Assembly: GCA_005222965.1 (NCBI GenBank)
Contig: NJBG01000001.1
Span: 960,167-1,000,545 of the forward strand
From: Candidatus Woesearchaeota archaeon B3_Woes
GTDB taxonomy: Archaea; Nanobdellota; Nanobdellia; Woesearchaeales; B3-WOES
Direction of reading: 5' to 3'
Length of the DNA: 40,379 nt
Every line of letters begins with the position of its first letter. Position 1 is the stretch's first letter. The notes below the pieces were generated by a model. The model was not told the DNA's origin. It did no database searches and saw only the letters and a program-made list of their open reading frames with translations. A program made the translations under genes and the position numbers. Positions 1-40,379 of this stretch are shown here, in pieces.

Positions 1-488
1 TTCAAGAAATTGATAAAAGATTAAGAAAAAGAAGAACAAAAAAAGAAGCAAAACTTCTAGATAAACTAAATTCATTAGGATTTACTCCAAAACTAATAGA
101 AGCAGACGAAAATAAAATAATTATGGAGTTTATTGAAGGCAAAACACTAAGAGATTGCCTAACAGAAAAAAACTACAAACAATTAATGAAAGAATTAGGC
201 CAAAAAATAGCAATTTTACATGAAAATAACATTATTCACGGAGATCTAACAACATCTAATTTTATTTTTAACAAACAAATCTATTTTATAGACTTTGGAT
301 TAAGCTTTGAAAGCCATAAAGTAGAAGATAAAGCAGTTGATCTGCATCTATTAAGACAAGCATTAGAATCAAAACACTATAAAATCTGGAAAGAATGTTT
401 TGAAGAAGTATTAAAATCCTATAAAAATAAAGAAGTTATAGAAAGATTAAAACTCGTTGAAACAAGAGGAAGATATAAACATAAATAA
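1..488 (+). CDS. bud32: Bud32/Kae1-associated kinase, C-terminal part
   Basis: This is the 3' part of a gene entering from the left edge; the frame is open from base 3. The visible protein begins with a basic stretch (KRLRKRRTKKEAKLL) typical of the Bud32 N-lobe, followed by the hinge (MEFIEGKTLRD), the catalytic loop HGDLTTSNF (HGDLTxSN in the family) and the IDFGL metal-binding motif, and ends in the basic RGRYKHK tail. Bud32 is the small atypical kinase/ATPase of the KEOPS complex that makes the t6A modification at position 37 of ANN-decoding tRNAs, in the cytoplasm. The ATP-binding glycine-rich N-lobe lies outside the window, so whether it is fused to Kae1, as in some archaea, cannot be seen. 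Confidence 0.9.
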   Translation, partial: QEIDKRLRKRRTKKEAKLLDKLNSLGFTPKLIEADENKIIMEFIEGKTLRDCLTEKNYKQLMKELGQKIAILHENNIIHGDLTTSNFIFNKQIYFIDFGLSFESHKVEDKAVDLHLLRQALESKHYKIWKECFEEVLKSYKNKEVIERLKLVETRGRYKHK

Positions 489-498
489 AAAACAAAAA

Positions 499-508
499 AT
501 TTATATAT
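499..508 (+). promoter_or_regulatory. TATA-like box upstream of the methyltransferase/radical SAM genes
   Basis: An A/T block (TTTATATATT) lies about 30 nt before a ten-codon ATG-initiated reading frame (537-569, MTRVGYIHCC) and about 175 nt before the methyltransferase. If this is the promoter, the transcript has a leader of about 150 nt, unusual here where most genes look leaderless. Confidence 0.4.
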
Positions 509-673
509 TACCTATCCATTAACATATTTGATACAAATGACAAGAGTTGGTTATATTCATTGTTGCTAAAGATTTTTCTAGTTTTAACTATATAGTTCAT
601 CATCATCAAAATATTCATTTTCTTATTAAATTTCTAAAAGTCATCTGGACTCTAAACAGGGAGAAATACAAAA

Positions 674-778
674 ATGAAAAGCGAGGGTAATGTACAAGAA
701 AGTACTGATTGTATTCACTGTAATAAGGAAGGCCACATTAGAGAAATCTCTAAACTATCTGGTTTGTCCTTCAGATAA
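674..778 (+). CDS. Small ORF (34 aa) overlapping the methyltransferase start; leader peptide or frameshifted N-terminus
   Basis: An ATG at 674 is preceded by AGGGAGA at 658-664, a better-placed Shine-Dalgarno site than that of the overlapping methyltransferase ATG at 690, whose GAGGGT lies only about 2 nt upstream. The 34-codon frame is hydrophilic, contains a CIHC (CxxC) motif, and stops at 776-778 inside the methyltransferase gene in another frame. It may be a genuine small peptide, a translational coupler, or the true N-terminus of the methyltransferase separated by a one-base indel. Nothing identifies it as a known family. Confidence 0.35.
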   Translation: MKSEGNVQESTDCIHCNKEGHIREISKLSGLSFR

Positions 779-1781
779 AGCAGATCTTAGATTGAATATT
801 GGTAACTCTGATTTAATATCAGAAGGAGAATTCCAATGTAATGAATGTGGAAGAACATATGAGATTAAAGACGGAGTACCATATTTTTTTGAAAAAGGTA
901 ATGGATCTGAATGGAAAGACAATCTGACCGATAACACAATAATAGAAGATATTGCAGAGACTATTTCTGATAAAGACATTACTTGGTCAAAAATAATTGC
1001 ACTAAGTCCTTTATTCTTAAATAACGTGAAGGATAGAAGAAAAGCAATAGATAAAATATTTGGTATTGTTGGGAAAATAATAAGACTATGCGATGTTAAT
1101 AGTGAAACAGAAGCGTATCTAACTCAAGCAGCAATTGCAGCAAGATACGATATTGAAGTTTATAAAGGCACTTTTAAACTTCCAGAAGAAGCTCTATCAT
1201 ATCTAAAGAATAACTACCGTAAAAGACAGGGTATTATTGTAGAAGGAGCATGCGCTACAGGAGATTGTTTATTGGAATTAGAGGAAACTCTTGATTCTAG
1301 ATTCTATATAGGATTAGATATTTCAGGAACAATGGTAAGAAAAGCGCAACAAAACATAAAGGAAAATGTGTTATTTGTGCAAGGAGATGTTACTTCTTTA
1401 CCTCTAAAAAGAAATTCAGCAGGAATCTATGTTTTGAATAATCTTTTTGATAGAGTTGTTGACCCTCCTAAAACATGTGAGGAAGCCGATCTTATTCTTA
1501 GGTCAGCAAAGCAATCTTTCCTTGTGTTAAGTAATTGTGACCCTCTCCAGTTTGGGTACACAACAGAAAAAGGAGATAAAATTATCTTTGTTCCGGAAAA
1601 TAAGCAGCTTACTCTTGAAGAAGGGTTAGAGAAAGCAGGATTCAATAGGAGAGTCATGGAACAAGGTATGTGGCAAATAGAAACAGCAGCCTATGGGAGA
1701 GAAGCCCTGCCTTATAAATGTTTAGTTGGAAGTAGACCCACATTAGATGAGTTTTGCTTAAGAAATATTGGAGGTATTTAA
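690..1781 (+). CDS. Trm112-like zinc ribbon fused to class I SAM-dependent methyltransferase
   Basis: The protein (363 aa) begins with a Trm112/UPF0434-like zinc ribbon at about residues 26-70: LVCP, then CNECGRTYEIKDGVPYF. After a helical linker comes a class I methyltransferase fold: the glycine-motif equivalent IIVEGACATGDCLLEL, the acidic strand YIGLDISGTM, and VQGDVTSLPL for motif III. The substrate is unknown. The fused ribbon suggests a self-contained version of the Trm112-activated methyltransferase arrangement, which acts on rRNA, tRNA or release factors in other systems. It overlaps or abuts the radical SAM gene (ATG at 1784, 2 nt after the stop), so the two are probably co-translated. 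The first about 20 residues are uncertain because of the small ORF at 674. Confidence 0.75.
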   Translation: MYKKVLIVFTVIRKATLEKSLNYLVCPSDKADLRLNIGNSDLISEGEFQCNECGRTYEIKDGVPYFFEKGNGSEWKDNLTDNTIIEDIAETISDKDITWSKIIALSPLFLNNVKDRRKAIDKIFGIVGKIIRLCDVNSETEAYLTQAAIAARYDIEVYKGTFKLPEEALSYLKNNYRKRQGIIVEGACATGDCLLELEETLDSRFYIGLDISGTMVRKAQQNIKENVLFVQGDVTSLPLKRNSAGIYVLNNLFDRVVDPPKTCEEADLILRSAKQSFLVLSNCDPLQFGYTTEKGDKIIFVPENKQLTLEEGLEKAGFNRRVMEQGMWQIETAAYGREALPYKCLVGSRPTLDEFCLRNIGGI

Positions 1782-1783
1782 AA

Positions 1784-2788
1784 ATGACAGCTGTACCAAT
1801 AAATGAAAAAATCCCTGTAATTAATGGATTGAATTTAACAAATGAGGAATTAAAAAAAGCAGAATTAGAAAACAAAATGCTTCTAATAGATATTGAAACA
1901 AGCAATAAATGCAATCTCAATTGCAAATATTGTTTCAGAGATGTTTATGGAACAAAAGAAGCATTAAAGAAAGAACTGGATCTTAATAAAAGATTAAACC
2001 TGATAAAACAGGCAAGAGAGCTTGGCTGTAAAACTATTAAGATTACAGGTGCAGGAGAACCATTTGCTGACCCTGATGTCTGGCCAATGATAGAATATGC
2101 TAATTCATTAGGGATGTGGGTTATGATTTTTACAAACGGTTCTTTGATAGATAAAAACACAGCAAAGAAACTTATAAAGATGGATGTTTCATTAATAGTG
2201 AAATGCAATTCTCTTGATGAAAACAAAGAAGACCAGATGGTAGGTGTAAAAGGATACGCTAAAAAAAGAAATAAAGCAATTGAGTATTTAATCAAAGAAG
2301 GATTTAACAAAACAAATCCAACAAGATTAGGCAGAGATTTAGTGATTACAAACATAAACAAGGAGGAGATATATGATTCATTAAGATGGTGCAGAAAAAA
2401 TAAAGTTTTCCCCTTGTTTAGGCCGCTTATGCCAATTGGAGCAGCAAGAAAATTAACTGATTGGATGTTAAGTAAAGAAGAAACAAAAGAAATGTATGAG
2501 AAAGCAAGAGAAATTGACAACAAAGAGTTTGGATTGAAATATAATCTGACTTTACCTTACATGGGCGGCGTATGGTGCAGGCAACTCCATTATGCTATTT
2601 ATGTTAACATATTGGGTGAAGCTTATGCATGCACTGGTTCAAAAAAGATTCTTGGTAACTTCAAACAACAAAGCCTGAAAGAAATATGGAACAGCGAAGA
2701 AGCAAAAAGAATTCAGAACACACCTTATGATAGTTGTCCATTAAGAGAATCTTATTGGAGAGGAGAAAAGAATTATGATTGTATTTAA
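1784..2788 (+). CDS. Radical SAM protein with SPASM-like C-terminus
   Basis: The protein (334 aa) has the radical SAM signature CNLNCKYC (CxxxCxxC) near residue 43, followed by the GAGEP motif (ITGAGEPFADP) that binds the SAM amino group. The C-terminal third contains further cysteines (VWCRQL, YACTG, DSCPL, YDCI) and the block GNFKQQSLKEIWNSEEA, typical of SPASM/twitch domains that hold auxiliary Fe-S clusters. Such enzymes modify peptides, cofactors or RNA by radical chemistry; the substrate is unknown. I chose the ATG at 1784 over an in-frame upstream ATG at 1754 because GGAGGT (1770-1775) sits 8 nt before it and the upstream start lies inside the preceding gene. It forms a tight pair with the methyltransferase. 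Confidence 0.85.
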   Translation: MTAVPINEKIPVINGLNLTNEELKKAELENKMLLIDIETSNKCNLNCKYCFRDVYGTKEALKKELDLNKRLNLIKQARELGCKTIKITGAGEPFADPDVWPMIEYANSLGMWVMIFTNGSLIDKNTAKKLIKMDVSLIVKCNSLDENKEDQMVGVKGYAKKRNKAIEYLIKEGFNKTNPTRLGRDLVITNINKEEIYDSLRWCRKNKVFPLFRPLMPIGAARKLTDWMLSKEETKEMYEKAREIDNKEFGLKYNLTLPYMGGVWCRQLHYAIYVNILGEAYACTGSKKILGNFKQQSLKEIWNSEEAKRIQNTPYDSCPLRESYWRGEKNYDCI

Positions 2789-2860
2789 CTATTATTAAAC
2801 AAAGTTTTATGTTCAATTGAAGGAAATTTGTCAAAAACGTAGATACAAACATAAATAAAA

Positions 2861-3424
2861 TTAAATCTCAGAAATAGCTTCTTTAAATAACTCTTCAATC
2901 TTTTTATCCTTAAATTTTATTTGCTTAACTAATTCCTTTGCTTTCTCAGATATTCTTTTATACATAAATTGAATTTTCTCTTTTGTTCTTTCCATGCCAT
3001 ATCTTTTAAAATAATGAGGAATATTATAATCAAAATATGCAAGACTATCTGCCTCCATTAAAATAGTTTCTTCTTCATTTCCTCCTTCTTCATGAACTTC
3101 GATAAGACGTTTAACTTTCTCAACAGTTTCTTTGTTATAATCATATTTCTTCATTAAATCACTTGTTATTTTTGCAGATCTTATTGCATGTTCTTTTTTA
3201 AACTCATGAATTTTTGAATAATCTTTCAAATCTTTTTCAGTTATTCCAGTGATAGCTCTCTCTATATCATGAGCTAAAGCAGCAATTTTTAATGCTTCAT
3301 CAGAATCTGGTTTTAATTTAAGAACCCATTTTAATGTTAATTCAGAATGTATTGGATCAAAAACAAGAGGAGATTTAACTATTATTTCTTTAATTTCTTT
3401 TTTAACTAAATCAAATTTACTCAT
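2861..3424 (-). CDS. HD-superfamily protein (DUF4202-like)
   Basis: The protein (187 aa) is a small all-helical predicted hydrolase. It shows spaced metal-ligand motifs: [13 protein letters not shown], the HD pair in LAAHDIERA-like context (ALAHDIERA), [10 protein letters not shown] and [11 protein letters not shown], then [16 protein letters not shown]. This pattern resembles the DUF4202 family of the HD superfamily, probable metal-dependent phosphohydrolases of unknown substrate. It is the last gene of the heat-shock operon: its ATG overlaps the dnaJ stop by 4 nt (ATGA), which implies translational coupling. Whether it serves the chaperone system or is a passenger is not visible. Confidence 0.65.
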
Positions 3425-4506
3425 TTAAAAACCTTCTTAAACAAACTTTTATCCTTATCGGTTTTTTCAAACTCTTTTAACAAATCCTTTTGTTTCTTTG
3501 TTAATTTCTCAGGAACCTGAACAATTACTCTTATGTTTTGATCCCCATGACCATGACCATTGAGATGAGGCATTCCTTTTCCTCTCATTCTAAACAAAGT
3601 ATGTGTCTGAGTTCCAGCAGGAATTTTTAGTTTTGCCCTGCCATCTAAAGTTGGAACTTCTATTTCAGTACCTAACGAAGCCTGAGTAAAGCTTATTGGA
3701 ACTTCAAGATTTAAATCATCATCCTCTCTTTCAAATATTTTATGTGGTTTTATATTTAATTCAACATAAAGATTTCCAGATGGTCCTCCTCTTCTGCCAG
3801 CTTCTCCTTCTCCAGAAATTCTTAATCTTAAACCATCACTAGTGCCTTTAGGAATATCTACATCAATGTTTCTTGTTTTTTTAACTACACCAGTTCCATC
3901 ACAAACAGAACACTCTTCTTTAATATATTTACCTTCTCCTCCACACTTTCTACAATGAGCTGTTTGAGAAAAATAACCAAAAGGCGTTCTCCTTTCTTGT
4001 CTTACATAACCACTTCCATGACAATCAGGACAATTTACAACATCAGATTTAGATTTAGCTCCACTTCCATCACATTTTTCACATTTTTCAAGCCTTGGAA
4101 TAACTATTGTTTTTGTAGCACCAAAAGCAGCATCTTCTAAATCAATCTCTAATTCATATAAGAGATTGTTTCCGCTTTCAGGTTCACGCCTCCTTCCTCT
4201 TGATCTCCCACCACCAAAAAACTGATTCAATATATCTTCAAAACCAAAATTTGCAAAATCACTAGGATTAAAACCACCACCATTAAATCCATTTGCAGCT
4301 GTTCCAAACTGATCATACTGTTGACGTTTATTATCATCCCCTAATACAGAAGCAGCCTCATTTAATTCTTTAAATTTTTCAGAAGAACCATCGCTCTTAT
4401 TTACATCAGGATGATATTTCTTAGCTAGTTTTTTATAGGCACTTTTAATCTCATCTTTTGTAGCACTTTTACTAACTCCTAATATTTTATAATAATCCTT
4501 TGTCAT
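3421..4506 (-). CDS. dnaJ: Chaperone DnaJ (Hsp40)
   Basis: A full-length type I Hsp40 of 361 aa. The J domain is at residues 3-70 with the HPD tripeptide at 32-34, which stimulates DnaK ATPase. A Gly/Phe-rich linker with GGG repeats follows, then a zinc domain with all four CxxCxGxG repeats ([32 protein letters not shown]), and the two C-terminal substrate-binding barrels. It lies 22 nt downstream of dnaK in the same operon. In archaea the DnaK system is of bacterial origin and patchily distributed, commoner in mesophiles, which suggests a moderate-temperature organism. Confidence 0.97.
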
Positions 4507-4528
4507 TTTAAATTAAAAAGAAAAAAAA

Positions 4529-6430
4529 TTATTTCTTCTTCTTATCTTTTTCTTCTTCTACTTTGTAATCAGCATCAACTACTTTCTCATCTTTCTTGTC
4601 ATCTTTTCCCTTTTCCTGTTGTTTTGCAGCTTGTTCCTGAGCAACTTTCTGATACATTTCTGTTGACATCTTCTGAACAATCTCATTAACTTCTTCCATT
4701 TTCTTTTTTATTACTGCTGAATCTTTCTTCTCAGGTTTAAGAAGTTCTTTTAATTCCATTATTTTCCCTTTGACTTCTTCTAATTCTTTTTTATCAACTT
4801 TCCCTTCAAAATCCTTAAACATCTTTTCACTAGAAAATACCAAAGCATCTGCCTGATTAATTACTTCAACTTCTTCTTTTCTTTTCTTGTCTTCTTCTGC
4901 ATGCTCTTCTGCATCTTTCTTCATCTTTTCAATATCTTCATCATTTAGTTTTTGTGATGCTGTAATTTGGATTTTTTGTTCTTTTCCAGTTCCCATATCT
5001 TTTGCAGATACATGTATAATTCCATTTGCATCAATATCAAATGTAACCTCTATTTGAGGTATACCTCTTGGTGCAGGTGGAATTCCTACTAAATCAAATC
5101 TACCCAAGCTTTTATTATCTGCAGCCATCGGACGCTCCCCTTGTAAAACATTTATAGTTACTGCTGGCTGATTATCTGCAGCTGTTGAAAATGTCTGGCT
5201 TTTTTTAGATGGAATAGTTGTATTCCTTGCAATAAGTTCTGTTCTAACTCCTCCTAAAGTTTCAATACCTAAAGTTAGAGGTGTAACATCTAATAATAAG
5301 ATATCTTTAACCTCTCCTGCTAGTATTCCTGCCTGGATTGCTGCTCCATTAGCAACACACTCCATAGGATCTACTCCTCTTTCAGCCTTTTTTCCAACAA
5401 AATCTTCTACAAATTTCTTTACAATAGGCATTCTTGTAGGACCACCAACTAAGATTATCTTGTCTATATCACTTGAACTTAATTTAGAATCTTTCAAAGC
5501 TTGTTCTAAAGGATGTTTGCATTTTTCAACAAGATCTCCAACTAAATTTTCTAATTTAGCTCTTGAAATTTTCATTGTTAAATGTTTAGGTGTTCCATCC
5601 TTCTCAGCAACAAAAGGCAGATTAATATCTGTTTCAGTTGTATTTGACAATTCAATTTTTGCTTTTTCAGCAGCCTCTCTAATACGCTGCATAGCAGTTG
5701 GATCATCACCTACATCAATACCTTCTTTTTTCTTGAATTCTTCTATAATATGATTCATTAAGGTATTATCCATATCTGTTCCACCTAATTGTGTATCTCC
5801 TGAAGTAGATTTAACCTCAAATACACCATCTCCAAACTCCATTACTGTAACATCTAATGTTCCGCCACCAAAATCAAAAACTAATATTTTAATTTCTTTT
5901 TCTGACTTATCTAATCCATAAGCCATAGAAGCAGAAGTAGGTTCATTTACTAGTCTAACAACATCTAATCCAGCAATTGTTCCTGCATCTTTTGTTGCCT
6001 GTCTTTGATCATCATCAAAATAAGCAGGTACAGTAATAACTGCCTTTTTTATTGGCTCCCCAACAAATTCTTCTGCATCTTTCTTTATCTTTTGTAAAAG
6101 AAAAGCAGATATTTGCTGAGGTGTATACTCTTTATCATTAATCTTGTATTTATGTTTTGTACCAATCTTTCTTTTTGCAGCAGTTATTGTTCTTTCAGGA
6201 TTAGAAACAGCCTGTCTTCTTGCAGGTTCTCCAACCAACTTCTGATTGTCTTCAGTAAAAGCCACAACAGACGGAAATGCTTTTCCATACTGTGTTATTC
6301 CTTCTGCAGATGGAATTATTGTAGGTTTCCCTGCTTGCAAAATAGCTGCAGCAGAATTACTTGTCCCTAAATCAATTCCAATTATCTTCTCTTTTTTTGT
6401 AGATTTTTCTTTTTTATCATCATTTGTCAT
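4529..6430 (-). CDS. dnaK: Chaperone DnaK (Hsp70)
   Basis: A complete Hsp70 of 633 aa. The nucleotide-binding domain opens with [14 protein letters not shown] (phosphate 1 loop), contains [13 protein letters not shown] (phosphate 2) and [10 protein letters not shown] (adenosine loop); the linker is [15 protein letters not shown], followed by the beta-sandwich substrate domain and helical lid. The tail is lysine/glutamate-rich and ends in EEEKDKKKK rather than a eukaryotic EEVD. DnaK binds unfolded segments in an ATP cycle driven by DnaJ and GrpE, both in this operon. Its ATG overlaps the upstream small gene by 11 nt, so it is translationally coupled to it. Confidence 0.98.
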
Positions 6431-6743
6431 TTTCTTTTTCCCCCAAAACCGATTTTCTTAGTATTTTAACATCTTCATCCTTTAAAATTGGTTTTCCTTT
6501 TTTCATATTTTGAGCATAACTCACTATTTCAACAACCTCAAAAAGTTTTTTGAGCTTATTTAAGTTAAAATTATCATATTCTTTTATTGAAGCTAACGCC
6601 TGATAAACATCATAATCAGATGTAACTAAATCAATCTCACTTGATTTACATGTAATCAAAGTATCTGTTTCATCATCATCTGTAATCAGATACTTCAAAA
6701 TCTTCTCAGCTTTGATAAAGTATTTCTGTTTTTGTTGTGCCAT
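6420..6743 (-). CDS. Unknown 107-aa protein inside the heat-shock operon
   Basis: I do not recognise a family with certainty. The protein is small, soluble and mixed alpha/beta by eye, with a basic N-terminus, an acidic stretch (DDDETDT), then [22 protein letters not shown], which resembles a strand-helix element of PIN-domain proteins (the TSD...D part) but is too short for a full PIN nuclease. It overlaps dnaK by 11 nt and follows the DUF3467 gene by 1 nt, so the three are certainly co-transcribed. A role tied to the chaperones or to proteostasis is guilt by association only. Confidence 0.7.
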
Positions 6744-6744
6744 T

Positions 6745-7098
6745 TTACCCTAAATAAGATGGAGTTGTCGCTTTTCCACTACCTTTCTTTGGTTTTTTGT
6801 TTCTCTTTTCTATGATTTTCAATTGTTTTGGCTTTTCTATCTTACCAAACTCTTTCTCATAATTTTTAATAACTTCTCCTAACAACTCATAAAACTTTTT
6901 TGTATGATACACATCAAACATTACAATATTATGCTTTAGATTAATTACAGTGTTTTCTTTTGATCTTGGATCAACTCTCGGTGTTATACACTTAAAATCA
7001 AAGATAAACTGCATTGGATTAAAATTAATTGATGCTTCATGTGCAAAAAAATCAGGTGCTAAATCACCTATATTCATATTTATTTTTTGTTTTTCCAT
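6745..7098 (-). CDS. DUF3467 family protein
   Basis: The 117-aa protein carries the DUF3467 pattern: a segment after the start that ends in NFNPMQFIFDFKCITPR, then NIVMFDVYHTKKFYELLGEVIKNYEKEFG, followed by a basic tail (KKPKKGSGKA). The family is small, widespread in bacteria and archaea, and of unknown biochemical function. The ATG at 7098 is preferred over a TTG four codons upstream because GGGGGT lies just before it. It follows the YkgJ-like gene directly, within the heat-shock operon. Confidence 0.75.
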   Translation of the reverse strand: MEKQKINMNIGDLAPDFFAHEASINFNPMQFIFDFKCITPRVDPRSKENTVINLKHNIVMFDVYHTKKFYELLGEVIKNYEKEFGKIEKPKQLKIIEKRNKKPKKGSGKATTPSYLG

Positions 7099-7111
7099 TT
7101 TTACCCCCAAA

Positions 7112-7648
7112 TTACTTTAATATTTCATAATTTAGTATTTTATTTAATAGTTTTTTATCAGGAACTAATTCCTCTAATCTGCCTCCTGGTATAGTAGGAT
7201 GTGTTTTTAGATAGGTAGCCCACTGCCTTACACTTTCTGGATCATTTTTATTAACAAAATAATTCAATGTAAACCAAAGATGGATTGCTTCTCCATGTTT
7301 GTCACAATTACCAACCTTACAATGCAATGGTTTTACTTCCTGAATTGTACATCCTTGCTTTTCATCATGAAATACACACTCACCATATGGTTTGTCTTTA
7401 TCTTTTTTTATTAGCTTAGGCCTCATCAGCTTTGTATTAAATTTCTCACCTTCTTCTAAAAATTGTTTTTTTAATTTTTTCTCACGTACTCCCAAAAACT
7501 TTGCAATCTTTTTTGCATCGTCTTCAACCAAATAACCAGAACTATATTTGCAGCAATGACTGCACCTTTGACAATTTCCTGTTAAATCTAAAATATCTTT
7601 TAAAGGTGTTTTTGCGCTTACTTCAACATTTGGTAGCTCTTTTGTCAT
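7112..7648 (-). CDS. YkgJ-family cysteine-cluster (zinc/iron chelating) protein
   Basis: The 178-aa protein begins its conserved part with CQRCSHCCKYSSGYL, the CxxCxxCC core of the YkgJ/UPF0153 family, followed further on by the cysteines of YGECVFHDEKQGC and PLHCKVGNC, so eight cysteines are positioned to hold a metal or Fe-S centre. The function of the family is not established. An ATG at 7657 also exists, but the one at 7648 has GGGGATGAT 7-8 nt upstream, complementary to the 16S tail. The 5' end overlaps the grpE 3' end by about 26-35 nt, an unusually long overlap that ties the two genes together. Confidence 0.8.
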   Translation of the reverse strand: MTKELPNVEVSAKTPLKDILDLTGNCQRCSHCCKYSSGYLVEDDAKKIAKFLGVREKKLKKQFLEEGEKFNTKLMRPKLIKKDKDKPYGECVFHDEKQGCTIQEVKPLHCKVGNCDKHGEAIHLWFTLNYFVNKNDPESVRQWATYLKTHPTIPGGRLEELVPDKKLLNKILNYEILK

Positions 7649-8138
7649 GTTTATCATCCCCGCCTTTTGGACTTTTTTTTGAAATTTTAACTTTAGTATG
7701 CCTTATAACCTTATCATCTAGCATATATCCTTTCTGGAGCTCTTCTAATATCACTCCATCTTCTTTATTAGATTCCTGGGTTATTAAAACTTCGTGTTTG
7801 TATGGATCAAATCTACATCCTTCAATATTTATTTTCCTTAACCCCATATCTTCTAAAGTTTGAAAAAGCTGGGAATATATCAGCTCAACACCCTTTATGA
7901 ATTCTTCTTTATTGTCTGTATTTTTTAATGATAATTCAAAACTATCTAAAACACTTAGTAATTTAGTTATTAATTCAGCCTTAGCATATTTATTTATTTC
8001 ACTATTCTGGCTTTCAACTCTTTTTTTATAGTTTTCAAAATCAGCTTGTAATCTTTGAATTGTCTCAGTCAATTCTTTCTTTGTTTCATGTTTTTTTGAA
8101 TCTTTCATTTTACATCTTGTTGATTTAAAATCAACCAT
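7623..8138 (-). CDS. grpE: Nucleotide exchange factor GrpE
   Basis: The 171-aa protein has the GrpE layout: an N-terminal long coiled coil (ETIQRLQADFENYKKRVE), the four-helix segment ending in VLDSFELSL, and the C-terminal beta domain with FDPYKHEVL and VIRHTKVKISK. It releases ADP from DnaK. It is the first gene of the heat-shock operon. A TATA element on the minus strand (8160-8170) with CCGAAAC upstream predicts transcription starting within 1-2 nt of the ATG at 8138, so the mRNA is probably leaderless; an internal ATG at 8108 is possible but less likely. Confidence 0.95.
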   Translation of the reverse strand: MVDFKSTRCKMKDSKKHETKKELTETIQRLQADFENYKKRVESQNSEINKYAKAELITKLLSVLDSFELSLKNTDNKEEFIKGVELIYSQLFQTLEDMGLRKINIEGCRFDPYKHEVLITQESNKEDGVILEELQKGYMLDDKVIRHTKVKISKKSPKGGDDKHDKRATKC

Positions 8139-8157
8139 ACTAATCTAAGATAGTGCA

Positions 8158-8194
8158 GGTTATATTTAAATGTTTCGGAAAAGGTTTATAAATA
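8158..8194. promoter_or_regulatory. Divergent promoters of the heat-shock operon and the HTH regulator
   Basis: Two archaeal promoters lie back to back. On the minus strand, CCGAAAC followed by ATTTAAATATA (8160-8170) lies about 25 nt from the grpE start. On the plus strand, GGTTTATAAATA (8183-8194) lies about 22 nt from the regulator ATG at 8215. Any repressor bound between them would cover both BRE elements. No convincing palindrome is seen. Confidence 0.75.
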
Positions 8195-8214
8195 CTAAAG
8201 TTTATTACTATTTT

Positions 8215-8622
8215 ATGATAATCAGACATCAAAAAATTACTATTGTCAATGTTAGAAAACCAGTTCAGAGAAACATTAACTATGAGCTTCAATGGCTTGG
8301 TACTTCATTAGGTTTATTTAATCTAAGAGATAAGGACAAGAGCTGTTTTAGAATATTTCTTGAATTACTAAAAGCCGCAAAATCAAAAAAACCATTGACA
8401 TCAGACGAAATAGCATCACATCTTCAATTAAGCAGAGGAACAGTAATACATCATATAAACAAGCTGATGGAAGCAGGATTAGTTATTAATGAGAAAAACA
8501 AATACATGTTAAGGGTAGATAACCTAAAAATGCTTATTTCTGAAGTAGAAAAAGACATTCAAAGAACATTAGGAGACTTAAAAGAAGTAGCTTCTGATAT
8601 AGACGAATGGATGGGTTTATAA
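8215..8622 (+). CDS. Winged helix-turn-helix transcriptional regulator, divergent from the heat-shock operon
   Basis: The 135-aa protein has an N-terminal beta-rich segment, a winged HTH in the middle (SDEIASHLQLSRGTVIHHI, helix-turn-helix, then the wing KLMEAGLVINEKNKYML) and a C-terminal helix suited to dimerisation. The ArsR/MarR-like HTH is clear; the exact family is not. The start at 8215 is chosen because the TATA box at 8186-8194 would make it leaderless; an in-frame ATG at 8170 lies upstream of that box. Its position, sharing a promoter region of about 75 bp with grpE, suggests that it controls the chaperone operon, as Phr-type regulators do in other archaea. That role is inference. 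Confidence 0.8.
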   Translation: MIIRHQKITIVNVRKPVQRNINYELQWLGTSLGLFNLRDKDKSCFRIFLELLKAAKSKKPLTSDEIASHLQLSRGTVIHHINKLMEAGLVINEKNKYMLRVDNLKMLISEVEKDIQRTLGDLKEVASDIDEWMGL

Positions 8623-8737
8623 TCTATTTATCCAACCTCTATACAAAAATTTATAAATGATGGTTGCTTTTTCTCCATTTCAAAGAGCAGTAATTTCTCT
8701 TTTAATTCAATAAAAAAGGCGATAGGAGATAGAATAA

Positions 8738-9589
8738 ATGCCATCACAAAGACAATTAAGACGAACTTTAGAAGAAGACATAAATGGAATTAGTAATCTC
8801 TCTATTAATATTTCAAGAAACCAGCATAAACATCAAACACAATTTCTCAAAGAAATTGTTAATATCCTCATGGATGCAAATCCTGAATTAGACATAGATA
8901 AAATAAAAAAAAGCGTACACTTCTCAAATCTACATCATTTTAGAAAATACAGAGACAGCGGGCATCCAGCTGTTAGCCATGATTATCATGTTGGTTATAT
9001 TCTAGCATATTGGGGTTTAGGGGATGATGCTGTAATAACAGGACTTAGTCATGACCTTATAGAAGATAGTGAAGAGAAAAACATCCCCTATCATCAAAAC
9101 AAAAAAAGGAGATTAAATATTATAGACCAAATTAATAGAAATTTTGGGAGTAGTGTTCTTCTTGGAGTATTGGCTCTATCAAAACCCCCTGATTCTCGAC
9201 TTATGGATATTACACAAAAAATAGATGAGATAATTGAACAAACTTACGATATAAAAGCCATTCGTGAAGAATTGAATTCATTAAATCAGACATACTCCAA
9301 AATAGAATCAAAAGAAATAGATAGAATATTATATCAACAACTTGAAGAATTTAAAACTATGTACCCAAACATAGATTTTTTTAACCACGCAAGAGTTGCT
9401 GATAATATTGCAAATTTATTAACAAAACAATATATGAGACCAAATAATGGAATGACAGCAGAACAACGTCAACAAAGGTTTTGTGAAACCTCTGAACAAT
9501 ATGTGTTGCCATTAGCAAGAGAGATTGATCAAGAAGGAACAATTGAAATGCGTATTGCACCATATATAAGAGAGCTTATAACAAAGTAA
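8738..9589 (+). CDS. Stand-alone SpoT-like HD-domain hydrolase
   Basis: The 283-aa protein matches the RelA/SpoT hydrolase half in order: FRKYRDSGHPAVSHDYHVGYIL, then GLSHDLIEDSEE (the HD and ED metal/nucleotide motifs) and a late ARVADNIANL that parallels the KLADRLHNM motif. It has no synthetase, TGS or ACT domain, so it resembles small alarmone hydrolases (MESH1-like). The expected activity is removal of pyrophosphate from (p)ppGpp-like nucleotides, but the substrate in an archaeon is uncertain. It has its own promoter (TATA at about 8649-8657) and GGAG about 11 nt before the ATG; the leader can form an AAAGAG/CTCTTT hairpin. Confidence 0.75.
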   Translation: MPSQRQLRRTLEEDINGISNLSINISRNQHKHQTQFLKEIVNILMDANPELDIDKIKKSVHFSNLHHFRKYRDSGHPAVSHDYHVGYILAYWGLGDDAVITGLSHDLIEDSEEKNIPYHQNKKRRLNIIDQINRNFGSSVLLGVLALSKPPDSRLMDITQKIDEIIEQTYDIKAIREELNSLNQTYSKIESKEIDRILYQQLEEFKTMYPNIDFFNHARVADNIANLLTKQYMRPNNGMTAEQRQQRFCETSEQYVLPLAREIDQEGTIEMRIAPYIRELITK

Positions 9590-9630
9590 ATAGAAACCTA
9601 TTTAAACATAAATCCTAATTCTATACTAAG

Positions 9631-11700
9631 GTGACTAAATTCAAAAGAACAATTATAACAAGCGCACTACCTTATGTAAATAATGTACCTCATCTAGGTA
9701 CTACTGTTTGTGTTATTTCTGCAGATGTATTCACCAGATACCTTAAATCAAAAGGAGAAGATGCCATATATGTCTGCGGTACAGATGAACACGGAACAAC
9801 AGCAGAAGTTAAAGCCTTAGAAGAAGGACTAACACCAAGACAACTAGTTGATAAATATTTTAAGATTCATAAAAACATATATGAATGGTTTAACTGTGAT
9901 TTTGATTGTTTTGGAAGAACATCATCAGAAGACAACAAAGAAGTTGCAGTTGATATATTCAAAAAATTAGATAAAAATAATTTTATTATTGAAAATGTAC
10001 TAAAACAACCATTCTGTAAAAAATGCGACAAATTTCTATCAGACAGATATGTAGAAGGAACATGCCCTTTTTGCGATTATGAAGAAGCAAGAGGAGATCA
10101 ATGTGAAAACTGTGGAAAATTATTAAACGCCACAGAACTAAAAAAACCAAAATGCAAGGTATGCAATCAAAAACCAATTATAAAAGATACAAATCATTTG
10201 TTTATTGATCTTCCTAGAATAGAACCAGAACTAAAAAAATGGATTTCTAAAATACAAGACAAATGGTCTGATAATGCAAGAACAATGACAAATGCCTGGT
10301 TAAAAGAAGGCCTAAAAGAGAGATGCATAACTCGAGATTTAAAATGGGGAATTAAAGTTCCTAAAAAAGGCTATGAAAATAAAGTTTTTTACTCTTGGTT
10401 TGACGCACCAATTGGTTATATCGGAATAACAAAAGAAACAAAAAAAGACTGGCATGATTTATGGCATTCTCCTGATAAAACAAAACTAGTCCAGTTCATG
10501 GGCAAAGACAATATACCATTCCATACAATCTTATTTCCTGCCTTTTTGATTGGTGCAAAAGACAACTATACTTTATTGAATGAGATAAATGTTAATGAAT
10601 ATCTTAACTACGAAACAGGAAAATTCTCAAAATCAAGAGGAGAAGGTGTCTTTGGAGATGATGCAATTGAAACAGGAATCTGTGCAGATGCTTTTAGATA
10701 TTATATCCTAATTAACAGACCAGAAACATCTGATACAATATTTACTTGGGAAGATTTCCAAAGCAAAATAAACAATGAACTAGTCGCAAACATAGGAAAT
10801 TTAGTTAACAGAACAATCATTTTCATAAACAAATTTTTTAATGGAAAAGTCCCTAAAGGAAAAATTGACAAAAAGCTTGTCTCAAAACTTGAAAAAGAAT
10901 ATTCTCAAATTGGAAAATCTCTTGATAATATTAAACTAAAAGATGGTCTAAAGCAAATAATGAATGTTTCTAAAGTTGGAAATCAATTTTTCCAGGAAAA
11001 AGAACCATGGAAAACAAAAGATCAAGACGCTTTATTCACTTTAGCAAATGTTGTTAAAGATTTGGCAATCTTAATACAACCATTCCTACCAAAAACATCT
11101 GAATCAATATTTAAACAATTAAATATCAAACCACAAAAATGGAAAGAATTAGGAAAAACAACAATCAAACAAGACCATAAGCTAAATAAAGGAGAGTTAT
11201 TGTTTAAAAAACTTGAAGATAAAGAAGTAAAAGAATTCAAAGAAAGATTCCAAGGAAAAAATTCTGAACTTCCCCTAGATCTTAAAATTGGAAAAGTTTT
11301 AGAAATAGAAGACCATCCAGATGCAGATAAATTATATGTTTTACAAGTAGATTTAGGAAAAGAAAAGCGCCAATTAGTAGCTGGCCTAAAACCATACTAC
11401 AAAAAAGAGGAATTAAAAGGAAGAAATATAGTTGTAGTTACTAATCTAGAACCAGCAAAACTAAGAGGGGTTGAAAGCAAAGGCATGTTATTAGCAGGAG
11501 GAGATGATAATAACAATGTTGTTTTAGTTAATGCTGAAAACTCTTCACCAGGAGACGAAATATCCTCCTGCAAAAAACAAATAAATTTTGACGAATTCTT
11601 AAAAATTAAAATAATTGTAAAAAACAAGAAAATTTTAGCTAATAATCAAGTTCTAAAAGAAATTTCATGTGATATAAAAGATGGTTCTAGGGTACGCTAA
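9631..11700 (+). CDS. metG: Methionyl-tRNA synthetase with C-terminal tRNA-binding domain
   Basis: The 689-aa enzyme charges tRNA-Met. The Rossmann fold carries the HIGH-equivalent HLGT at residues 21-24 and KFSKS at 331-335. The connective peptide has a double zinc knuckle (CKKCDKF...CPFC and CENCGK...CKVC). The anticodon domain follows, and residues from about 540 form an EMAPII/Trbp111-type tRNA-binding OB fold (DLKIGKVLEIEDHPDADKL), fused here rather than on a separate subunit. The start is GTG: a TATA-like TATTTAAACA about 30 nt upstream and no Shine-Dalgarno site suggest a leaderless GTG-initiated message. The 3' end overlaps the convergent M50 protease gene by 14 nt. Confidence 0.96.
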   Translation: MTKFKRTIITSALPYVNNVPHLGTTVCVISADVFTRYLKSKGEDAIYVCGTDEHGTTAEVKALEEGLTPRQLVDKYFKIHKNIYEWFNCDFDCFGRTSSEDNKEVAVDIFKKLDKNNFIIENVLKQPFCKKCDKFLSDRYVEGTCPFCDYEEARGDQCENCGKLLNATELKKPKCKVCNQKPIIKDTNHLFIDLPRIEPELKKWISKIQDKWSDNARTMTNAWLKEGLKERCITRDLKWGIKVPKKGYENKVFYSWFDAPIGYIGITKETKKDWHDLWHSPDKTKLVQFMGKDNIPFHTILFPAFLIGAKDNYTLLNEINVNEYLNYETGKFSKSRGEGVFGDDAIETGICADAFRYYILINRPETSDTIFTWEDFQSKINNELVANIGNLVNRTIIFINKFFNGKVPKGKIDKKLVSKLEKEYSQIGKSLDNIKLKDGLKQIMNVSKVGNQFFQEKEPWKTKDQDALFTLANVVKDLAILIQPFLPKTSESIFKQLNIKPQKWKELGKTTIKQDHKLNKGELLFKKLEDKEVKEFKERFQGKNSELPLDLKIGKVLEIEDHPDADKLYVLQVDLGKEKRQLVAGLKPYYKKEELKGRNIVVVTNLEPAKLRGVESKGMLLAGGDDNNNVVLVNAENSSPGDEISSCKKQINFDEFLKIKIIVKNKKILANNQVLKEISCDIKDGSRVR

Positions 11701-12301
11701 GTGTTCCTTGTAAACCCATCAATACAAAAGATACAAAAATCATCAAACCATAGACAGTTTTATTCCACTTAAGAATCTTCTTACCATCAAACATTGGGAA
11801 AGGCAATAGATTAAATAAAGCCAGCCAGGAATTAACAACAAAACCATAATACGAAATAACACCCACAGCATTTCCAATAGACATAGAATTAATATACAAG
11901 AAGATTATTGCCAGAATGATATTTGTTCCAGGACCCCATGCTGATATTTTTCCATTTCTTTTTATTCCAACTGGTCCGGAAATCATTACAGCACCAGGAG
12001 CAGCAAAAACAAAACCAAAAAAAGACATAAGTAAAGCAAATCCAAGCATTTTATCAAAACTTCTAAACTCAGCAAAGCAGCCATATTTCTGAGCTACTAT
12101 TTTATGTCCTAACTCATGAAATATAAAAGCAGTACCTACTGTCAGTAAAGAGACGACCCACGCCAATAAAAAATCAATACTCAAAGAAAACCCTTGAAAA
12201 ACAATTGCAAAAGCCAGAGATAAAATAATCCATGCTCTACTCAAATCTTTTATTTCTCTCTCAGAAATATTAAAACCAGGTTTTAGTGCTTTTTTTAACA
12301 T
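11687..12301 (-). CDS. M50-family (site-2) membrane metalloprotease
   Basis: The 204-aa membrane protein has HELGH in its second membrane segment (FIFHELGHKIVAQKYG) and the partner aspartate motif NLLPFPMFDGKKIL in a later segment, the two zinc-ligand signatures of site-2 proteases. About five hydrophobic segments are seen and no PDZ or CBS domain, as in compact archaeal S2P homologues. The substrate is unknown; the class cleaves membrane-embedded regulators. It is 9 nt downstream of the DUF655 gene and may belong to the L21e operon transcript. Confidence 0.88.
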   Translation of the reverse strand: MLKKALKPGFNISEREIKDLSRAWIILSLAFAIVFQGFSLSIDFLLAWVVSLLTVGTAFIFHELGHKIVAQKYGCFAEFRSFDKMLGFALLMSFFGFVFAAPGAVMISGPVGIKRNGKISAWGPGTNIILAIIFLYINSMSIGNAVGVISYYGFVVNSWLALFNLLPFPMFDGKKILKWNKTVYGLMIFVSFVLMGLQGTLSVP

Positions 12302-12309
12302 TTTAAGAA

Positions 12310-12882
12310 TTATACTTCTTGATTAGCAACACCAGCAGCAAACAATCTGTGCTTTTCCTGTCCACTAAGCTCAGACACGATCCTCCTGATTATTGCTTTT
12401 TCAGGATCAGGCATTAATTTTACTCTTTTCTTTATATCATCAAAACTTTCAAAAGACTTTTCATCTCTTGCATCTATTATTTCCCACATATGTTTTTTCC
12501 CAACACCAGGCAATAATTCTAATTGATGCATTCTGGTTGTTAATGGCTGAGCCTTGTTAAAAAATTCTATAAATTTCTCAGGATGTTTATGAACAACATT
12601 TTTAATAACGTCTTTTAATACAGATGATCCCGTAGCAGTTAATTTGTCCATATCTAATCTTCCAGTTATATGATGAATCTTGTCTCTTTTACCTTCACCA
12701 ATATAAACCTCTTCATTTGGTTGTAATGTTACTCCTTTTTTTGGAACTAACTCTAACAAAACCAATTGATTTTTACCCAACACCTGTACAATTGCATTCT
12801 TTTTGTACGAAGGAGTTTTGTCAAATGGATAACCATTAGGTAAAAAATCCAGTACAATAGCTACTTCTTCTTTTGGCATCAT
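12310..12882 (-). CDS. DUF655 putative RNA-binding protein
   Basis: The 190-aa protein matches archaeal DUF655: EVAIVLDFLPNGYPFD near the start, an OB-like beta domain (VQVLGKNQLVLLELVPKKG), and a helix-hairpin-helix motif LELLPGVGKKHMWEIIDAR. It is encoded after L21e and RpoF, the conserved archaeal order, where it is followed in many genomes by the KsgA dimethyltransferase; here an M50 protease follows instead. The likely role is in RNA or ribosome-linked nucleic acid binding (inference from the HhH and the context). The ATG at 12882 is preferred over a TTG two codons upstream. Confidence 0.85.
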   Translation of the reverse strand: MMPKEEVAIVLDFLPNGYPFDKTPSYKKNAIVQVLGKNQLVLLELVPKKGVTLQPNEEVYIGEGKRDKIHHITGRLDMDKLTATGSSVLKDVIKNVVHKHPEKFIEFFNKAQPLTTRMHQLELLPGVGKKHMWEIIDARDEKSFESFDDIKKRVKLMPDPEKAIIRRIVSELSGQEKHRLFAAGVANQEV

Positions 12883-12920
12883 TTTCAATACAACCCAATT
12901 CTGGGCGTAACCACCCTCAA

Positions 12921-13268
12921 TTATTCTTGATATTTTTTAACACATTCTGCAATTTTTTTAAAATTCTCATTAGTGACTGTAACAGTATATCCTTGTAAAA
13001 TCCCTTTGACTTCTTCAGCTGATCCAGGAACTAAATCAACTATTTTTATGATATGTTCTTCTTTTAATCTTGGAATTTTGAGCTTTTCTAATTTTTCTTT
13101 TAATTCCTGTTCTTTTTTTGAGCTTAAGATAGTGAATTGATTTAGGTATTCCTCAGTTTTTTCTGCTCTGAAGTTAAGTTTCCCTTCTTTTTTCTTTATC
13201 TTGTTTATTTCTTCTTTTAATTCTGCCATTGAAATTGGCGTATCTTGAATTATTTCTGGTTTTACCAT
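12921..13268 (-). CDS. rpoF: DNA-directed RNA polymerase subunit F (Rpo4)
   Basis: The 115-aa protein is the archaeal homologue of Rpb4: a helical N-terminus, a HRDC-like C-terminal bundle and the diagnostic segment IKIVDLVPGSAEEVKGIL. It forms the RNA polymerase stalk with subunit E'. It sits 9 nt after L21e in the usual archaeal order L21e-RpoF-DUF655 and has a strong Shine-Dalgarno site (AAGGAGGA) just before the ATG. Confidence 0.9.
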   Translation of the reverse strand: MVKPEIIQDTPISMAELKEEINKIKKKEGKLNFRAEKTEEYLNQFTILSSKKEQELKEKLEKLKIPRLKEEHIIKIVDLVPGSAEEVKGILQGYTVTVTNENFKKIAECVKKYQE

Positions 13269-13277
13269 TTTTCCTCC

Positions 13278-13565
13278 TTAGATCTTCTTTAAATGTATTG
13301 GATGAACTATCACAGACTTTTCTTTGTTCTGATCAGTTATTGCAACATAATATGCTCTTCCTTGTTTTGATTTCACAACCCCCATTTTACCATAAAATCT
13401 TAAAGGGAACATTCCTCTCTGATAACTTGAATCTGCTACTAGTTGTACTTTATCTCCTTCCTTAAAACTCTGGAAAAATCCTCTAATATTGATCTTTCCC
13501 CTTTTTCTTATTTTTCCAGTTAATTTTTGTCTTGATTTTCTTCTAGGTCCGCCTTTTCTATTCAT
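13278..13565 (-). CDS. rpl21e: 50S ribosomal protein L21e
   Basis: The 95-aa basic protein has the eL21 pattern: an N-terminal basic block (GGPRRKSRQKL), FKEGDKVQLVADSSYQRGM, the conserved RFYGKMGVVKSKQGRAYYV loop and IVHPIHLKKI at the end. The protein binds 23S rRNA and is found only in archaea and eukaryotes, one of the firm domain markers for this window. It is the first gene of the L21e-RpoF-DUF655 operon; GGGTGGA precedes the ATG. Confidence 0.95.
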   Translation of the reverse strand: MNRKGGPRRKSRQKLTGKIRKRGKINIRGFFQSFKEGDKVQLVADSSYQRGMFPLRFYGKMGVVKSKQGRAYYVAITDQNKEKSVIVHPIHLKKI

Positions 13566-13659
13566 TTAATTCCACCCTCTTATTGTAAATATAACTACTT
13601 CAAACTAATATATGTAAAGAACTATTATAAAAAGCTTTTGGTTAATCAAGAACTATTAA

Positions 13660-15078
13660 CTATTTCTTATACGGATTACTTGTTCTCTTTTTCTGAATAT
13701 ATGCTACTGCTTTCTTACCATCACTTTTCATATGAACAGTATCTCCTGTTTCAACTTGATAAAAGAAATGATTTATATCTCTCATATCTCCCTCGACACC
13801 CATAGCAGGAATACCTAAATCTCTTGCTACAGTCATTGCATGAGAAGTTTGCATTGCGTCATTACAAGTAATAATTGCTTTTTTATTCTTAGTAAGATTT
13901 GCCATACCTGCAAAAGTTTCATCTAATCTGTCACACACAAGGACGTATTCATCAAATAAATCGTTTCCTCTTTTCCATTGATCATTAAAATAATGCATTA
14001 CAGATTCATCTGTCATCATCTCATAACCAAGCGCAGAGCAAAAAGTCTGATAATCTGGATTTTGTGCAAGCTTACTGTTTTGAAGAAAATCATCTGCTCG
14101 TTCATCAATTCTATCTCCAGCTCCAATAATATCAGCGTGTCCTACATGTACTAGTAAGGTTCTTAATCCTGACTTACTTGTTGTAACATATGCGGGCAGA
14201 ACTGTTTCTCCTGCTATTCCATTGCAAATCTCGCTTTCTATATAAGGAACATCATCAGGTATTTGCATATCTAATTGATAAGCATACGGCTTAACTTTTG
14301 GAAGTTGCCTAATTTGAACGAACTTAGGCAACTGCTGAGGAGCCAATAAGAATTCAACCTGAACAACTCCATCAAGACCTAATCCTTCTTTTGCTTTTCT
14401 TGCACAATAAACTGCATGATGAGATTCTCCTTCTGAAAGCCAACCTCTTGGTTTGTCTCCAGGTTTAATCTCCAACTTAAAACCTTTTGGAAGAAATTCA
14501 TCTAAAAAAGCATATTCTGTTTCATTATGTGATGATCTGCCATTAGAATCAATCGCTTCGGTAACTGCTTTGTTCTCTTCAAGTTGAATAACCCCTTTTT
14601 CTAAAGCATTTGTTACTTGTTCTTGAACAATAATTGCCATATCTTCAGTTATATCAACTTCCATTTTCTCTGCATAATTAGCAACTTCTATGAGCCATGC
14701 AGACTCTATAATATCATAAAGAGCGACTGTCAATGATTTATAGTTATTCAAGTCAGGAATAGATCTAAACATTCCGGCAAAACTAGCTTTTACACCATCT
14801 TCTAGAGGAGAAGATGATCTTGCAATAACAGGATTTGTTAACTTGTTATATGCTTGTTCTGCATATTTAAAATCAAAAGTGAGACCTTCATCTGGTTTTC
14901 TCTCTGTACCTACTGGAACTATAAAGAAATTAGGAACTTCAAATAAACCTGTTTGTTGTGCAAACTGATATAATCTAAGTAGATTAAATCCTTTTCCTCC
15001 TACAACATCTCTAGTAAGAGTTTTAGGATCACTTCCAGCCCAAATTAAACCAGTCATAATAAGATTGTTAAATTTCAT
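13660..15078 (-). CDS. PEP synthase/PPDK-like protein lacking the PEP-binding barrel
   Basis: The 472-aa protein starts with the nucleotide-binding (ATP-grasp) half of PEP synthase: DVVGGKGFNLLRL near residue 24, PVIARSSSPLEDGVKASFAGMF, and VQVEFLLAP. The C-terminal segment is the swivelling phosphohistidine domain, with MQTSHAMTVARDLGIPAMG aligning to the catalytic TSHAAIVARELGIP motif; the usual preceding Gly-Gly is replaced by Ala-Met-Gln. The about 350-residue PEP/pyruvate-binding TIM barrel of full enzymes is missing. It therefore cannot be an ordinary PEP synthase; it may phosphorylate another acceptor or partner protein. TATA at 15095-15105 predicts a leaderless start. Confidence 0.8.
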   Translation of the reverse strand: MKFNNLIMTGLIWAGSDPKTLTRDVVGGKGFNLLRLYQFAQQTGLFEVPNFFIVPVGTERKPDEGLTFDFKYAEQAYNKLTNPVIARSSSPLEDGVKASFAGMFRSIPDLNNYKSLTVALYDIIESAWLIEVANYAEKMEVDITEDMAIIVQEQVTNALEKGVIQLEENKAVTEAIDSNGRSSHNETEYAFLDEFLPKGFKLEIKPGDKPRGWLSEGESHHAVYCARKAKEGLGLDGVVQVEFLLAPQQLPKFVQIRQLPKVKPYAYQLDMQIPDDVPYIESEICNGIAGETVLPAYVTTSKSGLRTLLVHVGHADIIGAGDRIDERADDFLQNSKLAQNPDYQTFCSALGYEMMTDESVMHYFNDQWKRGNDLFDEYVLVCDRLDETFAGMANLTKNKKAIITCNDAMQTSHAMTVARDLGIPAMGVEGDMRDINHFFYQVETGDTVHMKSDGKKAVAYIQKKRTSNPYKK

Positions 15079-15238
15079 CTTTTATAAATGTTCCGATTTA
15101 TAACCACTAAATAGTGATTAATTTTACTGAAAAGTCCTCTTAATATGAATATGTGTCTTTTTAAAACGCTTTGTAAGGGTAGATTTTATAGCCCAATAAA
15201 ATAGCAATTTTTATAAATGGTTAAGGTAAATTTTTCTT

Positions 15239-15802
15239 ATGATTAAAGAAATTTCTGATAACATATGGAAATTATCAGTTAACTCAAATATATATCTCTT
15301 AAATTTTGAAGAACCAATTCTAGTAGATGCTGGTGATAGATCGTATCATGATGAAGTTCTAAAAGAAATAAGCAAAATTATTTCTCCAGAAAAAATATCT
15401 AAGGTTTTATTTACCCATCTTCACTATGATCATACTGGAAATATTGATATGTTTCCCAATGCAGAATTCTTTGCACATGAAAAAGAGATAAAATCTTATA
15501 ACAAAGACTCATACAAAACAATACTAAATGATGATTTATTTAACAAATTTAAAATTAAATTGAAACCATTACCAGAGAAGATATTAAATCTTAAAGTTAT
15601 CCATACACCAGGCCATACAAAAGGAAGTGTTTGCTTTTACTTAAAAGAAAAAAACATCATGTTTTCAGGAGATACTTTGTTTCTTAATAATAATCACGGA
15701 AGAACAGATCTGCCAAGCTCTATTCCAGAAAAAATGCAGGAATCACTGGATAAAATTTCTAAATATAAGATTAATATTCTATGCCCTGGTCATGATTATT
15801 AA
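15239..15802 (+). CDS. Metallo-beta-lactamase-fold hydrolase
   Basis: The 187-aa protein has the MBL metal motif THLHYDHTGN (HxHxDH), the third ligand block HTPGHTKGS, the aspartate of FSGDTLF and the final histidine of CPGHDY. It is short, close to glyoxalase II-like hydrolases without the extra helical domain. The substrate is unknown: a thioester or another small hydrolysable ester is usual for this group. A TATA-like TTTATAAATGG at 15210-15221 gives a near-leaderless start. It overlaps the convergent gene at 15799 by 4 nt. Confidence 0.88.
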   Translation: MIKEISDNIWKLSVNSNIYLLNFEEPILVDAGDRSYHDEVLKEISKIISPEKISKVLFTHLHYDHTGNIDMFPNAEFFAHEKEIKSYNKDSYKTILNDDLFNKFKIKLKPLPEKILNLKVIHTPGHTKGSVCFYLKEKNIMFSGDTLFLNNNHGRTDLPSSIPEKMQESLDKISKYKINILCPGHDY

Positions 15803-16158
15803 CAATTCTTATAATAAACAGCTTTGTACGTATTTAATTGGGTAAAGTATGATCTTAAATCCTTTAATGAAGGAAGAAGAGTATTTATTCTCTTTGTAGA
15901 AGAAGCTTTGACATTTAATCTTTCTGTTGGTGAAAAATGATCTCCTGTCACTTCCATCAAAACATCATCTAAATTTTGAGGCAAATCTCCTTGAATTCTT
16001 TTGTTAGTTTCTTCTAATTCATGATGATTAAAAACATGCCATATTGATCTTATGTATAAAAGACAAGCCTGGCTATTAGATGCTAATTTTATTCCAGCTA
16101 ATTCCTTAGATGTCAGATGAAGATGATAATAATTCCTCAATGTATCTTTATAATTCAT
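15799..16158 (-). CDS. Unknown 119-aa protein
   Basis: I do not recognise it. The predicted protein is mostly helical, with many histidines near the start (YYHLHL, WHVFNHHELEE), no membrane segment and no signal peptide. A TATA-like ACTTATAAAC on the minus strand at about 16181-16190 lies about 25 nt before the ATG at 16158, so it appears to be a real, independently transcribed leaderless gene. It is divergent from the lipoprotein gene and converges on the MBL hydrolase. Confidence 0.6.
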   Translation of the reverse strand: MNYKDTLRNYYHLHLTSKELAGIKLASNSQACLLYIRSIWHVFNHHELEETNKRIQGDLPQNLDDVLMEVTGDHFSPTERLNVKASSTKRINTLLPSLKDLRSYFTQLNTYKAVYYKNC

Positions 16159-16237
16159 CTCAAGAAAGGATAACGGTTCGTTTATAAGTCTTTCCTTTAA
16201 GAAACATTTTTATACTTTAAAATTTTAATATATCCTA

Positions 16238-16552
16238 ATGAGAAAAATAATCTTTATCATACTGAGTTTATTCTTAATAAGTGCATGCAGTTCTATTCAG
16301 GAATTAACAACAACACAAATCTCTTCTGTCGCTGAAAAATTTATACAAGATATTGCAGAAGAAAATACAGAAGAAGGAACAGACATAACAACAAAAATAA
16401 CAGATATAAAAAAAGTAAATACACACTGGGAAGTTGATTATCAGATAAATATTAGCAATAGTTTAAATTACGTTTTATTAGAACGTACTTTAAAGTTAAA
16501 TAACAAAGGCCAGATTATAGACGATATTTCTAAATCAAAAACAAAAGAATGA
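16238..16552 (+). CDS. Small predicted lipoprotein
   Basis: The 104-aa protein has a short basic N-terminus, a hydrophobic core and the lipobox ISACSS, so the mature form would start at Cys17 and be anchored on the outer face of the cell membrane. The rest is a compact alpha/beta domain rich in Thr and Lys (DITTKITDIKKV, WEVDYQINI), reminiscent of small PepSY or NTF2-like folds, though I cannot assign it. A TATA-like TTTTTATACTTT at about 16207-16217 lies upstream with no clear Shine-Dalgarno site. Confidence 0.7.
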   Translation: MRKIIFIILSLFLISACSSIQELTTTQISSVAEKFIQDIAEENTEEGTDITTKITDIKKVNTHWEVDYQINISNSLNYVLLERTLKLNNKGQIIDDISKSKTKE

Positions 16553-16605
16553 ACACCACAGACTCTTTGATTGGTTGAGAAGCTGAGAAGTTGCCATGAA
16601 GCGCG

Positions 16606-17535
16606 CTATAAATTATTTTCAAAAATTTTGAGAGTTTTAATCAAAGTAGAAGCGTACTCTTTTGCAATTTCTCTATAACTTTCTCCAGGAAGTTCGTTGT
16701 TATAATATAAAATTATCCCTCTGGGTAAACCTTGCTTAAAATCTGCTTTAAATATTCGAATTTTTTCTTTGTCTATGAACTGACCCATCTGTAAAACAAT
16801 CCAATTTTCAGAACTTCTATCAATTTCGTAATTTGGATATTCTCCGCTTTCTAATTTTGGTCTTCTTTTTATTCTAAAGTATTTTGGTTTTGTGTTTTTG
16901 TCATGTTCGGTAAATAGAATTTTTGATTCATATATTACTCCCGATCTTATTCTCTCTAGCTCTTGCTCCAAAAACTTTGGATAGTCGTCCTCATTTACAT
17001 TATTTGGTATATCAATAGTAGGAAGATAAACTTTAGGGTCATATTCTTTATAAGTATTACTTAAAAGTTCTCCCACTATTTTTTGATCTCTTTCTGATAA
17101 TTTTTCTATAAACTCTTCTAAAGTTCCAGGATAAACCTTTAAAATTTTAGGAAAACCTAAATCTAAAACAAGACCCTCAAAATTAATTTGCGAAACGCAC
17201 TCACAAGAATAAAATAAGTCGGACATGATAATCTCATTTTCTTGGTTAAGCCTAGAATATTTTCTTTTAATTTTATCTATATCTATAAATCGTTCAAAAG
17301 CAAGTCTCCCTAATTTTTTAGTTACCTTTATTTCTAAATAGCCATGGGGACATCTATCTTTATCATTCATTCTATATCCTAAATCAACTTGAACATGTTT
17401 TCTTAAATCTTCTGGAAGGAATTCATTTAGCATAATTCCTCTGCTGCCCTCTCCCGGTCTTGGTTTTTTGAGAAGAATATCTATTATTTTGTCTAAAGGT
17501 TTTTGCCGAATAATTTCCTTTTGTTTTTTGACCAT
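16606..17535 (-). CDS. Unknown 309-aa protein divergent from a TrmB-type regulator
   Basis: I do not recognise a family. The protein is soluble and charged, with a basic N-terminus, possible metal-ligand cysteines and histidine (CPHG near residue 60 and YSCECV near 108) and several short beta segments around FRIKRRPKLE and NWIVLQMG. The C-terminal helix (SYREIAKEYASTLIKTLKIF) is amphipathic. The ATG at 17535 is taken; a GTG at 17544 is an alternative. It shares an A/T-rich promoter with the TrmB-type regulator at 17606, so the regulator may control it. Confidence 0.6.
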   Translation of the reverse strand: MVKKQKEIIRQKPLDKIIDILLKKPRPGEGSRGIMLNEFLPEDLRKHVQVDLGYRMNDKDRCPHGYLEIKVTKKLGRLAFERFIDIDKIKRKYSRLNQENEIIMSDLFYSCECVSQINFEGLVLDLGFPKILKVYPGTLEEFIEKLSERDQKIVGELLSNTYKEYDPKVYLPTIDIPNNVNEDDYPKFLEQELERIRSGVIYESKILFTEHDKNTKPKYFRIKRRPKLESGEYPNYEIDRSSENWIVLQMGQFIDKEKIRIFKADFKQGLPRGIILYYNNELPGESYREIAKEYASTLIKTLKIFENNL

Positions 17536-17583
17536 TTTGACCACTCAACAATAGAAAACCAAAATCTTTATATATTAATTATG

Positions 17584-17603
17584 CACCACTACCAATGGTG
17601 GTG
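17584..17603 (+). promoter_or_regulatory. Inverted repeat overlapping the TrmB-type regulator start region
   Basis: CACCAC and GTGGTG form 6-bp perfect arms around an 8-nt spacer that itself contains ACCAATGGT, directly before the ATG at 17606 and downstream of a TATA-like stretch (17567-17577) that is symmetric enough to serve both directions. It may be an autoregulatory operator. The right arm GGTGGTG can also act as the Shine-Dalgarno site, so the two readings are not exclusive. Confidence 0.45.
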
Positions 17604-17605
17604 AA

Positions 17606-18367
17606 ATGGAAGATATAAAATATTTACTTAAGGAATTGGGATTAACAGAATATGAGACAAAAGCTTATTTATCACTCTTGCAATTAGAGAAATCCATAAC
17701 TGCATACAAACTCAGTAAAATTTGTGGGGTGCCCTTTGGAAGAATTTATGATATTATGGACAATTTAGTTTCTAAAGGAATAGTTATACTTGAACCGGGA
17801 AAACCAAAAAGATTTAAGGCAATTGAACCGAAAATAGCAGTTTCTGCTTTGCTAACTAAGAAAGATGTGGAATGGCAACAAACTAAAATCAAAATAAAAG
17901 ATATAGTAAATAAACTTCAAAGAAAAATCACAAGCGAAGAGCCAGTAACCATGATGAAAGGAAAAGAGGTTCTTCTCTGGAAAATTTTGGAAATTTATAG
18001 CAAAGCAAAAAAAGAAGTTTTGATAATTGCTGGAACATTAGGAGCAAAAAGAAAAGGAATAGATCTTGGGAATTGTGCAAGAGAAGGTATCAAAAAAGGA
18101 GTAAAATTTAAGATGATTATTCCATCAGTTAAAGAAGTTAAACAACCAATTAAAGAGTTGGTAAAAGTAGGTATAGATATAAGAGAATATCCTATTAAAG
18201 GAATTAGATTTAGCATTATCGATGAAAAGTTATGTTTTTTAAGTATAGAAGATCAAAAATTTTCATATAAAACTGCAACTATAATAGTGGAATCTGAAAT
18301 ATTTAGTAAAGCTATGAAAGAATTCTTTAATGGAATTTGGGAAAAGGCCAGAGTAGTGAAAAAATAG
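17606..18367 (+). CDS. TrmB-family transcriptional regulator
   Basis: The 253-aa protein begins with the TrmB winged HTH: LLKELGLTEYETKAYLSLL, TAYKLSKICGVPFGRIYDIMDNLVSKGIV and the wing LEPGKPKRFKAIEP. A coiled segment follows, then a PLD-like C-terminal effector/dimerisation domain from about residue 120 (EVLIIAGTLGAKRKGI). TrmB regulators in archaea control sugar uptake and central metabolism; many paralogues are uncharacterised. The divergent unknown gene at 16606-17535 is the natural candidate target. Confidence 0.85.
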   Translation: MEDIKYLLKELGLTEYETKAYLSLLQLEKSITAYKLSKICGVPFGRIYDIMDNLVSKGIVILEPGKPKRFKAIEPKIAVSALLTKKDVEWQQTKIKIKDIVNKLQRKITSEEPVTMMKGKEVLLWKILEIYSKAKKEVLIIAGTLGAKRKGIDLGNCAREGIKKGVKFKMIIPSVKEVKQPIKELVKVGIDIREYPIKGIRFSIIDEKLCFLSIEDQKFSYKTATIIVESEIFSKAMKEFFNGIWEKARVVKK

Positions 18368-18380
18368 AAACTTAGTTAAA

Positions 18381-18695
18381 TTACTCTAATTTTTTTGGTA
18401 TTTTTATTTTAAACATATTTTTATATGCTTCAACTTCATATGAAATATTTTTATATGCTTTATTATAATTTTTATACTTAAGAATGTTTATTAGTAGCTC
18501 AATTAACCATTTAAAATAAAATTGAAAGAAACCCTTTTTTCTTATTTGAATAATATGAATCCATTCATGATGAGTAATTCTTTTCTTAAAAGATATTGGC
18601 TCAGAATGCCTTATGAAAATATAAGGATAGAGAGTTATTCCATTTTTTTTAAATAATCTAGGTAGCCAATGATTATACCTAATTTTTATTTTCAT
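18381..18695 (-). CDS. Small HExxH protein (predicted mini-zincin)
   Basis: The 104-aa protein contains THHEWIHIIQ, an HExxH zinc-protease motif, preceded by YPYIFIRHS and followed by the amphipathic FYFKWLIELLINILKY and NISYEVEAY, whose glutamate could be the third ligand. This layout recurs in short uncharacterised proteins of bacteria; activity is unproven. The start is well supported: AGGTGAT, complementary to the 16S tail, lies 6-7 nt upstream of the ATG. It follows the small membrane protein gene by 19 nt and is probably in its transcript. Confidence 0.65.
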   Translation of the reverse strand: MKIKIRYNHWLPRLFKKNGITLYPYIFIRHSEPISFKKRITHHEWIHIIQIRKKGFFQFYFKWLIELLINILKYKNYNKAYKNISYEVEAYKNMFKIKIPKKLE

Positions 18696-18714
18696 ATAAT
18701 AATCACCTAGAAAA

Positions 18715-18951
18715 CTATCTACCTCTCAAATTCCAATACTCTATAAAAACCAAAACCCCAATTATTATAAAAAGCATATACCATTTTATACTTAATATAA
18801 GAATAATTAAACCTAAAACACACAAAATCAAAACCAAATAAAAGCATAACAATATTCTTTTTATCCACTCAACATCTAAAAAATTAATATTATCCATAGC
18901 AGTTTTATGTAAGCCATTTATTGTTTTCCAAACTAAACTTTCAAATTCCAT
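18715..18951 (-). CDS. Small membrane protein (78 aa)
   Basis: The protein has two hydrophobic segments (about residues 33-53 and 57-71), a soluble N-terminus and a basic end (WNLRGR). A longer frame extends upstream to 19065, but its first 38 codons are encoded by repeat A (19007-19063), while a TATA-like ATATTTAAAT (18975-18984) lies about 27 nt before the ATG at 18951; I therefore take the shorter form. No family recognised; cotranscribed with the mini-zincin gene downstream. Confidence 0.55.
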   Translation of the reverse strand: MEFESLVWKTINGLHKTAMDNINFLDVEWIKRILLCFYLVLILCVLGLIILILSIKWYMLFIIIGVLVFIEYWNLRGR

Positions 18952-19006
18952 TCTAATATAACATATAGCACAAAACCCATTTAAATATTTTTCTAAAAAG
19001 AAAGCT

Positions 19007-19063
19007 CCACGGCCCAGACTAGATACTTTTTGTACCCCTAAGATGGCGCCAATTAAAAAATAC
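19007..19063. repeat. Repeat A, partly matching the tRNA-Ser 3' end
   Basis: It begins with CCACGGCCCAG, identical to the 3' acceptor/T-stem end of the tRNA-Ser gene at 22.9 kb, then runs into GATACTTTTTGTACCCCTAA and ATGGCGCCAATTAAAAAA. About 50 of its roughly 57 positions match repeat B at 20408 in the same orientation. The pair brackets the antiporter gene. Confidence 0.8.
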
Positions 19064-19074
19064 ACTTTTTAAAT

Positions 19075-20304
19075 TTAAGCATTTTCTTCTTTTATTTCTG
19101 GATTTCTTGGTACAATAAATCTTGAATAAATAAAACTAAAAATCATTGCAAGAATATTTGTGCTCAAAACCAATAAAAGAACTATTTCTGTTAGTGAAGG
19201 AATCACAATTTGCTCTTTTAATGGAATAAATGCTAATACAGTTGCAATAAACCCCCGAGGTATCATTGTAACTATTATGAATGAATAGGGTTTAAGTGTT
19301 TTATCTATCTTTACTACTATATTTAGACTAATTAATCTTACAAAGATTATTATCAATAAAACAATTCCTACAATCACCAAGATCAAATTAGTGATATTTT
19401 TTAAATTAAATATTGCACCAATCAAGACAAAAAAGAAAACTCTCACTAAGAATGAAATATCTTCCTGAACAGACCTTATAGATTTGATTATCTTTTTTGC
19501 AGGATCATAAACAACCTCTTTTGGGCCAATAAATTTTTTATGGATAGCAGGATAGTTTCCAATAAGTAAGCTAAATACAAGAACAGCTATTAAACCCTCA
19601 CCATTTAAAAGCTCTGTCAAGCCGTATAACAAGAATAATGCTCCAACTGAAGAGATATAATTAAGTCTTGGTAATTCGATCTTTTTGAGTATATTAATCC
19701 AAATGTATCCTATAATAAATCCTAAAACAACCGCAATAGAGATACTCGAAAAGATTGATTTCAAAATATGCCCCCCTACAAGCTGTTTGTTTATTAACAG
19801 AATAACACTAACACCAAAGATTATTGTAAAATCATTGATTACTGTTTCAAGAAAGATGAGATGTTTTGTATTATAACTTACATTTAATTTATTTATTAGT
19901 GTCATTGCAGTGACTGTTGTAGTTCCACTAGCAATCACACCCAAAAGAAGAGCATGTAAAAGTTGCCAATTAAAAAATGAATAAAGTATAAAACCAATAA
20001 AAAAAGTGCTTAATACACCTATCATAATTGTAAATAAAAAGGACCTACCCAATCTTTTAAGAACCTTAAAAACATTAAAGTTTAAACCACAATCAAGCAA
20101 AACAATCATTAATGCTAGGATAGAAACAAAAGGAACTATTGGTAATAGAACATCTACCTTTATGAACCCAAACACCGGCCCAATCAAAAGACCTATAACA
20201 ATCAAGAATATTGATTCGGGTACCTTTGTTTTTTGATAGGATATCCTACCAAGATAACCTATGATAATTATCAAACCTATAGTAATGAATATGTTTTGAA
20301 TCAT
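19075..20304 (-). CDS. Cation:proton antiporter (CPA1/NhaP-like)
   Basis: The 409-aa protein has about 12 hydrophobic segments. The ion-binding region FLETVINDFTIIFGV carries the Asn-Asp pair typical of electroneutral CPA1 Na+/H+ exchangers, and the unwound-helix segment GVIASGTTTVTAMTLI and the late TMIPRGFIATVLAF also fit. There is no cytoplasmic TrkA-N or CBS domain. It would exchange sodium or potassium against protons across the cell membrane. It stands alone between the direct repeats A and B, so it looks like a one-gene cassette. The codon use is more A/T-rich than that of the housekeeping genes nearby. Confidence 0.9.
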   Translation of the reverse strand: MIQNIFITIGLIIIIGYLGRISYQKTKVPESIFLIVIGLLIGPVFGFIKVDVLLPIVPFVSILALMIVLLDCGLNFNVFKVLKRLGRSFLFTIMIGVLSTFFIGFILYSFFNWQLLHALLLGVIASGTTTVTAMTLINKLNVSYNTKHLIFLETVINDFTIIFGVSVILLINKQLVGGHILKSIFSSISIAVVLGFIIGYIWINILKKIELPRLNYISSVGALFLLYGLTELLNGEGLIAVLVFSLLIGNYPAIHKKFIGPKEVVYDPAKKIIKSIRSVQEDISFLVRVFFFVLIGAIFNLKNITNLILVIVGIVLLIIIFVRLISLNIVVKIDKTLKPYSFIIVTMIPRGFIATVLAFIPLKEQIVIPSLTEIVLLLVLSTNILAMIFSFIYSRFIVPRNPEIKEENA

Positions 20305-20359
20305 TTATTTTATCTACTGCTAATCTTATATAAATATATTTCTATTAAGAAAAAATCAG

Positions 20360-20464
20360 AATTTATAAATCTTTCTATTTTGTTACTACCACTTAGTAAA
20401 GAATACGCCACGGTCCAGCTAAGATACTTTTTGTACCCCTAAAATGGCGTCAATTAAAAAAGAA
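20360..20464. repeat. Repeat B, hybrid of repeat A and the tRNA-Ser flank
   Basis: The left part (20360-20418) matches 22854-22911 at the tRNA-Ser locus: a TATA-bearing flank, TTAGTAAAGAATACG and the tRNA 3' end with one change (CCACGGTCCAG). The right part (20408-20464) matches repeat A. It thus joins both sequences, as expected for a recombination junction. Confidence 0.8.
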
Positions 20465-20477
20465 AAAGGGTTTGGCT

Positions 20478-21599
20478 TTAACGTGTTCGTTGAAGTACAT
20501 TCATAACAACATCATTATCTACATGAGTTGCATATGTACCATTAAATTCATGCATTTGACCAATAGAAATTGGAAGAACATATCTTGCTTTACCATCTTT
20601 TGCTTTCTTATCTCTTGAAGTTACATCGATTATATTTTCATTGGAGATTCCATTTGGAATAGTTATAGGTAAACCAACTGCCACCAATAATGCTTCTTGG
20701 GCTTGCAAATCTTTTTGAGAAAAATAACCCAATCGGTTTGCTATTCTTCCAGCAACCATCATACCTATTGCAACGGCTTCACCATGCGATAATTCAAAAT
20801 TGCTCAATTTTTCCACAGCATGACCAACAGTATGTCCATAATTAAGTATTTTTCTTAATCCCTTTTCATGCGGATCAACTTCAACTACATTTCCTTTTAT
20901 GCCACAATTATTTTTAGCTATATACAATGAAGATTCTGAAGATCTCTCAAGAACCAAACCAACATTTTCTTGTAAATAGTTAAAGAACTCTGCATCTTGA
21001 ATTACACCATGTTTTATAGTTTCTGCTAAGCCATTCCTATAATCTTCTTCAGAAAGTGTTTTTAATGTTGCAACATCAATGTAAACTCGTTCAGGTTGCT
21101 TGAATGCACCAACTAAATTTTTTCCATATTCAGTATCAACAGCAGTTTTTCCTCCAATTGACGAATCTGCTTGAGCAAGAACAGTAGTTGGAATTTGAAT
21201 ATATGGGATGCCTCTGTTAAATATTGTTGCCATAAACCCCGCCATATCTCCAACAACTCCACCCCCAAGTGCAAGAATTGCAGAGTCTCTCCCGTACGTA
21301 TGATGAGACATTTCACCCATCATTGTCATGCAAGAATCTATTGTTTTATTTTGTTCTCCTGCTTCAAAAGAAAATATTTGAGTTTCAATTCCTTCACTCC
21401 TTAAAGCATCTTCTAAGGATTCTTCATATAATTCTCTAACATTTGAATCTGTAACTATAGCGTATCTAGAACCAATAGGTTTATCTTTTAAATCCGATGC
21501 TATTTGAGGAAATAATTCATTTCCAAAAACAAGGTTATAGGACTCATCTATTTCCCTTTTCAGATTTATTCTCATTACATTATCTTTTGATTCAACCAT
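20478..21599 (-). CDS. aroB: 3-dehydroquinate synthase-like protein
   Basis: The 373-aa protein has the DHQS sequence marks in order: the NAD-binding GGGVVGDMAGFMA, the IPTTVLAQADSSIGGKTAVD block with the catalytic lysine, GKNLVGAFKQP, AETIKHGVI, LRKILNYGHTVGHAVE with the zinc histidine, and LSHGEAVAIGM. The family converts DAHP to 3-dehydroquinate in the shikimate pathway; relatives make cyclitols (2-epi-5-epi-valiolone, 2-deoxy-scyllo-inosose). No other shikimate gene is in the window. The ATG at 21599 is chosen because the twelve codons upstream of it contain the TATA box ATTTATAAATATAC. A bacterial origin is plausible, as many archaea use a different early shikimate route. Confidence 0.88.
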   Translation of the reverse strand: MVESKDNVMRINLKREIDESYNLVFGNELFPQIASDLKDKPIGSRYAIVTDSNVRELYEESLEDALRSEGIETQIFSFEAGEQNKTIDSCMTMMGEMSHHTYGRDSAILALGGGVVGDMAGFMATIFNRGIPYIQIPTTVLAQADSSIGGKTAVDTEYGKNLVGAFKQPERVYIDVATLKTLSEEDYRNGLAETIKHGVIQDAEFFNYLQENVGLVLERSSESSLYIAKNNCGIKGNVVEVDPHEKGLRKILNYGHTVGHAVEKLSNFELSHGEAVAIGMMVAGRIANRLGYFSQKDLQAQEALLVAVGLPITIPNGISNENIIDVTSRDKKAKDGKARYVLPISIGQMHEFNGTYATHVDNDVVMNVLQRTR

Positions 21600-21641
21600 G
21601 CTCTTGGCATTCTTAGTATATTTATAAATCTTCACAAATCC

Positions 21642-22331
21642 TTATTCTTTACCCAGATTAACAGGGTGGTATAGACTAATGTGAGTATTTCCTGGCTCAG
21701 AAGTTATTCCTAATGGGGCTTGAAGATATTTTGAAGCAAGTGTTGCAAAATACAATCCAAAACCAGTTCCCCCTTGACGAGACCTTAAAGTTACTCCAAA
21801 CTCAAGAAAATCTTTTAATGGTTTGTCTTTTGGGAAACCTTCTCCTGTATCATGTACATCAAATTTCATAAAATAACCTCCTTGTTTTGCACCCTTTGGA
21901 ATAAAAACTGGATTTTTAATAATACCACCAAGATGCTCACTAATTGTAAGAGTAACAGTACCTTCTTCTCGTCCTATAGCATTAAATCCATTCTTAGCCA
22001 GATTATAAAGTGCAGAATATAAAATACACGCGTCTCCAACTAATGTTTTTTCATTTGTATTAATATTAACAGATAAATCTTTTTTATCAGCCTTAAAAAC
22101 TCCTTGCATGGTCTCTAAGTGATTATTAATTCCTAATATGTTGTAATGACAATCCTGTTGTGTTAACTGAGATATGGCCATTATTACACGTCCAACATGA
22201 GAATTTCTATAGTGGGCAAAATCTTCCTCTCCTTGAAGAAGAGTCATGCCGTGTTGACTCATGATATCGTGCCCAATTAGTCCTGTTACTGATACTTTCT
22301 CTTCCAAAGTTAATGGGTTTTCTACGTTCAT
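21642..22331 (-). CDS. Lone histidine-kinase-like HATPase protein
   Basis: The 229-aa protein has an N-terminal helical part with a histidine-containing LIGHDIMSQ that resembles an H-box, followed by an ATP-binding domain with N box (LYNLAKNGFNA), G1 (VHDTGEGFP) and G2 (GGTGFGLYFA). No sensor, membrane or receiver domain is present, and no response regulator is adjacent. It may be a soluble kinase, or an ATP-dependent switch that has lost phosphotransfer. It is transcribed with its own TATA-like element at about 22362-22370. Confidence 0.8.
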   Translation of the reverse strand: MNVENPLTLEEKVSVTGLIGHDIMSQHGMTLLQGEEDFAHYRNSHVGRVIMAISQLTQQDCHYNILGINNHLETMQGVFKADKKDLSVNINTNEKTLVGDACILYSALYNLAKNGFNAIGREEGTVTLTISEHLGGIIKNPVFIPKGAKQGGYFMKFDVHDTGEGFPKDKPLKDFLEFGVTLRSRQGGTGFGLYFATLASKYLQAPLGITSEPGNTHISLYHPVNLGKE

Positions 22332-22367
22332 TTTAGACTTTAACTCATCATAGTAGAAGTTGGTTTT

Positions 22368-22823
22368 TTAAATACCAGTTAACATATTTGCAATCCTAAC
22401 CACTTCAGTATAATGAACTTGCATTAGTTCTTTACCAATAACTTGTTCAGGATCATAAATATGTGCTTGAAGCACTTCTTCAGTGCCTACGACTTGTAAA
22501 TTTTGTACAAAATTCAATTTGTCCTGTTCAGATAAATTAGCTGTATCTGGTCCTGCGTATTTACCTTTTTTTTCAAATAAAATAAACTGACCGTTTTGAG
22601 GCTTAAAATCTAAGCTTTCTATATCAGGATCAACTTGATATAGTTTATTATTTATAGGATCATATCCATCACCATCTTCTCCACACATAAATAAACCAAG
22701 GAATCTTCTACTAAAAACATGTGCTTTCTCACCTTGCATTTGTCCAAGAATAAACCGAGTAGCTTCATCCTGACTTTCGGAAAGTTTACCTTGATAAGTT
22801 TCAATTATATCTGATAAATCCAT
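22368..22823 (-). CDS. Unknown 151-aa protein
   Basis: I do not recognise it. The protein is soluble and acidic, with a helical N-terminus (SDIIETYQGKLSESQDEATRF), a central segment FLGLFMCGEDGDGYDPIN and a helical end. The ATG at 22823 is chosen because CCGAAAG + ATTTATAAAT (22855-22871, minus strand) makes a strong BRE/TATA promoter ending about 30 nt upstream; this promoter is part of the sequence duplicated in repeat B. Confidence 0.6.
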   Translation of the reverse strand: MDLSDIIETYQGKLSESQDEATRFILGQMQGEKAHVFSRRFLGLFMCGEDGDGYDPINNKLYQVDPDIESLDFKPQNGQFILFEKKGKYAGPDTANLSEQDKLNFVQNLQVVGTEEVLQAHIYDPEQVIGKELMQVHYTEVVRIANMLTGI

Positions 22824-22898
22824 ATAAATCACTGATTTACTGGAATTTATACTAATTTATAAATCTTTCGGTTCGTAACTACTATTTAGTAAAGAATA

Positions 22899-22981
22899 CG
22901 CCACGGCCCAGATTTGAACTGGGATATCCAGAGGAAACAAGATTTCCAATCTTGCGCAGTACCAAGTTGTGCCACCGTGGC
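22899..22981 (-). tRNA. trnS: tRNA-Ser (GGA anticodon)
   Basis: Read on the minus strand, the acceptor arms GCCACGG and CCGTGGC pair over 7 bp, the anticodon stem CAAGA/TCTTG encloses the loop TTGGAAA with anticodon GGA, a long variable arm follows and the T stem CCCAG/CTGGG encloses TTCAAAT. The discriminator is G, as required for serine; CCA is not encoded. No intron is seen. A TATA-like CTTTTATAAATAG lies upstream at about 23004-23016. Its 3' end is the sequence repeated at 19.0 and 20.4 kb. Confidence 0.95.
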
Positions 22982-23075
22982 TTAGAAAAAAGAGAAGTAT
23001 AACTATTTATAAAAGTTATGTAAAGAATTTATTTTTCAAAAGATTTTTAAAGATTATACTAGTTATAAACAAGAA

Positions 23076-23108
23076 GAGGTGGTAAAAACCTCAGATTAGA
23101 TTTCTGAG
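23076..23108 (+). promoter_or_regulatory. Two mutually exclusive hairpins in a mRNA leader
   Basis: GAGGT (23076-23080) pairs with ACCTC (23088-23092), while CTCAGA (23090-23095) pairs with TCTGAG (23103-23108). The two share CTC, so only one can form. They lie just upstream of the ATG at 23118. A Shine-Dalgarno-like GAGGTGG is inside the first hairpin, but too far from the start to serve it. Confidence 0.35.
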
Positions 23109-23117
23109 TGAATTAAT

Positions 23118-23861
23118 ATGAGCGACAATAGTATAATACCCTCTAAGATTTACAAACCCTTTGGTGATATAAAACAATTAGCATATGACAGGTCAAGGAC
23201 TGTTGTAGATTTAAATCCATTTCTTCAAGATGTTTTTGAAGGAAGAGATAGAGTATTAGGAAAACCAGATTTTAAAAGATTTGAAACAAATGGCGATGTA
23301 ACTACCTATTTTTTCAGAATGCAAGAGTTCTTTCAAGCTTTCATGCCTAAGTATGGTGTTGATAATGTAAATAATTTTTTTACACAGCATCTTTCAACTG
23401 ATGAACTTCAATCAGAATCATTTTTAACAATGATAGGAAAATTTAGTGAGGACTATTATAAAGTTCTTTTTGGAGATTCACGTTATACAAAAAAAGGAAA
23501 TGTGACATTATTCCCTTTAAATCTACCTCGAAAAGAGCTGTCAACTTTATTACGAACTCATAAATTAAGAAGAGATGAAAAACTCTGGATATATGGTGGA
23601 TATTGTTTATCTAAGTCAAGATTTTTAGAGGAATCAGTAAATTGGTATGTCCCAGATGAACCCAATTGTAATGATCATTATGGAACAGATGTGTCATTAG
23701 ATAAATTAATCAAAGTTCAATTTGATTTTATATTTGAAGGAAAGGATGTAATATTTATGCCAAGAAGTGGGGAACTAGATGTACCTACTGAATTTGAAAT
23801 GATTGTACGTTATAAAATTCCTACAGATAATCTAACGATTATAAGAAAACCAAAAGAATAA
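23118..23861 (+). CDS. Unknown 247-aa protein
   Basis: I do not recognise it. The protein is soluble and aromatic-rich (YFFRMQEFFQAFMPKYG), mixed alpha/beta, and ends with a likely beta-rich segment (FEMIVRYKIPTDNLTIIRK). It is independently transcribed, with TATA-like AGATTTTTAAAG near 23041-23052 and a structured leader. It stops 1 nt before the convergent S10 gene. Confidence 0.6.
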   Translation: MSDNSIIPSKIYKPFGDIKQLAYDRSRTVVDLNPFLQDVFEGRDRVLGKPDFKRFETNGDVTTYFFRMQEFFQAFMPKYGVDNVNNFFTQHLSTDELQSESFLTMIGKFSEDYYKVLFGDSRYTKKGNVTLFPLNLPRKELSTLLRTHKLRRDEKLWIYGGYCLSKSRFLEESVNWYVPDEPNCNDHYGTDVSLDKLIKVQFDFIFEGKDVIFMPRSGELDVPTEFEMIVRYKIPTDNLTIIRKPKE

Positions 23862-23862
23862 T

Positions 23863-24171
23863 TTATTCTATCATTTCAATCTCAATATTAAGGCCTTCAG
23901 GAATAGGAACTCTCATCACAAGTCTTAAAGCACGCTCATCCATACCCAAATCAATAAGACGCTTATGAATTCTCATCTCATATCTTTCCCAGGAAGCTTT
24001 ACCTTCACCACAAGGAGATTTACGAGTAGTTACTTTTAATTTTTTAGTAGGAAGAGGTATAGGGCCTCGAATTTCAACACCTGTTTTTTTAGAAATGTCT
24101 TTAATGTAGTCACATACTTCATTAATCTTGTATATATCTATACTTGCTAGTTTTATTCTTGCTTTTGACAT
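23863..24171 (-). CDS. rps10: 30S ribosomal protein S10
   Basis: The 102-aa protein is uS10 in archaeal form: ARIKLASIDIYKINEVCDYI, IRGPIPLPTKKLKVTTRKSP, then WERYEMRIHKRLIDL. It assembles into the head of the small subunit. It follows EF-1alpha at 69 nt, the conserved archaeal order. No Shine-Dalgarno site is seen before its ATG. Confidence 0.95.
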   Translation of the reverse strand: MSKARIKLASIDIYKINEVCDYIKDISKKTGVEIRGPIPLPTKKLKVTTRKSPCGEGKASWERYEMRIHKRLIDLGMDERALRLVMRVPIPEGLNIEIEMIE

Positions 24172-24240
24172 TTTCTAAGTTATCTTGGTGTTTGCCCCAT
24201 AATAAACCCAGTTTATCATGACTTCAAAAAAGAAAAAAAA

Positions 24241-25524
24241 TTATTTCTTCTTAACTAAGTCAATACACATTCCAGCAGCAACAGTTGCTCCAGAATCTCT
24301 GATAGCAAATCTTGAGAGCTGTGGAATCTCTTTTTGTTTCTCAATGCACATTGGCTGTACAGGCTTTATTTTTATAATTGCCGCATCTCCATTCTTGATG
24401 AAATCTGGGTTTTCTTGTAGAGTTTCACCAGTCTTTGGATTCAATTTCTTCTCAATAGCCATTATTTGACAAGCCACTTGAGCAGTATGAATATGGAATA
24501 CTGGTGTATATCCTACTGTCATAACAGTTGGATGATTTAATACAACTATCTGAGCAGTAAACTCTGAAGCCAATGTAGGTGGATTGTCAACAGGACCTAA
24601 AACATCTCCTCTTGCAATATCTTTCTTACCAATTCCCCTAACACTAAATCCAACATTATCTCCTGGTTGTGCTTCCTGCATTTGTTCATGGTGCATCTCA
24701 ATTGTTTTAACTTCTCCTTGTACACCTTTTCCTTCTCTTCCAGGAACTACAATTACTTTCTGTCCTACTTTCATAACTCCTGTTTCAACTCTTCCAACAG
24801 GAACAACACCAATACCAGTTATACTATAGACATCCTGGATAGGTAGTCTTAAAGGTAAATTAGTTGGTTTTTCAGGTACAGTTAATGTATCTAATGTTTT
24901 AAGTAATGTTTCTCCAGAATACCATGACATGTTTTCTGATTTTTTAACAACATTATCTCCTACTAAAGAAGCAATAGGAACAAAAGTTATTTTGCTTGGA
25001 TCATATCCAACACTTTGTAACAATTTTTCAACTTCCCCTTTAACTTCATTAAATCTTTTCTCATCATATTTGACCATATCCATCTTATTAACAGCTACAA
25101 TTATTTGATTAACACCTAATGTTTTAGCTAAGAAGATATGTTCTTTTGTCTGAGCCATAACTCCGTCGTTAGCAGCCACTACAACAACACCAGCATCTGC
25201 TTGTGCAGCACCAGTAATCATATTTTTAATAAAATCTTTATGTCCAGGTGCGTCAATTATTGTAAAATAATATTTAGGAGTCTCAAATTTTTTATGAGCT
25301 AAGTCAATTGTAACTCCCCTTTCTCTCTCTTCCTTTAGATTATCCATAACAAAAGCAAATTCAAAACCACCCTTTCCTAACTCCTCTGCTTTCTCTTTTA
25401 ATTTCCTCATAGTCTGTTCGTCAATATTTCCAGAATCAAATAATAACCTGCCCACACTAGTTGATTTACCATGATCTACATGACCTACAAATACTAAATT
25501 CATATGTTCTTTTTTCTCTGCCAT
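24241..25524 (-). CDS. tuf: Elongation factor 1-alpha
   Basis: The 427-aa GTPase delivers aminoacyl-tRNA to the ribosome. It has GHVDHGKS at residues 14-21 (P loop), DAPGHKDF (G3) and VNKMDMV (G4), followed by the two beta-barrel domains and the EF-1A-specific [13 protein letters not shown]. It has a strong Shine-Dalgarno site (GGAGGG) and a promoter with CGAAAC + CTTTATAAATAC at 25582-25598 facing away from the rRNA promoter. Confidence 0.97.
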
Positions 25525-25854
25525 TTCTTTTACCCTCCATATACTAAATTATTAATTTAATAGAACTTAGAGTTTTTAGGGTATTTATAAAGGTTTCGGA
25601 ATTATTACAAAGGAAACGAAAGCTTTAAATACCCCCCATTATTTCTCCATCTCACTATTAAAATTATGCGATAGTAGCCTTAAAATCTTTAAGATTTTAG
25701 GTCAAAATTCTTTAATCGTTTGTCAGAAAACGAAAAAAGATGGTGTCAAAAACCAAATCACCACCTGTTATATTTTATTGTGCTTGATAAAGCTATCAAG
25801 CATATGTAGAGAGTAAAGTTCCAAATAAGTATTTAAAATTGCGACCAATAATTA
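25525..25854. promoter_or_regulatory. Divergent EF-1alpha/rRNA promoters and structured 16S leader
   Basis: This gene-free stretch holds the minus-strand EF-1alpha promoter (25582-25598) and the plus-strand rRNA promoter (CGAAAG + CTTTAAATACC, 25616-25632), about 20 bp apart. The rRNA leader then has several hairpins: TAAAATC/GATTTTA near 25680, TCGTTT/AAAACGA near 25718, and a perfect 9-bp TGCTTGATA/TATCAAGCA at about 25782-25803. The 14-nt AGAGTAAAGTTCCA at 25810-25823 pairs with the sequence after 16S. Confidence 0.8.
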
Positions 25855-27454
<1,600 letters not shown>

Positions 27455-27540
27455 TTTTATTTTTATCAAAATAACTGGAACTTTACTCTTTTCATAATCA
27501 TTATGGGCCCGTAGCTCAGCCGTAGAGCGTCGCCCTTGCA

Positions 27541-27559
27541 TGGGTTTAACCTTTAAGTA
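27541..27559 (+). other. tRNA-Ala intron 1 (position 37/38, 19 nt)
   Basis: CTTG (27535-27538) pairs with TAAG (27554-27557), including a G-U pair. The bulges are CAT and TAA; cutting after the second base of each yields the normal anticodon loop. This is the canonical archaeal intron site. Confidence 0.88.
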
Positions 27560-27581
27560 AGGCGGAGGTCTCGGGTTCGAA

Positions 27582-27612
27582 AGGATGGATCTCAAAGGAT
27601 TTATTCAGAAAG
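27582..27612 (+). other. tRNA-Ala intron 2 (T-loop position 59/60, 31 nt)
   Basis: TTCG (27576-27579) faces AGAA (27607-27610), giving three pairs and a G-A mismatch, between bulges AAA and AGT; cleavage after the second base of each restores TTCGAAT. The intron-side helix is GGAT/ATTC. This is a relaxed BHB at a rare, non-canonical position. Confidence 0.85.
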
Positions 27613-27626
27613 TCCCGACGGGTCCA

Positions 27627-27800
27627 TTCCAAATCACATTTCAATCATTCATAACTCATATTTATTAAATTAAATGCAGTTCAACAATGAATTTTGTTGG
27701 ATCAAGGGTTGACGTCTTGGAAATCTTAAATTTCCGAGATGCTCAAAAATCTTAGATTTTTGACATTTAAATGAAACCATACATAGGTAAATCCAATTAG
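27627..27800 (+). other. 16S-23S spacer with hairpins
   Basis: No gene is seen between tRNA-Ala and 23S. The spacer has hairpins TCTTGGAAAT/ATTTCC-AGA (about 27715-27741) and AAAAATC/GATTTTT (about 27745-27761), followed by the 5' strand of the 23S processing stem. Confidence 0.7.
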
Positions 27801-30718
27801 ATGATTAAACACTATTAGGTGGATGACTAGGCTCTAATGCTGATGAAGAACGTGACAAGCTACGATATGCTCTGGCGAGTGGCACGTACACGTTGAACCA
27901 GAGATTTTTGAATAGGACTTCCTTTTAAATCCGCAAGGATGGGGAACCTGGGGAATTGAAACGTCTTAGTACCCAGAGGAAAAGAAATCAATAGAGATAT
28001 GCTTAGTAAGAGCGACTGAAAGGCATATAAGGCAAACTGAATCCTGTATGGAAATATATAGGAGATGTGGTGTTGTAAGGCTGCTCATTATTCTATCTAG
28101 GGAACTTGAAGTTTTCTGGAAAGTTACGCCATAGAGGGTGATAGCCCCGTAAAGGTAACTTAGAAGATGTTTGAGCGTGTTCTTGAGTAGTGCCCACTGA
28201 ATACTGGGTACGAAATTAGGAGAATCAACTTCTAACCTTAAATACAATTAGAGACCGATAGCAAACCAGTACCGTGAGGGAAAGTTGAAAAGAACCCTTA
28301 ACAGGGAGTTAAAAGATCCTGAAACCTAATAGTTATAGTGGGGTACGGCTCTTCGGAGTTGTACCGTTCGTTTTGAATAACGAGCCAGGGAGTTTACTTA
28401 AGTGGCAAGGTTAGAGTGTTAAAACTCAAGCCATAGCGAAAGCGATTACCCGCAGTTTACGAGGGGTAAGGTGTGAAAGTGCCTTTAAGTCACTTGAGTA
28501 TGACCCGAAGCCGGACGATCTAAGCGAGGGTAAGGTGAAATGCGAGTTATATCGCATGGAGGCCTGAAGAAGTTCTACGGGCAAGTGTTTTTCTAACCTT
28601 CGTTTAGGGGTGAAAAGCCAATCGAGTCCGGCAATAGCTGGTTCCTACCGAAGTTGGCCTTAGTCAAGCGTCGTCAGAGATTGCTGAGAGGGTAGAGATA
28701 CTAATTGAGGGTTTAGGTTTCGAAAGAGATCGGTCTTCATTTAAACTCCGAATATCTTAGCATCGTAGAAGACGGCAGACGCCGGCAAGGGGTAAGCCTT
28801 TGTCGGGAGAGGGGAACAACCCAGACTATAGTTAAGGTCCCAAAAACTAATCAAGTGTTAAAGGGTGAAGGGTGTCTATAACCACAGACAGCGAGGAGGT
28901 TGGCTTAGAAGCAGCCATCCTTTAAAAAGTGCGTAACAGCTTACTTGTCAAGGTTATAGGCCCTTAAAATGGACGGGGCTAAATTAGTTACCGATACTAT
29001 AGGCAACTGAAAAGTTTGCGATAGGTAGGCGTTCTATTTGAGTAGAAGTATCTCTGAGAGGGGGTATGAATCAAATAGAAATGAGAATCCTGGCGAAAGT
29101 AGGAGCATAGTAGCTTGAGAATAGCTACCACCGAAAGGGCAAGGGTTCCTTGACAATGTAGTTCAGTCAAGGGTAAGTTGATCCTAACTGATCTCCTAGA
29201 CGGAGATATATGGAAAGGGAAACAGGTTAATATTCCTGTACTATTTAAGTATGCGTGGCAACACAAGGTTAATTCTTGACGCTTTGGATTAGACCAATTA
29301 AGACTGTCGTCTTAATTAACAGAAATAAATCAAGGGAGTATCGTAATGATGAGAACTTGATTAAATTTTGGAATAGCAAGCCTATGGCTTGTTTGGTTGA
29401 TATCTGGAGCCCGTGAAAAAAGAATTAGCAAAGATCTTAGATAATCATACCCAGAACCAGCACAGGTGCCCCTGGGTGAGAAGCCCAAGGTGTGAAGGTT
29501 TAATCTGATTGAGGGAATTCGGCAAAATAGCCCTGTATCTTAGGTATAAAGGGTCCCTGCATTTGTATGTTTTTATATGCGATTGCAAGGTTCAATAACA
29601 AAGAGGGTCCGACTGTTTAACAAAAACTTAACTGACTGCTAAGCTGCAAAGCCTTGTATAGTCGGTGACGTCTGCCCAGTGTCCGTACTTGAAACTTGGG
29701 TTCAACCAAGCTAAGAGCGGATAAACGGCGGGGGTAACTATAACTCTCTTAAGGTAGCGAAATGCCTTGCCGTTTTATTGACGGCCTGCATGAATGGCGT
29801 AACGAGATCCTCACTGTCCCCAATCAGAATCCTCCGAATCCTCTTTACTGGTGCAAAGGCCAGTGATCTCCAGTGGGAAGCGAAGACCCCGTGAAACTTT
29901 ACTGTAGTTTGTTGTTGTGAAGTTGGTTTTAATGTATAGTGTAAGTGGGAGTCGTTAAAGCTTAGACGCTAGTTTGAGTGTAGACACCAATGTAACACCA
30001 CTCTTTGAAACTTACTTTGCTTACTTGGAAACAAGGACATCAATAGATGGACAGTTTGGCTGGGGTGGCACACCGTTGAAAATATATCAATGGTGCCCAA
30101 TGGTTGACTCAGGAAGGTCAGAAATCTTCTGTTGAGTGCAAAGGCAAAAGTCAGCCTGATTGGATTTAAACCAAGAATAATCCAAAGTAGAAATACTGGC
30201 TTAGCGAACCTCTGTGCCTTCTTGATGGGGGCCAGAGATGACCGAAAAGTTACTCCGGGGATAACAGAGTTGTCGCGCCCAAGAGTTCAAATTGGATGAA
30301 ATAATTCATCCATGAATATATCGACGGCGCGGCTTGCTACATCGATGTCGGCTCTTCCTATCCTGGCTGTGCATAAGCAGCCAAGGGTGCGGGTGTTCAC
30401 CGATTAAAAGGGATCGTGAGCTGGGTTCAGAACGCTGTGAGGCAGTTTGTTTGATATCTACTGGAGATGTTGATGTCTGAAGGGAAGGGACTCATAGTAC
30501 GAGAGGAACTGAGTCTCGGGGCCACTGGTCTATCTGTTATCTGACAAGGTATGCAGAGCAGCTACGCCCTCCACGGATAAGTGCTGAAAGCATCTAAGCA
30601 CCAAGCCGTCCTTGAAAATAGACATCTTAGAACACGGATAGAAGATCCGTTTGATGGGATTGATGTGTACGTACCAAGGCAACGAGGTATTCAGCATGCA
30701 ATTTCCAATAGTTCATTT
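27801..30718 (+). rRNA. rrl: 23S ribosomal RNA
   Basis: Conserved blocks are seen in order: GGTGGATGACT near the 5' end, CCGTGAGGGAAAGTTGAAAAG, AATAGCTGGTTC, the helix 69 region (GGGGTAACTATAACTCTCTTAAGG), CTGGGGTGGCACACC, the peptidyl-transferase loop (CGGGGATAACAG), and the sarcin-ricin loop AGTACGAGAGGAAC. Length is about 2.9 kb. The ends are estimated from the processing stem, to within about 10 nt. A 27-29 nt hairpin interrupts the tip of helix 89 (see separate entry). No 5S rRNA gene follows in the next 180 nt. Confidence 0.96.
30290..30318 (+). other. Mini-intron or expansion hairpin in 23S helix 89
   Basis: The conserved CCCAAGAGTTCATATCGACGG is interrupted after TTCA. TGGATGAA (30293-30300) pairs perfectly with TTCATCCA (30305-30312) under an ATAA loop. 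Below it, TTCA (30286-30289) pairs with TGAA (30313-30316), with 3-nt bulges AAT and TAT on opposite strands: BHB geometry. Cutting after the second bulge bases removes 27 nt (30292-30318) and leaves AA more than the bacterial consensus; removing 29 nt (30290-30318) would give the exact consensus. It may instead be kept as a helix extension. Confidence 0.6.
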
Positions 30719-30753
30719 ATTCTAATTGGATATATTTACCTATGTATGGTTTC

Positions 30754-30899
30754 TTTTTTTACTTTCTAATTTTTTATCTTTAATAGTGAAAACTATAATC
30801 TTTTTAATTTAAATATTCTCCATCTGATAATAGTAACAACCAAAACATTTATAAGTGGATTCTCATTAATTGTTTTATATTTTACTAGGAGGCATATAA
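30754..30899 (+). promoter_or_regulatory. rRNA terminator region and reductoisomerase promoter
   Basis: T-rich runs just after the processing stem (30750-30780) are a likely archaeal terminator. A TATA-like ACATTTATAAG (about 30846-30856) and AGGAGGC a few bases before the ATG at 30900 serve the next gene. I found no 5S rRNA here. Confidence 0.65.
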
Positions 30900-32321
30900 A
30901 TGATTGTAGATTTTGGTGGAGAATTGGAAGAAGTAATTACTAGGGAAGAATTCCCTCTAGAGAAAGCAAGAAAAATTTACAAAGATGAAACAATTTCTTT
31001 CCTAGGTTATGGTTCACAAGGACCTGCCCAAAGTAAGAACGCAAGAAATCAGGGCTTCAAAGTTATTATTGGTCAAAGAAAATACGATGGGAAAAAAGTT
31101 TCAAAAAATTGGAAGAAAGCATTAGAAGATGGTTGGGAGCCTGGGAAAAATTTATTTTCTGATTTGAGAGAAGCTTCATCTAGGGGAGACACTGTGGCTA
31201 TGTTAACGTCAGATGCTTCTTCATATGAAGTTTGGCAAACCATATCTAATGGATTAGAAGAAGGAAATCTTCTTTATTTTTCACATGGAATGCCATTAAT
31301 TTTTGGAGGAATAACCCCTCCTAAAAATATTGATGTTGGTATGATTGCCCCTAAAGGTGCAGGTGCAGGCTTACGAGATATGTTCAAGAGGGGAACTGGA
31401 ACAAACGCAAGTTTTGCATTAGAACAAGATTTCACAGGCAATCTAAGAGATAGAGTATTAGCAATGGGGAGGGCTATTGGAACAGGATACGTTTTCGGAA
31501 ATACAATGGGTCTAGAAGTTGTCGAAGATCATCATGGTGAGAGAAATACTTTGCTTGCAAGTGCTGGTGCAGTTGCTCAATCAGCGTATATGCGAGCTTG
31601 TGCTTCTGGAATGAATAGACGTGATGCATTTATATATACTTCTGAACAATTGACACAAGTTATTTTACCTATTATTGGCGCAGAAGGTGCAAAAGGTATC
31701 TATGACAGAGCACAAGCAGCAGGAAAAGCACATATTGTTGCAGAAATGCAAAAAATAATTTCTGGTGCGACCGTAGACATAAATGATAATTTGTATAAAT
31801 CATGCTCTTCAGGGAATGAAGCTAGAATAGCATTAGAATCAAATAATTTACCAGGATATAGAGATCAATTAAAGGGAGAATTAGATAAGTTAAATACAAA
31901 AGATATTTGGAAAACTGGTTTCGATGTTAGGGGAATGAATATTGATAGAACATATGGTTTGAAAATTGAAAATTGGGAATTAACTGGTGCAATGCTTGGT
32001 CTAATAGATTCTCAATATGCATGCTTAACTAGTAATGGACATAGATTAAGCGCTTGCTTTAATGAAACTGTAGAAGAATTAACACAATGTTTAAATCCAA
32101 AATTCTATCAGGACTCTGGGTGTTCTGGATTGATAGGTGTTTGTTCAACTACTGCACAGAGAGGCGCTTTAGATTGGTTACCCCAATTTGAGAGAGTAAT
32201 TAGTGCAGCATGGCCTGAGAAAGTTGTTGGTTCAGACGTTCTACAAGGATATTCACCCACAAATGTTTGGACTGTCGGAGAAATTGTCAGAGGATTAAGA
32301 CCTGAGAACCAGGCAAAATGA
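30900..32321 (+). CDS. ilvC: Ketol-acid reductoisomerase, with a duplicated C-terminal domain
   Basis: The 473-aa protein would make the dihydroxy acids of valine and isoleucine synthesis. The N-terminal half is the NAD(P)-binding domain, GYGSQG at 36-41 and APKGAGAGLR. Metal ligands are in EDHHGER (D210, E214) and FNETVEE (E389, E393); the serine of CSTTA is S416. From memory the N-terminal half and the very end (VRGLRPENQ) resemble the short Bacteroidetes/fungal enzyme (about 350-400 aa), but here about residues 215-345 form an extra, degenerate copy of the knotted domain (SEQLTQVILPIIG, SCSSGNEAR, LPGYRDQLKGELDKL). No other branched-chain gene is adjacent. Horizontal acquisition is plausible. 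Confidence 0.9.
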   Translation: MIVDFGGELEEVITREEFPLEKARKIYKDETISFLGYGSQGPAQSKNARNQGFKVIIGQRKYDGKKVSKNWKKALEDGWEPGKNLFSDLREASSRGDTVAMLTSDASSYEVWQTISNGLEEGNLLYFSHGMPLIFGGITPPKNIDVGMIAPKGAGAGLRDMFKRGTGTNASFALEQDFTGNLRDRVLAMGRAIGTGYVFGNTMGLEVVEDHHGERNTLLASAGAVAQSAYMRACASGMNRRDAFIYTSEQLTQVILPIIGAEGAKGIYDRAQAAGKAHIVAEMQKIISGATVDINDNLYKSCSSGNEARIALESNNLPGYRDQLKGELDKLNTKDIWKTGFDVRGMNIDRTYGLKIENWELTGAMLGLIDSQYACLTSNGHRLSACFNETVEELTQCLNPKFYQDSGCSGLIGVCSTTAQRGALDWLPQFERVISAAWPEKVVGSDVLQGYSPTNVWTVGEIVRGLRPENQAK

Positions 32322-32325
32322 TAAT

Positions 32326-32772
32326 ATGACATTAAATTGGAAAGATAATTCTAAACTCGCTAATGCATTATTATCCTCTATAAAAAAATATTCTTTAGAT
32401 TTCACTCTTGGGGAAACCCCAAACAATCCTATTTCTCCTAATGAATCTATTAATCTTTTGTATTATGGTAATCCTGCTATATTGTGTGAAGATTCTGGAG
32501 GAAGATTAATGTTCTATTCTCAACATGGAGAATCTGTTTTTGGGTATTCTACCGACGAGGCTATTGGGATGCAATCTGTTGATCTTGCTCCTGAGAGATT
32601 TAGAAAAGGTAGGGAACAATTATTCAAAGAAATTGTAGAAAAAGATGAAGCAAGAAATATAGAAACTATTAGAATACATAAATCGGGAAGAGAAATAAAA
32701 ATATCTGCACAAGTTTTTCCTTATGAAGTAGATGGAAAGAAAAGTATTGCGGCAATTGTTGAGAAAATTTAA
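32326..32772 (+). CDS. PAS-domain protein (MEKHLA-like)
   Basis: The 148-aa protein is a single PAS-like sensor: SINLLYYGNPAILCEDSGG, ESVFGYSTDEAIGMQSVDLAP and IRIHKSGREIKISAQVFPY. The pattern of a leading helix followed by a PAS core and an ApERfR block recalls the MEKHLA group. It has no output domain. Its ATG follows the reductoisomerase stop by 4 nt, so they are probably co-transcribed; it could sense a ligand or redox state. The function is unknown. Confidence 0.75.
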   Translation: MTLNWKDNSKLANALLSSIKKYSLDFTLGETPNNPISPNESINLLYYGNPAILCEDSGGRLMFYSQHGESVFGYSTDEAIGMQSVDLAPERFRKGREQLFKEIVEKDEARNIETIRIHKSGREIKISAQVFPYEVDGKKSIAAIVEKI

Positions 32773-32836
32773 TAAAAAATGTTCTGGTGTTTTTCTCCAT
32801 CACAAATCTTATAAAGAATCTGCTCACGCTAATCTT

Positions 32837-33409
32837 ATGACAACATTACATGCAATTATTGTGCCTACAGGAGATTTTAATTCAGATGTTAAAAGAGCTA
32901 AGCAAGGGGAAAGAGAAAAATCGCATCTAAAAGATAAGGGATATTATGTAATAAGTGGTGCTTTAGAAGAAATTTCTCATATAAGAGAGTCTCAAAGATA
33001 TTTGATTTATAAGAGATTGAGAAGAGGTGATGTAAAACCTTCCCAAATAAAAATAGAGGGGAAATCCCATGATACCTTGGAAAATGTTCTCTATTCACTC
33101 CAATTAATCAAAGAAAAAGGAGGTAGAGAAGTGGGTATTGTTTCTTATCCAGGGCATTTAGATAGATTTGATGATATAATTAAATATGGGCAGAAAAAGG
33201 GATGGATTGATCCTTCAGTTAGAATTCATAGAATAGAAACAGATGAAACAAATAAAGACAAGCTCTATGAGATTTTTGCGAATATTCTCAACAAATATAA
33301 ATTGAAAAAATTAGATCAGGGAAAATCTCCTGAACAAATAAGAAATGAATCTCTTGTTAGGAATATCAAGAAAATTAAAAATCATGTTCTTGGATTTTAT
33401 AAAACCTAA
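32837..33409 (+). CDS. YdcF/DUF218-like protein
   Basis: The 190-aa protein fits the DUF218 (SanA/YdcF/ElyC) fold: LHAIIVPTGDF, YYVISGALEEI, IRESQRYLIYKRL, IKIEGKSHDTLENVLYSLQLI, and VSYPGHLDRF. The family is linked to envelope polysaccharide or nucleotide metabolism in bacteria, with no assigned reaction here. The frame is open from 32732, inside the PAS gene; I take the ATG at 32837 because the fold begins there. There is no clear Shine-Dalgarno site. Confidence 0.75.
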   Translation: MTTLHAIIVPTGDFNSDVKRAKQGEREKSHLKDKGYYVISGALEEISHIRESQRYLIYKRLRRGDVKPSQIKIEGKSHDTLENVLYSLQLIKEKGGREVGIVSYPGHLDRFDDIIKYGQKKGWIDPSVRIHRIETDETNKDKLYEIFANILNKYKLKKLDQGKSPEQIRNESLVRNIKKIKNHVLGFYKT

Positions 33410-33472
33410 CAATCTTAACCTTTAAAAAAGAGTGAAACAAATAATTATATAATTAAAACAGAAATTAAAAAA

Positions 33473-33706
33473 ATGACTGTAAAAATCTATACAACACCAA
33501 CATGTCATTGGTGTGTTAAAGTTAAAGAGTTTTTCAAAGAAAACAATGTAGAGTTCACAGAAGTCAATGTTAGTGAAAACCAAGCTGCTGCAAAAGAAAT
33601 GGTTGAAAAATCCGGGCAGATGGGTGTGCCAGTTATAGATTTAAATGGTGAATTTATTGTTGGTTTTAATGAACCAAAATTAAGAGAACTCTTGAAGATA
33701 AAATAA
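33473..33706 (+). CDS. Glutaredoxin-like thiol oxidoreductase
   Basis: The 77-aa protein has the redox motif CHWC at residues 11-14 after KIYTTPT, the cis-proline MGVPVID and a glycine-rich end, with the length of NrdH/glutaredoxin. It is followed after 2 nt by thioredoxin reductase, so the two likely form an electron-transfer pair reducing protein disulfides. Confidence 0.92.
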   Translation: MTVKIYTTPTCHWCVKVKEFFKENNVEFTEVNVSENQAAAKEMVEKSGQMGVPVIDLNGEFIVGFNEPKLRELLKIK

Positions 33707-33708
33707 AA

Positions 33709-34635
33709 ATGGAACAATATGATTTTATTATATTAGGTGCAGGGGGAACAGGTTTAGCGTCTGCTATGTATGCTGCTCGGCTTGGATTAAAAACACTTGT
33801 GCTTGGAGCAACACATGGATCTGAATTACCTATTGGAGGAGTTATAACAACAACAAATATTGTTGAAAATTATCCTGGCTTCAAAAGTATAGGTGGTGTA
33901 GAACTTGCTAAAAAGATTGAAGAACATGCAAGGACGTATGATCTCGTTGAAATAAAAAATGAAAAGGCAATAGAAGTAAAGAAAAAAGACGATGGTTTCA
34001 GAATTAAGACTGAAAAATCAGAATATGGAACAAAAACAGTTTTGTTTGCAACAGGAACAAAATGGAAAAAGCTTGAAGTTCCCGGAGCCAAGGAATTTGA
34101 AAACAAAGGTGTGAATTATTGTGCACTTTGTGATGGACCATTATTTAGAGATAAGGTCGTGGGGGTTGTTGGAGGTTCGGATTCTGCAGGAAAAGATGCA
34201 CTTGTATTGGCAGAACATGCTAGAAAAGTTTACATAATTTATAGGGGAAAACAAATACATCCAGAACCTGTTAATCTAGAGAAAATAAATGCAAATAAAA
34301 AAATAGAAATAATAAATAATTCAAATGTTAAAGAAGTTAAAGGAGACAAATTTGTTACAAGTGTTATTTTAGATACTGGAAAAGAACTTAAACTGGATGG
34401 AGTTTTTGTTGCAATAGGCCATGACATTTTATCAGAACTTGCAAAACCCCTTGAGGTTAAAACAAATGAAAAAGGGGAAATAATAATTAATCACCAAGAT
34501 TCTTCTACAAATGTGGCTGGAGTTTATGCTGCAGGAGATGTGACAGATAAACAATTTAAACAACTTATAACAGGCGTTGCAGATGGTTGTACTGCTGCTC
34601 ATTCTACATATGGGTATATTGCCAAAACTTTTTAA
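33709..34635 (+). CDS. trxB: Thioredoxin reductase-like flavoprotein
   Basis: The 308-aa protein has the FAD motif GAGGTGLASAMYAARLG, GVNYCALCDGPLF with the redox cysteines C138 and C141, the second dinucleotide fold VGVVGGSDSAGKDALVLAEHA, and the FAD-binding AAGDVTD near the end. The HRRxxxR signature that binds the NADPH phosphate is absent: the aligned segment is IIYRGKQIHPEP. The donor may therefore be NADH or another reductant, as in some archaeal enzymes. It is paired with the glutaredoxin directly upstream. Confidence 0.92.
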   Translation: MEQYDFIILGAGGTGLASAMYAARLGLKTLVLGATHGSELPIGGVITTTNIVENYPGFKSIGGVELAKKIEEHARTYDLVEIKNEKAIEVKKKDDGFRIKTEKSEYGTKTVLFATGTKWKKLEVPGAKEFENKGVNYCALCDGPLFRDKVVGVVGGSDSAGKDALVLAEHARKVYIIYRGKQIHPEPVNLEKINANKKIEIINNSNVKEVKGDKFVTSVILDTGKELKLDGVFVAIGHDILSELAKPLEVKTNEKGEIIINHQDSSTNVAGVYAAGDVTDKQFKQLITGVADGCTAAHSTYGYIAKTF

Positions 34636-34655
34636 ACTAACTTCTAAGATTTAAT

Positions 34656-34931
34656 ATGATGAAATCGCTTGTTAAAAAACTAGGTCTTGCGGTGCTTGTT
34701 ACCCTTAGCAGTGCAGGCGTTGTTGGAGGAGTAAGTAATGCATTCCAAGATGTGAAAAATATAGGGGAGATAAGAGCTCAGTCTGCTGAAGAAAAAAGAA
34801 AGTCTTTATTTTATTTGGGAATGGGTATGTTCTCTGTAGTCCCTCTTGGGGTCGGTCTTGGAATATATGCTGGAGATCTTGCAGACAAATATTTCAAAGA
34901 TAAAGGGAATAGAAATAATTATCAAATTTAA
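34656..34931 (+). CDS. Small membrane protein (91 aa)
   Basis: Two hydrophobic segments (about 8-27 and 50-72) flank a charged loop (RAQSAEEKRKS); the first could be a signal peptide, ending near SNA. The C-terminus is basic. No family recognised. It follows trxB by 20 nt, so may share its transcript. Confidence 0.5.
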   Translation: MMKSLVKKLGLAVLVTLSSAGVVGGVSNAFQDVKNIGEIRAQSAEEKRKSLFYLGMGMFSVVPLGVGLGIYAGDLADKYFKDKGNRNNYQI

Positions 34932-35034
34932 AATGAGTTTTAAGAAATATATTAAAAAGCACAGCATCTTTTGATAAATAAGGAGACATAAACTCTAACC
35001 AAAACCTTATAACTCCTTTTTCTGATAATTAATA

Positions 35035-36021
35035 ATGGTATTGAATTTTGAAAAAGAAAAACTAGTTACAGAGCTAAAAAAACTAAAACCAAAAAAAGTT
35101 TTAGTGCAACTTCCAGAAGGCATAAAGCAAAATGCAAGCGAGATTGCTGAAATTATTGAGAACCTTAATATTGAAGTTGTTTTTTCTGGTGAAACAGCTT
35201 GGGGTGGTTGTTGCATATCACCACAAGAAGCTAAAAATGTGGGTGCAGATCTTATAGTTCACTTTGGTCATGCAAAGTTTATTGATATTGATTTTCCAAT
35301 ATTATATATGGAAGTAAAAGATGAATTAAATTTACATCCTCTCTTACAAAAGTCTATTAAACATTTGAAGAACTTCAAAAAGATTGGGATTTCTTATTCA
35401 ATTCAACATAAACATGATATTGACAAAATAATAAGATTTTATGAAAACGAAGAGAAAAAAGTTATTTTGTCTGGGAAAAAAGGTCGTGTAAAATATGAAG
35501 GGCATATTGTTGGTTGTCAATATTCAGGATTAAAAGCTATTGAGAAAGATGTTGATTGTTTTGTTATAATTGGAAACCAATTTCATTCAATGGGTGCTGC
35601 AATAAGTGTTGAAAAACCAGTGGTGCTTGTTGATGTATATAATGATAAAATTAGAGATATGGATGGTGTTCGTGAAAAAATTCTAAAGCAAAGAGCCATT
35701 TCAATTCAAAAACTAAAAGATGCAAGAAATGTTGGAATAATACAAGAGGAAAAGTTAGGTCAACAATTTGGAACATCAGAGTATCTTGTTGATAAATTAA
35801 AAGAACAGGACAAAAATGTTATCTTAATAACAATGAATGAGCTTACTCCTGATAAACTAATGAATTTTTATAATATTGATTGTTTTATAGTGCTTGCATG
35901 TCCTAGAATCCCTATTGATGATTTTGCAAAATATGAAAAACCAATGGTAACTTTTAAAGAGGCATTGGTAGCACTTGGTATGAAATCCTGGGACGAAATC
36001 TTAAAAATTGGGATTATTTAA
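35035..36021 (+). CDS. dph2: Diphthamide synthase subunit Dph2
   Basis: The 328-aa protein carries the three cluster cysteines of the archaeal enzyme: in AWGGCCIS (C59, or C60), VGCQYSG (C161) and LACPRIPIDD (C289). It uses a [4Fe-4S] cluster and SAM to transfer a 3-amino-3-carboxypropyl group onto the conserved histidine of elongation factor 2, the first step to diphthamide. A TATA-like CCTTATAAC near 35004-35013 gives a short leader. Its presence predicts a diphthamide-modified EF-2 in this organism. Confidence 0.93.
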   Translation: MVLNFEKEKLVTELKKLKPKKVLVQLPEGIKQNASEIAEIIENLNIEVVFSGETAWGGCCISPQEAKNVGADLIVHFGHAKFIDIDFPILYMEVKDELNLHPLLQKSIKHLKNFKKIGISYSIQHKHDIDKIIRFYENEEKKVILSGKKGRVKYEGHIVGCQYSGLKAIEKDVDCFVIIGNQFHSMGAAISVEKPVVLVDVYNDKIRDMDGVREKILKQRAISIQKLKDARNVGIIQEEKLGQQFGTSEYLVDKLKEQDKNVILITMNELTPDKLMNFYNIDCFIVLACPRIPIDDFAKYEKPMVTFKEALVALGMKSWDEILKIGII

Positions 36022-36050
36022 TTATAGAAATTTAAAAGAAATAGGGAGAT

Positions 36051-36142
36051 ATTAAAACAACGCGTCTCCTCGACAAACTTGAGGCAAAACAAATTCTCTA
36101 GAGAAAGCGAAGAGGAATGAATAATATTGTTGTGTTGAAGTA
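36051..36142 (+). ncRNA. Possible structured RNA in the dph2-antitoxin intergenic
   Basis: This gene-free part has short self-complementary elements: CCTC-GAGG (36068-36083), TTCTCTAGAGAA near 36095, and outer arms ACAAC/GTTGT. A TATA-like AATTTAAAAG lies upstream (36029-36038). No known RNA class fits; it may be just an untranslated leader. Confidence 0.2.
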
Positions 36143-36158
36143 GAAAAGTATTTAAATC

Positions 36159-36190
36159 TATAAGTTTTATAATAATTATAAGTTTTATAA
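36159..36190 (+). promoter_or_regulatory. Tandem palindromic operator of the toxin-antitoxin genes
   Basis: TATAAGTTTTATAA occurs twice (36159-36172 and 36177-36190), 18 bp apart. Each contains the dyad TATAA-GTT-TTATA. The second copy abuts the antitoxin ATG at 36192, after a TATA-like TATTTAAAT at about 36149-36157. This is what an autoregulated antitoxin promoter looks like. Confidence 0.55.
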
Positions 36191-36191
36191 A

Positions 36192-36398
36192 ATGGATCAC
36201 ACAACAATTGCCATAAGAAAAGATTTGAAAGAAAAGATTATGGAATTTGCAACTAAAAAAGAATCTTATTCAAATGTTATTGAGAGGCTACTCAAAAGTG
36301 CTGAACAAAGGCTCCTGCACGATGTTTTAATGTCAAAAGACGGGTGTGTAACAATTGAAGAAGCTATTGAAGAAGCAGAGAGAAAATGGCCGAAGTGA
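36192..36398 (+). CDS. Antitoxin (ribbon-helix-helix type)
   Basis: The 68-aa protein has an N-terminal strand (TTIAIRKDLKEKI) and two helices (SYSNVIERLLKS), the ribbon-helix-helix layout of VapB/RelB-like antitoxins, with an acidic toxin-binding tail (IEEAIEEAERKW). It overlaps the next gene by 13 nt, and palindromic sites lie before it, both typical of toxin-antitoxin pairs. Confidence 0.75.
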   Translation: MDHTTIAIRKDLKEKIMEFATKKESYSNVIERLLKSAEQRLLHDVLMSKDGCVTIEEAIEEAERKWPK

Positions 36399-36724
36399 TA
36401 ATTACCGATGGTCTTAAGAATGATCTTCTAAAAAAATTCAAAGAAGAATCTAAAAAAATATTTAAGTTAATGTATTCTCTAAAAGAAAATCCCAAGAAGG
36501 GAAAAATAGTTGGAGAAGTTAGGGGAATAGTTATAGAAGAATTAAAATATAAAAAGTTCAGATTTTATTTCATAACAAACGGATTTGAAGTAAAATTTTT
36601 AGAAATAACAGATTTGCAAAATTTAGTGATTAAATTTGTAAAGATGTCTGACAAAAAAACACAGCAAAAGACGATTAATGAAATTAAAGATATCTTGAGA
36701 AAGTTCAGAGAAGAGGGATTTTAG
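36386..36724 (+). CDS. RelE/ParE-like toxin
   Basis: The 112-aa protein is small, basic and alpha/beta: ITDGLKNDLLKKFKEESKK, LKENPKKGKIVGEVRGIVIEELKYKKFRFYF and a long C-terminal helix. The basic loop and the strand RGIVIEELKYKKFRFYFI resemble RelE/ParE toxins, and its overlap with an antitoxin gene supports this. The target (mRNA on ribosomes or gyrase) cannot be read from the sequence. Confidence 0.7.
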   Translation: MAEVIITDGLKNDLLKKFKEESKKIFKLMYSLKENPKKGKIVGEVRGIVIEELKYKKFRFYFITNGFEVKFLEITDLQNLVIKFVKMSDKKTQQKTINEIKDILRKFREEGF

Positions 36725-36756
36725 TGGATAACATTTTGATTAAAAAGAGGAAAGAA

Positions 36757-37164
36757 ATGAAAAATAAAAATTTATTTTATTATTTTACAATACTCGTACT
36801 TTTCTTAGTTTTAGTTGGAGCGATTTTCATAAAACCAATACATACCCCTTATGGAGAAACAGATGTTAATGGCGCACTTATTTTAATGGAAAATGAAGAT
36901 CTTTTCGTCATCAATACACATACTCCTTATATTGGTGAAATAGATGGAACAGATTTAATTGCTGAAGACTGGGATAATATGATTTCTTATATAGATCAAT
37001 TACCAAAAGACAAAGAGACACCTATTCTTGTTTATTGCAGAAGTGGGAGAATGGCTGAAACATCTGCAGAACAACTTGCAGATTTAGGATATAATAATGT
37101 ATATAGTCTTGATGGTGGAATGAATGCATGGCAGGCAAGTGGAAGAAATCTCGTGCAAAAATAG
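36757..37164 (+). CDS. Membrane-anchored rhodanese-like protein
   Basis: The 135-aa protein has an N-terminal hydrophobic segment (YYFTILVLFLVLVGAIFI) acting as a signal anchor, then a rhodanese domain with active-site loop YCRSGRM (C94), LADLGYNNVYSLDGG and MNAWQASG. Sulfurtransferase activity would be on the outer face. The ATG at 36757 is preferred over a GTG at 36724, as GAGGAAAG lies just upstream. It is 19 nt from the permease gene, so they probably act together in sulfur- or metalloid-related export. Confidence 0.85.
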   Translation: MKNKNLFYYFTILVLFLVLVGAIFIKPIHTPYGETDVNGALILMENEDLFVINTHTPYIGEIDGTDLIAEDWDNMISYIDQLPKDKETPILVYCRSGRMAETSAEQLADLGYNNVYSLDGGMNAWQASGRNLVQK

Positions 37165-37183
37165 TTAATTAAAATCATAAAAA

Positions 37184-38194
37184 ATGAAACACAAACATGA
37201 AGCACATTGCGATCATTGTGAAACAGGTTCGAAAGTTAAGATAGGAAAAAAACTAAAGCTCTTCGGAAGTTTATTCATACTCGTTTTTGTACTTTCATTC
37301 TTGCCGATATTTGAAGCTTTGAATGAAAGTTTATTATCTTATCTAAAGATAATCTGGTGGGCTGTTTTGTTAGGTATATTTATTGGAGGGTTGATTGAAT
37401 ATTTTGTTCCCGAGGAATTTATATTTAAATGGCTTGGACAAAAGAAAAAGCGTTCTATATTTTATGCTGTTATTGCCGGATTTTTAATGTCTGCATGTTC
37501 ACATGGAATTCTTGCTATTTCAATGCAGCTCTACAAAAAAGGAGCTGGAATTCCACAAGTCATTACATTTTTACTTGCTTCACCATGGGCAAATCTTCCA
37601 ATAACAATATTATTATTTGGATTTTTTGGAGTTAAAGCATTATTCTTCGTATTTGCCGCAATGTTTATCGCTGTATCCACAGGGTTTGTTTATATGGGAC
37701 TAGAAAAAGTAGGTTGGATTGAGAAATCCTTGAAAATAAAAATAAATGAGAAATATGAATGGACCAATATTAAGAATTTTAATTTTAAGGAAAGTGTTGG
37801 TGGTGTTAGTAGAGGCATGATGAATCTCTCTAATATGGTTTTATGGTGGATATTAATAGGTATTACAATTGCAGCCATCATCGGAGCATATATACCAGAG
37901 CATTTATTTATGAGATTCATGGGCCCAACATTTCTTGGATTATTAGCAACTCTGCTTTTTGCAACAATTATAGAAGTTTGCAGTGAAGGAAGTTCACCCA
38001 TTGCATTTGAGATTTTCCAGAAAGTTGGAACATTTGGTAATCCATTTGTCTTCTTAATGGCGGGTGTTATTACAGATTATACAGAGATAGGATTGATTTG
38101 GAGTAATATTGGAAAGAAAGCTGCGATTTGGTTGCCAATAATTACAGTTCCCCTTGTATTAGCTTTTGGTGTGTTGTTTAATATTGTGTTGTAG
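37184..38194 (+). CDS. Permease (DUF318/ArsP-like) with His/Cys-rich N-terminus
   Basis: The 336-aa protein has about 8-10 membrane segments and the conserved permease signature MSACSHGILAISMQLYKKG, plus FLLASPWANLPIT and VCSEGSSPIAFEIF in the second half, consistent with two inverted repeats. The family includes ArsP, which exports trivalent organoarsenicals, and other uncharacterised members. The N-terminus MKHKHEAHCDHCETG has four His and two Cys, a likely metal-binding tail. The upstream rhodanese supports a sulfur- or metalloid-linked function, but the substrate is inference. Confidence 0.82.
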   Translation: MKHKHEAHCDHCETGSKVKIGKKLKLFGSLFILVFVLSFLPIFEALNESLLSYLKIIWWAVLLGIFIGGLIEYFVPEEFIFKWLGQKKKRSIFYAVIAGFLMSACSHGILAISMQLYKKGAGIPQVITFLLASPWANLPITILLFGFFGVKALFFVFAAMFIAVSTGFVYMGLEKVGWIEKSLKIKINEKYEWTNIKNFNFKESVGGVSRGMMNLSNMVLWWILIGITIAAIIGAYIPEHLFMRFMGPTFLGLLATLLFATIIEVCSEGSSPIAFEIFQKVGTFGNPFVFLMAGVITDYTEIGLIWSNIGKKAAIWLPIITVPLVLAFGVLFNIVL

Positions 38195-38232
38195 GGATTT
38201 AAGGATTATCGACCACGTGTTAGTGGAGTCAA

Positions 38233-38925
38233 TTAATCTAAACTTTCCCACAAAGAATCGAACATAAATTTCTGGGTTTCATAGAAATTCTTTTCGTCTA
38301 TCAAAATCCCTATTGGTTCTTCTTTTTCCAAAGAAATCATTGCTATTTTTCCATTGTATAGCCATGTAGCTGTTTTTATGTCTTTTTTGATTAATTTATA
38401 TGGAACTGTCTTATCAACAGGTTGAGAATCACTTATTATTCTTGCCTTAATTTTATTTTTCTTCCTCCTATTTATAAAATTAGGAAAATAATATTCAAAC
38501 AATCGAAATATATGTCTTTTTGATACCATCACATCAAAAGATTTAGAATTTTTTAATATATCCTCAAATATTGACTTTAATCCATCTATTCCAGTATAAA
38601 CTTCTACATTAGGGCGTTTTCCAACACTTTCTGAAAGAGAATTTAATTCAGGCAGGATTTTCTTCATTAAAACTTCCTTTTCCTTTAGCATATCTATTAA
38701 TTTGTTGGGTGTAGTCGCCTGATAAAACTTTTTTCCTGATCGAATTGTATAACTAACAAATCCTTTTTTCTCCAAAGATTTTAATAAATCATAAGTAGAG
38801 GTTCTATTTAATTTGGCAAAATTAGCAATATTTTGAACTAAACTACTTCCTAATTGGAGATTTGCCAAATATACTTTAATTTCTTTATCACCCAATCCCA
38901 CTGATTTTAATATTTCTTCTTTCAT
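38233..38925 (-). CDS. TrmB-family transcriptional regulator
   Basis: The 230-aa protein has the TrmB winged HTH: SVGLGDKEIKVYLANLQLG, VQNIANFAKLNRTSTYDLLKSLEKKGFVSY and wing KKFYQATTPNKLIDML, then a coiled region and the C-terminal effector domain (VEVYTGIDGLKSIFEDIL). It differs in sequence from the TrmB-type protein at 17.6 kb. It is divergent from the GVQ repeat gene; the region between (38926-38999) contains a palindromic TATA element and is the natural place for both to be controlled. Confidence 0.85.
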   Translation of the reverse strand: MKEEILKSVGLGDKEIKVYLANLQLGSSLVQNIANFAKLNRTSTYDLLKSLEKKGFVSYTIRSGKKFYQATTPNKLIDMLKEKEVLMKKILPELNSLSESVGKRPNVEVYTGIDGLKSIFEDILKNSKSFDVMVSKRHIFRLFEYYFPNFINRRKKNKIKARIISDSQPVDKTVPYKLIKKDIKTATWLYNGKIAMISLEKEEPIGILIDEKNFYETQKFMFDSLWESLD

Positions 38926-38973
38926 AGCATTTTAAGAAACATTCCTTATATAAATGTGTCGTTTATTTTCCAC

Positions 38974-38991
38974 AACATATATTTATATGTT
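38974..38991 (+). promoter_or_regulatory. Palindrome overlapping a TATA element
   Basis: AACATATA and TATATGTT form 8-bp perfect arms around TT, directly before the GVQ repeat gene. It overlaps a TATA-like core, so a bound dimer would block transcription. Confidence 0.45.
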
Positions 38992-38999
38992 TATTGTTA

Positions 39000-39668
39000 A
39001 TGCGATTATTAGGTAAAAATGTTACGAATATAAAAATGAAACATTTAAAATTGAGTCTATTTGGGGGAAAAGAAAAAGATTTTTCTGGATTAGAATTAGC
39101 TTTGAGAACAGATTCAACTGAATTGAAAGGTGTTCAAATTGGAGGAGTAAATTATGTTGAAAAGAAGGTTGAGGGGGTTCAAATTGGAGGTGTAAATGTT
39201 GTTGAAGGGGATGCTAATGGTGTTCAAGCAGGAGTTTTTAATTGTGCTGGAGAAGAAGTAAGAGGGGTTCAATCTGGTGTATGGGACTATACTCAATTTA
39301 TGAAGGGTGTTCAAATTGGAGGAATAAATTATGTTGAGAAGTATGTTAAGGGGGTTCAAGCAGGAGTTTTTAATATTGCTGGAGAAGAAGTAAATGGTGT
39401 TCAAGTTTCACAATTTCTTAATTGCGCTGAAAAAGTAAATGGTGTTCAAGTTTCACAATTTCTTAATTTGGCGGGGAAGGTAAATGGTGTTCAAGCAGGA
39501 ATAATTAATTTAGCTGGTGAAAAAATGCGTGGCGTTCAAATATCTGCATTATATAATATTTGCACAAGAGATAGCAGAGGTGTTCAAATTGGACTACTAA
39601 ACCATAGTTATGGTGCCCAATGGTATAAAAGATATCTTCCTTTGATTGCAATAAGAACTGGAAAATAG
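39000..39668 (+). CDS. GVQ-repeat (beta-solenoid-like) protein, 222 aa
   Basis: The protein is almost entirely tandem units of about 15 residues, each starting GVQ and running GVQxGxxNxxxxxxx. I count eleven: GVQIGGVNY, GVQIGGVNV, GVQAGVFNC, GVQSGVWDY, GVQIGGINY, GVQAGVFNI, two GVQVSQFLN, GVQAGIINL, GVQISALYN and GVQIGLLNH. This matches proteins called LA_2272-type surface repeats and predicts a beta-solenoid. There is no signal peptide. The ATG at 39000 is taken; 39036 is an alternative with AGGT upstream. Its function is unknown. Confidence 0.75.
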   Translation: MRLLGKNVTNIKMKHLKLSLFGGKEKDFSGLELALRTDSTELKGVQIGGVNYVEKKVEGVQIGGVNVVEGDANGVQAGVFNCAGEEVRGVQSGVWDYTQFMKGVQIGGINYVEKYVKGVQAGVFNIAGEEVNGVQVSQFLNCAEKVNGVQVSQFLNLAGKVNGVQAGIINLAGEKMRGVQISALYNICTRDSRGVQIGLLNHSYGAQWYKRYLPLIAIRTGK

Positions 39669-39778
39669 CTAAAAACACTCTCTGAAATCACAAAATACTA
39701 ATACGCCCCGACCGAAGATATCACCTTCCTGTCCAATTAATAAGAATGCTTATTGAAAATTGTAGGGTCGCTATTTTA
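39669..39778. other. Intergenic with short inverted repeats
   Basis: Between the convergent GVQ-repeat and radical SAM genes there is AATAAG/CTTATT (39739-39754) and a longer-range CGACC/GGTCG pairing. It may be a bidirectional terminator; there is no ORF or recognisable RNA. Confidence 0.4.
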
Positions 39779-40378
39779 TTAATGTTGAATTTCAGGCAAC
39801 ATAATACATACTCCTGGTTTAGTAGATCTATATTCAGCTAACTTGCCCATTATCTTTTCTAAGGATTTAGCTCTAATGTTGCCCATTCTACCTCTTGAAA
39901 TATAGTGGTCTGGACAAATTTGCACATCTCCATTATTCTTAACAGTAAGTCCAAATGCATATAGTGCACATTGATTCTCAGGAGTACTGGATGGGGAGAA
40001 TAGTGTGTTGTGCTCTTTTTCTGCTAATGTTACTAATTCTTCATCAGGAGTTAATCTTCCTTCTCTATTACCTAACTCTTTCCATAATCCAAATTGGTTT
40101 GATGCCCATGTAACTGGTTTAACAGGTCTTACGACAAGAGGGAGATTATGTTTTTTACAATATGTAGATATGTTTCCAAGTTCTCCTTTATTTTCATGAG
40201 TAAGAACCATATTCGCTATAACCCTATAAACTTTATTGCCCTCAAACTCTTCTTCTGAATTTCTATAAACTTTAAGAGCAGATCTTAAGTTTTCTTGAAA
40301 TCTCTCAAAATTTTCTTTTACAGTATGATATCTACTTTTAAAGAACTCAGGATTAAATGAATCTAATTTTATACCTAA
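39779..40378 (-). CDS. Radical SAM/SPASM-like protein, 3' part
   Basis: The gene runs off the right edge; the frame is open to 40378. The visible 200 residues cover the C-terminal part of a radical SAM barrel (GIKLDSFNPEFF, VLTHENKGELGNI, PLVVRPVKPVTW) and a SPASM-like region with cysteines in ENQCALYAFG, DVQICPDHYI and PGVCIML plus GNIRAKSLEKIMGKL. The N-terminal CxxxCxxC lies outside the window. It is a different protein from the radical SAM gene at 1.8 kb, though of the same broad class. Substrate unknown. Confidence 0.8.
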   Translation of the reverse strand, partial: LGIKLDSFNPEFFKSRYHTVKENFERFQENLRSALKVYRNSEEEFEGNKVYRVIANMVLTHENKGELGNISTYCKKHNLPLVVRPVKPVTWASNQFGLWKELGNREGRLTPDEELVTLAEKEHNTLFSPSSTPENQCALYAFGLTVKNNGDVQICPDHYISRGRMGNIRAKSLEKIMGKLAEYRSTKPGVCIMLPEIQH

Positions 40379-40379
40379 T

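Follow-up and report, generated by a model that had tools for sequence, protein, structure and literature searches.

Two tandem cargo-carrying units behind a tRNA-Ser(GGA) gene of a woesearchaeal genome, probable members of a class of small insertions at tRNA 3' ends

Tycheposons are tRNA-anchored elements, some of which carry cargo and have no recombinase; on general background, they are set apart from the insertions described here as bacterial and far larger. Tyrosine-integrase elements that target tRNA genes, such as archaeal proviruses, pNOB8-type plasmids and ICEs, insert at the tRNA 3' end with an intact tRNA upstream and a partial 3' copy downstream, the former being the classical target and the latter the classical mark of such integration (PMC9897764, PMC8371274). 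Integrons, including archaeal integrons and CALINs, line up gene units in tandem at a fixed platform, with a foldable site closing each unit (PMC9668308), and the archaeal integron paper makes no mention of tRNA. Family 2 casposons prefer tRNA genes; the casposase of A. boonei duplicates 14-15 bp of its target, the tRNA-Pro 3' end, and its recognition sequence TCAAATC lies 8 bp upstream of this stretch (PMC6614799). In the DPANN archaeon Nanoarchaeum equitans, small structured RNAs with a k-turn-type motif lie directly behind tRNAs as tRNA-sRNA dicistrons and mobile C/D sRNAs, and the part of that report available to us mentions no tRNA-end copy and describes no protein cargo (PMC3491384). In Caldiarchaeum, a tRNA fragment and intron gain are tied to a 1.8 kb inserted element, yet there the fragment is the 5' one, a recombinase is encoded, and hairpin units and arrays are lacking (PMC3293823).

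We analysed a window of 40,379 nt from Candidatus Woesearchaeota archaeon B3_Woes. Its sole tRNA gene, tRNA-Ser(GGA), is followed on the minus strand by a promoter, a 154-aa ORF, a HATPase gene, aroB, hairpin B with copy B, a second promoter, an antiporter gene, and hairpin A with copy A. The features, in window coordinates, are as follows.

24241..25524, minus strand: EF1A, the synteny anchor upstream of tRNA-Ser, outside the inserts
22899..22981, minus strand: tRNA-Ser(GGA), host gene of the inserts (ARAGORN, Rfam)
22854..22898, minus strand: left end of unit 1, TATTCTTTACTAA then the promoter motif (TAGTAGTTACG...GAAAGATTTATAAATT); repeated at 20360-20404, the promoter motif being genome-wide
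22368..22832, minus strand: ORF of 154 aa without a family, unit 1 cargo; one weak relative in 145 genomes
21642..22331, minus strand: HATPase_c protein of 229 aa, unit 1 cargo (Pfam); one 35% relative among 145 genomes
20478..21635, minus strand: AroB, 3-dehydroquinate synthase, unit 1 cargo (TIGR01357, 357 bits, cut-off 305)
20405..20450, minus strand: hairpin B, which closes unit 1, its 3' strand being the tRNA-end copy; RNA fold -17.1 kcal/mol, z -2.2; covariation with A
20405..20418, minus strand: tRNA-Ser 3'-end copy B (CTGGACCGTGGCGT)
20360..20404, minus strand: left end of unit 2, ATTCTTTACTAA then the antiporter promoter; repeated at 22854-22898
19075..20304, minus strand: Na+/H+ exchanger-family antiporter of 409 aa, unit 2 cargo (PF00999); best relative 62%, in genome G012
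19004..19049, minus strand: hairpin A, which closes unit 2; fold -15.4 kcal/mol, z -0.9 alone; structure like B, two compensatory changes
19004..19017, minus strand: tRNA-Ser 3'-end copy A (CTGGGCCGTGGAGC), slightly decayed

Units 1 and 2 have both their left and their right ends in common. The two insertions proposed in an earlier note on this DNA are borne out as two tandem inserts of about 2.5 and 1.4 kb, and the region, like an integrase-type tRNA island, is bounded by an intact tRNA on one side and a partial copy on the other. We consider it probable that both units, each with its cargo, were inserted one behind the other at the tRNA-Ser(GGA) 3' end and that they are members of a class of small insertions found in this archaeal order downstream of tRNA genes with many different isotypes. 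Unlike tRNA-targeted integrase elements, the window inserts lack an integrase, and the units of the class are usually 40-130 nt long, in some cases form tandem hairpin arrays and have a copy that follows the present host. Unlike in integrons, the anchor is a tRNA gene, the hairpin carries the tRNA end, and no IntI scores over the cut-off.

The three repeats from which the earlier note started are real and lie where it placed them, as confirmed by alignment and a whole-genome search. Repeat A (18997-19060) and the right part of B (20398-20461) are 86% identical over 64 nt, the left part of B (20379-20418) matches the tRNA-Ser 3' end and flank (22872-22911) at 88% over 40 nt, and an exact 16-nt match (20360-20375 and 22854-22869) forms a further part of the left-arm repeat. 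All three have in common CCACGG(C/T)CCAG, the 3' end of the acceptor and T-stem, and the alignments support the proposal that the tRNA-Ser 3' end is the source of the copies. Across the whole 1.02-Mb genome, the best matches to B beyond itself are repeat A and the tRNA-Ser flank (E 1.5e-15 and 4.2e-13), followed by a long tail of lower-ranked matches mostly limited to its left part. Most of the left arm is a promoter-type motif (TTTATAAATCTTTC...TTACTA...TAGTAA) that has dozens of genome-wide matches, many just upstream of ORF starts. Many left-arm matches share TAGTAGTAACAAA...AGAAAGATTTATAAAT, an archaeal promoter arrangement present in the window at 20360-20390 and 22854-22890; it was also seen once directly behind another tRNA (L005). 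The noted match of the left part of B to the tRNA-Ser end and flank stands, but most of the left arm is a widespread motif, and its locus-specific portion consists of the 14-nt tRNA-end copy and the next ~14 nt (GTATTCTTTACTAA). The right arm, which contains GATACTTTTTGTACCCC, has two genome copies only, A and B, and the suggested genome search for further core copies returned none beyond these. Matches to it in 145 relatives were weak and chance-like, and a 20-mer of it was absent from genome_contigs and viral_contigs.

A left arm that is mostly a genome-wide promoter motif would fit an origin without any mobile unit, in which a segment was duplicated locally or a promoter captured and the promoter motifs converged, and one longer duplication of this kind exists. 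In that case (L181, G030 C53), a long partial copy and a repeated coding flank lie 1.3 kb downstream of a tRNA-Gln, which looks like segmental duplication and differs from the insert pattern. For our locus we regard local duplication as highly improbable, since the right-arm hairpin is common to A and B only, and the order-wide pattern, the host-tracking copies and the empty sites described below all disfavour it.

Hairpins A and B adopt the same fold under RNA parameters, with the tRNA-end copy as the 3' strand, and both gene units of the tandem thus end in a site able to fold, though weakly when DNA parameters are used. Among the nine columns at which the two hairpins differ, two pairs have changed on both sides and still pair, one pair is broken, and four columns are unpaired. 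This covariation, which comes from two sequences (shuffle control 132/500), is suggestive and no proof. The stability of hairpin A alone is no greater than that of shuffles, and the window hairpins lack the k-turn motif found in many of the mini-inserts described below; both count against the explanation we prefer.

The cargo is patchy. The HATPase and the 154-aa ORF are nearly orphans, and the best relatives of the antiporter and AroB reach 62-64% and lie in different genomes, with aroB present in 24/145 relatives, own genome counted. The only genome of the same family (78% complete) has no match to any of the four cargo proteins. No tRNA was found by ARAGORN near the antiporter and aroB homologues in other genomes, which again counts against our preferred explanation. 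The earlier note called for a synteny comparison, and this comparison showed that, among the named relatives that keep the order from EF1A to tRNA-Ser(GGA), the site is empty in L295, L329 and L333 and holds other inserts elsewhere. In L320, where this tRNA-Ser(GGA) again lies downstream of EF1A, the insert carries an MFS transporter gene, and an exact copy of the end plus flank stands at +1516, and L292 has a transglutaminase-like ORF and an apparently decayed copy. Behind a tRNA-Met, L305 carries an ORF of 83 aa and a hairpin whose family is also represented behind the tRNA-Ser of that contig; an end copy extended into the flank follows at +561. Behind the tRNA-Ser(GGA) of L336, a stretch (5076-5110) resembles the end of a different serine tRNA.

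The earlier note spoke of a mosaic region; the arrangement belongs to a pattern seen across the order and is no local mosaic. We surveyed 203 tRNAs, identified by ARAGORN in stretches of our own genome and six relatives from the order, and scored as a copy the tRNA's own last 14 nt with at most 2 mismatches. In these genomes, which like the others surveyed are mostly draft assemblies, 40/203 tRNAs have a same-strand downstream copy within 350 nt, compared with 0 upstream and 0 on the opposite strand; within 5 kb the numbers are 51 vs 7. In one genome (G119), 14/33 tRNAs are affected. A second, independent set drew on 80 named records, almost exclusively from Woesearchaeota or Nanoarchaeota; the 58 tRNAs near their EF1A genes had 11 downstream copies vs 0 same-strand upstream and 2 opposite. 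A tRNA-like gene on a GC-rich contig (L281 10600-10861, reverse strand) has two downstream end copies, at +58 and +116. We found no published description of the insertion class in the open-licence literature, which omits most subscription papers, and the pattern of tRNA, insert and copied tRNA end apparently represents an undescribed class of small mobile insertions.

The distance from the tRNA end to the copy is mostly 40-130 nt, and most such inserts are non-coding, while some carry a gene. Copies are mostly 11-30 nt long; most of them reach the tRNA 3' end or stop close to it, and 22/48 begin at T-loop position 57/58. The insert boundaries vary, unlike those left by a transposase with a fixed duplication, and this counts against the preferred explanation. 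Inserts fold more strongly than control trailers without a copy (median z -1.58 vs -0.54, p 1e-5), and a tandem-GA/k-turn hairpin, often with the three-base bulge of a k-turn, occurs in 18/50 inserts, 6/159 controls and 3.9% of shuffles. Arrays recur: L028 has three units, with 54-nt hairpin repeats and differing 41-43 nt spacers, L305 two identical 99-bp units, L348 139-bp units, and G098 two 76-bp units. Sequence inspection of the inserts revealed no apparent terminal inverted repeats, and a search of the window and of two insert regions from our own genome against Rfam gave, at gathering score, tRNA and rRNA as the sole families.

In 20/56 inserts vs 9 expected (p 5e-5), the hairpin 5' strand is complementary, with a match of at least 6, to the end of the insert's own host tRNA. 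Pairing between this strand and the host copy was rejected as a general feature, as it holds for part of the inserts only. This excess, the covarying window hairpins and the tandem architecture of promoter, gene, hairpin and copy would suit integron-like cassettes, in which hairpin and tRNA-end copy together act as an attC-like site whose single strand folds to recreate the tRNA end as a duplex, the tRNA being attI-like and a host recombinase such as XerA acting on both. More than half of the inserts are without host-specific complementarity, the window hairpins fold weakly as DNA, and a canonical attI x attC exchange would hand the proximal tRNA the cassette's end, which misfits hopping between tRNAs. 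With these points and the recombinase evidence below, we judge integron-like cassettes unlikely.

Homologous inserts are found behind different tRNAs, both within one genome and between genomes. Across 22 such pairs, copy and own host agree at 12.9/14 positions, copy and sibling's host at 5.3/14, match rates that are biased upward, with decayed cases undercounted, as inserts were mostly discovered via a close copy; three of these inserts, found by interior similarity (G119 at 75138 and 763773, G030 C22:20486), match their own host at 11/14. As judged from these alignments, the copy was probably made at insertion, because homologous inserts carry the end of their present host. Three comparisons from two genera show an insert behind one of two orthologous tRNAs whose flanks are conserved: G098 C10:2199 vs G135 C31:64588, G098 C14:12638 vs G135 C18:9488, and G140 C10:37194 vs G037 C35:19774, the last with an empty site where the same two tRNAs are adjacent. 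A tRNA gene of G119 (L219 6480-6790) contains, as an intron-like stretch, a clear reverse-orientation relative of the k-turn insert. In our own genome, a tRNA gene with the acceptor GAGCCCA/TGGGCTC (L136, G000 C1:929640-929960) appears interrupted near the T-loop by a stretch that resembles the k-turn insert in reverse orientation, a borderline match (E 0.01). These reverse k-turn-like stretches hint that tRNA genes themselves, not their ends alone, may be targets.

The enrichment of k-turn-like motifs and the extra folding raise the question of a function at the RNA level, with the inserts being structured RNAs processed from tRNA transcripts, their k-turn hairpins bound by L7Ae and their tRNA-like 3' ends formed by tRNase Z cleavage, while selection on the RNA would keep the copy. 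The dicistrons and mobile C/D sRNAs known from Nanoarchaeum also speak for it (PMC3491384). Such a function leaves the host-following copy and the protein-gene units unexplained, the RNA motif would be lost in the opposite-orientation relative inside the G119 tRNA gene, and two inserts of our own genome match no Rfam family at gathering score; we find it unlikely.

The earlier note explained the copies by att-like integration at the tRNA 3' end. The inserts do lie at the tRNA 3' end, but classical att sites alone leave the host-tracking copies and the tandem hairpin arrays unexplained. In a full version of this explanation, tyrosine-integrase islands would arise by attP x attB exchange at tRNA 3' ends, and loss of the integrase and most of the element would leave attL/attR-like scars. 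Beyond the classical target and mark, it gains from the many copies that begin in the T-loop, a dyad-symmetric region suited to such enzymes, and from the two tyrosine recombinases of the genome. However, attP must match each host end, yet homologous inserts behind different tRNAs bear host-specific ends, and compact structured units of 40-130 nt and tandem arrays recur, unlike random deletion remnants. We thus rate remnant integrase islands as rather unlikely.

The statement that no integrase is present holds inside the window inserts, where no cargo ORF has an integrase family match. The genome's two tyrosine recombinases (PF00589) lie far from the locus, at C1:103 kb and 856 kb; one is an XerA over the cut-off, which also resembles IntI4, and the other a short protein of 217 aa. 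The XerA lends some weight to integron-like cassettes, and neither recombinase scores as an IntI over the cut-off (TIGR02249, 165 bits vs cut-off 265, matched in two pieces), which weighs against them. Casposons make a duplication of similar length, but the copies seen here begin in the T-loop and vary in length, and the inserts have no apparent terminal inverted repeats. Cas1 (PF01867) is absent from our own genome and occurs in 5/145 relatives only, and Cas1/casposase was rejected as the resident enzyme on this ground. A tRNA-primed retro-element was rejected by reasoning, as the copy lacks CCA and is on the wrong side.

We therefore prefer a putative trans-acting enzyme together with host-end duplication, because Cas1 is absent and the casposase segment starts elsewhere, and because attP x attB exchange needs a matching end in every insert; insertion of this kind is, on balance, the probable explanation, with integron-like hairpin recombination and a function at the RNA level as serious alternatives. 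That no mobilising enzyme could be tied to the inserts counts against it. A candidate trans-acting recombinase or transposase would insert a unit at the T-loop/acceptor part of a tRNA gene, leaving an intact tRNA upstream and the duplicated host end (positions ~58-73) downstream. That host sequence would be duplicated at insertion is suggested by the copy following the present host. Tandem arrays may then be built by repeated insertion or unequal crossing-over. More tentatively, it is possible that Woesearchaeota-type archaea have an integron-like system that uses tRNA genes as its landing sites and in which a trans-acting recombinase adds hairpin-ended units, empty or gene-loaded, and duplicates the host end, with arrays that differ between close relatives.

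If this explanation is true, about one-fifth of the tRNA genes sampled from a large group of uncultured archaea would be marked by a small mobile element. Standard searches would overlook such an element, since it lacks an integrase and evident inverted repeats and, in many cases, a gene as well. Thanks to the host-tracking copy, insertion events can be tested for in genomes that are already available. For archaea with small genomes, such insertion would provide site-specific gene gain at many equivalent sites.
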